Below, one piece after another: positions 1 to 64,000 of a stretch of 64,000 nucleotides of DNA. The notes beneath the pieces were generated by a model that saw nothing but the letters and a program-made list of their open reading frames with translations, had not been told where the DNA came from and did not search any database. Positions within the stretch are counted from its first letter, which is position 1, and each line of letters begins with the position of its first letter. The position numbers and the translations under genes were made by a program. This DNA comes from Candidatus Acidulodesulfobacterium ferriphilum (GTDB lineage Bacteria; SZUA-79; Acidulodesulfobacterales; Acidulodesulfobacteraceae), in assembly GCA_004195035.1 (NCBI GenBank), contig SGBD01000003.1, positions 124,001 through 188,000 of the forward strand, given 5' to 3'.

Positions 1-2049
1 GAGTTTATAGACGTCATCCCGTCGCTTCAGCCCGGGCCCTCTCCCTCTATACCACAAAATATTACAACTTGTCCGCAAGGACAGACATGCACAAATGGGC
101 CGGATGGGCAAATGGGGTATTGGGTGCCCCTTAACGCTCAGACTACTTACCTCTATGGATCGTCAGCTACGAGTTGCGGCAATGGAGACAAGACTTGTTT
201 AGGGAATGATATTATTAACTCCGGCAATCAGGCCAGTCAAAGGGGGGCGGTCAGTCAAACTCTGGAAATACCGGTTGATTTGTTGCATGCCGCCGCTCTC
301 AACTACTTAAGGGTGGTTATCACGGGCTATGAGGGCGATACCAGACCATGGCCGGAAGCCGTCTGGCATGAGGGGAATAAGAAGAAGAAAGGATACTGGA
401 CAAGCCTCAATAATCAGCAAGGATATAACTTCGACACGGGAGTTGCGTGGAACAAAGGACGGATAATAGCTGGGCAGCATTGCGTGAAAACCAACACCCC
501 TGGAGGTAGAAAAACTATTTGTAATATCATTGACTACGGTTACCATTCTGGAAATCACAACTTTAATTATAGCGTGTTCAGCGAGCCGTTTGCGGTGCAG
601 GTTGAGCCGATAGCTGTAGTGCAGTTGGCGGCGGTTCCGTACGCTATCGAATACATGCCGCCGGGCAGCAAGAGTTACTTAAATTACTCCGATACGATGA
701 CCGAAGGCACCCAATTTCAGATTGGCGAGAACGGCGGTGTAAGCAATGCGTCAGGCAGCGTGACAGGGACATGTACCGGCACAAATCTTGACTTCAATCT
801 TGGAATATTCGGGGTTGGAGGAGGGTTTAAGAATAGCGACCTCAATTGTAATTCAAGTAGTAACTCCAGTGGTACTTCCCAGGGAACTTCTACGGCGGAT
901 ACAGACTATATTAAAGCTGCATCGACAAATGGAAATAAGATTTATTCCGAAGGCTACATACCGGGTAATTATTTCAAAGAGGCATTCTGGAATGACGTAT
1001 TTGAATTAGATATTGATCAGCCCTATGCCGTGTACGACGACAACGGGAATAGCGTCACCAGGTTTCTCCCTGTAACCGGCTACCCGGATTTAGCCAGCAT
1101 TACTGTAGCCGAATTAGCGGCCTGTGCCGCAGGGGAAACTTCCATAACTATAACCGGCTTAGATGGAACACCACAAACAATAAACCCCTGCCAAGCCGGA
1201 TTTATTGTTGCTAACCCTCCTAAACCTATGTACCTGACGGGGCCGCAAGCTTTATCTCTTCTGTCGTTGGATCCATTTTATCCAACCGGCCAATCCTTCG
1301 ACCCCTCGTCCTCGCCTACATCGTCTAATCCGAACCGTTTCACCATCCCTCAAAACATACCAACGAAAAACTGCGGTCCTTATAATATAACAAGCCAGTT
1401 CTGTGGGACTGAAATTAAGAACAGCACGGAGGTGAGCGGCACAGCAGGTAATCAGACCGGCATTGTAACAGGGGTAACGGTCGCCAACACCAACAAGAAC
1501 GCCTCGGACTGGGATATTAATTTAACGGGCACATATAAATCCGTCAGCGCCGGGGTTAGCGTAGGAGGGACCACGGTCAATATACTGGGCACTAGTAACA
1601 GCTCTGGCGCTCAGATGAACTATTACAATTCCACCACGCTTAGCGTTGAACAAGCGATTACCTTCCAGACCGAAGTGGCCGATTCCAATTATTATATTTT
1701 AATACTATCTCCTTCATCGATTCCCACCCCCTCATATTCGAATTGCGCTGATAACTTCAAAAATAATCTCATCACGCTATATCCTTATCAGGACAACAAC
1801 TTCTCCACCTTGCTGTTCAGGGATCCATGCGCTCCTTCCCCGCCCTTTCCTTTTCATCCCTCTTTAAAGAGGGGAGCGCCGATGCCAAAAATACTAATAC
1901 AGAAGGTATTTCAGGAGAATCCTTACCTTGTTAATGAAATCCTGAAGCGGCGGCAGTGGCAGCGGTCGCAATTCTTGAAGCATCTTAAGGCTGTCGTTCC
2001 GGCTAGCCGCCAGGGTGCTCTGGATATGAGCGGTAAGCCCCTTCGCTGA
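1..2049 (+). CDS. Large Asn/Ser/Thr-rich surface or secreted protein (5' partial)
   Basis: The frame is open from base 1, so the start lies outside the window; 682 codons are visible. I do not recognise the family. The protein is rich in Asn, Ser, Thr and Gly, has scattered Cys pairs (for example CGNGDKTC) and no clear membrane segment, which suggests an exported or surface protein. The middle holds long Gly/Asn/Ser stretches. The last 65 or so residues differ in character: they are basic and rich in Leu/Arg. The switch occurs at a perfect 16-bp palindrome (1858-1873), so the tail may come from an inserted repeat or a fusion. It lies in the oldest layer of the tRNA-Lys accretion zone, just upstream of an integrase remnant, and is probably cargo of that element. 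Confidence 0.55.
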   Translation, partial: EFIDVIPSLQPGPSPSIPQNITTCPQGQTCTNGPDGQMGYWVPLNAQTTYLYGSSATSCGNGDKTCLGNDIINSGNQASQRGAVSQTLEIPVDLLHAAALNYLRVVITGYEGDTRPWPEAVWHEGNKKKKGYWTSLNNQQGYNFDTGVAWNKGRIIAGQHCVKTNTPGGRKTICNIIDYGYHSGNHNFNYSVFSEPFAVQVEPIAVVQLAAVPYAIEYMPPGSKSYLNYSDTMTEGTQFQIGENGGVSNASGSVTGTCTGTNLDFNLGIFGVGGGFKNSDLNCNSSSNSSGTSQGTSTADTDYIKAASTNGNKIYSEGYIPGNYFKEAFWNDVFELDIDQPYAVYDDNGNSVTRFLPVTGYPDLASITVAELAACAAGETSITITGLDGTPQTINPCQAGFIVANPPKPMYLTGPQALSLLSLDPFYPTGQSFDPSSSPTSSNPNRFTIPQNIPTKNCGPYNITSQFCGTEIKNSTEVSGTAGNQTGIVTGVTVANTNKNASDWDINLTGTYKSVSAGVSVGGTTVNILGTSNSSGAQMNYYNSTTLSVEQAITFQTEVADSNYYILILSPSSIPTPSYSNCADNFKNNLITLYPYQDNNFSTLLFRDPCAPSPPFPFHPSLKRGAPMPKILIQKVFQENPYLVNEILKRRQWQRSQFLKHLKAVVPASRQGALDMSGKPLR

Positions 2050-2194
2050 TATTGATTGTTTTTACCGTTATGCTGAAGCGGGTCTCGGCCAGCTTCAGCT
2101 ATGTCCCTGAGAAAGAGGAAATGATAGGCGAAAAAACATTAAAGAAAATAAGGAATTAATTGCCGATCCTAGTGTTAGATTAAAACGGAATACG

Positions 2195-2391
2195 CAAACA
2201 AGCCTGCTTGCTATGAAAGGGCGGATTTAACGATCGTTAAAAAAGCTAACTGGATACAAAGGCATTAAGATGACTTTAAGACATGCTCACTTGTCGCCGA
2301 CGCACATAAAAAAGTGGTAGATATACTTGATGAAAAAGTAATTTCCACTGATTTAAAAATTCACAATTCCTTCATGATGCAAGAAATCTAA
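2195..2391 (+). pseudogene. Tyrosine integrase 3' remnant (oldest element)
   Basis: Reading across two frameshifts in A-runs (near 2240 and 2310) gives a stretch like DLTIVKK, then LTGYKGIKMTLRHAHLSP, then KKVVDILDEK. This matches the C-terminal box of the intact integrase in this window (LLGHKDVRMTLRYSHL). Two catalytic positions are changed: the His of LLGHK is Tyr, and the nucleophile Tyr of LRYSH is His (TAT to CAT). The frame closes at 2389-2391, 33 bp before a decayed tRNA-Lys 3' end. The intact integrase has the same integrase-then-att arrangement. The call rests on sequence similarity seen by eye. Confidence 0.7.
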
Positions 2392-2424
2392 AAAATATTG
2401 GAGTTATGAAAGCCTTGTAAAATA

Positions 2425-2468
2425 TGGTGGGCTGTCCCGGTATCGAACAGGGAACATACTGATTAAGA
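2425..2468 (-). repeat. Decayed copy of the tRNA-Lys 3' end (old att site)
   Basis: Forty of 44 positions match the 3' end of the tRNA-Lys gene at 12518-12561, including the CCA end and the T-arm. The four differences break T-arm and variable-loop positions. Nothing tRNA-like continues beyond the anticodon loop. It is best read as the attachment-site scar of an earlier integration at the same tRNA. Confidence 0.8.
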
Positions 2469-2576
2469 TGCAACTTATCTAATAACGCAAGCTATTGATA
2501 TTGTTGAGTATTTACCATTGTAAAAAATGCTATGGGACGATTTTGAGACAAAAGACTTGAATTCTTTTTATTTTTT

Positions 2577-2951
2577 TTAAACCGCTATTTCTAATCCTAT
2601 TTTGCCGTATTCAACGGTGGGCATCGATTTATTGCCGCCTTCCGCCGTCTTTTTCATATCGATAAGGCCAAGGCTCTCAAGTATTTTAACGTCCGTCGCA
2701 ATGCTTTTTATATCCCTGCCGGCAAACCTTGCAAGTTCGTTAATGCTTTCGGGATGTTTTTCCTTTATTATATGGAGCAGTTCAAGCCTTTTTACCGTAA
2801 GCGCTTTTCTGAACCCTTCTATGCTTTCAAAATAAATTGCCTTTTCGCTTCTAACCCTTTCCCCTTTTTCGATAGCTTCGGCCGCGCTTGCAAAATCTTC
2901 CAGAACTGATTTAACGCTTTTTATTCCTATTTTAATCTTCTTAACTTTCAT
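2577..2951 (-). CDS. Winged-helix antitoxin/regulator (HVO_A0114-like)
   Basis: This 124-residue protein has a basic N-terminus, a central segment (KALTVKRLELLHIIKE) and a helix-turn-helix region (SINELARFAGRDIKSIATDV, then LGLIDM). This is the layout of the HVO_A0114-type DNA-binding proteins that pair with DUF6516 proteins. I chose the ATG at 2951 because AGAGG sits seven bases upstream and the gene then starts 4 bp after the partner's stop. A start 11 codons further upstream would overlap the partner. It is the second gene of a two-gene leftward operon and probably both neutralises the partner and represses the operon. Confidence 0.7.
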   Translation of the reverse strand: MKVKKIKIGIKSVKSVLEDFASAAEAIEKGERVRSEKAIYFESIEGFRKALTVKRLELLHIIKEKHPESINELARFAGRDIKSIATDVKILESLGLIDMKKTAEGGNKSMPTVEYGKIGLEIAV

Positions 2952-2955
2952 AATA

Positions 2956-3246
2956 TTAACCTCTTTTTTTATTTTTATAGACATTGATATCTTTCATAAA
3001 ATCCCCGATAAGCCGCCTAATAGTTTTAAATTTATAGTATTCCATACTCTTTCGGTTGTGCTTATGATCGCCTTTGCCTTCGGCATTGTCATAACCTATA
3101 ACCCGCTCTCCCTTTACTATATAAACGAGGGAATATTTGTAACCGTGAGGTTTGTCCGCCGAAACCGGCACCTGCCATAACTTGATTTCTATAATATTGC
3201 CGCTGTCTTCCCTGATTTTTATATGTTTTATTAATTTTGCTTTCAT
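2956..3246 (-). CDS. DUF6516-family putative toxin
   Basis: This 96-residue protein begins MKAKLIKH and contains the features of DUF6516 proteins: a hydrophilic beta-rich core (IIEIKLWQVP, YSLVYIVKGERVIGYDN), then GKGDHKHN and a C-terminal helix (FKTIRRLIGDFMKDI). The GDHKH segment supplies the conserved His cluster. The family is usually encoded beside a winged-helix partner, as here, and is regarded as a toxin; the biochemical activity is not established from sequence. The ATG at 3246 is preferred over an upstream one because it follows directly on an operator-like palindrome (3248-3266). Confidence 0.65.
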   Translation of the reverse strand: MKAKLIKHIKIREDSGNIIEIKLWQVPVSADKPHGYKYSLVYIVKGERVIGYDNAEGKGDHKHNRKSMEYYKFKTIRRLIGDFMKDINVYKNKKRG

Positions 3247-3247
3247 T

Positions 3248-3266
3248 ATTGGTATTATATACCAAT
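3248..3266 (-). promoter_or_regulatory. Operator-like palindrome of the toxin-antitoxin operon
   Basis: A perfect inverted repeat (ATTGGTAT, three bases TAT, ATACCAAT) lies one base upstream of the chosen toxin start codon. Its place and symmetry fit an autoregulatory site for the winged-helix partner. No Shine-Dalgarno sequence precedes this start, so the message may be leaderless or nearly so. Confidence 0.5.
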
Positions 3267-3371
3267 AATAATTTAGAGTCAAACTTTATATTAAATATCA
3301 AGAGCGTCTTTAATTATGAATATAAACGCAATTATCGATTAGTCTTGTTAGCACAATGTATGGCATTATTT

Positions 3372-3476
3372 ATGACCGATTTAATTCACCATCCCATATC
3401 AAAAGCCTTCGAGATTTTAGACGAGCGTTGCAAAATCGTTGCAGTGGATAATGAAGAAAAAATCAACAAACTTTAA
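3372..3476 (+). pseudogene. Probable tyrosine integrase 3' remnant (middle element)
   Basis: The reading frame ends with FMTDLIHHPISKAFEILDE and a lysine-rich tail, closing at 3476. This resembles an integrase C-terminus of the form MTxRYxHLAPxHISKAxEILD in which the stretch with the catalytic Tyr is partly deleted. The position supports it: it ends 16 bp before the tRNA-Lys repeat at 3493, as the intact integrase ends 5 bp before the intact tRNA. Similarity is short, so this is a moderate call. The rest of 3283-3702 holds only the att copy and AT-rich sequence. Confidence 0.4.
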
Positions 3477-3492
3477 AGCCGTTGATTTTACG

Positions 3493-3538
3493 TGGTGGGC
3501 TGTCCCGGGATCGAACCGGGGACCTACTGATTAAGAGT
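3493..3538 (-). repeat. Perfect 46-bp att repeat (left end of newest element)
   Basis: The 46 bases are identical to 12518-12563, the 3' half of tRNA-Lys(CTT) from the CCA end to the anticodon loop. Identity stops sharply on both sides. This is the expected left attachment site of an element that inserted at the tRNA and restored the intact gene at its integrase end. Confidence 0.93.
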
Positions 3539-3702
3539 AAATCCAATTAAATTTAATTAACATAGTAATAACAGGCAACGGCAGACAGACGCTTACTTTT
3601 CGGATTTTTATATTTTACCTTAAATTATCCTCTTTTATACCGTTTTTTAGAAAAAACTTTACCGAAACTTTACCGGTTTTTTAAATCGAGATTAATTCTT
3701 AT

Positions 3703-3888
3703 TCAAGGAAGTGAAATACCTAAATCTTTGCATATTTTACGGGCAAGATTATCGTCTATCTCGTTATGTCTTGGAACAGTAGAATGTTTATTTAAAGAAC
3801 GATTAAACCACCATGAATGATTACCGCCTTCACGTTCAAATTCGCAGCCGTTAGTCTTTAAGTGTTTTATAAGCTGCTTCCGTTTCAT
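3703..3888 (-). CDS. hicA: HicA-family mRNA interferase toxin
   Basis: The 61-residue protein has the HicA dsRNA-binding-like fold signature: an N-terminal helix (KQLIKHLKTNGCEFEREGG), then GGNHSWWF with the catalytic His at residue 24, and a C-terminal segment (STVPRHNEIDDNLARKICKDLGI) typical of the family. Its start codon overlaps the stop of hicB by 4 bp. It is the second gene of the hicBA operon, which lies between the left att site and the left 115-bp repeat. Confidence 0.9.
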   Translation of the reverse strand: MKRKQLIKHLKTNGCEFEREGGNHSWWFNRSLNKHSTVPRHNEIDDNLARKICKDLGISLP

Positions 3889-4088
3889 ATGGCTATAAGT
3901 TCCGTTTCATAGCCATTGCCGGCTTCTTTAATAGCTTCGCCGCGGTAAATTTCCAGAGCCTCTTTAAGGGCTGATTTTAAAGATACTAAAAGTTCTTCTT
4001 TAGTTTTTTCTTGGCAGTTTACGCCCGGGATTTCTTCTATCCAACCTATCCACCAGGGACCAGATTTTTTAATTATAGCAGTAAACAT
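3885..4088 (-). CDS. hicB: HicB-family antitoxin
   Basis: The 67-residue protein is a short HicB: a partially degraded RNase H-like fold with the usual WWIGWIEEIPGVNCQEKT and LLVSLKSALKEALEI segments. It lacks a separate DNA-binding domain at the C-terminus, so operon autoregulation may be weak or need the HicA-HicB complex. AGGGG lies upstream of the ATG. It is translated ahead of hicA, which would favour antitoxin excess. Confidence 0.88.
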   Translation of the reverse strand: MFTAIIKKSGPWWIGWIEEIPGVNCQEKTKEELLVSLKSALKEALEIYRGEAIKEAGNGYETELIAI

Positions 4089-4162
4089 TTTAACCCCTTT
4101 TTTAAATTTATTTAAATATATATCTTAAGTTTACATAAACTATTAACTTTTTGCAATTTTTC

Positions 4163-4277
4163 TTTTTTACTGTCCGCCCGGCGGACACCTCGAACACCTT
4201 TAAAATCCCTATAATCGATTTTAAGCCGTTTGATTTTTGGTTAATAGTAAATTACCTGTTTTAAGTTTATCGGGGCT
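4163..4277. repeat. Left copy of a perfect 115-bp inverted repeat
   Basis: All 115 bases are the exact reverse complement of 9440-9554. The repeat contains an internal palindrome (TGTCCGCC / GGCGGACA arms) at its outer end. It lies downstream of the repressor gene, in a region without genes. No flanking target-site duplication is visible, and no transposase is present. Confidence 0.95.
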
Positions 4278-4604
4278 TAAATCATAAATGCGGCGGTTCT
4301 TAAAGGGTAGATTTGATTATAAAAAGCGGTAATCGTCCTGTATGGACTAAAGATACCTTTTAAAGCTCTGGCAGGATTTAAACAGGCTAAAGCCTGCCGG
4401 TTAATCAACAGACAATTTATTAACGACAATCCAACAGCAAAAAGCCGCTATTGGATTGTCTAAAATTGCCTGCTACGCCTTATTTTACAGCGATAAAGCA
4501 TACTATTAAATAAGGTTGATAAACCTTTTAAATCCAGCGGAATCGGCGGCGGAAAAAATCTTTTTTTTATAAAAGGGGGGAGCAAAAGCAAAAAACTGAA
4601 AAGA
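4278..4604. other. Gene-free stretch inside the left inverted repeat
   Basis: No supported gene is present. The interval holds a short hairpin (CAGGCT, AA, AGCCTG at 4383-4396), a stronger hairpin at 4425-4460, and a T-run and G-run (about 4557-4580) just after the repressor gene that could help end its transcript. Confidence 0.6.
4425..4460. repeat. Hairpin with 10-bp perfect arms
   Basis: Arms GACAATCCAA and TTGGATTGTC enclose a 16-base loop, and an inner AGC/GCT can extend the stem. No U-run follows on either strand, so it is not a standard terminator. It could be a structured RNA, a protein-binding site or a recombination site in the element. Confidence 0.55.
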
Positions 4605-5423
4605 TTAATCATTATCAAAATTTTTAACTGTAGGTCTTGGTTTAATTGCGGCGATAACTTCGCCAATAATTCTAATATCCTCTTTTTTAAAATAAAAATC
4701 ATCATATACTAACCTTATATATTTAGCGGTTTCATAGTTTTCATTTACATATAAGAAAGCATAAAAAAGATTTTTTTTATAAGTATAATCGTGGATTATT
4801 TCAATATATCTGACTAACTTATCATTATTAGGTTTTTCAAGAATAAACAATTTTTTTGGAATTTGATGTCCTTTTCTAACTTCTTTTATGAAAAAATCAG
4901 AATAATCAAAATTATCTAAATACCTAATAATTAAATAATCGCCTGCAAAAGCGGTAGGAATTAAGGAATCGTCATTTATAACTACGGCGTAATAATTATG
5001 ACCGTTAGTTTTAAAATCTTCACGAAAAGGGTCGTAAAATTTCCTTTCATCAACAAGTAAATTTCCTTTATTTCTAAATTGCAAGAAATCTAAATCCTTA
5101 TCATTATCAATAAACCTGTCAGAAATTAAAAGTTTTAATTTATATTTTGGCGGAGTTTCCGGGAATAAATCAATTTCGGGGGTTAAAACTTTTCCAATTA
5201 ATTCTTTCTCTTTAGATATTTTTATCTCTAATGCTTTAAATATTTTTTTTATAGTTGAATTGCTATATTTTTGCTGATAAGATTCAGCAAGCCCTATTAA
5301 TGAACGAGTAATATTAGCCATTTCTGCAAGTTGAACCTGTGTTATGCCTTTTTTTATTCTTGCTCGCTTAATATAATCGATAATATCTTTATCTATTTGC
5401 TCTAAGGCAATAAGTTTTGTCAT
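4605..5423 (-). CDS. XRE-family repressor with S24/LexA-like C-terminal domain
   Basis: This 272-residue protein has an N-terminal helix-turn-helix (about residues 14-66: IKKGITQVQLAEMANITRSL). A C-terminal S24-type segment follows: VVINDDSLIPTAFAGDYLII places the likely Ser nucleophile at 153, and TAKYIRLV gives a candidate Lys at 234 before IIGEVIAAI. Its gene faces away from the replication operon across a 136-bp region with a promoter and palindrome. By position and domain plan it is the lysogeny-type master repressor of the element, possibly inactivated by self-cleavage during DNA damage. The usual Ala/Cys-Gly cleavage site is not obvious, so the last point is inference. Confidence 0.82.
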   Translation of the reverse strand: MTKLIALEQIDKDIIDYIKRARIKKGITQVQLAEMANITRSLIGLAESYQQKYSNSTIKKIFKALEIKISKEKELIGKVLTPEIDLFPETPPKYKLKLLISDRFIDNDKDLDFLQFRNKGNLLVDERKFYDPFREDFKTNGHNYYAVVINDDSLIPTAFAGDYLIIRYLDNFDYSDFFIKEVRKGHQIPKKLFILEKPNNDKLVRYIEIIHDYTYKKNLFYAFLYVNENYETAKYIRLVYDDFYFKKEDIRIIGEVIAAIKPRPTVKNFDND

Positions 5424-5450
5424 ATTTTTTGTTTTTTTAAATTATTTTAT

Positions 5451-5516
5451 TGACAATGTTAAATTTTATTGGCATAATTAATATTAATAACTAATGTTAT
5501 ATAATTTATAACATTA
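5451..5516 (+). promoter_or_regulatory. Promoter and operator between repressor and replication operon
   Basis: TTGACA at 5451-5456 and CATAAT/ATAATT at 5473-5479 (16-17 bp spacing) form a strong rightward promoter. Just downstream, at 5492-5516, is a perfect inverted repeat (TAATGTTATA, 5 bases, TATAACATTA). Related half-sites (AATGTTA, TTGTTAAA) occur at about 5456 and 5528. This is the expected layout for a repressor controlling the early operon. Confidence 0.65.
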
Positions 5517-5559
5517 TAGTTTATTTATTGTTAAATATTATATTTTAAAGGATATTAAA

Positions 5560-5757
5560 ATGCAAATCGAAAAACTTGAAAATTATTACACTCTAAGAGA
5601 AACAGCGGAAAAATTACGAATAAAACCGACGACACTTTATGGTTGGGTGCGGAACAAAAAAATAACTTGTTATAAAAACGGCAGAAAATATCTTTTTACG
5701 GATAAAGACATCTTAAATAAACTTAATAAAAATCGTATCAATAATGATAATGAATAA
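5560..5757 (+). CDS. Excisionase-like / MerR-type helix-turn-helix protein
   Basis: The 65-residue protein consists almost wholly of an HTH_17-type domain: YYTLRETAEKLRIKPTTLY followed by GWVRNKKITCYKNGRKYLFT. This matches small excisionase or AlpA-type DNA-binding proteins. AAAGGA precedes the ATG. It is the first gene of the operon opposite the repressor and overlaps the next gene by 14 bp. It differs from the second HTH protein beside the integrase, so one may be the excisionase and the other an early regulator. Confidence 0.72.
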   Translation: MQIEKLENYYTLRETAEKLRIKPTTLYGWVRNKKITCYKNGRKYLFTDKDILNKLNKNRINNDNE

Positions 5758-6061
5758 CGCCAACATAACGCCTGATTTTGACATAATCGAACTACTTAAA
5801 AGCAAAAAACTATCTTTAGATGAGTTAGGCTTATATGTGATGTTGTGGGCTATATCCGATAAATCGTTAATATTGCATAACATAACAGAATTAGCAAAGC
5901 TTGGGAACTGTGGCACAGATAAGGTTAGTGGACTAATCAAAAAATTAATCGAAAAGAAATTGTTAATAGAACGGCGCATAAACCAGCGGATATATTTTTT
6001 TAAAGTTATTCGTCCGGACGAAAACTATGAAACTGCTAAAATGGAGTTTTTAAAGCTATGA
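5744..6061 (+). CDS. Small winged-helix protein
   Basis: The 105-residue protein looks like a replication-organiser-type winged helix: KKLSLDELGLYVMLWAISD, then ITELAKLGNCGTDKVSGLIK, then a beta-wing (LIERRINQRIYFFKVI). It overlaps the gene before by 14 bp and the gene after by 4 bp (ATGA), so the three are probably translated together. A second ATG two codons downstream is an equally good start. Function is unknown; a helper of the replication initiator or a regulator is likely from context. Confidence 0.65.
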   Translation: MIMNNANITPDFDIIELLKSKKLSLDELGLYVMLWAISDKSLILHNITELAKLGNCGTDKVSGLIKKLIEKKLLIERRINQRIYFFKVIRPDENYETAKMEFLKL

Positions 6062-6960
6062 CAGACAAAACCGACATATTAGATTTTGACCAAAAATACG
6101 GTTATGTTCAAGTTCCTAACGTGCTTGTCCTGAATATGTCAAAACTTCAATTATCCGGTAATGAGCTTGCTTTATTGATAATTATTCGGATGTTCGCATA
6201 CCAAAGAAATTATAGCTTTCCGTCCTTAAAAACACTTCAAAAAATATCTGGTCTATCTCATCGAGGCGTCATCTATATTATTAAAACCCTCGAAAATAAA
6301 GGATATTTAGAAATAAAAAGAATTTCTCAAAAAAATAATTTCTACAGTTTCAAGCCCTTAAATGATTTATTAGAAAAGATTATGAATAATAATATAGATG
6401 AAGAGGTAGTCAAAAATTTTGACTACCCTAGTGCAAATTTTGCACTACCCCCAGTGCAAAATTTGCACCCGAATAAGAAGAATATAAATAAGAATAAAAA
6501 CACACACACAAAGAAAGAAGAAAAAGAAAGCGTGTGTGATGAAATCAAAAAAACAAAAACTTTTCAAAATACCGAACCGGCAATTATCGAAAACCTTTTA
6601 CAGAAAAACGGCGAAAAGGCAGTAATTGCCGCGAAGTATATCGAAAAGACATTTGCCGGACAGGCAATAAGAAATCCGGCAGGGCTTTTAATTAAAACCC
6701 TTGAACGTGGGACATATTCCGAATTGCCGCAGGAAACAAGAAATCTTGCCAGCATAAAAGCGGACATCGAAAGGCTTAACGATAAATATAAGGGCTTTTC
6801 CGTGTTTCAAGGGGAAAAGATAACAGAAATTTCAAATATCGGCGGCAGGATAGCATTTAGGACTAATGATATAACGAAGGATATGACGGTAACGCCGGCT
6901 AAAAGCTACGAAGAATTTGAAACATACCTGAATCGGCAAAAAGGCATAAATTCATCTTAA
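6058..6960 (+). CDS. Replication initiator-like protein with N-terminal winged helix
   Basis: The 300-residue protein starts with an HTH_36-type winged helix (about residues 18-100: LQLSGNELALLIIIRMFAYQ, PSLKTLQKISGLSHRGVIY, ENKGYLEI). A low-complexity Asn/Lys linker (about 110-160) and an unrecognised C-terminal domain (about 165-300) follow. This plan resembles plasmid and phage initiators such as lambda O: DNA-binding head, flexible linker, helicase-contacting tail. The linker DNA contains three palindromes (6406-6468), again as in lambda O where the origin lies inside the gene. The role as initiator is inferred; no helicase or polymerase is encoded nearby. Confidence 0.6.
   Translation: MTDKTDILDFDQKYGYVQVPNVLVLNMSKLQLSGNELALLIIIRMFAYQRNYSFPSLKTLQKISGLSHRGVIYIIKTLENKGYLEIKRISQKNNFYSFKPLNDLLEKIMNNNIDEEVVKNFDYPSANFALPPVQNLHPNKKNINKNKNTHTKKEEKESVCDEIKKTKTFQNTEPAIIENLLQKNGEKAVIAAKYIEKTFAGQAIRNPAGLLIKTLERGTYSELPQETRNLASIKADIERLNDKYKGFSVFQGEKITEISNIGGRIAFRTNDITKDMTVTPAKSYEEFETYLNRQKGINSS
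6406..6468. repeat. Three palindromes inside the initiator gene (candidate replication origin)
   Basis: Palindrome 1 has 10-bp arms GTAGTCAAAA / TTTTGACTAC (6406-6426). Palindrome 2 has 9-bp arms TAGTGCAAA / TTTGCACTA (6429-6447). Palindrome 3 has 7-bp arms GTGCAAA / TTTGCAC (6454-6468). Each has a single central base, and the last two share the same half-site, giving four GTGCAAA-type units. The block falls in the linker-coding part of the gene, so codon choice there is free to serve a DNA signal. Confidence 0.65.
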
Positions 6961-7066
6961 CGGCGGGTATAAAACTATTAACACCTTTCAAACAAGGGCT
7001 TAAAACGCAAATTAGAAAGGGTTTTAAAATATAATTTACATTAAAATAACAAAAAAAGGTGAAATT

Positions 7067-7339
7067 ATGAAAAAACTAATTTTAATCGCAGGGATAATAA
7101 TTACGGGATTAGCTTTATCCGGGTGCGCTAAAAATCCGGCTATGGTTTATCATCGTTATTCATACTACACAAAGCACCATAAGCAAGCTTATAGGGTTTA
7201 TGCGGCTTGCAAGAAAATTCCTGACTTCGTAAATCAAAAAAAATCAATAAATTTCGATGTGTCAAAAGAAAATAAGAATTGCTTTAACGCATATTATAAT
7301 ATTTTTTTTCACTTTCAGGGTAGGGGTTATGTACATTAA
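7067..7339 (+). CDS. EexN-like entry-exclusion lipoprotein
   Basis: The 90-residue protein has a lipoprotein signal (KLILIAGIIITGLALSGC) with lipobox LSGC and acylated Cys at residue 20. The mature part has two further Cys in AACKKIP and NKNCFNAYYN. That spacing and the NCxNA motif resemble EexN lipoproteins of conjugative plasmids, which block entry of like plasmids. It directly precedes VirB5- and VirB6-like genes; in IncW/IncN systems eex lies between virB5 and virB6. AAGGTG precedes the ATG. The family assignment rests on short motifs and context. Confidence 0.5.
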   Translation: MKKLILIAGIIITGLALSGCAKNPAMVYHRYSYYTKHHKQAYRVYAACKKIPDFVNQKKSINFDVSKENKNCFNAYYNIFFHFQGRGYVH

Positions 7340-7353
7340 TTAAAGGAGGATTT

Positions 7354-8145
7354 ATGAAAAAGCTATTAATTATCGCAGTTTTTACGGTTATTTTTGGAAT
7401 ATCAAGCAGTGCCTATGCGCAAATGGCGGTTTTGTCAGTTCCAAACCCGCAGTCGTTAGCAACGCAGGCTGAAACTACGGCAACGGCGATTAATACTAAA
7501 CTTCAAACAACTTTGCAGGACATAAGAAATGCGCAAGCGGTTCAGGAAGCGACTAATGCTTTTAACCAATTTCAAACATATCAGAACGACTACTACGAAG
7601 CGACCGGATTTTTGCAAAACTTAAAGCAATTAGACGGTGTAAGTAGCTTTTTGCAGAATTATACGCAATTTGTGCCGAGTGTTCAACTGAACACGCCTAA
7701 CGGAAATCTGGATCAGTCGCTTGTTAATTATGTAAATGGAATGGGGGCAAGCGATTTAAATGCGGCGAACCCTTGGGATAATGCAATAGGTGTAAATTCG
7801 ACGGCGGCGGACGCTCAGGCTATAAGTCAAGCCGCGATTAACAGCGAATCGTCAACGGCGGCATTAGACAGCAAAGAAGCGCAGACGGCTACTACGGCGG
7901 GACATTTAATATCAACGCAGGCTACAAGCGCAAACGGTCTTGACGCGGCAAGATTAAGCGCAAGCGCGGACGGCAAAATCATAGAATTATTAAGTGAAAT
8001 ACTTCAAAATCAGGCGGTAGAAAATCAGGCAAATGCGGCACAACAGGCGGAAACATTAAGGGCGAAACAGCAGGCAATATACGAAAGACAAAATAGCGAA
8101 CAAACAAGCAAATCTTTAGCTAAAAACTTTGCGGCGGGGTGGTAA
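7354..8145 (+). CDS. VirB5/TrbJ-like secreted protein
   Basis: The 263-residue protein has a Sec signal peptide (residues 1-22, cleavage at AYA-Q). The mature chain is Gln/Ala/Asn-rich and helical, with long coil-forming stretches (ETTATAINTKLQTTLQDIRN; QNQAVENQANAAQQAETLR). VirB5 and TrbJ, minor pilus-tip components of type IV secretion systems, have this build. An excellent AGGAGG lies upstream. It ends 2 bp before the VirB6-like gene. The call depends partly on its neighbour, because VirB5 proteins are poorly conserved. Confidence 0.55.
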   Translation: MKKLLIIAVFTVIFGISSSAYAQMAVLSVPNPQSLATQAETTATAINTKLQTTLQDIRNAQAVQEATNAFNQFQTYQNDYYEATGFLQNLKQLDGVSSFLQNYTQFVPSVQLNTPNGNLDQSLVNYVNGMGASDLNAANPWDNAIGVNSTAADAQAISQAAINSESSTAALDSKEAQTATTAGHLISTQATSANGLDAARLSASADGKIIELLSEILQNQAVENQANAAQQAETLRAKQQAIYERQNSEQTSKSLAKNFAAGW

Positions 8146-8147
8146 TT

Positions 8148-9245
8148 ATGAAAAAACTACTTATTTTAATAATTTTGTTTATATCGATAACGGCGGGAGT
8201 AAGGGCGGCTTATGCGCAGACGGCTACAACGGCGGGAAATACTACTGGACAAACAAATATTACGATTACGCAGTATCCGCAAATCGGCGTAACCTCGACG
8301 ATACCGTCAACATTCGGAAATCTAATGAATAATAATATTATGCCGTTAGAAAAAACGATACTGCCTTTTTCTTTTCTCGTGTTTTTGTTCGCAATGGCTA
8401 TAAGGCTATATTTAGGGGAAGAAAAAGGCTATATGAAAGAAATATTTTATATGATTTTCATAATGTCAATTTTGATTATGTATAACACTATTTTTCTATG
8501 GCTCAATTCAGTATGCGACGGCATAGCGCACGCTATAATGCCGGCAAACGAAGTTTCATTATTTTTAAGCTCGATACTTAATTGGAATCACCCGGGCATT
8601 AGCTTTCTTGCTTTTTCGTTATCCGGTTTTGCGGCAACGGCGGCGCTGACTCTTGCAAGCATTGCGATATGGATTCTTGAATGGCTAAGATATTTATTAC
8701 TTTCTTTTATGTATTTAGTGGGTCCGATTACGATAAGTTTATCGATGATACCGCCGCTCCGACCATTCCTTAAGGCTTGGATAAAAGATACGATAGAAAT
8801 AATGTGCTGGTTTATAGTTACTGCGGTTCTTTTCCAAGTCTTTAATACGATTCTATCGACGGGGAACACATACCCGTCTTTGCAAAATTTATCCCCTCTG
8901 GCAGTTGCAGGGATTTATACCTTTTTAGTCGTTCTGATAATTTTAACGCCATATCTGACATCAAAACTTTATCAAGGCGGAATGGGGGCTTTGGGGTCTA
9001 TTGCAAGCTATGCGACAATTTCTTTGATAACCGGCGGAGCTTCGGCGGGACTCGGAGCGGCGGGAGTATCGGGGGGCGGACTTGCCGGTAATTTAGGGGC
9101 TAAACTTGCCGGTAAGGGCGGAACGACAGCGGCAAGACACGCGGCGGAATCGGGGGGCGGGTATTCATCGGCACAAATACGGGCGGCGGCAGGCAGACGC
9201 ACAAATAAAAATCCATATAATAAAAGGGGGAACGATGAAGAATAA
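8148..9245 (+). CDS. VirB6/TrbL-like inner-membrane protein
   Basis: The 365-residue protein has an N-terminal signal (AYA-Q near residue 23) and then at least six hydrophobic segments between about residues 60 and 300. They include the conserved central part IAIWILEWLRYLLLSFMYLV and GPITISLSMIPPLRPFLKAW, typical of TrbL/VirB6 channel proteins. A Gly/Ala-rich C-terminal tail follows, ending basic. I chose the ATG at 8148, preceded by GGGGTGG, instead of a GTG three codons earlier. It overlaps the next gene by 11 bp. It would form the translocation pore of a type IV system, yet no ATPase or coupling protein is encoded in the element. Confidence 0.75.
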   Translation: MKKLLILIILFISITAGVRAAYAQTATTAGNTTGQTNITITQYPQIGVTSTIPSTFGNLMNNNIMPLEKTILPFSFLVFLFAMAIRLYLGEEKGYMKEIFYMIFIMSILIMYNTIFLWLNSVCDGIAHAIMPANEVSLFLSSILNWNHPGISFLAFSLSGFAATAALTLASIAIWILEWLRYLLLSFMYLVGPITISLSMIPPLRPFLKAWIKDTIEIMCWFIVTAVLFQVFNTILSTGNTYPSLQNLSPLAVAGIYTFLVVLIILTPYLTSKLYQGGMGALGSIASYATISLITGGASAGLGAAGVSGGGLAGNLGAKLAGKGGTTAARHAAESGGGYSSAQIRAAAGRRTNKNPYNKRGNDEE

Positions 9246-9450
9246 ACTTGAATTTCTTAAAAAGAACAGGGTAAATATTACATCGATTTTTATTTTAGCA
9301 TTTGCTTTGTATTATTATTTTGCCGGAAATATAAACGACGCTTTAGGATATATTCTTTTAGGAATTGTTTTAAATTTATTGAATTTGGCACATAATCACC
9401 TTAAACCAAAAGAAAACAACGGGGCTAATAAGCAAAATCAGCCCCGATAA
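9235..9450 (+). CDS. Small two-helix membrane protein
   Basis: The 71-residue protein has two hydrophobic segments (ITSIFILAFALYYYFAG and LGYILLGIVLNLLNL) between basic ends. I chose the ATG at 9235 because GGGGG precedes it; a longer frame upstream runs antiphase through the VirB6-like gene. Its last four codons and stop lie inside the right copy of the 115-bp inverted repeat. No family is recognised. Coupling to the virB6-like gene suggests an accessory role in the same membrane complex, or in exclusion. Confidence 0.6.
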   Translation: MKNKLEFLKKNRVNITSIFILAFALYYYFAGNINDALGYILLGIVLNLLNLAHNHLKPKENNGANKQNQPR

Positions 9451-9554
9451 ACTTAAAACAGGTAATTTACTATTAACCAAAAATCAAACGGCTTAAAATC
9501 GATTATAGGGATTTTAAAGGTGTTCGAGGTGTCCGCCGGGCGGACAGTAAAAAA
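9440..9554. repeat. Right copy of the perfect 115-bp inverted repeat
   Basis: It is the exact reverse complement of 4163-4277. It begins within the last codons of the two-helix membrane gene and ends in an A-run after an internal palindrome (TGTCCGCC, G, GGCGGACA at 9530-9546). It is followed by two further hairpins. Confidence 0.95.
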
Positions 9555-9562
9555 TTAAATTA

Positions 9563-9626
9563 TCGTGGCGAAACTGTTTCGCCACGAGAAAATTAAATCA
9601 TCGTGCGGACACTGTGTCCGCACGAT
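9563..9626. repeat. Tandem hairpins sharing stem base and CTG loop
   Basis: Hairpin 1 (9563-9587) has perfect 11-bp arms, TCGTGGCGAAA and its complement. Hairpin 2 (9600-9626) has perfect 12-bp arms, ATCGTGCGGACA and its complement. Both have the loop CTG and the same outer TCGTG/CACGA pairs, with different inner stems. Each is preceded by AAAATTAAAT, so the unit repeats at 38-bp spacing. Inner-stem changes are compensated on both arms, which implies selection on the structure. They lie just upstream of the gene at 9641. Confidence 0.8.
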
Positions 9627-9640
9627 GAAAGGGGGACGAT

Positions 9641-9916
9641 ATGAAAAACGAAAACAAGAAACAAAATTACAGGGTCATCGTGAAAATTAACGAAATCGTA
9701 ATAAGCTTTATAGCCGAAGACAAAGAACAAATGAGCGAACAGCTGAAATTTTTATACAAGGGAATAGATATTCCTAAGGAAAGATTATACAAGGAAGACG
9801 GGACGGACGGTATCGTCGAAGTTACCAATGATGTTATCGTTTCCGTTGTTAATGAAATTTTAGACTGCCACAGCTTCAGGCTACCTGAATATCAAAAATA
9901 TATCGAAGAAATTTAA
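9641..9916 (+). CDS. Hypothetical 91-residue protein
   Basis: I do not recognise this protein. It is soluble, highly charged and short, with a beta-rich start (YRVIVKINEIVISFIAED) and an acidic C-terminus (EYQKYIEEI). AAAGGGGG precedes the ATG at good spacing, and the codon pattern matches the neighbours, so it is likely real. It starts 15 bp after the tandem hairpins, so its expression may depend on them. It is followed by another small gene with the same GGGGGAACGATGA-type start context. Confidence 0.55.
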   Translation: MKNENKKQNYRVIVKINEIVISFIAEDKEQMSEQLKFLYKGIDIPKERLYKEDGTDGIVEVTNDVIVSVVNEILDCHSFRLPEYQKYIEEI

Positions 9917-9946
9917 ATATTCCGGGTCCGGAAAAAAGGGGGAACG

Positions 9947-10114
9947 ATGATAATTGAAAAAAAGGACATTAACAACATCGCAAATATATGTGATTTCTTT
10001 GAAAGCCTAAAATTTAAGTATTCGGAATTGGACGGATTATATGATTTATCGGAAGATGTTGAGATAAGCATTGATAGACTATTAGCCGCAATGGAAGAAG
10101 AAAAGGGGCAATAA
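9947..10114 (+). CDS. Hypothetical 55-residue acidic protein
   Basis: This short gene has AAGGGGG upstream of its ATG and its stop overlaps the next start by one base (TAATG), a common sign of translational coupling. The product is acidic and probably helical (NNIANICDFFESLKF, SIDRLLAAMEEEKGQ). It resembles no family I can name. The tight coupling to the Replic_Relax gene suggests a partner or regulator of that protein. Confidence 0.6.
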   Translation: MIIEKKDINNIANICDFFESLKFKYSELDGLYDLSEDVEISIDRLLAAMEEEKGQ

Positions 10115-10824
10115 TGGGCGCACATAAAAGGGTTGATTTTAGCGAAAGGGATAAACAATTATTATATCTTTTATATAAACATAGGTATTGTGATTTTACG
10201 GCTTTAACTATGTTGAATATTAAATATGATACTTTATATAGACGATTAAAGAAATTAATTAAATCCGATTATGTTAAAAAATTAAATTCTGAAAATATTA
10301 AAATCGAAATTTACAGCTTAACGCAAAAAGGCGAAAACTGGCTTACTCAAAACATCGAGCAGGAATTTAATAAACCGATTTTAAGTAAAATTAAAACATC
10401 GTCTTTATATAACTTTAATCATCACTTATTAATCGCAAGAATAGGCGCATTATTGGCAAGCAGAAATATCGATTATGAAATAGATTTAACCTGTAAAAAA
10501 GCATATCCAGAACTTAAAATAATACCGGATATAATCATTAAAAAATACGGCGGATTAATCTGCTTTGAAATCGAACTTGAATACAAAACGGCGGAAAAAT
10601 ACGCAAAGAAATTGTCGCAATTACAGAACAGCGCGGATATAAAAAAGTTAATATATTTGACACAGGGGAAGCCTGATAAATTACAAAATAAAATATCGAT
10701 TATAGACCGATATAAGAAGGGTAAAAGTATAGATGAAAGATTTATTGATAACGAAACGAAAAACAAAATAATATTTGTAGAATTAAATAATTTTATTCAG
10801 AATATAGACGAATTTATATCCTAA
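10114..10824 (+). CDS. Replication-relaxation (Replic_Relax) family protein
   Basis: The 236-residue protein has an N-terminal winged helix (about residues 8-80: SERDKQLLYLLYKHRYCDF, LYRRLKKLIKSDYVKKL). A nuclease-like domain follows with IIPDIII (Asp139), then CFEIELE (Glu152, Glu154) and Lys158, and the downstream helix EKYAKKLSQL. This PD-(D/E)xK-like arrangement and the winged helix are the hallmarks of Replic_Relax proteins found on plasmids and integrative elements, where they act near replication or transfer origins. Activity is not certain. A large hairpin lies 169 bp downstream. Confidence 0.75.
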   Translation: MGAHKRVDFSERDKQLLYLLYKHRYCDFTALTMLNIKYDTLYRRLKKLIKSDYVKKLNSENIKIEIYSLTQKGENWLTQNIEQEFNKPILSKIKTSSLYNFNHHLLIARIGALLASRNIDYEIDLTCKKAYPELKIIPDIIIKKYGGLICFEIELEYKTAEKYAKKLSQLQNSADIKKLIYLTQGKPDKLQNKISIIDRYKKGKSIDERFIDNETKNKIIFVELNNFIQNIDEFIS

Positions 10825-11211
10825 AAAAGAACTAAAAAAATCACACACAAGAACGGACGGAGAAAATAAAAAGAAAATGAAAGAAACGAAAAAGATAAAA
10901 AATAATTCAAGTTTTGGCGGAAAAAAGATAAAAAATACCGTTCCGTTTTTCGTATGTTGCAGGTCGGAAGGGTATTTTTAGGGCAAAAGGCACTGTTCCC
11001 CTACTCCCACTTAGTAGGTGGTCGGGGAGTTTAAAAAGCCAAACTTCCCGACCACCTACTAAAAGCGTGTGGGAGTAGGGGAACAGCAAAGGCAAAAGCA
11101 GAAGCGAAAGACAAAAGCAAAAACCAAAGCAAAAGACAAAGGCAAACTGCGAAAGCAAAATTGAAAAAAAATTATTAATTATAAAAATAACTTCTACACG
11201 GAAAAAAAATT
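10825..11211. other. Gene-free stretch with repeats and a large hairpin
   Basis: No supported gene is present. The left part is purine-rich with two copies of an AAGATAAAAAATA motif (about 10890-10940). The centre is a 94-nt hairpin (10993-11086). The right part (about 11087-11160) is a G/A/C-rich run of imperfect CAAAAGC/CAAAGGC units. The whole has the look of an origin or transfer region beside the Replic_Relax gene. Confidence 0.6.
10993..11086. repeat. 94-nt hairpin, candidate origin or transfer site
   Basis: The outer 18-bp arms (CTGTTCCCCTACTCCCAC and complement) are perfect. A 6-base bulge (AAGCGT) on the right side follows, then 22-bp inner arms with one mismatch, closing on an 8-base loop (AAAAAGCC). 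The stem is GC-rich in an AT-rich context and lies outside genes. Such structures serve as single-strand origins, nick-site hairpins or recombination sites; which applies here cannot be told from sequence. Confidence 0.8.
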
Positions 11212-11403
11212 ATGCTGATAAAAATTAAAGAGGTTGCCGGAATGTTAGCGATGAACCAAACAAGCATTTACAAACTTGTTTATCGTAAAGCTATTCCTTA
11301 TGTCAAAATAGGCGGAGCTTTAAGGTTCGATAAGGATAAAATTATCGCTTGGATTAATCAGAATAGCTGTGATATGATTAATCCGAAAAGTAAGCGTTTG
11401 TAA
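11212..11403 (+). CDS. Excisionase-like helix-turn-helix protein
   Basis: The 63-residue protein is a single HTH_17/AlpA-type domain: IKEVAGMLAMNQTSIYKLVY, then AIPYVKIGGALRFDKDKI and AWI. It lies 23 bp upstream of the integrase in the same direction, which is the usual place for an excisionase (directionality factor). The Shine-Dalgarno sequence is weak, so expression may be low or coupled to an upstream transcript. Confidence 0.78.
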   Translation: MLIKIKEVAGMLAMNQTSIYKLVYRKAIPYVKIGGALRFDKDKIIAWINQNSCDMINPKSKRL

Positions 11404-11426
11404 ATGTCGTTTAAGGGGGTGAATCA

Positions 11427-12512
11427 ATGGGCATTTACAAAAAAGCTAACAGCAATAATTTTATGATGAGCAAAACGGTAAACGGTTTGACTTATTTTAA
11501 ATCCAGCGGCACAAATTTAAAAATGGAAGCAAGGGCAACTTTCGACCGCTGGGTCATCGAGCTTAAAGAACAAATCCGGACCGGCGAGCCGGTAAAGCAG
11601 AAACAAGAACCTATAATAAATAATTCTACTTTTTCGGAGCTTGCCGATAAGTATTTGGAATATACCGCCGGACGCTTAAAAAGCCATAAAGGGCTTTTCA
11701 CTTTTTACAAAAAACTAAACGGCTATTTCGGAAATAAAACCTTAACGACTATTTCAATAGAGGATGTCGAAAATATGCAGTCCGATATTTTAAAACAGGG
11801 GCTTTCAAACGCATATGCAAACAGGTTATTAATTCATTTTAAAAGAGCGTTAAAAAAAGCGGCCGATTGGGAAATAATATCCGACGATGTTCTTAATAAG
11901 TTTAAAAAGGTTAAACTCGTAAAAGGGGAAACAAAGCGGTTAAGGTATCTGTCCGAAGATGAGGCGCAAAGGTTTATCGGTAATTGCGATATTAATTTAA
12001 AATCTATCGTAATAACTGCTTTAAATACCGGTATGCGTAAATCGGAAATTCTGCATTTAGCTTGGGACAGGGTAGATTTAAAGAACCGGATAATCCTTTT
12101 AGATAAAACAAAGAACGGCGAAAGGCGAGAAATACCGATAAATCAAACACTTTACGATGTCCTGCTGCAGCTGCCGAGGCATATAAGCGGCTATGTATTT
12201 GCAAATCCTAAAACCGGCAAGCCTTACAATAACGTTAAAAAGAGCTTTGGATCGGCGTTAAGAAAAAGCCATATTTTTGATTTTAGGTTTCACGATTTAA
12301 GGCATACTTTTGCAAGCTGGCTTGTTATGGGCGGGGTAGATTTAACGACCGTTAAGGAACTGTTAGGGCATAAGGATGTCAGGATGACTTTAAGGTATTC
12401 TCATTTAGCGGCAAGTCATATATCTAATGCCGTTAAGGTTTTAGAAAAAAACTTTACCGTTTCTTTACCGCAGGAACAAAAGCAAAAATCCGAATATCTT
12501 GAAAGTGTTTAA
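11427..12512 (+). CDS. int: Tyrosine recombinase/integrase of the tRNA-Lys element
   Basis: The 361-residue protein has an N-terminal arm-binding part, a core-binding SAM-like domain (about 67-165: STFSELADKYLEYT) and a catalytic domain. The catalytic set is complete: Arg204 (NTGMRKSEIL), Lys227/229 (KTKNGERREIP), His289 and Arg292 (FHDLRHTFASWL), His315 (LLGHKDV) and Tyr324 (TLRYSHL). AGGGGG precedes the start. The stop lies 5 bp from the CCA end of tRNA-Lys, its evident target. It should be fully active in sequence terms, unlike the two broken relatives near 2300 and 3450. Confidence 0.95.
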   Translation: MGIYKKANSNNFMMSKTVNGLTYFKSSGTNLKMEARATFDRWVIELKEQIRTGEPVKQKQEPIINNSTFSELADKYLEYTAGRLKSHKGLFTFYKKLNGYFGNKTLTTISIEDVENMQSDILKQGLSNAYANRLLIHFKRALKKAADWEIISDDVLNKFKKVKLVKGETKRLRYLSEDEAQRFIGNCDINLKSIVITALNTGMRKSEILHLAWDRVDLKNRIILLDKTKNGERREIPINQTLYDVLLQLPRHISGYVFANPKTGKPYNNVKKSFGSALRKSHIFDFRFHDLRHTFASWLVMGGVDLTTVKELLGHKDVRMTLRYSHLAASHISNAVKVLEKNFTVSLPQEQKQKSEYLESV

Positions 12513-12517
12513 ATATC

Positions 12518-12593
12518 TGGTGGGCTGTCCCGGGATCGAACCGGGGACCTACTGATTAAGAGTCAGTTGCTCTACCGATTGAGCTAACAGCCC
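12518..12593 (-). tRNA. tRNA-Lys (anticodon CTT)
   Basis: A 76-nt cloverleaf with encoded CCA. Acceptor arms GGGCTGT and ACAGCCC pair perfectly, the D-arm is GCTC/GAGC, the anticodon stem is ACTGA/TCAGT with loop CTCTTAA (anticodon CTT, codon AAG), and the T-arm is CCCGG/CCGGG with loop TTCGATC. Its 3' 46 bases are repeated exactly at 3493-3538. It is the intact reconstituted target gene at the integrase end of the element. Confidence 0.97.
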
Positions 12594-12645
12594 ACATAAA
12601 TGAATAAATAAAAAGGCAAGCGTATTATAAACATTATACTCGATA

Positions 12646-12675
12646 ATTATATACTATTTTTATTTTTTTAGTCAA
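12646..12675 (-). promoter_or_regulatory. Promoter of tRNA-Lys
   Basis: Read on the minus strand, TTGACT (12675-12670) and TATAAT (12651-12646) are separated by 18 bp. Transcription would begin some 45 bases before the tRNA. A second TATAAT-like sequence lies closer to the gene. The promoter is outside the element, so the tRNA stays under host control. Confidence 0.6.
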
Positions 12676-12831
12676 TTCTTTTCACAATTAGTGATATACT
12701 TCTAAATAAGAGGCTGCATTTTAGGGTACCTGCTTAAAGCATTTACGGCAGGCGTAAAAGATAAAGGATAAAAATAACTTAAGTTTCTCGGTAAATGCGG
12801 GAGGCGGATAAAAAGATTATCCGAAAGGCAT

Positions 12832-13482
12832 ATGATATTTAAAAATCGGCAGGAAGCGGGAAAGCTTTTAGGGAAAAATTTATTAAAGCATAAATATAAA
12901 CCGGAAAAAACTGTGGTTATAGGTTTATTACGGGGCGGGATTCCTGTTGCTTATGAAATTGCAAAGGCATTGAACGCGCCTTTAGATGTTGCATTAGTAA
13001 GAAAGATAGGCGCCCCGGATCAGGAAGAATTAGCCATAGGGGCGATAGTGGACGGTGAAAATCCGAAGGTTTATCTCAATAAATCTTTAATATCCCGTAT
13101 CGCAATGCCCGAAGGTTATATCGATAGAGTTAAAGAGATTAAGCTCGAAGAAATCAGGAAAAGGGAAAAAATTTACAGAAAAGGGGGGGGAAGGATAGAT
13201 GTTCACGGCAAAATAGCAATAGTTGTGGACGACGGTATTGCAACGGGCGCTTCCATCAAGGTTGTAATAGAGGCTTTAAAGGAAGAAAAACCTGAAAAAA
13301 TAATAATCGCCGTTCCTGTTATCCCAAAAGACACTCTAAACGAATTAAAAAAAACTGTAGATGATGTTATAGTTCTGGATGCCCCCGAAGAGTTTTATGC
13401 CGTAGGAGAGTTTTATGAGGACTTTGGTCAGACAACGGATGAGGAAGTAATCTCGCTTCTTCAAAAATCGAAATCTAAATAG
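12832..13482 (+). CDS. Phosphoribosyltransferase family protein
   Basis: The 216-residue protein has the type I phosphoribosyltransferase fold. An early GLLRGGIPVAYEIAKAL segment precedes the flexible RKIGAPDQEELAIGAI region, and the PRPP-binding loop is IAIVVDDGIATGAS at residues 128-141. This is the stand-alone family often fused or adjacent to dienelactone-hydrolase or stress genes; the base substrate is unknown. A 7-bp hairpin (CGGATAA / TTATCCG, 12805-12823) lies immediately before the ribosome-binding site and could modulate translation. It is the first host gene right of the tRNA. Confidence 0.85.
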   Translation: MIFKNRQEAGKLLGKNLLKHKYKPEKTVVIGLLRGGIPVAYEIAKALNAPLDVALVRKIGAPDQEELAIGAIVDGENPKVYLNKSLISRIAMPEGYIDRVKEIKLEEIRKREKIYRKGGGRIDVHGKIAIVVDDGIATGASIKVVIEALKEEKPEKIIIAVPVIPKDTLNELKKTVDDVIVLDAPEEFYAVGEFYEDFGQTTDEEVISLLQKSKSK

Positions 13483-13617
13483 GTGAAAATTGTGATTTAA
13501 ATCAATTTAATTGAATTATATATTTGATAAACTTAGATTTAGAGTTTTAGAAGAAAAGACATCTTATATTAATGTTAAGGCAAAAATTTATAAGGCTTTT
13601 TAAATCGGAGGTTTATC

Positions 13618-13926
13618 ATGGCCATAGTTAATGAAAATGATATTTTAGAAAAATTAAAAGATATAGTTGACCCTGAACTCGAAGTTAATATAATTGATTT
13701 GGGGCTGGTTTATAAGGTGAATATAGATGATAACGGAAATGTTAGGATAGATATGACTCTAACGGCTAAAGGGTGTCCGATAAGCGATGTGATAAAGTAC
13801 GAGGTAGAAGAAGCGCTCAAAAGTATTTCCGGTGTCAATGCCGTAAGCGTCAATTTTATTTGGGAGCCGGAATGGAGCCCGACGATGATAAAAGACGGCG
13901 CATTAAAAAGGCTAAAAACCCGTTAA
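13618..13926 (+). CDS. SufT/MIP18-family (DUF59) iron-sulfur assembly protein
   Basis: The 102-residue protein is a single DUF59 domain: VDPELEVNIIDLGLVY at the start, TLTAKGCPISDVI with the conserved Cys at residue 53, and WEPEWSP near the end. The family helps mature Fe-S proteins. AATCGGAGG gives a strong start. In many bacteria this gene travels with DUF2249 and hemerythrin genes in nitric-oxide or nitrite stress clusters, as here. Confidence 0.9.
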   Translation: MAIVNENDILEKLKDIVDPELEVNIIDLGLVYKVNIDDNGNVRIDMTLTAKGCPISDVIKYEVEEALKSISGVNAVSVNFIWEPEWSPTMIKDGALKRLKTR

Positions 13927-13969
13927 TTTTTTAACCAGTTTAATATTTTAATACAATTATAATATCATA

Positions 13970-15232
13970 ATGAACGCAACTGACAGCTCCATTAATATAG
14001 CGCTGAGGCATATTAAAACGGCCTTGATATTTTTGCCGATTTTTTTCATCGTAATGTTCCTCGACTCAAGAAGCTTTAGCGTCTATTTTTTTATGAACAC
14101 AAAAATAATTTCTCTTACGCATATATTTACTCTCGGTTTTTTGATGATGGTCATTATGGGCGCTTCTTATATGCTTTTACCGGTGGCGCTTGGCGTAAAA
14201 ATTGCTTATGAAAAGCTTTTCTTCCCTGTTTATTATGTTTTTGTCGTTTCTTTATCGTTATTTGTTATAGGAATGCATTATTTAATTCCCGTTTTAATAG
14301 CAGTGGGCGGGCTTTTTTTATTTATTTCTATTTTGACTTATAACATTAATATACTCATAAGCTTAAAAAAAGTAAAAAAATGGGACTATTCGGCATTAGG
14401 AATTGCTTTCGCCTATTCTTATCTTTTTATAGGTTTATCGATAGGATTATATCTATCATTATCATTTTATTTTAATATAGGTTTTAATCTTTACGATATA
14501 TTGAAAGACCATATTTATTTGATGTTTGCCGGCTTTGTCGCTATGCTTTTTATAGCTGTTTCCTACAGGCTTCTTCCGATGTTTTATATGACAAAAACGC
14601 CTCCTAATTACTTTTGGAAAACTGATTTAACAATTATTAATTTGGGTATTATTGCCATACTAATCTCGTCGTTTTTTAACGGAGGAACCGGTTATATTTA
14701 TTTTTACTTGAACGATGCAGGCGAAACGCTTTTAGGTCTTGGAGTCTTGTCGTATTGCTTTATATTTTTTAATCTTATGCTGAAAAGGCTTAAAAAGAAA
14801 CTTGATATCACTACATTTTATTTATATAGCGGAATTATATTTTTAGTTATAACGGCTACTGCCGGTTTATTGTTAATCATTATACCGCAAAGGACTATGG
14901 ACTTAAATTACGGCATATATTATTCCTTTGGATTTACCGCTCTTTTTTGTTTTGCGGGTATGATTATCATCGGGTTTTTGCATAAAATATTCCCGTTTTT
15001 GATCAGTCTGAAAATATTTGAAAAGGCAAAGAAAGGAGCGTATAACAAACTTTTTAGCAATATGAAAGCCAAATATTTCGAATACTTAATCTTCGGTCTT
15101 TTTTTAACCGGCGGGCTGCTCGGTATGTTCTCCTTATTGCTTATTTACATGGTTCTAATTAAAATTACCGCCATTATTCTTTTAGTTTCTTCTATATTGC
15201 TTTTAATCCATATATTTTCAATGGAATGGTAA
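13970..15232 (+). CDS. Multi-pass membrane protein, NnrS/haem-copper-oxidase-subunit-I-like
   Basis: The 420-residue protein is almost entirely hydrophobic, with about 12 predicted membrane helices. His residues sit in helix contexts typical of NnrS or COX1-like proteins: SLTHIFTLGFLMMVIMGASY, KDHIYLMFAGFVAMLFIAVS and GFLHKIFPF. These could bind haem, but the full ligand set of a true terminal oxidase (including the Cu-B triad) is not evident. The neighbourhood points to protection from nitric oxide. It converges on the DUF2249 gene. Confidence 0.65.
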   Translation: MNATDSSINIALRHIKTALIFLPIFFIVMFLDSRSFSVYFFMNTKIISLTHIFTLGFLMMVIMGASYMLLPVALGVKIAYEKLFFPVYYVFVVSLSLFVIGMHYLIPVLIAVGGLFLFISILTYNINILISLKKVKKWDYSALGIAFAYSYLFIGLSIGLYLSLSFYFNIGFNLYDILKDHIYLMFAGFVAMLFIAVSYRLLPMFYMTKTPPNYFWKTDLTIINLGIIAILISSFFNGGTGYIYFYLNDAGETLLGLGVLSYCFIFFNLMLKRLKKKLDITTFYLYSGIIFLVITATAGLLLIIIPQRTMDLNYGIYYSFGFTALFCFAGMIIIGFLHKIFPFLISLKIFEKAKKGAYNKLFSNMKAKYFEYLIFGLFLTGGLLGMFSLLLIYMVLIKITAIILLVSSILLLIHIFSMEW

Positions 15233-15299
15233 ATAAATTATCCCTTCGCTCCTTTAAGGAATTGGCGCAGGCGATGGGCGAGCAGAGGGGGGTAATCAA

Positions 15300-15836
15300 T
15301 TATCTCCAGACTTTTATCGTATAAAGGTCTTCGCCTGTTTCTTCCGTTAAAAACTTATACCCGGCGTCTTTTAACCTTGGGTATAAATGTATGGGTTTTC
15401 TTTCGTGGGTTATATATAAGGCTTCGCCCTCTTTAATATTTTCTAAGGTTTCAAATATCTTAAGAAGGGGTTGCGGCGGTTCAAGCCCTCTTACATCTAT
15501 TTCCACGCCTTTTTTATGGGCTAAATTCTTAAGGTCTTCGTCGGTGAAGTTTTTTTCATCTGCTTCTTCCGATACCTTAATGGGTTTCTTGCCTGTTTTA
15601 TCTCTAAAAAATATTATCTGAAATCCTTCCTGTGTTTTATTCGTGATGTGTTCAAAACCCTTATTTTTTAAAACGGAGTAAAGCGGAAACGGTTCAAAGC
15701 TGTTTGTTAAATCCAAAGCCTCATCCTCTTTTAATCCGTTAATCGCCTTCATAATTCTTTGAAACGGATCTGCGCCGTTTTTAATATCTTCCCTGACATC
15801 TAACTTAATTCGTTTTAAATTATTTATGGTTTCCAT
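15300..15836 (-). CDS. DUF2249 tandem-domain protein
   Basis: The 178-residue protein contains two DUF2249 domains: residues about 8-75 (KLDVREDIKNGADPFQRI, LYSVLKNKGFEHI) and about 108-178 (IDVRGLEPPQPLLKIFETL, HLYPRLKDAGYKFL). The second is canonical and the first divergent. DUF2249 is a TusA-like fold commonly linked to hemerythrin and nitrite or NO stress genes. It lies 20 bp after the hemerythrin gene in one leftward operon. Confidence 0.85.
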   Translation of the reverse strand: METINNLKRIKLDVREDIKNGADPFQRIMKAINGLKEDEALDLTNSFEPFPLYSVLKNKGFEHITNKTQEGFQIIFFRDKTGKKPIKVSEEADEKNFTDEDLKNLAHKKGVEIDVRGLEPPQPLLKIFETLENIKEGEALYITHERKPIHLYPRLKDAGYKFLTEETGEDLYTIKVWR

Positions 15837-15856
15837 AATTATAACCTCCTACGTTT

Positions 15857-16351
15857 TTATTTGATTGTTCTCATCTTTTCCATTATGCCTTCTTTTTCGT
15901 CTGCGGTTAAGTGCATATCCGCCATATTGAATAATATGTGGTCTTCCTTGTCGATATGTTCCGATAAAAGGGAAGCAAATGAACCGCCGACGGATACGAC
16001 GGTTTTATAGTTGCCGCCGGCTTGATAGTCTTTAATGCTTTTTTTAAAATCTTCCGAAAGCTCTCTGCTGTGCTTGTGTTCAATAAGCATAACATGTATA
16101 GGGCCTGTTTCTAAACCTATATAATTTCCGAGAACGGGGAATAAAGCCTCTTCCTCTTTTTTAAAATGAATTTCTAAATCCTTATCGATAAATGCGGTTA
16201 TTTCATTAAGTTGATTTATAAGGTTTTTTCTTAAACTATCCGAGGAGCTTGCCCCAATCTTTTTTAAATACCCTTCAAGATTATTTAAAACTCCTCTGAC
16301 GATTTCGTGGTCGCTTCTTAAAGACATAATTGGGTCGAGATTTGTATCCAT
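15857..16351 (-). CDS. Hemerythrin-domain protein (cation-binding)
   Basis: The 164-residue protein is a four-helix hemerythrin-like domain. Candidate diiron ligands are His15 (RSDHEIV), His62 and Glu66 (IHFKKEEEALFP), His86 (GPIHVML), His132 and Glu136 (SEHIDKEDHILF). It resembles HHE proteins and the metal domain of RIC/YtfE, which repair Fe-S centres after nitrosative damage. AAGGAG precedes the start. It is first in the leftward operon, facing an FNR-type site about 118 bp upstream. Confidence 0.88.
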   Translation of the reverse strand: MDTNLDPIMSLRSDHEIVRGVLNNLEGYLKKIGASSSDSLRKNLINQLNEITAFIDKDLEIHFKKEEEALFPVLGNYIGLETGPIHVMLIEHKHSRELSEDFKKSIKDYQAGGNYKTVVSVGGSFASLLSEHIDKEDHILFNMADMHLTADEKEGIMEKMRTIK

Positions 16352-16710
16352 AATCGATAGCTCCTTATTTGTTCTGATTTATTTAATTTATTTCCAACTT
16401 TTTAACAAATTAATGAAAGAACATAATATGATTTTATCATAATTTTATCATATAATTAATTTTACGCAGTGATAAATATCACAAAAATATAAAAAAAATT
16501 ATATTAAAATATAATTAAATTATTGCAGGCATTTTATTTTATGTACGAATATTAATTATATATGTATAAGCGTGAGAAACATTGATAACATTATGTTATA
16601 ATTTTAGATAATATATGATAATATATAACATGGCATAGCAATAAGCGGCAGCAGAAAATCGTAACTGCCAATCATAATCAAACCATAACCAAAAATAAAG
16701 GAGAGCGTAA
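16352..16710. promoter_or_regulatory. Divergent regulatory region with a perfect CRP/FNR-type site
   Basis: No gene is visible in this AT-rich 359-bp interval between divergent operons. At 16469-16482 lies a perfect 14-bp palindrome, GTGATAAATATCAC, matching the TTGAT-N4-ATCAA class bound by FNR, DNR and related CRP-family regulators. For the leftward hemerythrin gene the downstream AT-rich sequence offers TATGAT-like -10 elements at about the distance expected for activation from -41.5. Further imperfect repeats (TGATAAC, TGATAATATAT) occur near 16580-16625. Confidence 0.7.
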
Positions 16711-17160
16711 ATGGCTGAAGTACAGGGTTGCGAACTTCCGGAGGATTTATATTACGATGTCGAAAAGGACACATGGGCAAAGCCGTTAGGTAATAATATA
16801 ATTATGCTCGGAATGACCGATGTGGCTCAAACTCAAGCGGGCAAGATTTTGCATGTAACATTTAAAAAAATAGGCAGTCTTGTTCAAAGAAGGGGTAATA
16901 CCGCGACAATCGAAAGCGGTAAATGGGTTGGGCCCATTCCGTCCCCCGTTGCGGGCGAAATAGTCGAGGTTAACGAAGCCCTGTTAAAAGACCCTCTCCT
17001 ATTAAATATATCTCCTTACAAAGACGCATGGGTGAGTAAAGTGAAAGCATTCGACTTGAGCGAATTAAAGAATCTTTTAACCGGCTCCGAGGCGGTGGAA
17101 AAATACAGAGAAAAAATAATAAAGGAACAGATTCAATGCATGAGGTGTTCAAGCCAGTAA
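16711..17160 (+). CDS. GcvH-like lipoyl carrier protein
   Basis: The 149-residue protein resembles glycine cleavage H proteins. The lipoyl site is ATIESGKWVGPIPSP (Lys71), followed by VAGEIVEVNEALLKDP and PYKDAWVSKVK. A C-terminal extension ends in a CMRCSS pair of Cys not found in ordinary GcvH. No other glycine-cleavage genes are nearby; instead a thioredoxin-like gene follows after 42 bp. Lipoyl-binding proteins (LbpA) of sulfur-oxidising heterodisulfide-reductase-like systems have this build, so a sulfur-relay role is possible but unproven. Confidence 0.8.
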   Translation: MAEVQGCELPEDLYYDVEKDTWAKPLGNNIIMLGMTDVAQTQAGKILHVTFKKIGSLVQRRGNTATIESGKWVGPIPSPVAGEIVEVNEALLKDPLLLNISPYKDAWVSKVKAFDLSELKNLLTGSEAVEKYREKIIKEQIQCMRCSSQ

Positions 17161-17202
17161 TAATATTTCATTAAAATTATCAAATTATCGTTATTATAAA
17201 TT

Positions 17203-17484
17203 ATGGCCGATGAAATTAACAAAATAAAGGCAAAGCATGATGTTATACTCCTTGTTTCCAAGTGGTGTGAAGAGTGCGTGCCTGCGGATAACGCGTGGAA
17301 GAGATTACATGAGGAACGCAAGGACTTTAATTATAGGTCTTTAGATGTTTCCGAACCCGAAGGAAGACGGCTTTCGATTGAACTTTACATAAGAAGCGTG
17401 CCATCCACCGTTATCGATGGAAAGCTTTCCTATGTCGGAATTCCCACCAAAGATGATGCCAATGAACTGCTCAATTTAGCTTGA
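17203..17484 (+). CDS. Thioredoxin-like protein with CEEC active site
   Basis: The 93-residue protein has a compact thioredoxin/glutaredoxin-like fold: ILLVSKWCEECVPADN with Cys22 and Cys25, the cis-Pro loop RSVPSTVIDGK, and a terminal helix (DDANELLNLA). The CEEC site is unusual compared with CGPC. It has no signal peptide and is cytoplasmic. Following the lipoyl carrier gene, it could reduce its lipoate or its C-terminal Cys pair. I place it as a small disulfide reductase with unknown client. Confidence 0.8.
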   Translation: MADEINKIKAKHDVILLVSKWCEECVPADNAWKRLHEERKDFNYRSLDVSEPEGRRLSIELYIRSVPSTVIDGKLSYVGIPTKDDANELLNLA

Positions 17485-17653
17485 TTTATCAAAAAATCTA
17501 GATACCCTGCCTTTATTTATTAGTCCATTCATATATTTATATTATCTTATATTATTGCGTAAAATAGTTAAAAATTGTAATTGATTTATTTGTTTTAATA
17601 TGTTAAAACAAACCAAAATTAATTAATTTTAAACTTAAACGGAGGGAGTTATT

Positions 17654-18649
17654 ATGAGATTTTTTGCACGAAAACTATTATTAACCATGGCTTTGGGTTT
17701 TCTGTTCGTACTTATAGGTTCGGTTAATGTATTTGCGGCGACCTACGGCGTATTTACTCAGGTCGCCGTCAATGTTCCCGGAGATATTCCATCTGTTGTC
17801 CATAATATCAAATCTGCCTTGAATCATGCGGGTTGGAAGGTTGTGGGAACAACTAATATATCTCTTCCAAAAAGCGATACTCATAAAGCAATCGTCATAG
17901 CCGCAACGAATAACGTCTATAATAAATATATGGTCGATAACGGCAACAATCCGGCGGCCGCTTTCGGACTTCCATTAAGAGTAGAGGTCTATACCACGCC
18001 GGCCCAGGGTATTGTCGTCAGTATGTTAAATTTACCTGCTTTAGCAAGAACATTTTCCGGAAATTCTTATGTAGATTATGCAATTAAAGTAAATAATATG
18101 TTAAAGCATGCTATAAGGGGCGCGGTAGGCGGCACCCCTTCAAATCTGCAATACGGTCCGATGAGAAGCGGGAGGTTTCCCGGCGGTATCGGGGGCGGTT
18201 CTTTTCCCGGCAGTATTGACCAGATATCGAACTATTCCGGCAGTACTAATTCTAATTTAAGGGGCGTCGCACAATTAATAGAAGCGGGGATTGGCCGTAA
18301 TAACGGCAGATGGCGGTTAGTTTACGAGATAAGCAAACCTTCGATAGGTTTTATAGAATTTGGCGTTACAAGGAATTCGACGGAAAGACACTCTATCGAA
18401 ATCGACAGCGGCGCAAGGGCAACCTCCTCGTATAAAACCCCGGGGATAGACCATGGCGCGTCTTTTCCGATAGAAATACTTGTTTATAGGGACGGAAATT
18501 ACACCGATGTGTCGATACTTGGCGAGATGTGGAGAATGAAATATTATTTTGCCGATGCGGGAATGTTAGCATTTATGACACATATGGGAATGCCGGGTTC
18601 CATACAGGGTTCTTTAAAACAGATGATTTTATACGGGTTGGCATACTAA
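17654..18649 (+). CDS. Secreted protein with DUF302-like domain
   Basis: The 331-residue protein has a signal peptide (KLLLTMALGFLFVLIGSVNV, cleavage near FAA). Residues about 35-160 look like a DUF302-type domain (ALNHAGWKVV, LPLRVEVYTTPAQGIVVSML, YAIKVNNMLKHAI). A Gly/Pro/Ser-rich linker (about 170-205) and a second beta-rich domain (about 210-300) that I do not recognise follow. Strong GGAGGGAG precedes the start. It stands alone and ends at a terminator-like hairpin shared with nrdJ. Function is unknown. Confidence 0.6.
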   Translation: MRFFARKLLLTMALGFLFVLIGSVNVFAATYGVFTQVAVNVPGDIPSVVHNIKSALNHAGWKVVGTTNISLPKSDTHKAIVIAATNNVYNKYMVDNGNNPAAAFGLPLRVEVYTTPAQGIVVSMLNLPALARTFSGNSYVDYAIKVNNMLKHAIRGAVGGTPSNLQYGPMRSGRFPGGIGGGSFPGSIDQISNYSGSTNSNLRGVAQLIEAGIGRNNGRWRLVYEISKPSIGFIEFGVTRNSTERHSIEIDSGARATSSYKTPGIDHGASFPIEILVYRDGNYTDVSILGEMWRMKYYFADAGMLAFMTHMGMPGSIQGSLKQMILYGLAY

Positions 18650-18661
18650 CCCCCACCCTGT

Positions 18662-18686
18662 CCCCTCTCCCATAAAGGGGGAGGGG
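18662..18686. terminator. GC-rich hairpin between convergent genes
   Basis: Arms CCCCTCTCCC and GGGGGAGGGG (one mismatch) enclose ATAAA. It lies between the convergent stops of the DUF302-like gene and nrdJ and could act in both directions. A second hairpin (GGATGAT / ATCATCC, 18696-18713) follows and overlaps the nrdJ stop. The T-run is poor, so efficiency is uncertain. The sequence also resembles a common intergenic palindrome. Confidence 0.55.
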
Positions 18687-18707
18687 ACTAAGGAAGGATG
18701 ATGCTTA

Positions 18708-21146
18708 TCATCCGCAATCGGAGTATCCGCAATCAAGGCATACCGTGCAGCCTTCCGCATGTTTTAAATTAGAACCGCCGCACATCGGACAGGCGCCCCT
18801 TCCTTGAACTTTATATGTATCTATATGCCCGTTTTTCTGATTTTTATGAGATATTTTCAGACTTCCATTTTCCAACAGGCTTTTTTCAAGCGCTTTTCCG
18901 ATAGCATCCGCGCATGAGTATATTATGTTATCGCCGAAACCGTGCGGTATATTACATCTAATGCCTTTTAGCTGGTTTATTATTTCTTCGGTGTCTATTC
19001 CCGACCTCAAAGCTAAGCTTACCATTCTGCCGGTTGATTCGGTTTGAGACTGCGCACAGCCGCCGGATTTGCCGATAGAATTAAATATTTCAAAAGGCCT
19101 TCCGTTTTCGTCGTAATTTATCGTTACATATAAAGGTCCGCAGCCGGTTATTGTTTTAATCGTAATTCCATGTATAATATCAGGCCTCTTTCTCGGCTCG
19201 ATTCTTTTTTCGCCGCCGCTTTTTTTTTCAACGGCGGGTTCGATGCCGATAGGTTCGGTTACCGGAGAACCGCATACCGGACACTTATATTTGCCGTTTG
19301 CGGAAGGACCTGTCGTTAAGACCTGTTCCCTCGAGCCGTCTCTGTAAACCGTAATACCTTTCAAATTAAGATTATACGCAAGCAGATATACCTCTTTAAT
19401 ATCTTCTTTTTTTGCAGAGTTTGGAAAATTTACGGTTTTACTGACGGCATTGTCCGTATATTTTTGAAATGCCGCTTGAAGCATAACATGCCATTTTGGC
19501 GTAATATCGTGCGAGGTTATAAATATGCGGCTTAAATATTCATAGATTTCGGGGCTTAATAAATTAGGCGGCAAATCTTTATAAGAGTGCCCAAGATTAC
19601 CGTTCTTAACGACAAAATCTATAAGTTCATTTGAATAAACGCCTAAACTTTCCAGTATATTTTTAAAATTTTTATCGGTTTCTATTAAAGTTTGATTGTC
19701 TAAGACATGCCTTTCATAAGCTAATGCAAATAACGGTTCTATTCCGCTGGATGCTCCGGCAATTATGCTTATTGTGCCGGTCGGGGCAATGGTTGTGGTT
19801 GTTCCGTTTCTCATAGCCTTATAGCCTTTTTCTTTCCAGACGGAGCCTTCAAAATTAGGAAAACTGCCCCTGACCGTCCCAAGTTCTTCCGATTTTAATT
19901 TTGATTCCTTATCTATAAAACCCATTATTTTTTCGGCTACTTTAAGCGCCAGGTCGCTATTATACGGTATTTTTAATTTTATAAGCGTATCGGCATATCC
20001 CATAATCCCCAGCCCTATTTTTCTATTGGAAAGCGTCATCTGTTTTATTTTTTCGATGGGATAATGATTTTTGTCTATCACATTGTCTAAGAAATGAACT
20101 GCCGTATGCACGGTTTTTTTAAGCGACTCAAAGTCAATAATATCAAGGTAATAAGGCAGGATAGCATCAGGCTTTTCATTAAGCCTTTTTAATGCCTCTT
20201 TATAATCAAATTTGCCTTTTTTGCTTTCATATCCCTTTATGAATTTTCCAAGATTAATGGAACCCAAATTGCAGGATTCGTAGGCAACTAAAGGCTGTTC
20301 CCCGCACGGATTAGTCGCCTCGATTTTGCCGGCTTTAGGGATAGGGTTAAGTTTGTTTATTCTGTCTATAAAAATAATTCCCGGTTCCCCGCTAGACCAT
20401 GCCATTTCCACAATTAAATCGAAAACTTCTTTTGCATTGAGATGTTTAACGATTTCATTGTTTCTCGGGTTTATCAACGGGTAATTTTCGTTTTTAATAA
20501 CGCGGCTCATAAAATCTTCCGTGATCGCAACGGATATATTAAAATTGTTAAGTTTTGAGGTATCTTTTTTAGAAGAGATAAAGTCTAATATATCAGGGTG
20601 GTCTATTCTTAAAATACCCATATTGGCTCCCCTTCTTGTTCCGCCTTGCTTTATCGCCTCCGTTGCGCTGTTAAATACCTGCATAAATGAAACAGGGCCG
20701 CTTGACACGCCCTTTGTGGAATGAACGGTATCATTTTTGGGTCTTAAATTAGAAAAAGAAAAGCCTGTTCCGCCGCCGCTCTGGTGTATTAGCGCTGTAT
20801 TTTTTATTGTCTCGAAAATCGATTCCATAGAATCTTCGATTGGAAGAACAAAACAGGCGGAAAGCTGCTGCAGCGGTCTTCCCGCATTCATTAAGGTAGG
20901 GGAATTTGGTAAAAAGCGCAGGTTTGCCATCTCTTCGAAAAATATCCCTGCTATTGTTTCAGCCTCTTCTTTGGTTTTGCCGTAATTTAAATCGGCTTCG
21001 GAGATGTTCTTTGCCACCCTTTCAAACATTCCGGATATTGTTTCGATAATTTCACCCTTTTCGTTTTTAGCCAAATATCTCTTCTTTAAAACCGTTATTC
21101 CATTTTCGGAAAAGCTTTTTATAAGCGGGTCATTTTTATCTTTCAT
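18708..21146 (-). CDS. nrdJ: Adenosylcobalamin-dependent ribonucleotide reductase (class II)
   Basis: The 812-residue enzyme reduces ribonucleotides for DNA synthesis without oxygen dependence. It has the N-terminal SACFVLPIEDSMESI segment (Cys98), the active-site loop ATNPCGEQPL (Asn279, Cys281, Glu283) and ESCNLGSINL (Cys292). A TSCPD domain (about 665-760) and a C-terminal Cys-rich zinc-type tail (CPMCGG, CTVCLDCGYSDCG) follow. The length is normal for NrdJ. The gene stands alone on the minus strand with possible NrdR boxes upstream. Confidence 0.97.
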   Translation of the reverse strand: MKDKNDPLIKSFSENGITVLKKRYLAKNEKGEIIETISGMFERVAKNISEADLNYGKTKEEAETIAGIFFEEMANLRFLPNSPTLMNAGRPLQQLSACFVLPIEDSMESIFETIKNTALIHQSGGGTGFSFSNLRPKNDTVHSTKGVSSGPVSFMQVFNSATEAIKQGGTRRGANMGILRIDHPDILDFISSKKDTSKLNNFNISVAITEDFMSRVIKNENYPLINPRNNEIVKHLNAKEVFDLIVEMAWSSGEPGIIFIDRINKLNPIPKAGKIEATNPCGEQPLVAYESCNLGSINLGKFIKGYESKKGKFDYKEALKRLNEKPDAILPYYLDIIDFESLKKTVHTAVHFLDNVIDKNHYPIEKIKQMTLSNRKIGLGIMGYADTLIKLKIPYNSDLALKVAEKIMGFIDKESKLKSEELGTVRGSFPNFEGSVWKEKGYKAMRNGTTTTIAPTGTISIIAGASSGIEPLFALAYERHVLDNQTLIETDKNFKNILESLGVYSNELIDFVVKNGNLGHSYKDLPPNLLSPEIYEYLSRIFITSHDITPKWHVMLQAAFQKYTDNAVSKTVNFPNSAKKEDIKEVYLLAYNLNLKGITVYRDGSREQVLTTGPSANGKYKCPVCGSPVTEPIGIEPAVEKKSGGEKRIEPRKRPDIIHGITIKTITGCGPLYVTINYDENGRPFEIFNSIGKSGGCAQSQTESTGRMVSLALRSGIDTEEIINQLKGIRCNIPHGFGDNIIYSCADAIGKALEKSLLENGSLKISHKNQKNGHIDTYKVQGRGACPMCGGSNLKHAEGCTVCLDCGYSDCG

Positions 21147-21205
21147 CTATACCTCCCCTTATATTAATTTTAATGAATATTTAATTTTAAAAATTTTTAC
21201 AATTA

Positions 21206-21248
21206 ACAATATGTAGATATTTTTTTTATTTCTATACAATATATTGTA
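21206..21248 (-). promoter_or_regulatory. Possible paired NrdR boxes upstream of nrdJ
   Basis: A perfect 14-bp palindrome TACAATATATTGTA lies at 21235-21248 and a weaker relative, ACAATATGTAGA, at 21206-21217. Their centres are about 30 bp apart, close to the three-helical-turn spacing seen for NrdR boxes. NrdR represses ribonucleotide reductase genes when dATP is high. The second box is poor, so this is tentative. Confidence 0.45.
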
Positions 21249-21405
21249 ATTTATCTTTTGTCAATATCTTTTTTTAATTACCGTTTTTAATTGTAAATCA
21301 TTAAAAAAAGTTTTATAATTTTAAAATATGAACAAGAAATAATAAATAAAATAATAAATAATAAGAAATACATAAAAATTGCAAGGGGGATATTAAAATA
21401 AAATA

Positions 21406-22110
21406 ATGCATAGTTTAAATTACCTGCATAGCATGAATATTTTAACCCACATTCTAAGCACAAACATCGTTGTAAAATTAGTCCTTTTAATTCTATTTTT
21501 TTTCTCTTTGGCGTCATGGGCTATTATTTTTTATAAATTAAATTATCTTAATAAAGCAAAAAAGGAAGATAAAGAGTTTCTCGATTTATTCTGGGAATCT
21601 AAAAGATTGGATTATGTTTATACGGCCACCAAAAATTTTAATTATAGTCCTGTAGCCTCTATGTTTAATGCTACATACAAAGAACTTGTGGACATTAAAA
21701 AAAAATCGGAAGAAAAGGATAAGCTTTTTGGTAAAGAAAATAATGGAGAGAATCAAGCATATATAGAAAGGGCTTTAAAAAAATCACAGCTCTCGTCTAT
21801 TGCAAAACTTGAGATTTCCCTTCCATTTTTAGCGACGGTCGGCTCCACTGCCCCATTTATAGGCTTATTTGGAACGGTTTGGGGAATAATGACATCATTC
21901 GAAAGTATAGAAAAAGCAGGGACAGCCGGCTTGGCGATTGTAGCTCCGGGTATTGCTGATTCGCTTATTGCGACGGCGGCGGGTCTTTTTGCGGCGATCC
22001 CTGCCGTTATTGCATATAACTATTATTCAAATAAGGTAAGAGTGATAGCTAACGAGACTATCGATTTTGCATATGAATTTATGACAATAATCGAAAGGCA
22101 GATTCTATAA
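21406..22110 (+). CDS. tolQ: TolQ/ExbB-family proton channel
   Basis: The 234-residue protein has a first membrane helix (VVKLVLLILFFFSLASWAII), a cytoplasmic loop, and two more helices in the conserved MotA/TolQ/ExbB region (LPFLATVGSTAPFIGLFGTV, ADSLIATAAGLFAAIPAVIA). With TolR it converts proton flow into work across the envelope. No ideal Shine-Dalgarno sits close to the ATG. It opens the tol operon. Confidence 0.92.
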   Translation: MHSLNYLHSMNILTHILSTNIVVKLVLLILFFFSLASWAIIFYKLNYLNKAKKEDKEFLDLFWESKRLDYVYTATKNFNYSPVASMFNATYKELVDIKKKSEEKDKLFGKENNGENQAYIERALKKSQLSSIAKLEISLPFLATVGSTAPFIGLFGTVWGIMTSFESIEKAGTAGLAIVAPGIADSLIATAAGLFAAIPAVIAYNYYSNKVRVIANETIDFAYEFMTIIERQIL

Positions 22111-22119
22111 TAATTAATT

Positions 22120-22563
22120 ATGTTTATATCTTTTGGCGATAGAGACGATAAAAAAAGTTTTTCTTCCGGCTATAAGCTTATGTCCGATATAAACATTACG
22201 CCGTTTGTCGATGTAATGCTGGTTTTGCTCGTTATCTTTATGGTAACCGCCCCGATATTGGTTCACGGAATTAAGGTTCGCTTGCCGGCGGCTTCGGCGC
22301 GGGCATTAAAAGCCCCGGAAAAAACGATAGTCGTTTCGGTTACTTCCGGCAGGTATGTTTATATAAACAATTTGAGGGTAAGCCCCGCCCTTTTGACCCA
22401 AAAATTAAGGATTTTATATAAAAACAGGAGGGACAAGCAGATATTTCTTAAAGCAAGTTCAGTCCTGCCCTACGGCTATGTAATAAGGATAATGGCTGCA
22501 ATAAAAGACGCCGGCATAACAAAAATCGGCATGGTAACGGCAAATCTCAGCCATGTTAAGTAA
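22120..22563 (+). CDS. tolR: TolR/ExbD-family protein
   Basis: The 147-residue protein has one membrane helix containing the essential Asp (DINITPFVDVMLVLLVIF, Asp31) and a periplasmic ExbD domain with the usual KTIVVSVTSGRYVYIN and KQIFLKASSVLPYGYVIRI segments. It pairs with TolQ; the genes are 9 bp apart. Confidence 0.93.
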   Translation: MFISFGDRDDKKSFSSGYKLMSDINITPFVDVMLVLLVIFMVTAPILVHGIKVRLPAASARALKAPEKTIVVSVTSGRYVYINNLRVSPALLTQKLRILYKNRRDKQIFLKASSVLPYGYVIRIMAAIKDAGITKIGMVTANLSHVK

Positions 22564-22614
22564 TTAAGCAAACGCTTTTAGAAAATTATCGCATTTATTT
22601 TTTAGCAAGTTAAA

Positions 22615-23385
22615 ATGTTTAACGAAAACCGAAGCGGAATTGGAAAATATTATATATATTCGATTTTATTTCATGCGGCTTTAATCGGTCTAATAATATA
22701 TTTAGGGATAAGGTTTAAACCGGAAATTGAGTCTATCGGCTCAAAGGTAGTTGTCAGCGTTGTGAGCAGCGTTCCTGGACCGCCTGCTTCTGTTAAAGCG
22801 ATATTAAAACCGCCTGTGCCAAAGATTAAAAGACAAATTATAAGCAAGCCCGCTCAGGCAAAAAAACCTGTGCAATTACCCGTTACTAAAAAGCCCTCAT
22901 CTATGGTTTACCCGAAAAAGGTTCTGCCGAAGTCCGTTCCCGTTAAAAGATATGTTAAGAGGCAAGCCCCTGTTCCTGCGGTTAATTCCAGTGTCTATAC
23001 AAATTTACATAATATGATAAGCCTTAATAACGCATATAGCAAGGTTCAGGAATCTTTGATCAGGGGAAATATCCATAACTTTCAGGGTTATGTCAATAAA
23101 ATAGTGTCGATTATTACATCTCATTTCGATATTTCTCTTTCTAAATATTTGCACTACAAGTCCGTGGTTGCCTTCCAAATATCCGCTTCGGGAAGGATTT
23201 ACGGCGTCAGGCTTGCCAAATCTTCAGGCAACGGCTATTTCGATTCTCAATCGATCGAAGCGGTAAAATTATCAAGCCCGCTGCCTTCGCCGCCCAAAGG
23301 GTTTATGAGCTTTATGAACTCTAAGAACGCAGGCGAGGGGGCTTTAATAGCCTTTAATCCGAGAGAGATTCTAAAAAATAAGTAA
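22615..23385 (+). CDS. TonB/TolA-like energy transducer
   Basis: The 256-residue protein has an N-terminal anchor (IYSILFHAALIGLIIYLGI), a Pro/Lys-rich periplasmic linker (about residues 58-120) and a C-terminal TonB-type domain (about 175-245: KSVVAFQISASGRIYGVRLA, SIEAVKLSSPLPSPP). In this operon it takes the TolA position, linking TolQR to the outer membrane side. The short Pro-rich linker is closer to TonB than to the long helical TolA of enterobacteria. Confidence 0.85.
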   Translation: MFNENRSGIGKYYIYSILFHAALIGLIIYLGIRFKPEIESIGSKVVVSVVSSVPGPPASVKAILKPPVPKIKRQIISKPAQAKKPVQLPVTKKPSSMVYPKKVLPKSVPVKRYVKRQAPVPAVNSSVYTNLHNMISLNNAYSKVQESLIRGNIHNFQGYVNKIVSIITSHFDISLSKYLHYKSVVAFQISASGRIYGVRLAKSSGNGYFDSQSIEAVKLSSPLPSPPKGFMSFMNSKNAGEGALIAFNPREILKNK

Positions 23386-23425
23386 TATTATAATAATATA
23401 TAAGGGAGGAATAAGGCGGGCAAAA

Positions 23426-24796
23426 ATGTTTAAATTTAAACCTAACGATTTTTATAGGTGTAAGGTTTTTTACACCATATTAACATCTTTTTCGATTTTA
23501 TTTACTTTATTTTTATTTCCGGTAAATTCGTACGCAAAGGTATATATAAATATTTATGCGGCAAGAATTAAAAAAATCAGGGTTGCCGTTCCTAACTTTA
23601 AAAATATTTCAAAGTACGGACAGCATCAAAGAATCGCAAAAAAAATTGCCCGCATAATCAGGCACGACCTTTCCGTTATCGGATATTTTCACATAGTAAA
23701 CCCGCTTTCGTATCTTGAAAACTCTAAATATGCCCCTGTAAGCGTTAAGAAAATAGATTTTACAAACTGGAGCGTGTTAAGCGCGCAATACTTGATTAAC
23801 GGCGAATATAAAACTGAAAACGGTATTATAAAAATTAAAGCTAATCTTATAAGCATCTATTCTCAAAAATTACTTTTTACCGAGAAATTAGAAGGACATG
23901 ATAAACAATACAGATATCTGGCAAATAAGTTTGCCGACGGTATATTGAAATTTTTAACCGGGATTAAGGGGCCGTTTACGACAAAAGTGTTTTTTGTCGG
24001 GGAACAGGACGGGGCAAAAAATATTTTTATGATGGATTTTGGCGGGCATAGGGTCAAAAGAATTACAGATAACCCGTCGATTAATATATTTCCGCATCCG
24101 TCTCCCGACGGCGGCAAGGCTGCCTATATTTCTTTTAAAGACGGTGATCCCGCCATTTTTATTAAAAATTTAAATACAGGCAGAACTGCAAGGTTTAATC
24201 TCCCTGGCCCTGCCGATTATGTCTCCTGGTCGCCTAAAGGAGATAATCTGGCTATAGCGCTCACCCCGGATCATTACAATACCGAGATATATACTATTAA
24301 TATAAATGGAGGGAATCTTAAGCAGTTGACCGACATAGGCGGCATTAACACATCTCCGTCGTTTTCCCCCGGCGGAAATAGAATTGCCTTCGTGTCAAAC
24401 AGGGGAGGAAGCCCGCAAATTTATGTAATGAATTCCGACGGAAGTAATCAGCATAGAATTACTTATAATAATAGCTATTATAATACGAGCCCCGCATGGT
24501 CCCCTAACGGGAAAAAGATAGCTTTTGCCTCATTCGTAAACGGCGCGCTTCAAGTGTGTATTATGAATGCGGACGGAACGGATGAAAGACAGATTACCGA
24601 TACGCCGTATAGCGCCCAGCATCCCGCATGGACAAGGGATTCGAGGATAATTACTTTTGATACCGAAATTGCAGGAAGACAGGAATTATTTATGATAGAT
24701 GTAAATGAAAGCGGCATGATAAGGCTGATGCCCCGCCTATTTCCCGAAATGCAAAATTATTATAGTCCCGAGTGGACATTAAAATCATCTTATTGA
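23426..24796 (+). CDS. tolB: TolB periplasmic beta-propeller protein
   Basis: The 456-residue protein has an N-terminal signal anchor (about 12-38), a TolB N-terminal domain (IRVAVPNFKNIS, YLINGEYKTENG) and a six-bladed propeller (about 190-450). The PD40-type repeats include SPDGGKAAYISF, SPGGNRIAFVSNRGG and SPNGKKIAFASF. TolB normally binds Pal. No pal gene follows here; the next gene is the CpoB-like lipoprotein. Confidence 0.93.
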   Translation: MFKFKPNDFYRCKVFYTILTSFSILFTLFLFPVNSYAKVYINIYAARIKKIRVAVPNFKNISKYGQHQRIAKKIARIIRHDLSVIGYFHIVNPLSYLENSKYAPVSVKKIDFTNWSVLSAQYLINGEYKTENGIIKIKANLISIYSQKLLFTEKLEGHDKQYRYLANKFADGILKFLTGIKGPFTTKVFFVGEQDGAKNIFMMDFGGHRVKRITDNPSINIFPHPSPDGGKAAYISFKDGDPAIFIKNLNTGRTARFNLPGPADYVSWSPKGDNLAIALTPDHYNTEIYTININGGNLKQLTDIGGINTSPSFSPGGNRIAFVSNRGGSPQIYVMNSDGSNQHRITYNNSYYNTSPAWSPNGKKIAFASFVNGALQVCIMNADGTDERQITDTPYSAQHPAWTRDSRIITFDTEIAGRQELFMIDVNESGMIRLMPRLFPEMQNYYSPEWTLKSSY

Positions 24797-24882
24797 CCTT
24801 ATTCTCAAAATTATTGAAAAATATTGCTTTATATGATAAATTCAATGTAATATTTATAATTATAATACGAGGGCATTACATT

Positions 24883-25686
24883 ATGAAAAATAAAAAATAT
24901 TTTAGAGTTTTTCTTCTGCTTTTTGTTTTTTTATTTTTTACGGCGGCTTTTTTATCGGGATGCGCCGAGATGGAACCTGATACCATACACAATTTAAAGG
25001 TTCAGGTTAAGAAATTAAATAAAAAGACCGGCAAATTATCCCAAAGCAATACTTATTTAGAGCAAAAGCTTCATGACATTCAGGTAAATATAGCAAATCA
25101 AGGGGTAAAAATAGCTGATATAAATTCTAAACTAAGGGATATTTATGGAAAATATGAAGTAGAATCCCACAATCTCCATATGCTTCAAAAAAGGTTTAGA
25201 GATTATCGCTTAATTGTTAATAAAGAACTTATTACATTGCTTAAGCATGCTCAAATTAAACCTCCGGTAGAAAAAATCGCTCCGCCCAAAAAGGCGGTTA
25301 TCAGTGTAAGCCCCAAGCTTATGGAGTTTAATAAGGGTATGGATTTATATAAAAAGAAAGATTACGCTAACGCCGTTTTAGCTTTCAATAAATTTATAAG
25401 TAAATATCCGCAGTCAAAAGACATCCCTGATGCCGTATTTTATAAAGCTGTATCAAACTTCAATCTTAAAAAATATCCCGTATCCATATTGGAGTTCCAT
25501 AAATTTTCCGAAGTTTATCCAAAAAATTCCCATGTTCCTATGGCTATATATTTACAGGGAATGGGGTTTTTAAAGCTTTCCGATAAGTCCGACGCGTCGA
25601 TTTTATTTCAACAGGTTGTCTCAAAATATCCGGATGCGGAGGCTTCAAAACTTTCGGCGGCAGAGCTTAAAAAACTTTCGAAATAA
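24883..25686 (+). CDS. cpoB: CpoB/YbgF-like protein with lipobox and TPRs
   Basis: The 267-residue protein has a lipoprotein signal with lipobox LSGC (Cys27). A coiled coil (about 35-120) and a C-terminal TPR-type domain (about 150-260: GMDLYKKKDYANAVLAFNKF, YPDAEASKL) follow. I chose the ATG at 24883, since the longer frame upstream overlaps tolB and lacks a signal. CpoB in E. coli is soluble; lipidation here, together with the missing pal, may mean this protein also provides an outer-membrane anchor. It coordinates the Tol system with cell-wall synthesis. Confidence 0.85.
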   Translation: MKNKKYFRVFLLLFVFLFFTAAFLSGCAEMEPDTIHNLKVQVKKLNKKTGKLSQSNTYLEQKLHDIQVNIANQGVKIADINSKLRDIYGKYEVESHNLHMLQKRFRDYRLIVNKELITLLKHAQIKPPVEKIAPPKKAVISVSPKLMEFNKGMDLYKKKDYANAVLAFNKFISKYPQSKDIPDAVFYKAVSNFNLKKYPVSILEFHKFSEVYPKNSHVPMAIYLQGMGFLKLSDKSDASILFQQVVSKYPDAEASKLSAAELKKLSK

Positions 25687-25690
25687 AAGT

Positions 25691-26734
25691 ATGGGCTATT
25701 CCGAAAATATCATTAATCTGGCATTTGAGTCAAGTTGCGACGATTTTTCCTGCGCCGTGCTTTTAAAAGATAATAAAGGCATAAAAATTCTTTCTAATAT
25801 AACATATTCGCAGGATTTTGTGCATGATATTTACGGAGGCGTCGTTCCCGAACTTGCTTCAAGGAATCATATAAAAGCATCTTTACCCGCCCTGTCGTTT
25901 GCTTTGTCAAAAGCCGCCATCGCACTAAAAGATGTCGGCTTAGTATCCGCTACGGCCGGACCGGGGCTTATCGGCTCCTTATTAATAGGACTTATGGAGG
26001 CAAAAACTATATCGTATGCGCTAAATATTCCGTTAGTAAAAATAAATCATATCGAAGGACACATATTCAGCCCCTTTTTGGAAAATAAAGAGGAGTTTCC
26101 CTTTATTGCATTGGTTATTTCAGGAGGACACACCCATATATATTTGGTAAAATCCCACAGCGATATAAAACTTATCGGAAAGACAAGGGATGACGCCTGT
26201 GGAGAACTGTTTGACAAGGTTTCTAATTACCTTGGCTTTGGTTATCCGGGCGGCAGGATTATAGACGAGCTTGCCGAAAAGGGTAATAAGAACGAATTTA
26301 AATTTACCCTTCCGATGGCGCATAGCCGTAATCTGGATATGAGCTTTAGCGGACTTAAGACAGCCGTTATTACATTGATAGATAAACTGGGGGGGCGGGG
26401 CAAGATTAAAGAAAAAATAGTTTTTGATATTTTTGCTTCTACAAGAGAAGCGGTAGCCAGGATTCTTTATAAAAAGACCTTAGATGCGTGTAATATTTAC
26501 GGAATAAATACGGTAGCGGTTTCCGGCGGGGTTTCTGCTAATTCAAGGATAAGGTCTCTTTTTGGGGAACCCGCGAAAAATCCTTGTTTTAAAGTAATTT
26601 TTCCTTCTATTTCGCTTTCGACCGACAATGCCGCAATGATCGGTTACGCCGGTTTTTTTAAACCCCCGGTAGATCCCCTTAAAAATAAGGAAGAATTCTT
26701 AAATATTAACGCCGATTCCTCATGGGAGTTGTAA
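25691..26734 (+). CDS. tsaD: tRNA N6-threonylcarbamoyladenosine synthase subunit TsaD
   Basis: The 347-residue protein has the ASKHA fold and metal-binding HIEGH (His120, His124), SGGHTHIYLV, a DDACGELFDKV segment and the nucleotide loop VSGGVSANSRIR. It installs t6A37 in tRNAs reading ANN codons, including the tRNA-Lys of this window. The start at 25691 follows the cpoB stop by 4 bp; a longer frame overlapping cpoB is not credible. Confidence 0.96.
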   Translation: MGYSENIINLAFESSCDDFSCAVLLKDNKGIKILSNITYSQDFVHDIYGGVVPELASRNHIKASLPALSFALSKAAIALKDVGLVSATAGPGLIGSLLIGLMEAKTISYALNIPLVKINHIEGHIFSPFLENKEEFPFIALVISGGHTHIYLVKSHSDIKLIGKTRDDACGELFDKVSNYLGFGYPGGRIIDELAEKGNKNEFKFTLPMAHSRNLDMSFSGLKTAVITLIDKLGGRGKIKEKIVFDIFASTREAVARILYKKTLDACNIYGINTVAVSGGVSANSRIRSLFGEPAKNPCFKVIFPSISLSTDNAAMIGYAGFFKPPVDPLKNKEEFLNINADSSWEL

Positions 26735-26740
26735 ATTATA

Positions 26741-27610
26741 ATGGAAAATTTACTTAGAAGCCGAAAAGTAATTTATGGGCAAAATTTTTTAATAAATAAG
26801 GAAACAGCCCGCAATATTATAGATTCATGCAATTTTTCTTTTAACGACAATGTTCTTGAAATAGGTCCAGGAGAAGGGATATTGACCGAATTTATTATAG
26901 GAAATACAAAAACATACACTATAATCGAAATAGACCCCTTTTATTATAATTTTATTAAAGGAAAATTTAATTTAAATAAATTTAGCGGAATCAATATCGT
27001 CAACGAAGATGCCCTTAAATTTGATTATACGGGATTAAGCCGCAATCTTTCCTCCAAAATAAGGGTTGTGTCAAATCTGCCTTACGAAATCTCAAGCCCT
27101 ATCATAGAAAAATTTATAAGAGAAAAGGATGCTTTTTCGGATTTAACGCTCATGTTTCAAAAGGAGTTTGCACAGAGGCTTTATGCAAAAGAAAATGATT
27201 CGGAAAGAGGGGCTTTAAGCATTATTGCCGATATAAATTTTGAAATTATCAAACTTTTAGAGGTGGACAAATCAAATTTTAATCCCGTGCCAAAGGTTGA
27301 TTCGACGGTATTAAGGATAATCCCAAAATATCATACGGATGATAATTATATTTGGGCGGTAAATTCCCCATTCTTTAGTTATTTTGTGCATCAAATTTTT
27401 AAGCTGAGAAGAAAAAAACTTAAAAACTCTATACATGCGTCGTTTTTTGGGGTGCCTCCCGACATAAAGATGAAAATATTTGCGGAATTAAACATCGATT
27501 TAAATAAAAGGCCGCAGGAATTAACGACAACCGAGTTTATAAAAGCGGCAAAAAAATACGACGACTATTTGAAAATTGCAGAAAAACGGTATAATAATAT
27601 TAACGGTTAA
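26741..27610 (+). CDS. rsmA: 16S rRNA dimethyladenosine transferase RsmA (KsgA)
   Basis: The 289-residue methyltransferase has GQNFLIN at the start, the SAM-binding VLEIGPGEGILTE (residues 38-50) and the catalytic NLPY at 112-115. The C-terminal domain includes VDSTVLRIIP and LRRKKLKNSI. It dimethylates two adjacent adenines in helix 45 of 16S rRNA. The gene lies 6 bp after tsaD. Confidence 0.96.
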   Translation: MENLLRSRKVIYGQNFLINKETARNIIDSCNFSFNDNVLEIGPGEGILTEFIIGNTKTYTIIEIDPFYYNFIKGKFNLNKFSGINIVNEDALKFDYTGLSRNLSSKIRVVSNLPYEISSPIIEKFIREKDAFSDLTLMFQKEFAQRLYAKENDSERGALSIIADINFEIIKLLEVDKSNFNPVPKVDSTVLRIIPKYHTDDNYIWAVNSPFFSYFVHQIFKLRRKKLKNSIHASFFGVPPDIKMKIFAELNIDLNKRPQELTTTEFIKAAKKYDDYLKIAEKRYNNING

Positions 27611-27635
27611 CAGTTAAGTCAGACAGGGTAAATTT

Positions 27636-29117
27636 ATGAAAAAGGTAGTTATTGCCCTTGATTTGGGTACTACGGGCAACAGAGCTATAGCTTTTAACAA
27701 AGATGCCGTCATTACCGCCAGTTCTTATTATGAATTTCCGCAAATTTATCCCAAGCCTGCATGGGCTGAACAAAATCCGTACGATATTCTAAATTCCGCC
27801 GTAAAAGCCCTTAAGGAAACTATTGAAAAATGTAATTCGTATGAGATAACCTCCGTTTGCATTACAAACCAGAGAGAAACCGTCATATTGTGGAATAAAA
27901 GAACAGGGAAACCTGTTTATAATGCCATAGTCTGGCAATGCAGACGGACTGCAAAGTATTGCGAGGATTTAAGGGAATTTAGCCGTGGTATAAAAGAAAA
28001 AACAGGTTTATTTTTAGATCCGTATTTTTCTGCAACCAAAATCAGGTGGATAATGGATAATGTTAAAGGCGTTAAAAGTTTAACGGACAGAGGGGAAATA
28101 GCCTTTGGAACGGTCGATAGCTGGATTTTGTGGAATTTAACGGGCGGGAAAGTCCACGCTACGGACGCTTCAAATGCTTCGCGGACGCTTTTATATAACA
28201 TTAACACATTAAAATACGATGAAGAACTTCTTGAAATATTTAATATTCCCTGGTCGGTTCTTCCGGAGGTGGGCGACAGCAACCGCAATTTCGGCTGCAC
28301 GGATAAGTCTGCGGCAGGCAAATCCATTCCCATAATCGGAATTTTGGGCGATCAGCAGGCTTCCCTGTTTGCCCACGGCGGCTTTGAAACGGGCATAATA
28401 AAAAATACATACGGAACGGGGCTTTTTGCGATGATAGAAACCGGCAATAAAATTTATAACTCTAAGAAATTGATTTCGACGATTGCATGGAAATTGGACA
28501 GCCTCCCGTATTACGCTCTGGAAGGAAGCATTTTTACCGGCGGCGAGATTATACGCTATATTAAAGACAATTTTAACTTTATAAATTCGGCAGGGGAATC
28601 TTCCGATGCGGCTAACGGCATAGATTCCAACGGCGGCGTATATTTTGTTCCGGCGTTAACCGGTCTTGGCGCGCCGTTTTGGGACCCGTGCGCAAGAGGG
28701 CTGATTATCGGCCTTACAGGCGCCGCCTCCAAAAACCATATTATCAGGGCGGCATTAGAATCGTTAGCTTATCAAACAAAAGATGTTATTTTGGAATTTA
28801 AAAATTCGTTAAAAAAAGATTTGAACTTATCAAAATATAAATTAAGGGTCGATGGAAAAGCAAGCGAAAACGAGTTTTTAATGCAGTTTCAGTCCGATAT
28901 TTTAAATATGACCGTCGAAAAAACGGTTTTTACGGAGATGACGGCCTTTGGAGCCGCTGGGCTTAGCGCAATAACCACCGGCTTTTGGACAATCGACGAA
29001 TTTTATAATCTTAAAAAAATAGAGCGTGTTTATAATCCGCAAATGGACGATAAAACAAGAAACGGTTATTATGACAGGTGGAAAAGGGCAGTGTCAAAAT
29101 CTTTGAAATGGGCATAG
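27636..29117 (+). CDS. glpK: Glycerol kinase (FGGY family)
   Basis: The 493-residue protein has the phosphate loop DLGTTGNRAIAF, the substrate segment NQRETVILWNKRTGKPVYNA and WQCRRTA, and GDQQASLFAHGGFETG plus KNTYGTGLFAMI typical of GlpK. The first loop is GTTGNR where most GlpK proteins have GTTSSR, a mild change. It forms glycerol-3-phosphate for lipid synthesis or catabolism. No glpF or glpD is nearby. A related FGGY sugar kinase is less likely. Confidence 0.88.
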   Translation: MKKVVIALDLGTTGNRAIAFNKDAVITASSYYEFPQIYPKPAWAEQNPYDILNSAVKALKETIEKCNSYEITSVCITNQRETVILWNKRTGKPVYNAIVWQCRRTAKYCEDLREFSRGIKEKTGLFLDPYFSATKIRWIMDNVKGVKSLTDRGEIAFGTVDSWILWNLTGGKVHATDASNASRTLLYNINTLKYDEELLEIFNIPWSVLPEVGDSNRNFGCTDKSAAGKSIPIIGILGDQQASLFAHGGFETGIIKNTYGTGLFAMIETGNKIYNSKKLISTIAWKLDSLPYYALEGSIFTGGEIIRYIKDNFNFINSAGESSDAANGIDSNGGVYFVPALTGLGAPFWDPCARGLIIGLTGAASKNHIIRAALESLAYQTKDVILEFKNSLKKDLNLSKYKLRVDGKASENEFLMQFQSDILNMTVEKTVFTEMTAFGAAGLSAITTGFWTIDEFYNLKKIERVYNPQMDDKTRNGYYDRWKRAVSKSLKWA

Positions 29118-29213
29118 TAATGGATTAAAGTTAGACAAGCAGTGTTCAATGTGATATAATTTAGTCTAAGTTTAAGGATGTCCAATTAAAAATAAGTTAA
29201 ATAAGGGGGTAAA

Positions 29214-29573
29214 ATGCGTAAAATTACTATCTTAACTTTAATTTTAATATTATCCTTGGTTGTATTTTCAAAAGATTCTTGGGCAGCCAAAATGTCAGGC
29301 CAGGCCAATGTCCATAGCGCTAAATTTCAATATGAAAAAGGCCTTGGCGCAATGAAAGGGGGTTATTACTATACTGCGGTTCAACATTTTCAAAAGGCTA
29401 TTCTTGTAAAACCGCATTTCGCATTAGCCTGGGCGCAGATGGGGGTGGCTTTATATAAACTTGGGTTTCCGTCTCTGGGCATAGTCAGTCTTCAAAAGGG
29501 GTTAAAATATAATCCAAATATCAAATGGGCAAAAATTAAATTAAAAGAATACCTTGCCTCTCCAAAAAGATAA
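29214..29573 (+). CDS. Small exported TPR protein
   Basis: The 119-residue protein has a signal peptide (KITILTLILILSLVVFSKDS, cleavage near WAA) and two TPR units (KFQYEKGLGAMKGGYYYTAV, FALAWAQMGVALYKLG). It probably acts as a periplasmic adaptor. AAGGGGG precedes the ATG. It ends 4 bp before the nucleotidyltransferase gene, with which it may be co-transcribed. Confidence 0.65.
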   Translation: MRKITILTLILILSLVVFSKDSWAAKMSGQANVHSAKFQYEKGLGAMKGGYYYTAVQHFQKAILVKPHFALAWAQMGVALYKLGFPSLGIVSLQKGLKYNPNIKWAKIKLKEYLASPKR

Positions 29574-29577
29574 CTAA

Positions 29578-30504
29578 ATGATTTTTGATAAAGTTGAAGC
29601 CGGGGGTAAACCCGCAGGTTCTTACAGGGGTTTTGGCAAATTTGCAAAGTCATCCATATTTAAAAACATTATCAAAGAAAAGGCTTTGAGTCTTAATATC
29701 GCTTTTGTCTGCTTTTACGGATCAAGAAATTATAACCTTGAAACAGACAAAAGCGATTATGATTTTTTTATTGTCTATTATCCCGCCTTTGATAATTTCT
29801 ACGCCAATAGATTTGAAAGATTTTCGGTTATAGAAAAGGAGTACGACTATTTTATAACCCCGATCCATGAATACTTTAACCATGCAATGAAGGGTAATAT
29901 AAAGTTTATAGAACCTATCATATGCGGGACGGTTTTTGAGATAAAGAATTTTAAAGCCGTAAAGGTCAGAGATGACGGCAAAGCTCCCGGACGATTCCGT
30001 CCCCGTGAAGTTCCTTCGGGACTTTCCGGATTATTAGAAAAAGTAAGAAAATTTATTTTGATTAATTATAAAAAAAATTTTAATGCTATGATGGGAATAG
30101 TAAATAACAAAAAACTAAATATCGTTAAAGGATTGTACACATCAAGCACATTAAAATACAAAGAGACTCACGGGTATGACATTAAAGAGGCAATAAATTC
30201 TTTAAGGATACTTTGCTTACTTGAAAATTATATTAAAAGCGGACAGTTCTCTTTCAGGGTTAAAGGAAACCCTGTTTATAAAGAGTTTGAAGATTATATG
30301 CTTAAAATAAACGAGGGGATTATCTCGAAAGAGATTTATTTAGAAATAGTAGGTAAAAAAGTAAACGATGTTTTAAAATTAAAAAATAACTTAGATATAT
30401 TATATGAAGAGCAAAAACAGGCTGTCATAGAAGCCGAAGAAGAAATTAAAGATTGCGTTAAGAAACTTTGCAGAGATTATATCTGTTTTGCAAAACAGAT
30501 ATAA
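29578..30504 (+). CDS. Nucleotidyltransferase (pol-beta superfamily, COG3541-like) with a palindromic insert
   Basis: The 308-residue protein has the nucleotidyltransferase signature FYGSRNYNLETDKSDYDFFI (Gly48-Ser49, Asp60, Asp62), followed by a helical region, as in COG3541/YcgL-type proteins of unknown substrate. Residues 132-150 or so (DDGKAPGRFRPREVPSGLSG) look foreign: the DNA there contains the hairpin AAGTTCC / GGGACTT (30008-30024) and resembles the repeat before glgA. This suggests an in-frame palindromic element. The N-terminal 35 residues are also atypical. Confidence 0.65.
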   Translation: MIFDKVEAGGKPAGSYRGFGKFAKSSIFKNIIKEKALSLNIAFVCFYGSRNYNLETDKSDYDFFIVYYPAFDNFYANRFERFSVIEKEYDYFITPIHEYFNHAMKGNIKFIEPIICGTVFEIKNFKAVKVRDDGKAPGRFRPREVPSGLSGLLEKVRKFILINYKKNFNAMMGIVNNKKLNIVKGLYTSSTLKYKETHGYDIKEAINSLRILCLLENYIKSGQFSFRVKGNPVYKEFEDYMLKINEGIISKEIYLEIVGKKVNDVLKLKNNLDILYEEQKQAVIEAEEEIKDCVKKLCRDYICFAKQI

Positions 30505-30525
30505 TATGTTATATAATTATTAATT

Positions 30526-30990
30526 ATGGGTGTTTTAGCAAAAATATTTTTTTCTATTTTAATTTATCTGTTTGTCGAGATTTATGTCTTTGTGGAGGCT
30601 TCTATCCTGATAGGCTTTTTTCCCGCCGCTATTTTGCTAATTTCCTTTAGCATAATAGGGTATATGATTACAAAAAGAATAAAAGGCATCTCTTTTCAAA
30701 AAGCGGCGGCGGATTACGCAAACGGCGAATCCCCGTCTAAAAATTTAGTTAAGACGGCAGGTTTTTTTATAGCGGGCGTGCTGTTTCTTATGCCCGGGTT
30801 TATTACCGATTTTATTGCAATACTTTTTTTAATCCCATTTTTAAACTATTATTTAATGTATTTAATTTTTAGATATTTTAAAAATAAATTTAATGGTTCC
30901 TATGTCTATCAAAGTCAAAACGGGGGCGGTGATTTTAATGGCGGCGCTTTCACATTTATTTCGCTGCCTTTTAAAAAGAACGGAAAATAA
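30526..30990 (+). CDS. fxsA: FxsA-family membrane protein
   Basis: The 154-residue protein matches FxsA: helices ILIYLFVEIYVFVEASILIG and AAILLISFSIIGYMITKR, a short cytoplasmic loop, then FFIAGVLFLMPGFITDFIAI with the conserved PGFITD motif. FxsA members are inner-membrane proteins linked to phage exclusion in E. coli; the general role is unknown. It lies 3 bp before panD. Confidence 0.88.
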   Translation: MGVLAKIFFSILIYLFVEIYVFVEASILIGFFPAAILLISFSIIGYMITKRIKGISFQKAAADYANGESPSKNLVKTAGFFIAGVLFLMPGFITDFIAILFLIPFLNYYLMYLIFRYFKNKFNGSYVYQSQNGGGDFNGGAFTFISLPFKKNGK

Positions 30991-30993
30991 TAT

Positions 30994-31353
30994 ATGTATA
31001 AAATTTTACTAAAATCAAAAATTCACAGGGTTAAGATAACCGATGCCAATCTTGAATACGAGGGCTCTATTTCCATAGATGAGGAACTTATGGATAAAGC
31101 CAATATTTTGCCGTATGAGAAAGTTAATATTTGGGATATAAACAACGGCAAAAGGTTCGAGACATACGCGATCCCCGCTACGAAACACTCGGGGGATATT
31201 GTCGTTAACGGGGCCGCTTCAAGAATGGTTCAGGTAAACGACATTATAATTATTGCAACCTTCGGGCTTTATGACGAAAAAGAGCTAAACGGATTTAAAC
31301 CCACGCTGGTTTATGTTGACGGGAAGAATCACATAAGCGATGTGGTTAAATAA
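30994..31353 (+). CDS. panD: Aspartate 1-decarboxylase (pyruvoyl enzyme precursor)
   Basis: The 119-residue proenzyme has the self-cleavage site EYEGSISID (Gly24-Ser25) and the conserved VNGAASR segment. It makes beta-alanine for pantothenate, complementing PanC encoded 1.5 kb downstream; panB is not in the window. The length is normal for the family. Confidence 0.96.
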   Translation: MYKILLKSKIHRVKITDANLEYEGSISIDEELMDKANILPYEKVNIWDINNGKRFETYAIPATKHSGDIVVNGAASRMVQVNDIIIIATFGLYDEKELNGFKPTLVYVDGKNHISDVVK

Positions 31354-31473
31354 TTTCGTATATTTATAGTATTTATCATTCGTCATTTCGCAGGACGCGG
31401 GAAGGGCGAACGGATTTTTGCCACAAATGCCTGAGCGGCACGGATTTGCGCCTATGGCCCGAACGAGACGTAA

Positions 31474-32769
31474 ATGATTAAAAAGTATTTTGCCGATTAT
31501 ATCTTTATATCTCAGGCGGCTTCCCAGCCGTTTATCGAAAACGGCGAGCTAATAGCGGATGAAATATCCGGCAAAATTTTATCCGTTCTGAAAAGCAATA
31601 AAAAAAACTATCCGTCCGTGGAAAGAAGTGGGGATTTCCGAACAATCATCATCCCCGGCTTTATAAACTCTCATACCCATACCGATCTTACTATTAAACC
31701 CGATGATAAAACGCCCGAAGTCTTTTCAAAATGGGTCATGTCTTTAATAGAAAAAAGGAAATCCTTCAGCCCCGATAAACAAAATAGGCTCAGGATTAAA
31801 GCTTTTAAGGAGTTTGTAAAAAGCGGGACGACTCTTATCGGCGATATAATCCCGTTAGATTCATTTTATAATATAAACGACTCCCTTTTAAAAACCAAAC
31901 TTGTTCCTAAGGTTAAGGGGTTTATTGAATTAAGGGGTCTTGACCCTCTCCGCGCGCCTGCAATATTAAATGAATTTAGAGCGTTTCATAAAAAATACAA
32001 TAATATTTTAAGGAAAAGCAAAAATTATTTTTCCTTGGGCATTTCTCCTCATTCTATCTATTCCGTATCGGAAGAGCTGTTTAAAGAAATAATAAAAGAA
32101 AATTCAAAAATAAGGCTTAAAGTAGCAATCCATGTCTCCGAACATTTGGCCGAAACCCTGTTTATATCGGGAAACGGCGGGGATATAGCAGTCAATCTTT
32201 TACCGGCATTAAATCTGACCAAATTTTCAAAACCGCTTAAAATATTTTCGTCACCCATATCTTATCTGGATTATTTAAAAATCTTGAATCAAAATACATC
32301 GATAATTCATGCGAATGAAATAAACGATGAGGATATCGAGATTATAAAAAAATCAGGCGCGAATATTATTCACTGTCCGAGAAGCAACGCCTTTTTTAAT
32401 TCAAAAAAACTTCCGTTAAAAAAAATATTAGATAAAGGCATTACGGTTTCATTGGGGACGGATAGCCTGTATTCAAATAAAACGCTGAGCATCCTTGACG
32501 AACTCAGGTATGCAAAAAAAATACATTCCGATATTTCTTCTAAAGACTTATTTGCTATGGCAACGATTAACGGCGCTAAAATCCTTTCTTTTCCAAATGT
32601 TACCGGAACGCTGGAGCCAAATTCTTACGGGGATTTTACCGTTTTTAAAATAGATAAAAATATAAAAGTAAACGAAGGCAATATCTATGATAATATATTA
32701 TCGTTTAAAAAAACTGACATAATAAAGATTGTAATAAACGGAAATGTTGTCTATAATAAACTTAATTAA
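31474..32769 (+). CDS. Amidohydrolase/deaminase (SAH, MTA or aminofutalosine deaminase type)
   Basis: The 431-residue protein is an ATZ/TRZ-type amidohydrolase. Metal ligands are in GFINSHTHTDL (His67, His69), AIHVSEHLAE and SLGTDSLYSN, and NATINGAK-like ATINGAKIL closes the barrel. The HVSEH and CPRSNAFF motifs fit the deaminase group that includes S-adenosylhomocysteine/methylthioadenosine deaminases and the MqnX aminodeoxyfutalosine deaminase of menaquinone synthesis. The substrate cannot be fixed from sequence. The 120 bp upstream contain GC-rich repeat-like sequence. Confidence 0.78.
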   Translation: MIKKYFADYIFISQAASQPFIENGELIADEISGKILSVLKSNKKNYPSVERSGDFRTIIIPGFINSHTHTDLTIKPDDKTPEVFSKWVMSLIEKRKSFSPDKQNRLRIKAFKEFVKSGTTLIGDIIPLDSFYNINDSLLKTKLVPKVKGFIELRGLDPLRAPAILNEFRAFHKKYNNILRKSKNYFSLGISPHSIYSVSEELFKEIIKENSKIRLKVAIHVSEHLAETLFISGNGGDIAVNLLPALNLTKFSKPLKIFSSPISYLDYLKILNQNTSIIHANEINDEDIEIIKKSGANIIHCPRSNAFFNSKKLPLKKILDKGITVSLGTDSLYSNKTLSILDELRYAKKIHSDISSKDLFAMATINGAKILSFPNVTGTLEPNSYGDFTVFKIDKNIKVNEGNIYDNILSFKKTDIIKIVINGNVVYNKLN

Positions 32770-32853
32770 ATGAGGTAATACTATTTATAATAATTATAAT
32801 AAATATAAATATATGAATATTTGATTAAATTATATTATAAAATTAAACTTGCG

Positions 32854-33684
32854 ATGAACATTATAACGAGTATTGCCGAAATGAAAAAAATTTCAAAGGA
32901 TTTAAAGGAATCATCGAGGCAGATTTCTTTCATTCCTACGATGGGTAAGCTTCATGACGGACATCTAAAGCTTATAGAAGAAGGCAAAAAATACGGCGAA
33001 GTTATCGTTTCGATTTTTGTCAACCCTGCACAGTTTGGTCATGATGAAGATTTTGAGAATTATCCGAGAGATTTCGAGAATGATGTTAAAATATTAAAAG
33101 ATTTAAATATCGGTTATCTTTTTCATCCGCAGGCAGATATAATCAAAAATACGGCGACATTTTTAATTAACCCCGAATATGCGAACAGGCTTGAGGGCGT
33201 TTTCAGGCCAACCCATTTTCAGGGCGTCCTTACGATAGTGATGAAACTATTTTGTATAATAAATCCGGATTTTGCTTTTTTCGGACTGAAAGATTACCAG
33301 CAATATATTTTAATAAAGAAAATGGTTGAAGATTATTTTCTGGATGTAAGGGTAATCCCTGTTCCTACCGTAAGGGAAAAGTGCGGACTTGCAATGAGTT
33401 CAAGAAACGCGTATCTCGATGAAAAGGATAAAAAAATTGCCTGCAATTTTTACGGGTCGTTAAAAAAAACAACAGATTTATTTAAGGCGGGCGAAATATC
33501 GGGAGAAAAGCTGACCGTTTCAGCCATAAAAGAATTGATTAAAAGTGGATTTAAAATAGATTATATAAAAATTATGGACCAAGGGTTAAATACTGAAAAA
33601 CGAACCGTTGATTCCGGCGATATTCTGCTCGCCGCCGCAAAATTTAAAGGAGTAAGGCTGATAGACAATATTTTTTTCGAATAA
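32854..33684 (+). CDS. panC: Pantothenate synthetase
   Basis: The 276-residue protein has the HIGH-like TMGKLHDGHLKLIEEG, SIFVNPAQFG and the KMSSRN-equivalent LAMSSRNAYL. It condenses pantoate with the beta-alanine made by PanD. I chose the ATG at 32854 because it begins just before the conserved core; a TTG 11 codons upstream is the alternative. Confidence 0.95.
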   Translation: MNIITSIAEMKKISKDLKESSRQISFIPTMGKLHDGHLKLIEEGKKYGEVIVSIFVNPAQFGHDEDFENYPRDFENDVKILKDLNIGYLFHPQADIIKNTATFLINPEYANRLEGVFRPTHFQGVLTIVMKLFCIINPDFAFFGLKDYQQYILIKKMVEDYFLDVRVIPVPTVREKCGLAMSSRNAYLDEKDKKIACNFYGSLKKTTDLFKAGEISGEKLTVSAIKELIKSGFKIDYIKIMDQGLNTEKRTVDSGDILLAAAKFKGVRLIDNIFFE

Positions 33685-33755
33685 TTTCCTAAAGATTTCA
33701 AGTAATTTTAATTTGAATTTTTAAAAAAATAAAAAATGGGGAGTAAGGAGGTCTT

Positions 33756-34739
33756 ATGTTCAAAAATCTTTCTTTAAAAACTAAATTTACCCTGATTATG
33801 GCGATTGTCGGATTCGCGGCAATTCTTGCCAGCCTGATCTGGACTTTAAGTTTATTTCATTATTTCGGCAGGAAAGTTCTTATCCATGAAGCACACATAA
33901 TATTAAATTTTGAAAATTCCACCAGATATTATGTTTCTCAAAAATTAAGGCCGGAGGCGATAAATAGAAATAATAATTTTAATAACATACCCTATGATGC
34001 CGACGATATAGGCAGAAATGCAAAACTGCAAAAAATAATAAGCGAAAATAACGATTTTTATATACACGCTTATTCGGGGACATCCGTTGCCATGCATGTA
34101 GGAAAATTAATGAGGGAATTCGTGCCCCCCTTCATTTATTCGGAACCCGCGTTGAGTCCGTTGAACTTAAGAGATAAAGCAAATCCGTTCGAGATTAGCG
34201 TTATAGGTAAATTTAAATCTAATCCGTCTTTAAAATCAGTCAGCGGCTTTCATGTTTTTAACGGGAAATCATATTTTTATTTAATGGAGCCGGTTATCGT
34301 CAAGAAAAGCTGCATGGTTTGCCACGGAAATCCGTCAAACCCTTCGCCTATAACCGCGGCGGTAGTAAAAAGATACGGGGATACGCACGGCTGGCACTGG
34401 AAGGTTGGAACGGCGGCCGGAGTCTTAAGCATCTTAGTTCCGACTAAACACAGGGCAAATATTGCATTGCACAATGCTATCATAATAACGACGGCTTTCC
34501 TTATCCTATTTATTTTAGCTTTTATAATCGCAATCTATTTTATTAATAAGGCTATCATTAAGCCGATACACGAGATGACCAAATTGGCGGAGGATGTTTC
34601 GGTAGGCAAATCCAACGAAGATTTTAAAGTTAAAGGAAACGACGAAATAGGCGCCCTTGCTAAATCATTTAACAGGCTTAAAAAGAGCTATTTAAAAGCC
34701 GTTCAGTTATTGGCGGATAGAAATAAAGAAAAAAAATAA
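33756..34739 (+). CDS. Membrane haem-binding HAMP protein (DUF3365, CxxCH), copy 1
   Basis: The 327-residue protein has an N-terminal membrane helix (12-34) and a periplasmic DUF3365 domain with a c-type haem site CMVCH (Cys186, Cys189, His190). It continues RYGDTHGWHWKVGTAAG, then a second helix (about 240-264) and a HAMP domain (about 265-317). It ends right after HAMP: no kinase, cyclase or methyl-accepting domain follows. Such a protein could sense redox or ligands through haem and signal by contact with a partner. AAGGAGG precedes the ATG. Confidence 0.82.
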   Translation: MFKNLSLKTKFTLIMAIVGFAAILASLIWTLSLFHYFGRKVLIHEAHIILNFENSTRYYVSQKLRPEAINRNNNFNNIPYDADDIGRNAKLQKIISENNDFYIHAYSGTSVAMHVGKLMREFVPPFIYSEPALSPLNLRDKANPFEISVIGKFKSNPSLKSVSGFHVFNGKSYFYLMEPVIVKKSCMVCHGNPSNPSPITAAVVKRYGDTHGWHWKVGTAAGVLSILVPTKHRANIALHNAIIITTAFLILFILAFIIAIYFINKAIIKPIHEMTKLAEDVSVGKSNEDFKVKGNDEIGALAKSFNRLKKSYLKAVQLLADRNKEKK

Positions 34740-34763
34740 AAAAACAGGGTTAGGGGAGGTCTT

Positions 34764-35672
34764 ATGTTTAAAAATCTTTCTTTGAAAAAGAAATTTACCG
34801 TAATTATGTTAATTGTCGGGTTCGCTGCAAACTTAACCGTTGCCGTGGGCGCTTTTTATTATATTCAGCAATTTAAGAAAAACGAGCTGATGCATGAAGC
34901 AAAAATGGTTCTTTTTGCGGAAAAGGCGGCAAGAGATTACGATTCCGGCAGTTTAAGACCCGCGGTTATGAAAGCAACCGACAAATTTGTTATTCAGGCC
35001 GAATCAGCCACATTTTTAGCCCTCGGCGTTGCAAAATTGATTAAAAAGTTTCTGCCTCATTATACATATTCTGAGCCGACGCTTAACCCTTTAAATTTAA
35101 AAAATAAGGCAAATTCATTTCAGGAAAAAATCATAGACAGGTTTAAATCCAGCCCTTTTTTAAAATCGGTAAGCGGTTATCACACATTTAACGGTTTATC
35201 TTACTTTTATGTGATGAAGCCCGTTGTGGCAAAACAGGGATGCATGGTTTGCCACGGCAATCCCGAAAATAATTCTCCTATAACCCAGGCCATTGTTAAA
35301 AAATACGGAGATACGCACGGCTGGCACTGGAAGGTTGGGACGGTCATAGGGGCTCTGAGTGTTTGGGTTCCTACAAAATACATAGACCAGGCCGCTGTTA
35401 ACGATTCTATTATAATAGGCGTCGCAATCTTTGTCCTGCCGTTTTTGGCATTCTTAATAGCGCTTTTATTTATAGACAAAGTTATTATAAATCCGATACA
35501 CGATATGGCGAAATTGGCGGAGGATGTTTCGGTCGGCAAGTCAAACGAGGATTTTAAAGCCAGAGGAAACGACGAAATAGGCGCTCTTGCCAAATCATTT
35601 AACAGGCTTAAAAAGAGCTATTTAAAAGCCGTTCAGTTATTGGTGGAGAGAAATAAAGACAAAGATAAATAA
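34764..35672 (+). CDS. Membrane haem-binding HAMP protein (DUF3365, CxxCH), copy 2
   Basis: The 302-residue paralogue begins 24 bp after copy 1 with nearly the same opening (MFKNLSLKKKFT). It has membrane helices at the same places, CMVCH (Cys160, Cys163, His164), and an almost identical HAMP end (LAEDVSVGKSNEDF, SFNRLKKSYLKAVQLL). About 25 residues of the periplasmic part present in copy 1 are missing. The periplasmic halves differ more than the HAMP halves, suggesting different inputs with a shared output partner, possibly as a heterodimer. Confidence 0.82.
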   Translation: MFKNLSLKKKFTVIMLIVGFAANLTVAVGAFYYIQQFKKNELMHEAKMVLFAEKAARDYDSGSLRPAVMKATDKFVIQAESATFLALGVAKLIKKFLPHYTYSEPTLNPLNLKNKANSFQEKIIDRFKSSPFLKSVSGYHTFNGLSYFYVMKPVVAKQGCMVCHGNPENNSPITQAIVKKYGDTHGWHWKVGTVIGALSVWVPTKYIDQAAVNDSIIIGVAIFVLPFLAFLIALLFIDKVIINPIHDMAKLAEDVSVGKSNEDFKARGNDEIGALAKSFNRLKKSYLKAVQLLVERNKDKDK

Positions 35673-35754
35673 AAATATTTTTGTTATCCTTGAAAAAATA
35701 TATTTTCGAGATATACTTAAAGCAGATGCGGTAAAAAAGAAATAATAAGGCGTA

Positions 35755-37089
35755 ATGCTTAAGGTCCTGTTTTATCTAACGGGATGCGGGGTTTACAGGC
35801 AAATGGAAAATAAAAATAGCTTGAAGGTTACTCTTGTGTTTAATCGGGATTTGTTAAATAAAGCCGAAATAAAAAAGATAATCTATGTTAAAATTCCCGA
35901 CGAGAAAAAGAAAAATAATTTAATTAAAAAATTAGAAGTAAAGGCCTTAGATGAAAATATCCGGTTTCAAAAAAGAAAGCTTCCGCAGTCTTTTAATCCC
36001 GTATTTAAAGGGCATATCCTTTTTTCAGAAAAAATAGAATTAAGCGATAAAAAACTTATCGATTTTGCAAATATATTTTTTGAGAGATTGGAAGAAAATT
36101 TTGGAATAAATGTCATAAATTATAGTTTGATAGATGCCAAAAAAGGCGCTCTGAAAGAAAATTACAAATTAAAATTGTTTGATTTCGAGATATTTAATTA
36201 TAATTTTATTGAGCATAGGGCTATAAAAAAGGGGTTAACCGTCGCAGGCGGCGCAAAAGAAATTAACGAACTTGCGGAAACCATTTTTGTTAAACCGGAA
36301 TTAAAAATTAGAGTCAGAGAGAAAAAACCTGCAAAGCCCGCCCTGAAAAAGGCGTTTAAGATAAAAGAGGAAAAGGCGCTTAAAACACCGGGGGAAAAAG
36401 CCAAACCTAAAAAAATCGTTAATAAAAAAGCCATCCGCGGTAAAGCAGTAAAAGAAAATGAGCCTGCCGAGGCTTTCAGGGCATTTGAAGCCCCCGAAGA
36501 ACAGGCAGCCGGAGCGGTAGAAGTTAGCGAAGCCAATACTTCCGCCGGTACCCGCGAACAGGTAAGCTTAATCTCTTTGAATTGGAGCTTATTAAGCCCG
36601 TCAGAAAGCCTTCCTGTGCTTGAGAATGGCGAGCCTGAGGAGATAAGGCAAAATAGCTGGGTAAGGATTTATTTTCAAAAACCGAGCGTCAGGCAGGTTG
36701 TTTGGAGATTAAGGGATAAACCGGGAACAAATTCTGCGAGACCTATTCTAAGAGTTTATGTCGATGATAAAATGCTTTGGTATGAACTGTTAGATAATCA
36801 ATTTGGAAGCAGGTACATTATTTTTCCCGATGATTATGAATTAGCTAAGACATGGGTGGAGATCGGATATATATTAGAAAAAGGGGAATTTATATTTATA
36901 GCGAGAAGTCCTATCTGGCCGCCTGCCTGCTTATTTAAAAGGCTGCCGAAAATAAATTCCAAAAAAAGAATTCCTAAAGGGGTCGCCTTAATAGGCGCAA
37001 CGGAAAGTATCCCCGGAGGCAGGCATCTTCCGGTTAATTTATCCGGCGGTTCGGGGGCAGGCTTTTTTGTTTCGGGCGCAGGAAAATAA
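35755..37089 (+). CDS. DUF4912-domain protein at the glycan locus
   Basis: The 444-residue protein has a charged N-terminal part, a Lys/Ala/Glu-rich low-complexity centre (about 185-260), and a C-terminal DUF4912 domain (about 300-390: WVRIYFQKPSVRQVVWRLRD, YELLDNQFGSRYIIFP). It ends in a Gly/Ser-rich tail. DUF4912 proteins are often encoded just ahead of GH57 enzymes, as here, and the domain resembles a carbohydrate-binding sandwich. An ATG 16 codons downstream is also possible as start. A scaffold or glycogen-binding role is inferred. Confidence 0.7.
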   Translation: MLKVLFYLTGCGVYRQMENKNSLKVTLVFNRDLLNKAEIKKIIYVKIPDEKKKNNLIKKLEVKALDENIRFQKRKLPQSFNPVFKGHILFSEKIELSDKKLIDFANIFFERLEENFGINVINYSLIDAKKGALKENYKLKLFDFEIFNYNFIEHRAIKKGLTVAGGAKEINELAETIFVKPELKIRVREKKPAKPALKKAFKIKEEKALKTPGEKAKPKKIVNKKAIRGKAVKENEPAEAFRAFEAPEEQAAGAVEVSEANTSAGTREQVSLISLNWSLLSPSESLPVLENGEPEEIRQNSWVRIYFQKPSVRQVVWRLRDKPGTNSARPILRVYVDDKMLWYELLDNQFGSRYIIFPDDYELAKTWVEIGYILEKGEFIFIARSPIWPPACLFKRLPKINSKKRIPKGVALIGATESIPGGRHLPVNLSGGSGAGFFVSGAGK

Positions 37090-37109
37090 GTAAGGTAATA
37101 ATTTTACAT

Positions 37110-38807
37110 ATGAACAATAAAACAGGAAAATGGATTCCCGTCCTGCATTTTCACTTACCGTTTGTCAGGCATCCGGAAAGTCCGAAATATTTGGAAGAGG
37201 AGTGGTATTTCGAAGCGGTTACCGAAACATATCTCCCTTTATTGGAGGTTTTTGAAAATCTTGAAAGAGACAATGTGGATTATTGTCTCACAATGTCTTT
37301 GACGCCGACACTTTTGAGTATGATGAATGACGATTTGCTTTCCGAACGGCTGGGGGAGTATGTCAGACTTCGTTTAAAGGTTTTGGATGAAGAGGCGTTC
37401 AGAACGGAAGGCGACCCCGATTTTCACCCTGTTACCCTTTTTTACAGGCAAAGGTATAAAAATTGGTACGAAAGAATAAAAAACGGCGGCGGGAAATACC
37501 TTATAAATGGGTTTTTAAGTCACTATGCAAAAGGGCATTTAGATATTATAACCTCTGCCGCCACCCATGGATTTCTTATGTCTATGGTGGGGGAACCTGA
37601 GGCCATAACCGCCCAAATCGAGGTTGGGATAGAAACGCATAAAAATATTTTAGGAATAACCCCGACGGGCATATGGCTTCCGGAGTGCGGCTATACCGGC
37701 GGGTTCGATGCGATTCTTGAGCGGCATGGTTTAAAATACACATTTCTTGACCAGCACGGAATCGAATTAGCCGAGCCTGAACCGCCTAACGGCTGTTTTT
37801 CTCCTATTATCTCTCCGTTTAATGTCGTAATGTTCGGCAGGGATCCTGAAAGCTCAAGGCAAGTGTGGTCTTCAAAAGAGGGGTACCCGGGTACTCCCGT
37901 TTATCGCGAGTTTTATAGGGATGTCGGATTTGATTTAGACCTGCCGCATCTGACCCCTTTAAGGCATGGCGGCATTAAGACTTTTACGGGGCTTAAATAT
38001 TATGCCATTACCGGAAGCGGAACATATAAAGAGGCTTATAGGCCTTCAGCCGCAAAAAGAAAGGCTTATGAACACGGCGCTCAGTTTGTCTATCACAGGG
38101 AACTTCAATCAAATTATCTTAAGGAGTTTATCGATGAACCGCTTATCGTTTCTATGTATGACGCCGAACTCTTTGGGCACTGGTGGTTTGAAGGACCGTG
38201 GTGGTTTGAATCCGTGTTTAGAAGAATGCATGAAAATAATTTTATAAAAGGGGTTACGGCAAAGGAGGTCGCGGAAACTTCATTACGCAGATACAATGAG
38301 ACGGTAAAATATATCCGCAAAAGTGAAAAGGACGGAGACAATGAAAATGAAAGTTTTTCGGAGTTTGCCGCCAATGTTTATGATAGGAATAATATTTGGG
38401 TCGCGGAGCCTGCGACATCCTCATGGGGCGGCGGCGGGTATGCAGAAGTGTGGCTTAATGGAAAAAACGACATCATACAGCCTTTTTTGACGGATTTAGT
38501 TATGGAATTAATCGATATTTGCGCAAACAGATATGATGATGTAAAATATCAGGAGGTAATTAATCAGGCGGCAAGAGAACTTCTTTTAGCCCAGTCCAGC
38601 GATTGGCCGTTTTTGCTTACGACCGGGCAGGCGGTAAGTTATGCGGAAAGGCGGGTTAAGGCGCACCTGGCAAGAGCCAGAAGGTGTATTTTAATGTCCG
38701 TCGGCAAAGAACCGTATGATGAAAAATGGTTTAAGGATATAGCGGGTAAAGACAATATATTTCCATGGATAAATGCTAAGGCTCTATACGGCAAAAGTAT
38801 TTGTTAA
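37110..38807 (+). CDS. GH57 1,4-alpha-glucan branching enzyme (DUF1957 type)
   Basis: The 565-residue protein has the GH57 barrel with HFHLPFVRHPE at the start, nucleophile Glu192 in GIWLPECGY and acid Asp351 in MYDAELFGHWWFEGP. These positions are close to those of the characterised GH57 branching enzymes (Glu and Asp near 184 and 353 in Thermus). A C-terminal helical DUF1957 region follows (SSDWPFLLTTGQAVSYAERR). It introduces alpha-1,6 branches into glycogen. Confidence 0.9.
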   Translation: MNNKTGKWIPVLHFHLPFVRHPESPKYLEEEWYFEAVTETYLPLLEVFENLERDNVDYCLTMSLTPTLLSMMNDDLLSERLGEYVRLRLKVLDEEAFRTEGDPDFHPVTLFYRQRYKNWYERIKNGGGKYLINGFLSHYAKGHLDIITSAATHGFLMSMVGEPEAITAQIEVGIETHKNILGITPTGIWLPECGYTGGFDAILERHGLKYTFLDQHGIELAEPEPPNGCFSPIISPFNVVMFGRDPESSRQVWSSKEGYPGTPVYREFYRDVGFDLDLPHLTPLRHGGIKTFTGLKYYAITGSGTYKEAYRPSAAKRKAYEHGAQFVYHRELQSNYLKEFIDEPLIVSMYDAELFGHWWFEGPWWFESVFRRMHENNFIKGVTAKEVAETSLRRYNETVKYIRKSEKDGDNENESFSEFAANVYDRNNIWVAEPATSSWGGGGYAEVWLNGKNDIIQPFLTDLVMELIDICANRYDDVKYQEVINQAARELLLAQSSDWPFLLTTGQAVSYAERRVKAHLARARRCILMSVGKEPYDEKWFKDIAGKDNIFPWINAKALYGKSIC

Positions 38808-38836
38808 CGCATTTTTACGGGGAGAATATAAATTAA

Positions 38837-40651
38837 ATGGATTTAGTTCTGTGGTGGCATATGCATCAGCCTGATTACAGGGACTTAAACGGCGAATTTA
38901 TGCTTCCATGGGTTTACCTCCATGCCATAAAAGATTATATCGATATGCCTTTAAATATAATGGCAAACCCGGGCATGAAGGCTAATATAAATATTACCCC
39001 GGTTTTAATAGACGAATGGCAGGATTATAATTATTTATTAAAAAAGGCCTTGAACGAGATAGATGCGGTTAAAGCCGTTCAAATAATACCCGACCCTTTT
39101 TTAAGACCGCTTCTTCTTCAAAAATTGGATGATAAAACAAAATCATGGATGATAGTGCATTATAAATGGGCAAATTATGAAAGAATGGTGAAGCGGTTTG
39201 AACATTATAAAACGCTTTTTGATATAACATCGTCAGCTTTCAATGTTTTTTATCTCAACGATTCTTACTATTTCGATTTGTGCGTCTGGTTTCATCTTGC
39301 CTGGTGCGGGGAATGGATGAAAAGATATGACCCCGTGATCAATTATTTTTTTAAGAAAGGGCATAATTTTACTATCGACGACAGGCGTTTACTTCTTAAA
39401 AGACTGGCAGAATGGATGAATTACGGCGTATCTTTATATGGATTTCCGGCGGTTAAAGGTGGAAAAAATCCAACCCTGCCCCCCAAATATCCAAATTTTA
39501 TCGAAAAAGATAAACTGAACGAATTAAATAAAAAAAGGGCGGGCGAGTATTTCGTGACGCTTTCCCCAAATTATCATCCGATTATTCCCCTCCTTATCGA
39601 TATTCATGGAGGAGCCATTTCCGCTCAAATGACCGATATAAACTATGAACCCGTCAACATTCCTGAATATCCCGAAGGCCTTGACAGCGCCAAAAAACAC
39701 CTCGATATACTAAATGATTACTGGGCCGAGTCTGGCAAGGATATCAAGGCGTTATGGCCGTCCGAAGGGGCGCTGTCTTCGCAATCGCTTGACCTTTTTA
39801 ATGAGTACGGCATAGATATTTGCGCAAGCGGAGAAGAACTTCTTTCCATGTCCATGGGAATAGATGTACGCAAGCCGGCTTCAACCCACGGCAGAAATGT
39901 TATACCCCTCTATAAGGTTTACAAATGGAAAAATACGAATCTTAAAATAATTTTTAGAGACTCCGGACTTTCCGATTTAATAGGATTTACTTATGCTAAC
40001 TGGAGGGGGGACGATGCGGCAAACAATCTTGTGGGTAAACTGAATTCTATAGATGATTTTGATAAAGAGGCTGTTGTCGCTATTATATTAGACGGCGAAA
40101 ACGCTTGGGAATATTATCACGAAAACGGGTTTTATTTCTTAAATGATTTATATTCGTTAATTTCCTCGTCAATTAAAATAAATCCGTTATTTATAGACGA
40201 TATTTATAAAAATTACGATGCGGATAACTGCATTAGACTTGACTATATATATCCAGGCTCATGGGTAAATGGCAATCTGGGTATGTGGGTCGGGGAAGAG
40301 CAGAAAAATAAGGCATGGGTTTTGCTCTGCAATGCAAAGGAAGAATTCTTAAACTGGGTTAATGGCTTAATGGATAACGAGGAAAATAGCAACAACAAAA
40401 TAATCAAAAAAAGGATTAATTCGGCATTAAGACTGCTTATGGCGGCAGAAGGGTCGGATTGGTTTTGGTGGCTTGGGAAGGATAGCCCTCTTTTTTCTCA
40501 ATACTCTATGGAGAAAATTTTCAGGAATTTTTTAAAAAATCTTTATATAACAATGGACAAGCCCGTGCCAAACAACCTTTTCCGTTCTTTAGCTTCCACA
40601 GAAAAAACTATTGCGGAAATGGGCGGAGCAATGCAAAGGGGGCATAAGTGA
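38837..40651 (+). CDS. GH57 alpha-amylase/amylopullulanase-like hydrolase
   Basis: The 604-residue protein starts VLWWHMHQPDYRD, the first GH57 motif. The likely nucleophile is Glu310 (ALWPSEGALS) and the acid Asp419 (IILDGENAWEYY). This motif pattern fits amylopullulanase-type or cytoplasmic alpha-amylase-type GH57 enzymes. It has no signal peptide, so it should act on intracellular glucan. It follows the branching enzyme by 29 bp. Confidence 0.85.
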   Translation: MDLVLWWHMHQPDYRDLNGEFMLPWVYLHAIKDYIDMPLNIMANPGMKANINITPVLIDEWQDYNYLLKKALNEIDAVKAVQIIPDPFLRPLLLQKLDDKTKSWMIVHYKWANYERMVKRFEHYKTLFDITSSAFNVFYLNDSYYFDLCVWFHLAWCGEWMKRYDPVINYFFKKGHNFTIDDRRLLLKRLAEWMNYGVSLYGFPAVKGGKNPTLPPKYPNFIEKDKLNELNKKRAGEYFVTLSPNYHPIIPLLIDIHGGAISAQMTDINYEPVNIPEYPEGLDSAKKHLDILNDYWAESGKDIKALWPSEGALSSQSLDLFNEYGIDICASGEELLSMSMGIDVRKPASTHGRNVIPLYKVYKWKNTNLKIIFRDSGLSDLIGFTYANWRGDDAANNLVGKLNSIDDFDKEAVVAIILDGENAWEYYHENGFYFLNDLYSLISSSIKINPLFIDDIYKNYDADNCIRLDYIYPGSWVNGNLGMWVGEEQKNKAWVLLCNAKEEFLNWVNGLMDNEENSNNKIIKKRINSALRLLMAAEGSDWFWWLGKDSPLFSQYSMEKIFRNFLKNLYITMDKPVPNNLFRSLASTEKTIAEMGGAMQRGHK

Positions 40652-40660
40652 AAATTCGCC

Positions 40661-42772
40661 ATGGTTAATTTTATTTTAGGTTTTCACTGCCATCAACCCG
40701 AAGGAAATTTTGATTTCGTTTTTCAAGAGATTCACAAAAAATCGTACAGTCCGCTTATCAGAACCCTTTTAAAATATAATGTAAAGTTTTGTTTTCATGC
40801 CTCGGGGGTATTACTTGAGTGGTTGGGGGAAAATGACCCTGAATTATTAAGCCTAATTGCAAAAGCGGTCAAATCCGATCAAATCGAATTAATGGGCGGC
40901 GGCTATTATGAACCGATACTTGCAATGGTGCCGCAAAAGGACAGGATAGCCCAGCTTGAAATGTTGAGCGAAAGCCTATTCAGGCTTTTCGGGAAATATC
41001 CGCAAGGGGCGTGGATTACGGAAAGAATATGGCAGCCTGACATAATTAAGGATTTAAAAGAAGTTGGTTTAAGTTATGCCTTTTTGGATGATTTTCAATT
41101 TTTTCAGGCAGGTATATCTCCTAACGATATAGATAGTATTTTCAGGACGGAATATGACGGGGCATATCTGGATATATTTCCTATACATGAAAGACTGAGA
41201 TACAAACTCCCCTTCGCAAACCCGGACGAGTCATTAAACGAGGTTTTATATTTAAACGGCAGGATTTCAAACCTTTCCGTGATGTTTGACGACGGCGAAA
41301 AAATGGGGGGATGGCCCGATACTCATGAATGGGTTTACGGCAAAGACGGCAAAGAGGGATGGCTCGATAATTTTATAAAACTGGCAAATAATAGTCATTT
41401 GCCGCTAAAATTTGAGCTTCCTTCAAGTATTTTAAATAATACATCCAAAAGGGTCCCTGTATATTTGCCTATTTCGAGTTACAGGGAAATGGGGGAGTGG
41501 ACACTGCCCGTAGAAAAGAGGCATAATTATGAAATTATAAAGTCGGAAAATCCTTTGGCGCCGTTAGGCGGAGGTATATGGCATAATTTTTTAACAAGGT
41601 ATCCCGAAGCAAATTTACTTCACAAAAGAATGCTGAATTTAAGCTATAAAATCAATTATGCAATTAAAACATACCGTAAAAACCTTAAAGAGGCTTTAAA
41701 CGAGCTTCTAAAGTCTCAGGCTAACGATGCGTACTGGCACGGCGTTTTTGGCGGGATTTATCTTCCCCACCTTAGAAGGGCTGTTCATAAAGCCCTTATC
41801 ACATCTTATTTGCTGTATAAGGAGAAGGTTAAAGAAGGTATGGAAATAGAAATGTATGATTTTGATATGGACGGGGAAAAAGAAATCCAGCTTTCCAATA
41901 ATTGCTGGCTTATCATATATAAGCCGTCTGCAGGCTCTTTTTTGGCGTTAGATTATTTAGGTAAGGGCTTAATTCATTCTCTAAGCGATGTTTTTTGTCT
42001 TCATAACGAGTATGATATTATGAAATTAAAAGAAAATAATTTTAAAAAAGACGGCAAGAACTTAGATAATAATAAAGAAAATAATGAAAATCCTCCGCAA
42101 ACAATCCACAAAGATGTAAAATACCCTTCGGATTTGTCGGAAAAGGATTTAATAATATACCCAGATTTATTGCCGGCATTTGAAATTAAATTTAACGACA
42201 GGCAGATTTACTTTAAGGGCGGGTCGGTTAAAAAGAATAAAGATAAAAAATCCATTACAATTAAAACTTCAGGCTTTCTTAATAATAATCTTAACGATGA
42301 TAATTATAAAAATGATGATGAGATTTTCACAAGTTTAAAGATAGAAATAGGTAAATCTATCGGCTTTTTCATTGATTCTAAATCCATGGCAAGCGGAAAT
42401 TTAGATATAATTATAAGGCTTACGCTTCCCGGCGGAAACGGACCTGCAGTGAATATTACAACCTTCGGGGATATAAAAGGTTTAAGCGATTATTTCAAAA
42501 AAGAATTAAGCGCAGGCGTTGACAGCGCTGTTTATATCAGCGATTCTTTTTGGGGCGGGAATATTATTATCAAACAGCAGGCAGGCGGCAAATTCTCTAA
42601 AAAATATGATTTTGTTTTCAGCCCTATAACCACAATTTCTTTGTCGGAAAGCGGATTTGAAAGGATTTTTCAGGGCATAGAGATTAAATATAGTTTTAAT
42701 TTAGTTATGGAAGAGGTTTTTCGGAGTATAATAATATTAGATATAGAAAAGATTAAAAAGAACAATACCTAA
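40661..42772 (+). CDS. GH57 4-alpha-glucanotransferase (DUF1925/DUF1926)
   Basis: The 703-residue protein opens with FILGFHCHQPEGNFDFV. The nucleophile is Glu121 (GAWITERIWQPD) and the acid Asp210/211 (SVMFDDGEKMGG), as in the Thermococcus litoralis transferase (Glu123, Asp214). The C-terminal half (about 390-700) is the DUF1926 beta-sandwich, here with an Asn/Lys-rich insertion (about 455-485). It rearranges alpha-1,4 glucan chains in glycogen turnover. Confidence 0.87.
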   Translation: MVNFILGFHCHQPEGNFDFVFQEIHKKSYSPLIRTLLKYNVKFCFHASGVLLEWLGENDPELLSLIAKAVKSDQIELMGGGYYEPILAMVPQKDRIAQLEMLSESLFRLFGKYPQGAWITERIWQPDIIKDLKEVGLSYAFLDDFQFFQAGISPNDIDSIFRTEYDGAYLDIFPIHERLRYKLPFANPDESLNEVLYLNGRISNLSVMFDDGEKMGGWPDTHEWVYGKDGKEGWLDNFIKLANNSHLPLKFELPSSILNNTSKRVPVYLPISSYREMGEWTLPVEKRHNYEIIKSENPLAPLGGGIWHNFLTRYPEANLLHKRMLNLSYKINYAIKTYRKNLKEALNELLKSQANDAYWHGVFGGIYLPHLRRAVHKALITSYLLYKEKVKEGMEIEMYDFDMDGEKEIQLSNNCWLIIYKPSAGSFLALDYLGKGLIHSLSDVFCLHNEYDIMKLKENNFKKDGKNLDNNKENNENPPQTIHKDVKYPSDLSEKDLIIYPDLLPAFEIKFNDRQIYFKGGSVKKNKDKKSITIKTSGFLNNNLNDDNYKNDDEIFTSLKIEIGKSIGFFIDSKSMASGNLDIIIRLTLPGGNGPAVNITTFGDIKGLSDYFKKELSAGVDSAVYISDSFWGGNIIIKQQAGGKFSKKYDFVFSPITTISLSESGFERIFQGIEIKYSFNLVMEEVFRSIIILDIEKIKKNNT

Positions 42773-42810
42773 TTGCCGCTCGTCTTTTGCAGACAAAAGA
42801 CGAACGGCAA
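42773..42810. terminator. Strong hairpin after the GH57 genes
   Basis: Arms of 17 bp (42773-42789 and 42794-42810, starting TTGCCG and ending CGGCAA) pair with one mismatch around loop CAGA. It begins at the stop codon of the glucanotransferase gene. No long T-run follows, so it may be an intergenic palindrome or an mRNA-stabilising structure as much as a terminator. Confidence 0.55.
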
Positions 42811-42896
42811 TAACAATTATATAATTTCAAATCACTGTCAGAAACTATTGTAATTGTTTGAACATATTATAAATGCTGGATTATCGCTTCGCTCTC

Positions 42897-42947
42897 GTGC
42901 CTTACGGCACTCGTGAAGTTCCTTTGGAACTTTCCCGCCTTCGCGGG
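42897..42947. repeat. Three consecutive short hairpins upstream of glgA
   Basis: GTGCC/GGCAC (loop TTAC), AAGTTCC/GGAACTT (loop TTT) and CCCGC/GCGGG (loop CTTC) follow each other within 51 bp. The middle hairpin recurs in altered form inside the nucleotidyltransferase gene (30008-30024). This looks like a member of a dispersed palindromic repeat family. Its insertion creates a longer, misleading reading frame in front of glgA. Confidence 0.65.
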
Positions 42948-42980
42948 AATGGCGGGCATAAGAAGGATAAGGCGGGAAAC

Positions 42981-44570
42981 ATGGGACAATTTAATAACGA
43001 AATATGGTTTGTGGGAGCGGAAATGGCGCCCTTGGTTAAGGCCGGCGGTTTAGGCGATGTAATGGGCAGTCTTCCGGGCGTGCTGTTAAAAGCGGATATA
43101 AATGTAAGGGTCGTTATCCCGTATTATAAAAATTTAATCCCGCAAAATCTTATAGAAATTAAAGAAAGCTATCCTGCCGGCAGGGTTAATTTTGGAGAAA
43201 TTCCTTTTGAATTTGGAATTAAAACCGGAATTACAAACGGGGGGATACCCTTGATATTGATAGAGCAGAATCATTTTTTTAATCGCGAAGAAGTTTACGG
43301 TTCCCATGGCGGAATTCAGGGTTATAAGGACAATTTGTGGCGGTTTGCCATGCTTGCCCATGGTGCGGCTTATGCAATGAGGATTTTTGGGATTCCGCTT
43401 ATAATTCACACGCATGATTGGTCCGGCGGTTTTGTTCCCGCCGTTATAAGACAGACATTCGGCGATAAAAAAGTCCGGTTTGCGGGCGCAGGCATATTAA
43501 ATGCAAAGTTAAGCAAACATATAAGCGCGGACGGTTTGAGGCCTGCCGTAATTTTTACCATCCATAACCTCGGGTATCAGGGGGTTTACGGCATCGACGA
43601 TTTTTACGATATTGGAATAGATTTTAGATATAATTCTTCTTCCGCTTATGAACATTTTGGAACCTTAAACAGTTTGAAAGGAGGGATGCTTCTTAGCGAT
43701 TTTGTCACAACCGTCAGCCCCACATACGCAAACGAGATCACGACCCCTGTTTTCGGTTTCGGGCTTGACGGAGAGTTGAAAAATCTTTATAACGACGGTA
43801 AATTAAAGGGAATACTTAACGGAATAGACTTAGATTACTGGAATCCGAAAACCGATAATCTTATACCGCACAATTTGAATTTACAGGAAAATAATTATAA
43901 GCCGAAAGATTACAAGGAGTGGAAAGAGTTTAAACTTAAAAATAAAAAGGCATTATTTTCGGAAGTTTCGCTGCCGCTAAAAATAGGCAGGAACGGCAAG
44001 CCCTTGCCTCTTTTGGGTATTGTAAGCAGGTTTACCGAGGAAAAAGGGATAGATATATTTTTAGATTCGCTTTTTAATTGGGATAATTTTCCGTTTCAGG
44101 TTATCATATTGGGGAGCGGCAAAGATTACATCGAGGGGAAGGCATTATATCTGTCGGAAATATACAGAGATAAGGTTTATTCCCATATAGGCAAATATGA
44201 TGAAGCCTTATCCCATAAAATATACGCCGCATCGGATATTTTTGTTATGCCGTCAAAATTCGAGCCGTGCGGATTGTCCCAAATGATAGCTATGAGATAT
44301 GGCGGCGTCATTGCAGCGGGAGATACCGGCGGGCTTCACGATACGGTTTCGGATATAATGGATACAAATGCAGGGAAACCGTCCGGCATTTTCATTAAAC
44401 ATTTGGACGCAAACGGTGTTTCATGGGCGCTTAATGAGTTGTATAATATTTACATGAGTAATAATGACGAAATATGGGGTAATCTGGTTATTAATTCTGC
44501 AAATAAGCATTTTGGATGGGATAATTCAGCCAAAATTTATGAAAATTTATATTATAATATCATAAAATAG
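42981..44570 (+). CDS. glgA: Glycogen synthase (GT5)
   Basis: The 529-residue protein starts with GAEMAPLVKAGGLGDVMGSL, the ADP-glucose-binding KAGGLGDV at residues 20-27, and has the C-terminal SKFEPCGLSQMIAMRYG and DTGGLHDTV motifs of bacterial glycogen synthases. I chose the ATG at 42981 because the 36 codons before it lie in a palindromic repeat. It closes the glycan locus together with the three GH57 enzymes; no glgC is present here. Confidence 0.94.
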   Translation: MGQFNNEIWFVGAEMAPLVKAGGLGDVMGSLPGVLLKADINVRVVIPYYKNLIPQNLIEIKESYPAGRVNFGEIPFEFGIKTGITNGGIPLILIEQNHFFNREEVYGSHGGIQGYKDNLWRFAMLAHGAAYAMRIFGIPLIIHTHDWSGGFVPAVIRQTFGDKKVRFAGAGILNAKLSKHISADGLRPAVIFTIHNLGYQGVYGIDDFYDIGIDFRYNSSSAYEHFGTLNSLKGGMLLSDFVTTVSPTYANEITTPVFGFGLDGELKNLYNDGKLKGILNGIDLDYWNPKTDNLIPHNLNLQENNYKPKDYKEWKEFKLKNKKALFSEVSLPLKIGRNGKPLPLLGIVSRFTEEKGIDIFLDSLFNWDNFPFQVIILGSGKDYIEGKALYLSEIYRDKVYSHIGKYDEALSHKIYAASDIFVMPSKFEPCGLSQMIAMRYGGVIAAGDTGGLHDTVSDIMDTNAGKPSGIFIKHLDANGVSWALNELYNIYMSNNDEIWGNLVINSANKHFGWDNSAKIYENLYYNIIK

Positions 44571-44615
44571 TTTCTAAATCGGGATTTGGGAGGAAATTAA
44601 ATTGAGGTTTTTGGC

Positions 44616-45992
44616 TTGAACATCCTGTTATTTATTAAAATAGCCGTAATAGCCGTATCATGCATTATTTTAATCGCAATAGCCGTAAAACGACCGGATT
44701 TAGCCGGCTTCTTTGAAAAGGCGGCGCTTTTCGGAATATTTTTATTTGCCCTTTTCATACCTATTAAAGACGGATTTGCCCTGTTCGGCATGGTTACAGC
44801 TATTGTTTTCTTCATCGCATATAAAATTGCAAAGCGGGATGCTTCTATTCCTAAAACAGGTTTTAATATACCTATTCTGGTTTATACGGGTATCTGCGCG
44901 GCTTCTTTTTTATGGACATACAGCATGAAAGACAGCATTAACGAAGGCGGCGAAATAATTTATTTTGTCCTGTTCTTTTTTGCGGCGGCAACTTTATTGA
45001 ACGCAAAAAAAAGAATAAATTTTATGGTTTATACATTTACATTTTCAATAAGCATTGCTATAATTTACGGTTTTTTTCAGGGAATTTTTATAAACGCTAT
45101 TCATTCGCCAAACAGATTAACGGGGCTTATAGGCAACTGGACAGGCTTTCCGGTTCAGGTTTCCTATGGTTTAGTTGTTATAATGGCATATTATTTGATA
45201 AATTTTAAAAAACAAAACAAAAGGACATGTGCTTTTTTGTTCTGGATATTAATATCGGCGGCAGGATTTTTCGATATAGTATTTTCTAAGGCAAGATCCG
45301 CATGGATAGGGATTATACCGGCCGTTTTTGTTCTGATGTATTTAAGGTCGAAAAGACTTTTTTGGGCAGCTTTGGTTTTGCTTTTAGTGTTAAATATCGG
45401 AATGTTTTCCGTTTCAAAAACATTTAAAAGCAGAATGCTGGCGATGTTTAATCCAAAAATTTATAAAATGGAATTAAAAAATCACGGAGATATAGAAAGC
45501 CATCTTGCTCTAATAAAATCCGCATGGGCTGTTTTTAAAAGATTTCCTTTAACAGGTGTAGGAGTCGGGGCGTTCTCAAAATATTTTGACGAGCATAAAG
45601 GGGTTCATTTCCCATGGTATTATAACCCTGAGACGGGAGAAAAAATTTACGACCTGTATGATAACTGGCCCGAAAACGGCTATATGCAAACCTTAGCCGA
45701 AACAGGGTTGTTTAGCTTTCTGGCATTGATGTGGCTTTTTTTTCTTGCATTAAAGCAGCCGGTTAAACTTTTCAGGAGTACGGATGACGAATTTAAACGA
45801 AAAATAGCCGCATTGACCCTGGGAGTAAGTATTGTTTTTTACGGTTCTTTTGCGGGGGTTTCCAATATGTCTAACGACCAGCTTGCCAACCTCTGGCTTT
45901 TTTTCTTAGCTTTATTTGCGGCAGTAAATTTAATGCCTGGGGTAATACCAAAATCAAAAGATTTTCAAAACCAAAACGATGTTATCTCATAG
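44616..45992 (+). CDS. O-antigen ligase/polymerase-like membrane protein
   Basis: The 458-residue protein has about 11-12 membrane helices and the Wzy_C/WaaL-type periplasmic loop (about 285-350: SAWAVFKRFPLTGVGVGAFS, then ENGYMQTLAETGLF). It probably polymerises or ligates an exported polysaccharide. The start is TTG, preceded by GAGG at 8 bases. It overlaps the next gene by 14 bp. Confidence 0.85.
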   Translation: MNILLFIKIAVIAVSCIILIAIAVKRPDLAGFFEKAALFGIFLFALFIPIKDGFALFGMVTAIVFFIAYKIAKRDASIPKTGFNIPILVYTGICAASFLWTYSMKDSINEGGEIIYFVLFFFAAATLLNAKKRINFMVYTFTFSISIAIIYGFFQGIFINAIHSPNRLTGLIGNWTGFPVQVSYGLVVIMAYYLINFKKQNKRTCAFLFWILISAAGFFDIVFSKARSAWIGIIPAVFVLMYLRSKRLFWAALVLLLVLNIGMFSVSKTFKSRMLAMFNPKIYKMELKNHGDIESHLALIKSAWAVFKRFPLTGVGVGAFSKYFDEHKGVHFPWYYNPETGEKIYDLYDNWPENGYMQTLAETGLFSFLALMWLFFLALKQPVKLFRSTDDEFKRKIAALTLGVSIVFYGSFAGVSNMSNDQLANLWLFFLALFAAVNLMPGVIPKSKDFQNQNDVIS

Positions 45993-47361
45993 AAGTAAAA
46001 TCCTTGCGCAATATCTTTATGTTTTATCCGTTATCTTTGTGTGCGGAAGTTTTTTCCTTGCATTTATAACTTATGATACGATAAGTCCTTTAATTATCGG
46101 TTATAAGTTATATGGTATAACGGATTATATCTGGCTTTTGATCCCTACCTGTATTATTTTATATCTACTCCTTTTTGCCTTTGGAATGTATTTGAACTTA
46201 AATATTAAGAATTTTAAATCCGATGCCGTAAAGCTTTTAGAGATAACGGTTATAGCGATATTTTTAATTTACGCAATTTTATTTATGTTTAAGATAACAT
46301 ATATTTCAAGGCTTTTTATAGGATATTTTGCGGTTTATTCATTTTTATCGCTTGTTTTGGCGGATTACATAGGAAGGAAACTTGCAAAAGGCCTAAAAAG
46401 GCGCGGTTATTCCATTAGAAATATTCTTCTTGTAAGCGGCGATGGCAGTAATTTTAATGCCGATGTTAAAGAAACGATTGCATCGCAGGAGTACCTCGGG
46501 ATAAAATTGGTCAAAGAAATAAACAAGGGGGATTTAAATGAGCTGGGGGATTTTGTTTTAAATAATCCGATAGATGAGGTTATATTTGACATTAAGGGCA
46601 ATGAATTAAGCGGTATTAAGGATACGATACTTTTCTTAGAGGAAAAGGGGATAACGGTTAAAATATTAACCAATTTTATTCCATTTAAAAATTCTAAGGT
46701 TTCCTTTGAAAAATTAGGCGGCTTTCCCATTATTTCCTTTTACACGTCTCCGGAGGACGATATACGGCTTTTTGCAAAAAGGGTATTAGATATCGCCGGT
46801 TCGATTATTGCCGTAACAATATTTTTTATACCAGCCGTCATTATAGCAGTTTTAATTAAACTAACATCTGACGGCAAGGTGTTATATAAGAGCAAAAGGG
46901 TCGGTAAAAACGGAAGGCTGTTTACATTTTATAAGTTTAGAACGATGTATGCGGGAAGCGATGAACTGAGGGAAGAGCTTATAAAAAAGTATAGCAGGGA
47001 CGGAATAGAGATTAAGATTAAAAATGACCCGAGGCTTACAAAGATAGGCTGGTTTTTACGAAAAACCAGCCTTGATGAACTCCCCCAATTTTATAATGTA
47101 TTACGGGGCGATATGAGCCTTGTCGGTCCCCGCCCGCCGATGCCCGACGAGGTTAAAAAATATTCGATAAAGCAGAGGCGGAGAATTTCTATGAAGCCCG
47201 GAATCACCTGTCTCTGGCAGATTAGCGGAAGAAGCGAGCTAAGTTTTAACGACAGGGTTGAGCTGGACTTAAAATACATCGATAACTGGTCGTTGAAACT
47301 TGATTTTATAATTCTTTTGAAAACGGTTCCCGCCGTTTTGTTTGCTAAAGGGGCATTATGA
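45979..47361 (+). CDS. Undecaprenyl-phosphate sugar phosphotransferase (WbaP/EpsL type)
   Basis: The 460-residue protein has five N-terminal membrane helices, a nucleotide-binding-like middle domain, and a C-terminal bacterial sugar transferase domain (about 265-460). The latter shows SKRVGKNGRLFTFYKFRTM, RKTSLDELPQFYNVLRGDM, LVGPRPP and KPGITCLWQISGRS. It starts lipid-linked polysaccharide synthesis by transferring a sugar-1-phosphate to undecaprenyl phosphate. It forms a unit with the ligase-like gene. Confidence 0.93.
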   Translation: MLSHRSKILAQYLYVLSVIFVCGSFFLAFITYDTISPLIIGYKLYGITDYIWLLIPTCIILYLLLFAFGMYLNLNIKNFKSDAVKLLEITVIAIFLIYAILFMFKITYISRLFIGYFAVYSFLSLVLADYIGRKLAKGLKRRGYSIRNILLVSGDGSNFNADVKETIASQEYLGIKLVKEINKGDLNELGDFVLNNPIDEVIFDIKGNELSGIKDTILFLEEKGITVKILTNFIPFKNSKVSFEKLGGFPIISFYTSPEDDIRLFAKRVLDIAGSIIAVTIFFIPAVIIAVLIKLTSDGKVLYKSKRVGKNGRLFTFYKFRTMYAGSDELREELIKKYSRDGIEIKIKNDPRLTKIGWFLRKTSLDELPQFYNVLRGDMSLVGPRPPMPDEVKKYSIKQRRRISMKPGITCLWQISGRSELSFNDRVELDLKYIDNWSLKLDFIILLKTVPAVLFAKGAL

Positions 47362-48899
47362 AATACGGCAATAAAGCTTTTGCAAATCTTTTTCTTTTAA
47401 TTGCGTTTTTTCTTTTTATCGGCACTTTTTTAATCAATATATCAAGTATCTGGATATATATACTTCAAAGGGCATCGGAGGCTGCGTTGATTGGCGGGAT
47501 TGCGGACTGGTTTGCGGTTACCGCCCTTTTTAAGCATCCGTTTAATCTTCGCATTCCTCATACCAATATTATCGAAAACAACAAGGAAAGGCTTATAAAT
47601 ACGGTAAGCAATATGGTTAACGATACATGGCTCGGAAAAAATTTTCTTGGCGCGGAGATAAATAAAATAGATTTTTATGGCATTATTATAAAAATCATAG
47701 AAAAAGATAAATATAACAAAAAAATAAGATTTTATTCACGGAAATATCTTATTAAATTTTTAAAATATGTGAAAACCGATAAATTTAATAAATTTGTAAA
47801 CGGCAAAATCGGTGAGGCTTTAGATGAAAATTTATCGGAAAGGATTGTGAACGGTATAACATTATTTGTGAAAGGCGGTGATTTCGATAAAACTTACGGC
47901 ATATTAGCGGGTTATATTAAAAATTATGCAGCCAAATATGAAACGAAGGACATCACAAAAAAGATTATAGAATTGTCATCTTTGGAAATAATGAATTCGA
48001 TAAAAATTTCAGGAAAAAGATTAATAAATGATAATTTTGATAACGCCATAATAAATTTGTGTGATTTTGCAAATATAACCATAGACAAAAACGAATCCTC
48101 TTTGAAAAAGCAGATAAGGGAAGTGATTGAAAAATATAAAGACGATTCGGTTATAAAAAAGATTTTTATATTTGTTGCACGGGAGACGAATGTTTTGGAT
48201 GTGGAACTTTTATCGAATGAAATTATAGCAAAAATAAAGAATTTTATTAATGAAATAAGAAATGATCCCTTAAATGATATAAGATTGAATATAAAGGATT
48301 ATGCCTTAAGTATTTTGGACAACCTGGATGAAGAGGTTAAGCATCAAGTATTAAATAATATTGAAACGATTATTCATAAAAATTCCGATAACTTAAGAGA
48401 TTATCTCTTAAGTTATTTAGATAAGGCATCAGGAAAGAGATTTATTAAAAACCGGCTGTTAAGTTTTATAAAGTCCGATGGAAATAATATTATGAGCCAA
48501 TTTAACGAACCAATCAAAAATGGGCTTATGACGGCAGGCTTGAACACAGTTAAGGCAATAATAGAAAATAATAAGTCATACATACTTAATAAAAATTTAT
48601 TTAAAGAAAAATTTGATTACGGAATAAGCTTAATTCGGGATGAGATTTCAGAGAAAAGCGGCGAGATAAATAGTTTTTTTAGGAGAAATACCGTCTATGC
48701 AATGAAGCTTAACCATTCCATAATCGGAAAACTAGTAAAAAGGTATTTAGAAAGTTTGGACCATAAAAAATTGGTCGGTCAAATAGAATCCAAAATCGGA
48801 AATGATTTGCAATATATAAGGATAAACGGAGCATTAGTAGGTTCCATTGTGGGCATACTTATTGCGCTTATCGGCTTGTTTTTGAAAAGCGTCAGGTAA
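47358..48899 (+). CDS. DUF445-family membrane protein
   Basis: The 513-residue protein opens with a membrane helix (NLFLLIAFFLFIGTFLI) and the DUF445 hallmark AALIGGIADWFAVTALFKHP. A long helical charged middle follows, and a C-terminal helix (GSIVGILIALIGLFL). It overlaps the transferase gene by 4 bp (ATGA). The family is envelope-associated, with unknown molecular role. Confidence 0.88.
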   Translation: MKYGNKAFANLFLLIAFFLFIGTFLINISSIWIYILQRASEAALIGGIADWFAVTALFKHPFNLRIPHTNIIENNKERLINTVSNMVNDTWLGKNFLGAEINKIDFYGIIIKIIEKDKYNKKIRFYSRKYLIKFLKYVKTDKFNKFVNGKIGEALDENLSERIVNGITLFVKGGDFDKTYGILAGYIKNYAAKYETKDITKKIIELSSLEIMNSIKISGKRLINDNFDNAIINLCDFANITIDKNESSLKKQIREVIEKYKDDSVIKKIFIFVARETNVLDVELLSNEIIAKIKNFINEIRNDPLNDIRLNIKDYALSILDNLDEEVKHQVLNNIETIIHKNSDNLRDYLLSYLDKASGKRFIKNRLLSFIKSDGNNIMSQFNEPIKNGLMTAGLNTVKAIIENNKSYILNKNLFKEKFDYGISLIRDEISEKSGEINSFFRRNTVYAMKLNHSIIGKLVKRYLESLDHKKLVGQIESKIGNDLQYIRINGALVGSIVGILIALIGLFLKSVR

Positions 48900-48974
48900 A
48901 GTGTCATGGTTCGGAAAAATTATGATATAATATAATGCACTTTGCATCAAAAATCTTTAACGAGGTTTAGAATT

Positions 48975-49733
48975 ATGTCTATATTTAAACGGAATAAGGT
49001 GGCGGTAATCCGCTATTCAGGCGCTATTACATCGCAAAGCGTATCGCCTTATATTAATATTTTTAAAAAGATAGAAAAGATTAAATCCATAAAAGGAATA
49101 ATATTTATAATAGACAGCCCCGGCGGCAGCGCCATACATTCGGAGCTTTTATATTTCGCAATTAAAAGGCTTCAAGAAAAGGGCAAAAAGCTTTACGGCT
49201 ATCTTGAAGTTTCTGCTTCGGGCGGTTATATGATTGCCTGCGCTTTAGAAAGACTGTACGCCCCTTCCTCGGCTATTATAGGTTCCATCGGCGTTATAAG
49301 TATGAAGCCTGTGTTAAAAGATATACTGGAAAAGTTAGGTATTGGTTATGAAGTGATAAAAAAGGGAAAACACAAGGATATGTGGCTTTTTACAAGAAAA
49401 TATTCGGACGAGGAAAGAGCGAGCATTGACGAACTTCAGGAGGATATTTATACGCGCTTCATTGAAATAGTGTCGGGCGGGAGAAAAATTCCTCAGGAGG
49501 ATATTTTAAAACTTGCAACGGGTGAGCTATTTTCATCCAAAAAATCCCTTGCAAACAAATTAATCGATGAAATATCGGACTTCGATAAAGCCCTTGAAGA
49601 CCTTTGTAAAGAGGTTAATGTCGATCCATCTAGAACCGTTTATATGAGCATAAAAAAACCGTTTTTTCAAAGAATAATAGGCGGCTCCATCCTTAATGCG
49701 ATAGAAGATATATATTACAGGGCGATATATTAG
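48975..49733 (+). CDS. sppA: SppA-like S49 peptidase, compact form
   Basis: The 252-residue protein is a minimal S49 peptidase. The nucleophile is Ser82 (EVSASGGYMIACA) and the likely base Lys134 (KKGKHKDMW), with IIDSPGGSAIHS for the oxyanion region. It has no membrane anchor or signal peptide, unlike standard SppA, so it may be cytoplasmic and act as a multimer. I chose the ATG at 48975, with GAGG upstream, over an earlier ATG 11 codons before. Confidence 0.85.
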   Translation: MSIFKRNKVAVIRYSGAITSQSVSPYINIFKKIEKIKSIKGIIFIIDSPGGSAIHSELLYFAIKRLQEKGKKLYGYLEVSASGGYMIACALERLYAPSSAIIGSIGVISMKPVLKDILEKLGIGYEVIKKGKHKDMWLFTRKYSDEERASIDELQEDIYTRFIEIVSGGRKIPQEDILKLATGELFSSKKSLANKLIDEISDFDKALEDLCKEVNVDPSRTVYMSIKKPFFQRIIGGSILNAIEDIYYRAIY

Positions 49734-49996
49734 CCAACCGCAAGAAGTTTTATCCGCTGCCGGAAACCATAAAATCTGTTTACTTTTTTAAAAAATAATA
49801 TTATAATAACTGAAATTTTTTTAAACCTTTTTAGTTTTAACCCGAAAAAATACCTTAAACATTAAATTTGCGTATAATTAAAGCGATACTTAAAAATAAA
49901 ACACCTGTTTAACTTTTTTAAATAAATTTATTTATTAAAAAAATATTGATAACTTTTTGCAATAATATTAATATTTAATCAGGAGGAAATTAATTT

Positions 49997-51925
49997 ATGG
50001 GACTTAGCTTAACGGACAAAATTTTAAAAGCGCATCTCGCAAAAGGCGAATTGAAGCCTGGAGAGGAGATAGCAATCAAAATCGACAGAACATTGACCCA
50101 GGATGCCACAGGCACTATGGCCTATCTCCAGTTTGAAGCGATTGGCGTTCCAAGCGTTAGAACCGATTTATCTGTAAGCTTTATCGATCATAATACCCTT
50201 CAAACAGGCTTTGAAAATGCGGATGACCATAAGTTTTTACAAACCGTTGCCGCAAAGTACGGTATATATTATTCGAAGGCAGGAAACGGGATTTGCCATC
50301 AGGTTAATCTTGAAAGATTCGGCGTTCCAGGAAAGACGCTTTTAGGCTCCGACAGCCATACCCCTACGGCAGGCGGCGTGGGCATGATTGCCATCGGCGC
50401 AGGCGGACTCGATGTTGCCGTTGCTATGGGCGGCGGGGCATTTTATATGACTGCTCCAAAGGTCGTTTTAGTAAAACTTTCGGGAAAACTTTCGGAGTGG
50501 GTTTCCGCTAAGGATGTGATTCTTGAGCTTTTAAAGAGATTGACGGTAAAGGGTGGCGTCGGAAAGATTTTTGAGTACGGCGGAGAGGGCGTTAAAACCT
50601 TAACCGTTCCTGAGAGAGCCGTTATCACGAATATGGGCGCGGAACTTGGGGCTACTACATCTATTTTTCCAAGCGATGAAAAAACCCTTGAATTCTTAAA
50701 AGCCGAGGGCAGGATTGACGATTATGCGCCGCTCGCCGCCGATGAAGGCGCTGCCTACGATGAAGTTATAGAAATAGATTTAAGCTCTTTGATTCCCTTG
50801 ACTGCCAAACCGCATATGCCGGATCAGGTGGCCAAGGTTAGCGAGCTAAAAGACATAAAGGTTGACCAGGTTGCTATCGGAAGCTGCACCAATTCTTCTT
50901 ATGTCGATTTAATGACTGTTGCAAGCGTATTAAAAGGAAAAAAGGTTCATCCCGATGTGAGCCTTGTAATATCCCCCGGTTCAAAGCAGGTTTATGAAAT
51001 GATAGCCAAAAACGGGGCGCTGGCCGACCTTATAGCATCCGGCGCCAGAATACTTGAATCTACCTGCGGCCCCTGCATCGGCATGGGGCAGGCTCCAAGA
51101 TCCGGGGCTGTTTCATTGAGGACATTTAATCGTAATTTTGAAGGGAGAAGCGGAACTAAAGATGCGAAAATTTACCTTGTTTCCGTTCAAACCGCCGCGG
51201 CTTCCGCATTAACGGGGTATATTACTGATCCAAGGACGATGGGCAAGGCTCCCGATATTAAAATGCCCGAAAAATTTGACATAGACGATTCTATGATATT
51301 GCCTCCATCGACAAATCCGGACGAGGTCGAGGTTTATCGGGGGCCAAATATTAAACCGCTTCCGGTTCAGCAGAAACTTCCCGAATCTTTAACGGGAAAG
51401 GTTCTTCTTAAAGTGGGGGATAATATTACGACCGACCATATAATGCCTGCCGGTTCTAAAATACTTCCGTTAAGGTCAAACATACCCGCAATATCGAAAT
51501 ATGTCTTTGAGTCTGTCGATGCCGCTTTCTCCGAAAGGGCTTTAAAAGAAAAAGGGGGTTTTGTAATAGGCGGGGAAAACTACGGTCAGGGTTCGAGCAG
51601 GGAACATGCCGCGCTTGCTCCGATGTATCTGGGGGTGAAGGCTGTTATTGCAAAATCGTTTGCAAGGATTCATTTTGCAAACCTTATTAATTTTGGAATT
51701 TTGCCTTTGATATTTGAAAATCCTTCGGATTATGATAAAATAGGACAGGGAGACGAGCTTTACGCGCCGAATATTCTAAAAGAGCTTGGCGAGCATAAAC
51801 CTGTTACATTTATTAATAAGACGAAGAATAACGAAGAGTATAAATTTAAGTATAATTTAACAGGCAGACAGGTTAAAATTATTAAAGAGGGCGGATTGCT
51901 AAACGAGACGAAAAATTCAAATTAA
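49997..51925 (+). CDS. acn: Aconitate hydratase
   Basis: The 642-residue enzyme carries the 4Fe-4S ligands Cys297 (AIGSCTNSSYVD), Cys357 and Cys360 (STCGPCIGMG), and the swivel domain with ENYGQGSSREHAAL. It interconverts citrate and isocitrate. The size matches the shorter mitochondrial-like group found in deltaproteobacteria-type organisms and is well below AcnA of about 890 residues. AGGAGG precedes the start. A 263-bp AT-rich gap upstream shows no gene. Confidence 0.94.
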   Translation: MGLSLTDKILKAHLAKGELKPGEEIAIKIDRTLTQDATGTMAYLQFEAIGVPSVRTDLSVSFIDHNTLQTGFENADDHKFLQTVAAKYGIYYSKAGNGICHQVNLERFGVPGKTLLGSDSHTPTAGGVGMIAIGAGGLDVAVAMGGGAFYMTAPKVVLVKLSGKLSEWVSAKDVILELLKRLTVKGGVGKIFEYGGEGVKTLTVPERAVITNMGAELGATTSIFPSDEKTLEFLKAEGRIDDYAPLAADEGAAYDEVIEIDLSSLIPLTAKPHMPDQVAKVSELKDIKVDQVAIGSCTNSSYVDLMTVASVLKGKKVHPDVSLVISPGSKQVYEMIAKNGALADLIASGARILESTCGPCIGMGQAPRSGAVSLRTFNRNFEGRSGTKDAKIYLVSVQTAAASALTGYITDPRTMGKAPDIKMPEKFDIDDSMILPPSTNPDEVEVYRGPNIKPLPVQQKLPESLTGKVLLKVGDNITTDHIMPAGSKILPLRSNIPAISKYVFESVDAAFSERALKEKGGFVIGGENYGQGSSREHAALAPMYLGVKAVIAKSFARIHFANLINFGILPLIFENPSDYDKIGQGDELYAPNILKELGEHKPVTFINKTKNNEEYKFKYNLTGRQVKIIKEGGLLNETKNSN

Positions 51926-51931
51926 TTTAAC

Positions 51932-51959
51932 CGTCATTCCAGCTAAAGTGGGAATGACG
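51932..51959. repeat. Intergenic palindrome
   Basis: Perfect 9-bp arms (CGTCATTCC / GGAATGACG) enclose a 10-base loop between aconitase and nadK. This belongs to a widespread type of intergenic palindrome and may also slow transcription between the two genes. Confidence 0.6.
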
Positions 51960-51991
51960 AACTGCGGTATTTGACGGCATTAACAATTTTA

Positions 51992-52840
51992 ATGTTTGCA
52001 TCCGAATTCAATAAAAATATTAAAAGAGTTCTTATCTCCTATAAAAAAGACGCCGAAGAAGCCTTTAAATCTGCGAACTATGTTCGTGAATTTATAAAAA
52101 CAAAGGGTATCGATGCGGCGGTGAAGCCAAGTATGAACATAACCGCCGCAGATACCGAAAATGTCGGGCTTGTTGTGGTTTGCGGCGGAGACGGAACCCT
52201 TTTGATTACCTTTGGAAAGATTTTTCCTTTAGAAGTTCCCATTATAGGAATAAATTTTGGAAAACTCGGGTTTCTTGTCGAGGTTTCGGAGTCTTTAAGG
52301 GATGAGGCGCTTAAAAAGATTTTCGACGGTTCTTTGGAATTTCACCCAAGAATGGCTTTAGACATTAATGTGATAAGGAGCGGCAGATCAATTTCCAAAT
52401 TCGTTTCGTTAAATGAAGCGACTATCGCAAGGGAAAAAAGTATTCATGCAAGGATTATCGATTTAAGCGTTCATGTCAACGATGTATGGTTGAATGATTT
52501 TAGGGCGGACGGTCTCATTATTGCAACTCCAGCAGGTTCTACCGCTTATTCGTTATCAGCCGGGGGGCCTATTGTTCAGCCCGATGTCGAGGCGTTTATT
52601 CTCACGCCTATCTGCCCGCATACCCTTACAAATAGGCCTGTAATAATAAACCCGTGTGAATTAAAGATAAAAATTGCGCCGCAGGAGCGGAATATTTTTA
52701 TATCGGCTGACGGAAGAGACGGTATAAAACTTTGCGATAATGATGAAATAATCATCAAAAAACATCCTTCCAAGGTCTATCTTTCCGCATCTTTAAGTCT
52801 TAATTATTGGGATATACTGAGATCGAAACTAAATTGGTAA
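51992..52840 (+). CDS. nadK: NAD kinase
   Basis: The 282-residue protein has the NAD kinase loop VVCGGDGTLL, the NEATIARE segment and the conserved DGLIIATPAGSTAYSLSAGGP. It phosphorylates NAD to NADP. I chose the ATG at 51992; a TTG seven codons upstream lies close to the palindrome. The gene is followed by recN, a common arrangement. Confidence 0.95.
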   Translation: MFASEFNKNIKRVLISYKKDAEEAFKSANYVREFIKTKGIDAAVKPSMNITAADTENVGLVVVCGGDGTLLITFGKIFPLEVPIIGINFGKLGFLVEVSESLRDEALKKIFDGSLEFHPRMALDINVIRSGRSISKFVSLNEATIAREKSIHARIIDLSVHVNDVWLNDFRADGLIIATPAGSTAYSLSAGGPIVQPDVEAFILTPICPHTLTNRPVIINPCELKIKIAPQERNIFISADGRDGIKLCDNDEIIIKKHPSKVYLSASLSLNYWDILRSKLNW

Positions 52841-52870
52841 AACAATTTATTTATTTAATTCCCATATGCG

Positions 52871-54571
52871 ATGATAAAAAAGATATATATAAAAAATTTT
52901 GCTACGATAGATTTTTTAGAGGTTGATTTTTGCGAAAATTTAAATGTCTTAAGCGGTGAAACCGGCGCCGGCAAGAGCATTATAATAGAATCTCTCAATT
53001 TTTTATTTGGAAAAACAAAAGGAGAGGGCGTCATAAGGACAGGTGAAAAAGAAGGATATGTCAGCGCAGTATTCGATGCCCTTAGCGGGAAAGTTAAAGC
53101 CAATTTGGCGCAGATTTTTGAGGAAAATGGGATAAACTTTGAAGAGGACGAAGATATAATAGTAAAGAGAGCAATCTCTATAAACGGCAAGAGCAAATAT
53201 TTTATAAATAATGAACCTGTAAATAAAACTGCCGCCGAAAGGTTAGAGGGGAGCCTTGTCAATATCTTCGGGCAAAACGATAAAAGGTTTTTAATATCAA
53301 ATGACAGCCAGCTGGCTTTTTTGGACGAATTTGCCGAAAATATCAAGCTATTATCGGATATTAAAGGCATATATAACGATATTAGCAGACTTGAAAGCGA
53401 AAAGGAAAAAGTTAAGAAAAAAATAGGCGACATATCAAGGATTAAGACCCTTAATGCGTATATTATAGACGATGTGGAAAAACTTGAAATTAAATCGGAA
53501 AATGATGATATAATATTGCAGGAAGAGCTTAAAAGACTTGAAAACATCAATAGCATAAAAGAATATATCTCCGCATCGATAAATTTAATTGATAATGAAG
53601 AATACGGCATACTAAAAAATTTAACCCCGTTAGTATCAAATCTTTTAAAGCTGGCAGATGTCGATTCCAATTTTAAGAAAACGGAAGAATTTAAAAATGC
53701 CGAAAGCGCTAAAATTTTAATAGAAGATATACTTTTGTTTTTAGAAAAATATGCGGATTTTGAATTTGATGAACAGAGATTGAGCGAAATCAGATTGAAA
53801 ATAGACAGAATAATAAGCGCGGAAAATAAGTACTCCGTTTCCGGCCTGAAGGAACTTATAGACTTATATAACAAAGCTAAAATCGAGTTAGAAAGCGTTG
53901 CAAATCTCGAAGAAAGGGTAGAGGAGCTTGAAAACAACATCAATGGTTTAAAGGACAGGTTTCTTGGCGCGGCAGATGTTTTGCATAAAAGAAGAGCAGA
54001 TTCCGCTTCCGTTCTCGAAAAAAAAATAGAAGCGGAGCTTTCATCTTTAGGGATTAAACCTGTCTTTAAGATAGAATTAAATAAACTGGATTTTAAGGAA
54101 GGTTTTTCCGAGACGGGACTCGATGAATGTAAATTTATGTTTTCGGCTAACCCTGGTGAAGACCCGAAACCGCTTTCTATGGTCGCTTCGGGCGGGGAAC
54201 TCTCCAGACTCAGCCTTTGTATGCTAAAGATTGTAAATGTAAAAAGGGGCTCATCTTCTTTTATATTTGACGAGATAGATTCCGGAATCGGGGGAGATGT
54301 CGCCAATTTTGTCGGAGGGGCGCTTAAAAACATATCTAATGTTAATCAGGTTATTCTTGTTACGCATCTTGCGCAGGTAGCCTCTTTCGCAGGGAGGCAT
54401 CTTTTTGTTTACAAAGAAGTAATAAACGGAAAAACATATACTAAAATAAGAGAGCTTTCGCCTGAAGAAAGGGTTAATGAAATTGCAAGAATGCTTTCGG
54501 GCTATGCAAAAAGCGAAGCTGCAACCGCTCATGCGAAGGAAATATTAAAGAGGAGAGGTTTTATTGTATAA
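52871..54571 (+). CDS. recN: DNA repair protein RecN
   Basis: The 566-residue SMC-like ATPase has Walker A GETGAGKS (residues 29-36), long coiled-coil arms (about 155-380), the signature SGGELSRLSLCMLKI and Walker B FIFDEIDSGIGGD. It acts in double-strand break repair. Its 3' end overlaps the next gene by 8 bp. Confidence 0.96.
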   Translation: MIKKIYIKNFATIDFLEVDFCENLNVLSGETGAGKSIIIESLNFLFGKTKGEGVIRTGEKEGYVSAVFDALSGKVKANLAQIFEENGINFEEDEDIIVKRAISINGKSKYFINNEPVNKTAAERLEGSLVNIFGQNDKRFLISNDSQLAFLDEFAENIKLLSDIKGIYNDISRLESEKEKVKKKIGDISRIKTLNAYIIDDVEKLEIKSENDDIILQEELKRLENINSIKEYISASINLIDNEEYGILKNLTPLVSNLLKLADVDSNFKKTEEFKNAESAKILIEDILLFLEKYADFEFDEQRLSEIRLKIDRIISAENKYSVSGLKELIDLYNKAKIELESVANLEERVEELENNINGLKDRFLGAADVLHKRRADSASVLEKKIEAELSSLGIKPVFKIELNKLDFKEGFSETGLDECKFMFSANPGEDPKPLSMVASGGELSRLSLCMLKIVNVKRGSSSFIFDEIDSGIGGDVANFVGGALKNISNVNQVILVTHLAQVASFAGRHLFVYKEVINGKTYTKIRELSPEERVNEIARMLSGYAKSEAATAHAKEILKRRGFIV

Positions 54572-55157
54572 AACAACAGGCAGGCAGAGGTATGAAAAGA
54601 GTGGAAATGTTATATATTATCCATCTAAAGTAAAAATCGAAGTAGATGGGGAGATTTTCGAGATAGTTCTGCGAAGGGCGCTAATGTGCGATGTCAAAGC
54701 TCTTTATAATCTTTTCTCGGAATATTCGAAAGCGGGAGAGATGCTCCCCCGTTCAATGAGCGATATATACGAACATTTAAGGGATTTCTATATTGCGGAA
54801 ATAGAACATTTTGACGAAGAAGATTCGAGCGAAATCATCGGGGCCTGCGCCTTAACCATAGTATGGGAAAACCTTGCCGAAATAAGGTCGTTAGCCGTTA
54901 AAAAGCCTTACACAAGAAAGCTTATCGGGACAGAATTAATAACAAAATGTATCGAGGAAGCAAGATTTTTTAAGATAACGAGAATATTTGCCCTTACTTA
55001 TAAACCGCAATTTTTTCAGAAATCAGGTTTTAAAATAATAGACAAATCGGAACTCCCGCATAAGATATGGAGCGATTGCATAAATTGCGTTAAATTTCCC
55101 GATTGCGACGAGACTGCCGTGATGCTCGAGTTTGATAAATTTAACGGTGTAATTTAA
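54564..55157 (+). CDS. GNAT acetyltransferase, short ArgA-like
   Basis: The 197-residue protein is a GNAT domain with ALMCDVKALYNLFSEY, the acetyl-CoA region LAEIRSLAVKKPYTRKLIG and the C-terminal CVKFPDCDETAVML. These resemble the short N-acetylglutamate synthases lacking the kinase-like domain. Together with argJ in this window it could supply the first step of arginine synthesis. The start is TTG with GAGAGG upstream, inside the end of recN. Confidence 0.75.
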   Translation: MYKTTGRQRYEKSGNVIYYPSKVKIEVDGEIFEIVLRRALMCDVKALYNLFSEYSKAGEMLPRSMSDIYEHLRDFYIAEIEHFDEEDSSEIIGACALTIVWENLAEIRSLAVKKPYTRKLIGTELITKCIEEARFFKITRIFALTYKPQFFQKSGFKIIDKSELPHKIWSDCINCVKFPDCDETAVMLEFDKFNGVI

Positions 55158-55225
55158 TAGACAAAATAAAAACTATATATTATAATATCATAATATACAT
55201 TCTATAAAAATGGAGGCATTACAAA

Positions 55226-55597
55226 TTGTTTAATATTTTTAGAAGGGAAGGACTGTCCGAAGAAATAGAACAGATTACTCCCGAAGAGGCGCTTAAAAAA
55301 ATATCGGAAGAGCATACAGGCGGGAAGGCTTTAATAATAGATGTCAGAGAACCGCATGAATTTAACGGTAATTTGGGACATATAGAAAATGCAAAACTGA
55401 TACCCCTAAGACTTTTACCGTTAAAAATAAAAGAACTGGAACATTCCAAAGATAAAGAGATTATTGCTGTTTGCCATAGCGGCGCCAGAAGTTATTCGGC
55501 CTGCACGATGCTTAAAAGGCACGGCTTTAATAAAGTCCACAATTTAAAGGGCGGCATGCTTTTGTGGAAAAAAAACGGGTTAAAGTCCCATATCTAA
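55226..55597 (+). CDS. Rhodanese-like sulfurtransferase
   Basis: The 123-residue single-domain rhodanese has IIDVREPHEFNGNLGHIENA and the active loop VCHSGARSY with Cys83. It is cytoplasmic, with no signal peptide. TGGAGG lies upstream of the TTG start. It may carry persulfide sulfur in sulfur trafficking or simply detoxify; the partner is unknown. Confidence 0.9.
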   Translation: MFNIFRREGLSEEIEQITPEEALKKISEEHTGGKALIIDVREPHEFNGNLGHIENAKLIPLRLLPLKIKELEHSKDKEIIAVCHSGARSYSACTMLKRHGFNKVHNLKGGMLLWKKNGLKSHI

Positions 55598-55628
55598 TTA
55601 ATTTAGTAGCGCAGCATACATAATAGGC

Positions 55629-56456
55629 ATGAATCATAAAATAGATTCTAAAAGCGGGGATTTTTATGTTTTTGTGGTATCCGATTCTACGGGTGAAACC
55701 GCAGAAAAGGTCGCAAGGGCCGCAATTTCACAATTTTCTATTCCGGATGTCCACTTAAAAAGATTTCTATTAGTAGATTCGGAGTTAAAGCTAAGAGAAA
55801 TTATTACCGAAGCTTCGGAAAAAAAGGCCCTGATTATTTTTACTTTAGTTAAAGACGGCCTTAGAAATATTATGCTTCAGGAGTCAAATGAAAAGGGTAT
55901 TACAAGCATCGATATTATCGGTCCCGTGTTAAACTCCATTTCATATATCCTAAACCTCTCTCCTGAACGGAAACCGGGATTGATACACCGTGTAAACGAC
56001 GAATATTTTAGAAGAATAGACGCGCTCGAGTATGCCGTAAAACATGATGACGGACAGAGAATAGACGAGATCAACGAAGCCGACGCGCTTGTTTTGGGGG
56101 TTTCTAGAACATCCAAGACTCCTCTTTGCTTATTTCTTGCCCAAAGAGGATTTAAGGCCGCCAATATTCCCATAATAGACGAACAGAGTATCAGCGATGT
56201 TATCTATAAAATTCCCAGAGGAAAGATATTCGGCTTAGTTTCGGATGCCGGCAGAATCTCTAATCTGAGAAAAGAAAGATTAAAAAGAATGGGGCTTCCC
56301 TTTTCGACGGATTATATCTCGAAAGAATCTATAGAAAAAGAACTGGCTCATTCAAAAGATTTATATGCCAAACTAAATGCTTTTGTTATAGATATTACCG
56401 ATAAATCTATCGAGGAAGCCGCCGCCGATATCATCTCCCACATAAATAATAAATAA
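55629..56456 (+). CDS. ppsR: Bifunctional kinase/pyrophosphorylase regulating PEP synthase or PPDK
   Basis: The 275-residue protein is a DUF299 (PpsR/RP) family member: VVSDSTGETAEKVARA at the N-terminus, and the ADP-binding P-loop LVLGVSRTSKTPLCLFLA in the C-terminal half. It switches phosphoenolpyruvate synthase or pyruvate phosphate dikinase by phosphorylating a Thr and removing it with phosphate. The target enzyme is not in the window. Confidence 0.93.
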   Translation: MNHKIDSKSGDFYVFVVSDSTGETAEKVARAAISQFSIPDVHLKRFLLVDSELKLREIITEASEKKALIIFTLVKDGLRNIMLQESNEKGITSIDIIGPVLNSISYILNLSPERKPGLIHRVNDEYFRRIDALEYAVKHDDGQRIDEINEADALVLGVSRTSKTPLCLFLAQRGFKAANIPIIDEQSISDVIYKIPRGKIFGLVSDAGRISNLRKERLKRMGLPFSTDYISKESIEKELAHSKDLYAKLNAFVIDITDKSIEEAAADIISHINNK

Positions 56457-56532
56457 AGACTCGCCGAATGCTTGTTAAAAATTTTGTTAAGTAATAAAAT
56501 AAAATAAATTTAATAAAAGGAATGAATTTTAA

Positions 56533-57894
56533 ATGAATTTTGACGATGTAATTTCATTAATAGACGATTATTCTAGGAAAAAGGGTATAAAATACGTGGT
56601 TTATCTTTTCAATTCAAAGGTTTTAAAGATGGAGTCGGAAAATAGTTCGATATCAAATTTTATTAATGCCGAAATAAATGGATTTAATTTAAGATTATTG
56701 AATAATAAGAGGATGAGCTTTTCGTATTGTCTGGGGCTTGAAGAGCAAAAGATAAGGGATACTTTTGATAACGGACTATCCTTATTAAGCTTTATGGAAG
56801 AAAACGAGTATGCTGATTTAGCCCCTTCCTTACATGAATCAGCCGCCGTTCAGGCACCTGATTTTGAAGAAAAATTGGGAATTTATTCTTCAAAATCAGA
56901 TAAAATAGATATGGATAAAAAAAAAGGATGCCTGATAGAGATGGAAGAAACTGCATATTCCTATGATAAAAAAATATACAAAGTTGATAAGCCAACCTAT
57001 CACGAGTCATTAACTGCAAAAAGGATTTGCAATTCAAATGGTTTAAATTTATCATCCAGAAAAACCTCTTACGAAGTTTTCTTATCGGTTGCCGCAAGGC
57101 AAGGCGCCGACACCGGTTCGGGGTTTGATTTTGATTTTTCCCACGAATTCGATAAACTGCAATTTAAAAAGGTTTCCATGAATGCCGCAAAGAGGGGCGT
57201 AGACCAGCTTGGGGCGAGGGTTATAAGCAGCGGAAGCTATAATATACTATTCGATAATTTTACGGCATCAGAGTTTTTGGGGATATTAAAACAGTCCTTC
57301 TATGCCAATAATGTTTATAAGAAAAAGTCTATTTTGAGGGGGAAGCTAGGCCAAAAGGTTTTTTCGAGCAAACTTAATATTATCGACGACGGGCTTTTGC
57401 CTGGCGGGTGGGCGACGGACATATTTGACTACGACGGGATAAATATGCAAAGAAAACCTCTTTGTATTAACGGCGTTATAAATTCTTTTCTTTACGACAT
57501 AGAATATGCAAATAGATTTAATACGAAATCTACGGGAAATTCCGCTATGCAGTCGCATACGCTTCCGCCCGAGGTTGGTTCAACCAATTTTTTTATAGAA
57601 AACGGGGAAACTCCGCTCGTCGATATTATTTTGTCGATGAAAGAGGGCATGTACATAAATGAACTTATGGGGCTTCATATGGCCAAACCTTATACGGGTG
57701 AATTTTCACTCGGGGCATCCGGTTTTTATATAAAAAACGGTAAAATTGAATTTCCGGTTAAAGGGATTGTCGTAAGCGGCAATTTGCTGCATCTCTTTAA
57801 TAGCATAACAGGCATTGCAAACGATATTCGATTTTTCGGTTCTACGGGTTCGCCCTCAATTTTATTTGAAAATGTTGAGGTTTCCGGCAAATAA
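56533..57894 (+). CDS. pmbA: TldE/PmbA-like metalloprotease family protein
   Basis: The 453-residue protein has the TldD/PmbA plan with ARQGADTGSGFDF in the middle, a central domain (AKRGVDQLGARVISSGSYNI), and a C-terminal part (GEFSLGASGFYIKNGKIEFP, VEVSGK). It lacks the HExxxH of TldD, so it is the PmbA/TldE partner. A tldD gene is not seen here. The pair processes peptides in E. coli. Confidence 0.88.
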   Translation: MNFDDVISLIDDYSRKKGIKYVVYLFNSKVLKMESENSSISNFINAEINGFNLRLLNNKRMSFSYCLGLEEQKIRDTFDNGLSLLSFMEENEYADLAPSLHESAAVQAPDFEEKLGIYSSKSDKIDMDKKKGCLIEMEETAYSYDKKIYKVDKPTYHESLTAKRICNSNGLNLSSRKTSYEVFLSVAARQGADTGSGFDFDFSHEFDKLQFKKVSMNAAKRGVDQLGARVISSGSYNILFDNFTASEFLGILKQSFYANNVYKKKSILRGKLGQKVFSSKLNIIDDGLLPGGWATDIFDYDGINMQRKPLCINGVINSFLYDIEYANRFNTKSTGNSAMQSHTLPPEVGSTNFFIENGETPLVDIILSMKEGMYINELMGLHMAKPYTGEFSLGASGFYIKNGKIEFPVKGIVVSGNLLHLFNSITGIANDIRFFGSTGSPSILFENVEVSGK

Positions 57895-57921
57895 ATTATA
57901 AAATTCACGGAGCAGGATAAA

Positions 57922-60567
57922 GTGGCGATTAAGTTATTAAAAAGTATTTTTGGAACAAGCAATCAAAGAGAGATTTCAAAATTAAAACATGTATTAGAAA
58001 AGATTAATTCCTTAGAGGTCAAATATTCGGGTTTTACAGATGAGGAGCTTAAAGGAATGAGCTTTAAGTTTAAAGAGGAACTTAAGGGGCTTTCAAAAGA
58101 TAAGCAGGATAAAACATTAGAAGAAATTTTACCAGAAACCTTTGCCGTTGCAAGGGAAGGTGCTAAAAGGGCGTTAAATATGCGTCCGTTTGATGTTCAG
58201 CTTATCGGGGGAATGGTGCTGCATTCGGGTAAAATAGCCGAGATGGCAACGGGGGAGGGTAAAACGCTCGTAGCCGTTCTTCCCGTTTATCTTAACAGTT
58301 TAACGGGAAGAGGTGTTCATGTCATAACGGTTAACGACTATCTTGCCAAGAGGGATTCGGAGTGGATGGGCAAGGCTTATAATCTTTTGGGTCTTTCCGT
58401 AGGCGTAATAACGAATGATTTAGACGACGACGGTAGAAAAAAAGCTTATAATTGCGATGTGACTTACGGTACTAATAACGAATTCGGTTTTGATTATTTA
58501 AGGGATAACATGAAGTTTTCTTTAGATGACTATGTTCAGAGAGAGCTTAATTATGCGATTATAGATGAGGTTGACTCGGTATTAATCGATGAAGCAAGGA
58601 CCCCGCTTATAATTTCCGGCGAATCCGACGAAGCTACCGAATTATATTATAAAGCCGATAGGGCTGTCCTGCATTTACATAAGGATGCCGATTATACCGT
58701 CGATGAAAAGTTAAAAACCGCGATTTTAACAGAAGAAGGGATAGAGCGCGTCGAAAAGGAATTGGATATAAAAAATATTTACGATCCGAGGCACCTTGAT
58801 GCCCTTCACTCCATAAATCAAGCTTTGCGGGCACACGCATGTTACTTTAGGGATGTAGATTATTTAGTTCAGGATAACTCGGTTGTCATAGTCGATGAAT
58901 TTACTGGCCGCCTTATGAACGGAAGGCGCTACGGGGAAGGGCTTCATCAGGCGCTGGAAGCTAAAGAACGCCTTAAAGTCGAGGGTGAAAATCAGACTCT
59001 TGCCACTATCACCTTTCAAAATTTTTTCAGGATGTATAATAAGCTCGCGGGAATGACGGGAACGGCGGATACCGAAGCCGAAGAATTCAAAAAGATATAC
59101 AATTTGGATGTCGTTGTTATTCCAACCAATAAGCCTATGATCAGGCAGGATTATACCGATCTGGTTTTTGCCACGGAGGCCGAAAAATTTGACGCCGTTT
59201 CGGAAGAAATTATAGAAAATTATAAAAAGGGTCAGCCGGTTCTTGTTGGAACGGTTTCCGTCGAGAAATCCGAAAGGCTCAGCGCCATTTTAAAGAAAAA
59301 GGGTATCCCTCATTCCGTTCTAAATGCAAAAAACCATGCAAAAGAGGCGCACATTATTGCCCAGGCCGGCCAAAAAAAATCTGTGACAATTTCAACAAAT
59401 ATGGCGGGCAGGGGAACCGACATTGTCCTGGGCGACGGGGTGGTGGAATTAGGCGGCCTGCATGTCATAGGAACGGAAAGACATGAAGCGAGGCGGATAG
59501 ATAATCAGCTCAGAGGCAGGTCCGGCAGGCAGGGCGATGTCGGCTCTTCAAGGTTTTATGTTTCGCTTGAAGACGACCTTATGAGGATATTCGGTTCCGA
59601 AAGGCTTGCCCCGTTTCTTGAAAGGTTAGGATTAAAGGATGGACAGGCAATCGAACACAAGATGATTTCAAAGGCTATAGAAAACGCTCAAAAAAAGGTT
59701 GAAGGACATAACTTCGATATAAGAAAAAATCTTATAGACTACGATAATGTTATGAATAAGCAAAGGGAGCTAATTTATGCTTACAGAAAAAGGATACTCC
59801 ATACCTTTAATCTTGACGAGATTTATGACGAGATAATATTTGACATTAAATCCTTAGTAGAATCATATTTTGAAAGTTATATTCCCGAAAAGTCTCACAG
59901 TGAAAATTGGGATATAGACGGGCTCGTAGATGTTATTAAAGTTAATTTAGATGTGGATATTCCCTCATTGCTTGCCGGGGTTCCAGAACTAAATATTCGG
60001 GATTCTAAAGATAAGGATAAAGAAGCGGCGAAAACGGCTTTGACGGAGAGGTTTAAAAGGCTCGGCAGGGATGAATTGCTAAATAATATTACAGAGCTGA
60101 TTAAAAAGCAAATCGATTTAAAAATTTCCGGATTTCCGGAAGAGGAAAGGGTAAACATAATTAAAGCATTATATTTGCAGACGGTTGACAGCCTCTGGAA
60201 AGATGCCTTAACATCCTTAGAGAGCTTGAAGGAAGGCATCGGGCTCAGGGGATATGCACAGGTAAACCCGTTAATCGAATATCAAAAAGAGGCATATGGA
60301 TTATTTATTAATATGCAATTCAGAATGAAGGAAGAAGCTATAAATTCTATTATGACCGTCCAACTGGAAGAAAATTTGGCGGCAGGGGATCTTTTTGCCG
60401 GAGCAGGGCTTTACGGCGGCAACTTGATTTTATCGCATGACGGAATACTTCCCGAAAATGAAACAGGACAAAAGCCTATTGTAAAACCTAAAAAGATTGG
60501 AAGAAATGAACCATGTCCATGCGGAAGCGGGAAAAAATATAAAAATTGCCATGGAAAAAATCAATAA
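57922..60567 (+). CDS. secA: Preprotein translocase ATPase SecA
   Basis: The 881-residue ATPase has MATGEGKTLVAVLPVYL (Walker A), VITVNDYLAKRD, IIDEVDSVLIDEAR (Walker B) and GRGTDIVLGDGV. The C-terminal zinc motif is EPCPCGSGKKYKNCHG. It drives Sec-dependent export. The start is GTG with GGAGCAGGA upstream. Confidence 0.98.
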   Translation: MAIKLLKSIFGTSNQREISKLKHVLEKINSLEVKYSGFTDEELKGMSFKFKEELKGLSKDKQDKTLEEILPETFAVAREGAKRALNMRPFDVQLIGGMVLHSGKIAEMATGEGKTLVAVLPVYLNSLTGRGVHVITVNDYLAKRDSEWMGKAYNLLGLSVGVITNDLDDDGRKKAYNCDVTYGTNNEFGFDYLRDNMKFSLDDYVQRELNYAIIDEVDSVLIDEARTPLIISGESDEATELYYKADRAVLHLHKDADYTVDEKLKTAILTEEGIERVEKELDIKNIYDPRHLDALHSINQALRAHACYFRDVDYLVQDNSVVIVDEFTGRLMNGRRYGEGLHQALEAKERLKVEGENQTLATITFQNFFRMYNKLAGMTGTADTEAEEFKKIYNLDVVVIPTNKPMIRQDYTDLVFATEAEKFDAVSEEIIENYKKGQPVLVGTVSVEKSERLSAILKKKGIPHSVLNAKNHAKEAHIIAQAGQKKSVTISTNMAGRGTDIVLGDGVVELGGLHVIGTERHEARRIDNQLRGRSGRQGDVGSSRFYVSLEDDLMRIFGSERLAPFLERLGLKDGQAIEHKMISKAIENAQKKVEGHNFDIRKNLIDYDNVMNKQRELIYAYRKRILHTFNLDEIYDEIIFDIKSLVESYFESYIPEKSHSENWDIDGLVDVIKVNLDVDIPSLLAGVPELNIRDSKDKDKEAAKTALTERFKRLGRDELLNNITELIKKQIDLKISGFPEEERVNIIKALYLQTVDSLWKDALTSLESLKEGIGLRGYAQVNPLIEYQKEAYGLFINMQFRMKEEAINSIMTVQLEENLAAGDLFAGAGLYGGNLILSHDGILPENETGQKPIVKPKKIGRNEPCPCGSGKKYKNCHGKNQ

Positions 60568-61741
60568 TTTTTTATTTTCGGGTAAATCCTGCGGGTTAAA
60601 AAAGAATGGGGGTTTGGATGTCGGATTAATGGTATCTAAAATTCCTTTGAGGGTGAGCGCGGTTTTTACAAAAAACAAAATAAAAGCGGCGCCCGTTATT
60701 ATTTCAAAAAACCATTCCAAAAATATTATTAATGCGCTGATTGTAAATTCCGGAAACGCAAATGCATGCAACGGCAAATATGGGATATTGGATGCCCGCA
60801 GGGTTACAAAAGCAGTTTCTAAAGAACTCGGGTTTATGGAAAATAATATTTTTGTGTGTTCTACCGGCGTGATCGGGGAAAGGCTTAATGCTTCACTGAT
60901 AGAAAATGCGGTGCCGGAATTGGCTAAATCGGCAAGTTCCGATAAACTTGAGGATTTTGCAAAATCCATAATGACGACAGACACCTTTTTTAAGACGGCA
61001 TCCAAAGATGTTTTATTAGACGGCGTAAAGTATAAAATAACCGGAACGGCAAAAGGCTCGGGTATGATAATGCCGAATATGGCAACGATGCTCGCATTTA
61101 TTTTTACCGATATTCCGATTAAGAAGGAATTGGCAGATGTTATGTTTAAAAAGTGTGTCGAAACCTCTTTTAATTCCATTACCGTTGACGGAGACACTTC
61201 GACAAACGACACAGCCGCGTTTTTTTATCCCGATGCGGAGCAGGGTTCCCATAAATTTTTAATTAAAAAATCGGATGCGAATTACCTGTTAGTGAAAAAA
61301 GCCCTTAGCGGGATATGTTTTGAACTGGCAAAAATGATTGTGAAAGACGGGGAAGGAGCGACTAAGCTCATAACGATTACCGTATCGAACGCTTATACCG
61401 AAACCGGGGCAAAAAAAGTTGCTTTTACCGTTGCAAATTCTCCTCTGTTTAAGACCATGATTACGGGAGAGGATTTAAATTGGGGGAGGATAATGGCGGC
61501 GATAGGAAGGTCTTCTGTCAAGATAAAGCCGAACGATGTCGATATTTATATAAACGATAAAATCATAGTCGAAAATTCCGCCGCATCTAAAGAACTAAAC
61601 AAAAATATCGAAAAAACGGTTTTATCCCCGAAGGAAATAAATTTCAAAATAGACCTGAAATGCGGCAAGGCTTCCCGGACGGTTTTGACCTGCAATCTTA
61701 CGAAGGAGTACATAGACATAAACGCTTCATATAGAAGTTAG
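60551..61741 (+). CDS. argJ: Bifunctional ornithine acetyltransferase/N-acetylglutamate synthase
   Basis: The 396-residue proenzyme has the self-cleavage site GSGMIMPNMATMLAF with Thr179 as nucleophile, NSGNANACNGKYG upstream, and GEDLNWGRIMAAIGRS in the C-terminal chain. It recycles the acetyl group in arginine synthesis. I prefer the ATG at 60551, which overlaps secA by 17 bp; an earlier ATG at 60497 would overlap by 71 bp and precede the conserved core by 30 residues. No clear Shine-Dalgarno is seen for either. Confidence 0.94.
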   Translation: MEKINNFLFSGKSCGLKKNGGLDVGLMVSKIPLRVSAVFTKNKIKAAPVIISKNHSKNIINALIVNSGNANACNGKYGILDARRVTKAVSKELGFMENNIFVCSTGVIGERLNASLIENAVPELAKSASSDKLEDFAKSIMTTDTFFKTASKDVLLDGVKYKITGTAKGSGMIMPNMATMLAFIFTDIPIKKELADVMFKKCVETSFNSITVDGDTSTNDTAAFFYPDAEQGSHKFLIKKSDANYLLVKKALSGICFELAKMIVKDGEGATKLITITVSNAYTETGAKKVAFTVANSPLFKTMITGEDLNWGRIMAAIGRSSVKIKPNDVDIYINDKIIVENSAASKELNKNIEKTVLSPKEINFKIDLKCGKASRTVLTCNLTKEYIDINASYRS

Positions 61742-61758
61742 CCCTCAAACTTAAATTT

Positions 61759-62466
61759 ATGAAAATACCCGTTTTATATTACCATAAAATAGATTTTCCA
61801 AAAAAAAATGCGGTATATAAAGGATTATATGTAACTCCAAAGCAGTTTAAAAGGCAGATGGCTTTATTAAAAATCCTGGGTTATAGCGCCATAAAGCCTG
61901 AAGACCTTATATCTTTTATAAAAGGGCATAAACTTAGCGTAAAAAAACCTGTATTGATTACCTTCGACGACGGGTACGAAAATAACTTTATCAATGCTTA
62001 TCCCATATTAAAAAATTTAGGCTTTACCTCTTTAATTTTTATCAGCACGGGATTTATCGGGAAAAAAAAATCCGTACCGGATGAGAGAGAAAGCGCTCCC
62101 GAAGATTTTTTAGATGAAAATGAGATTAAGTCGATGTATGATGGCGGATTTTCGATTGGTTCGCACGGCATCAACCATTATTATCTCGATAAATTAGACG
62201 AAGGCGTTTTGATAGACGAATTAACCTTTTCAAAGGCTTATTTAGAAAACCTGTTAAAAACAGACATAAATTTTTTTTCATATCCGTTCGGGGCTTATAA
62301 TGCTAATGTCATGAGGGCAATTAAAAAGGCGGGTTATTCAGGAGCATTTACGACGGCAAAAGGCAAGGTCGCCGCCGGGGATAACTCTTATGAATTAAAA
62401 AGGATAGCCGTTAATGGGTATAACACTATTTTTAATTTTCTTTATAAAATAATTTTCTTGCAATAA
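61759..62466 (+). CDS. Polysaccharide deacetylase (NodB family)
   Basis: The 235-residue protein is a NodB-type deacetylase: PVLITFDDGYENNF carries the catalytic base Asp and metal Asp, SIGSHGINHYYLDKL the two metal His, and FFSYPFGAYN the third motif. It has no signal peptide, so it would act on cytoplasmic or membrane-linked glycan precursors. It follows argJ by 17 bp. Confidence 0.88.
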   Translation: MKIPVLYYHKIDFPKKNAVYKGLYVTPKQFKRQMALLKILGYSAIKPEDLISFIKGHKLSVKKPVLITFDDGYENNFINAYPILKNLGFTSLIFISTGFIGKKKSVPDERESAPEDFLDENEIKSMYDGGFSIGSHGINHYYLDKLDEGVLIDELTFSKAYLENLLKTDINFFSYPFGAYNANVMRAIKKAGYSGAFTTAKGKVAAGDNSYELKRIAVNGYNTIFNFLYKIIFLQ

Positions 62467-62543
62467 AAATGTAAAAATGATAAAAAGTTAAATTTAGTAT
62501 TTGTAATGTTCGCGTTTTTTATTTTAAATTAACCAAAATCGTA

Positions 62544-62581
62544 CCCGTCTGTCAATGGTGCTTGTTTAACTTACAGGCGGG
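62544..62581 (+). promoter_or_regulatory. Leader hairpin before rpsB
   Basis: Arms CCCGTCTGT and ACAGGCGGG (one G-U pair) enclose a 20-base loop, ending 26 bp before the rpsB start and before its AAGGAG. It could be a regulatory leader bound by S2, as known for rpsB-tsf operons in other bacteria. Similarity to a described S2 leader class has not been established. Confidence 0.45.
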
Positions 62582-62607
62582 GAGAAAAAAGCACTTAAGG
62601 AGAAGAA

Positions 62608-63426
62608 ATGCCATTTAATGTTACAATTAAGCAGTTATTAGAAGCAGGGGTTCATTTTGGACATCAAACGAAAAGATGGAATCCAAAGATGAGACCTTAT
62701 ATTTACGGGTCAAGAAATGGGATACATATCGTTGACCTTCAAAAATCTATTTCTTATTTTCAATCGGCATACAATAAGTTGCTGGAAATCGCGCAAGACG
62801 GAGGGACGATTCTTTTTATCGGCACAAAAAAGCAGGCAAATCCTATCGTTGCAGAAGAAGCAAAAAGGTGCAATATGCCTTATGTTAATGAGAGGTGGCT
62901 CGGGGGCATGCTTACTAATTTTGCCACCATTAAGCTTTCCATCCAAAGATTAAAAGAACTTGAAGGACTTAAAGAATCGGAAGAATTTGCTAAATTTACA
63001 AAAAAAGAAATGTCAAAGATGGATAAAGAGATTTTAAAACTTCAAAAAATTCTTAACGGAATTAGAGATGTTGAGAAAATTCCCGATGCCGTTTTTATCG
63101 TAGATATTCACCATGAAATAATTGCGGCTAAAGAAGCAAAGAGACTTAATGTTCCAATTATAGGCGTTGCGGATACAAATGCCGATCCAGCGCTTGCCGA
63201 CTATTTAATACCTGGAAACGACGATGCTATCAGAGCGATTAAACTCGTTTTGAGTACAATGGCTGATGCGGTCATAGAAGGGAGAAAAATTTACGAAGAA
63301 AGATTCAGCAAAGGGAAAACAAGCGAAAATATGGCAGAGGGTATTAGCGAAGAAACATTTGCGGTACCAGGCGCAGCGGATGAAGGCACAAATTCCGGCA
63401 ACGAAGATGCGGATGTTTCCATCTAA
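62608..63426 (+). CDS. rpsB: 30S ribosomal protein S2
   Basis: The 272-residue protein has the S2 hallmarks GVHFGHQTKRWNPKMRPYI, VNERWLGGMLTNF and IIGVADTNADPALADYLIPG. A C-terminal acidic tail follows that is longer than average. It binds the 30S subunit late in assembly. AAGGAGAAG precedes the start. It is followed by tsf in the usual order. Confidence 0.98.
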   Translation: MPFNVTIKQLLEAGVHFGHQTKRWNPKMRPYIYGSRNGIHIVDLQKSISYFQSAYNKLLEIAQDGGTILFIGTKKQANPIVAEEAKRCNMPYVNERWLGGMLTNFATIKLSIQRLKELEGLKESEEFAKFTKKEMSKMDKEILKLQKILNGIRDVEKIPDAVFIVDIHHEIIAAKEAKRLNVPIIGVADTNADPALADYLIPGNDDAIRAIKLVLSTMADAVIEGRKIYEERFSKGKTSENMAEGISEETFAVPGAADEGTNSGNEDADVSI

Positions 63427-63494
63427 ATCAAAACATAATTATGCTTAATAAAGGTTTAATTTTTAAAGTTAAAAGTTAAGAAGGGGGGAGATAA

Positions 63495-64000
63495 TTGGAA
63501 AAATCATCAAACATCGATGCAGGGCTGGTTAAAGACTTGCGTTCAATGACAGGCGCCGGTTTTGTTGACTGCAAAAATGCTCTTATAGAAACTAACGGAA
63601 ATATCGATAAAGCGGTTGACATATTGAGAAAAAAGGGGCTTGCAAAGGCGCAAAAAAAGGCTAACAGGGAGGCTAAAGAGGGGTTAATTTACTCTTATAT
63701 CCATGCCGGAGGAAGAATCGGCGTTCTGTTGGAAATTAATTGCGAGACCGATTTTGTCGCAAGGACTTCCGAGTTTCAAGAGCTTGCTAAAAACATTGCG
63801 ATGCACATAGCCGCTTCAAATCCCCTTTATATAAAAAGAGAACTTGTTTCACCCGAACTCATATCAAAGGAAAGGGAGATATACAAAGAGCAGCTTACCG
63901 CAATGGATAAACCGCAAGCCGTTAAAGAAAAGATAGTGGACGGGAAACTCGAAAAATATTATCAGGATGTTTGTTTATTGGAACAGCCCTTTATAAAAGA
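63495..64000 (+). CDS. tsf: Elongation factor Ts (3' partial)
   Basis: The frame runs from a TTG start (GGGGGGAG upstream) to the window end, 168 codons. It begins [19 protein letters not shown] and contains the EF-Ts motifs [25 protein letters not shown] and [19 protein letters not shown]-Ts recycles EF-Tu-GDP. The gene is cut by the window. Confidence 0.96.

Follow-up and report, generated by a model that had tools for sequence, protein, structure and literature searches.

A homogenised inverted repeat as the probable border of a toxin-antitoxin slot in a tRNA-Lys integrative element of Candidatus Acidulodesulfobacterium ferriphilum

A perfect 115-bp inverted repeat in a plasmid-derived integrative element of Candidatus Acidulodesulfobacterium ferriphilum is best explained, at a probability of about 0.6, as a passive patch of homology: a homogenised intergenic sequence bordering a slot for toxin-antitoxin modules. 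Both copies would belong to a repeated intergenic sequence that is found across a family of such elements. Recombination in or beside the repeat would let the modules in the slot be replaced, non-reciprocal exchange between the left and right copies would keep the two identical, and a crossover between them would occasionally invert the 5.2-kb interior; host homologous recombination is the presumed agent of the exchange. The evidence, all of it read from sequence, consists of the distribution of copies, the slot itself, mosaic breakpoints, identity within genomes, and one recombinant junction. Coordinates without a prefix refer to the window, which is the whole stretch of 64,000 nucleotides that was analysed.

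The repeat pair and its host element

The repeat pair lies inside a 9.0-kb integrative element (3493-12517) at tRNA-Lys, bounded at its true ends by the tRNA-Lys att repeats (3493 and 12518). As in other integrative elements, these are direct repeats (45 bp, exact), the second of them inside the tRNA gene, and the integrase adjoins the att site at the right end. The features discussed below are as follows:

3493-3537 (+): attL, a 45-bp exact copy of the 3' part of tRNA-Lys
3703-3888 (-): hicA toxin gene, in the slot (PF07927, 8.7e-13)
3885-4088 (-): hicB-like antitoxin gene, in the slot (weak UPF0150 match, and pairing with hicA)
4163-4277 (-): left repeat copy, reading toward hicB, at the inner edge of the toxin-antitoxin slot
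4168-4188 (+): GC palindrome module (TACTGTCCGCC-C-GGCGGACAC), with its right-copy counterpart at 9529-9549(-)
4370-4538 (+): structured non-coding element with covariation (model R3), next to the left copy on its inner side
6058-6960 (+): replication initiator (DnaD_N / O-like), with internal palindromes at 6405-6468
6961-7032 (+): plain linker copy, between the initiator gene and a 90-aa ORF (7067-7339)
9440-9554 (+): right repeat copy, between a 71-aa ORF and a 91-aa ORF; orthologue at L022:6651-6764 (91%)
9456-9518 (+): part of the repeat homologous to an intergenic linker family (linker model built without the repeat, E 0.0028)
9563-9628 (unstranded): two tandem GC palindromes adjoining the right copy, terminator-like for leftward transcription
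11427-12512 (+): tyrosine integrase (PF00589, 1.4e-32)
12518-12593 (-): tRNA-Lys (CTT), containing attR (12518-12562)

Aligned as 4163-4277(+) and 9440-9554(-), the arms agree at 115 of 115 bases in inverse orientation; with the arms extended to 4158-4277 and 9440-9559, identity is 98% over 120 nt. The perfect inverted repeat described in an earlier, sequence-only reading of this DNA is real; when the same 14 kb was shuffled 50 times (Markov), the longest perfect inverted repeat had 20 bases. The inverted arrangement arises because the operons of hicBA and of the 91-aa ORF run in opposite directions. That reading also had the arms enclose exactly a block of regulator, initiator and VirB-like genes. 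The regulator and initiator genes are indeed inside (a CI-like repressor with HTH_3 and Peptidase_S24, an HTH_17 protein, the DnaD_N/HTH_36 initiator, and further genes), and HicBA, a Replic_Relax/MobC-like gene, a xis-like gene and the integrase are outside; but the right copy extends into the 71-aa ORF (9235-9450), taking in its stop and last few codons, and so is not placed exactly at a gene edge, and searches of Pfam, NCBIfam, PHROGs and PDB sequences gave no support to the VirB-like label for 7067-9245. An artefact of assembly is hardly credible: 115 bp is close to the k-mer length that short-read assemblers use, but both flanks are seen in independent MAGs (the right in L022, the left in L023 and L020) and the gene order matches that of L025 and L026.

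With its tRNA att repeats, tyrosine integrase, xis-like HTH gene, MobC-like gene and initiator of its own, the element resembles integrative and mobilizable elements (PMC5704250), and differs from them in that its genes include no recognisable relaxase of any named MOB family. Its match to the MobC-family replication-relaxation model (43.5 of 200 bits) falls far under the cutoff, and no TraI-type helper relaxase was found in the element's own genome. By analogy with SGI1 (PMC5389848), it may be a plasmid-derived satellite with a few transfer genes. Degenerate att copies at L018:12798 and L018:18425 (window ~2425) show that this tRNA-Lys has received several elements in tandem, and window 2425-3493 and L018:12798-18468 are remnants of two further tandem elements, one with the 3' fragment of an integrase.

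Several palindromic features accompany this backbone. A contig of genome G001 (L021, G001:C167) is a conjugative plasmid contig with a MobF relaxase and TraD, and its repressor-initiator-263-aa ORF backbone matches that of the window element at 82%; the two palindromes inside the initiator gene (6405-6468) are conserved there at L021:11186-11249. Between the MobC-like and xis-like genes, a hairpin at 10985-11095 (33-nt arms, 82% complementarity, extendable) is conserved at 87-90% in L022, L025 and L026, and is a candidate transfer origin or other cis site. The idea that the 115-bp repeats themselves are the ends or the origin of a replicating or transferring form, raised in part (as ends of a replicating form) by the sequence-only reading, is very improbable. 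It would suit their position on either side of the initiator gene and the presence of palindromes, but the 115-bp form is absent from L025 and L026, complete elements that keep both initiator and integrase, and it persists in decayed remnants in which no initiator was detected (L023, L029), some of them beside toxin-antitoxin genes; the real ends are the att repeats. To judge from lambda O-like and RepA_N-type initiators, the palindromes within the initiator gene are the more plausible candidate for an origin, and the 10985-11095 hairpin is the better one for a transfer site.

Anatomy and distribution of the repeat

In the direction of its downstream gene, the repeat falls into three parts. 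The final codons and stop of the 71-aa ORF (AGCCCCGATAA) come first, then a linker-like stretch, and then the GC palindrome followed by an A-run (on the other strand a T-run, here termed the T-end). The GC palindrome module also stands alone at other gene junctions in relatives. The linker pattern, CAGGTA...TTAAC...CTTAAAA...ATTTTAA, recurs between genes of these elements: at the junction of the initiator and the 90-aa ORF it is found also in the plasmid contig of G001 and in L025, and in the complete elements L025 and L026 a plain linker follows the 71-aa ORF, at the position occupied by the 115-bp form in the window and L022. A model built from plain linkers alone recovers the window copies modestly (E 0.0028); the putative homology of repeat and linker is statistically modest (E 0.003-0.015), and is backed by position as much as by score.

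A conserved RNA fold of the repeat itself was considered and found unsupported, since consensus folding of repeat and linkers together gave three pairs only, with zero covariation. The region of the right copy folds strongly (z -7.2) with the adjacent palindromes included, and folding is weaker (z -3.0) for the left copy together with the hicB leader. In the tandem palindromes at 9563-9628 the stems differ and pairing is kept, with partial conservation at L022:6615-6645. A promoter scan did no better than shuffles (26 found, 31 expected). The repeat may act as a leader or an intercistronic hairpin.

A search of other genomes and plasmids, which had been proposed along with the first description, was productive only in part. 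About a dozen clear copies were found, all of them in this bacterial family, of which 30 genomes were searched (a search of the phylum yielded these 30 and no others), and a genome-contig search for the repeat gave seven MAGs; the viral contig, phage and plasmid collections searched hold none. The sample of relatives is small and consists mostly of MAGs, and a complete element with both copies is present in G000 alone. A third copy in the same genome (repeat bases 2-86, 95%; C3:121512-121596) lies outside the window, in the adjacent tRNA-Lys element; it follows another hicBA pair directly, at ~700 bp from the att site of that element, nearly equal to the 670 bp between the window's left copy and its own att.

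Orientation follows the neighbouring genes. The copies are co-oriented with the downstream gene at the window's left (hicB) and right (91-aa ORF) positions, in both copies of L020, and in L022, L023 and L028, the exceptions being L018 and L027, where the repeat stands behind hicA rather than in front. The T-end faces a toxin-antitoxin module in seven copies (window left, both of L020, L023, L028, L018 and L027). We regard it as very doubtful that the copies are a MITE or a pair of insertion-sequence ends that transposed the interior. Short dispersed copies, some truncated near base 86, would fit such an origin, but the copies occupy orthologous places (the right one also in L022) and are not a general chromosomal repeat, and, as had been noted at the outset, there is no transposase among the ORFs of the element and no target duplication apparent at the edges.

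Exchange at the slot and between copies

The left-type copies form the inner edge of a cargo slot that adjoins attL, in the order attL, toxin-antitoxin module, repeat. In the window the slot holds one hicBA pair, and in L023 and L020 a different one; L020 has in addition an antitoxin-like ORF followed by a RelE-like ORF (RelBE). Judged by these contents, HicBA and RelBE modules replace one another in the slot. Divergence changes sharply at its border, and different modules stand behind a common flank, as at borders of modular exchange. Between G027 (L023) and G001 (L020), hicB, hicA and the promoter are 93-96% identical and the adjoining repeat 79%, a step significant for the promoter alone (p 0.002) and for the whole cassette (9e-7; Fisher tests, which treat sites as independent). 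Between the window and G027 (L023), the repeat is 95% identical, the promoter 82% and the att flank 80%, and hicB and hicA, at 47-48%, are not alignable as close relatives. These mosaic breakpoints are those expected from cassette exchange by recombination at or near the repeat.

The copies also group by genome and not by position. The left and right copies of the window are 100% identical and the two copies of G001 (L020) 99.1%, one base apart, and copies from different genomes are 77-95% identical; treating sites as independent, Fisher tests of the window pair against its orthologues gave p 0.0016 and 0.029, and that for G001 gave 2e-7. The outer flanks of the left type are common to the window, L023 and L020 (84-96%), and those of the right type to the window and L022 (86-88%); since the flanks of each type are common to several genomes, both positions appear older than the genome splits. 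Agreement within a genome together with difference between genomes points to copies that exchange sequence, and such exchange within a genome is the simplest account of their identity. The sequence-only reading had offered recent duplication or gene conversion, and the grouping by genome bears this out. A single recent duplication from the right junction to the left end, in which identity reflects recency and nothing is exchanged any longer, is an unlikely alternative. In its favour, codons from the end of the right-hand 71-aa ORF are present in the left copy, so that left-type copies derive from a right-type one; 115 identical bases need little time, and identity within genomes could equally reflect one recent duplication per lineage. 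Against this, left-type copies with the same outer flank occur in G027 and G001, and right-type copies in G018, so that the positions look older than the splits, and the pattern of matching within a genome recurs in G001.

Recombination between the copies would also allow inversion. L020 has the order att, RelBE, repeat, 3' tail of the 71-aa ORF, HicBA, repeat, structured element, repressor, and its repeat at L020:3724-3838 joins the tail of the 71-aa ORF on one side to the left-type flank and RelBE on the other. This junction, in a low-coverage MAG contig where the joining of RelBE, repeat and 71-aa ORF could be chimeric, is as an inversion between left and right would produce, and is evidence that the two positions have recombined in a relative, not that the window inverts. 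The earlier proposal that the 5.2 kb could invert gains from this junction but not from the complete elements L025 and L026, which show the gene order and orientation of the window only and are without the 115-bp form; no inverted complete element was found among the relatives examined. Recombination between the terminal inverted repeats of insertion sequences causes inversion (PMC3004938), and non-allelic homologous recombination between the present inverted copies would likewise flip the interior, with the differences that these repeats are not transposon ends and that an inverted complete element was not found. A regulated site-specific switch, in which a recombinase flips 4278-9439 so that either the operon of the 91-aa ORF, MobC and int or hicBA ends downstream of the long rightward operon, is quite improbable: it could draw on the perfect inverted copies and the inversion-type junction in L020, but no invertase lies beside the repeat, the sole recombinase found in the element is the tRNA-Lys integrase, and complete relatives without the pair keep one orientation.

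A structured neighbour and the meaning of the border

Immediately inside the left copy, the element at 4370-4538 is ~170 nt long and has relatives at 69-78% identity. RNAalifold on a sequence-only MAFFT alignment of 8 copies predicted 62 pairs, 29 of them with compensatory changes. By a separate count 95.8% of cells are paired; none of 500 shuffles reached any of five measures, and slid controls collapsed. With this pairing, and with no significant match in Rfam, there is good support for regarding the element as a candidate new mobile-element family of RNA or ssDNA, and it is possibly the more novel find of the two. The R3 model has matches in 16 of the 30 family genomes, often in plasmid or mobile-element settings: one copy (L021:9110-9265) lies beside the repressor in the plasmid contig of G001, and others lie near genes read as TraD-like or VirB4-like ATPase, or ParA, and elsewhere. 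In most copies a CG-rich stretch and a T-run follow on the same strand. The two long arms have in common a motif at the tip (GACARC-loop-GYYGUUAUC, containing a C.A mismatch), so that one putative protein-binding site may be present twice. We give an even chance to a broader proposal: that the left copy borders an undescribed structured RNA (or ssDNA) family of this lineage's plasmid-derived mobile elements, often near repressor or transfer genes, and that repeat, RNA and repressor make up a single control block, with cargo that is exchanged, and at times inverted, via the repeat.

Linker sequences at module borders are an idea from phage genome biology. Modular mosaicism is known from the genomes of lambdoid phages (PMC9836094, PMC2327257), and the border described here is like modular phage linkers in its short conserved sequences, its sharp changes of divergence and its probable exchange of modules by recombination; it differs from them in lying in an integrative plasmid-derived element, in having two inverted, homogenised copies, and in bordering a toxin-antitoxin slot. 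As a homogenised border, the striking perfect inverted repeat would be explained without a new enzyme, and the element would offer, in an uncultured lineage, a traceable case of toxin-antitoxin exchange at a fixed slot of a mobile element, in which border, recombinants and homogenised copies are all legible in the sequence.
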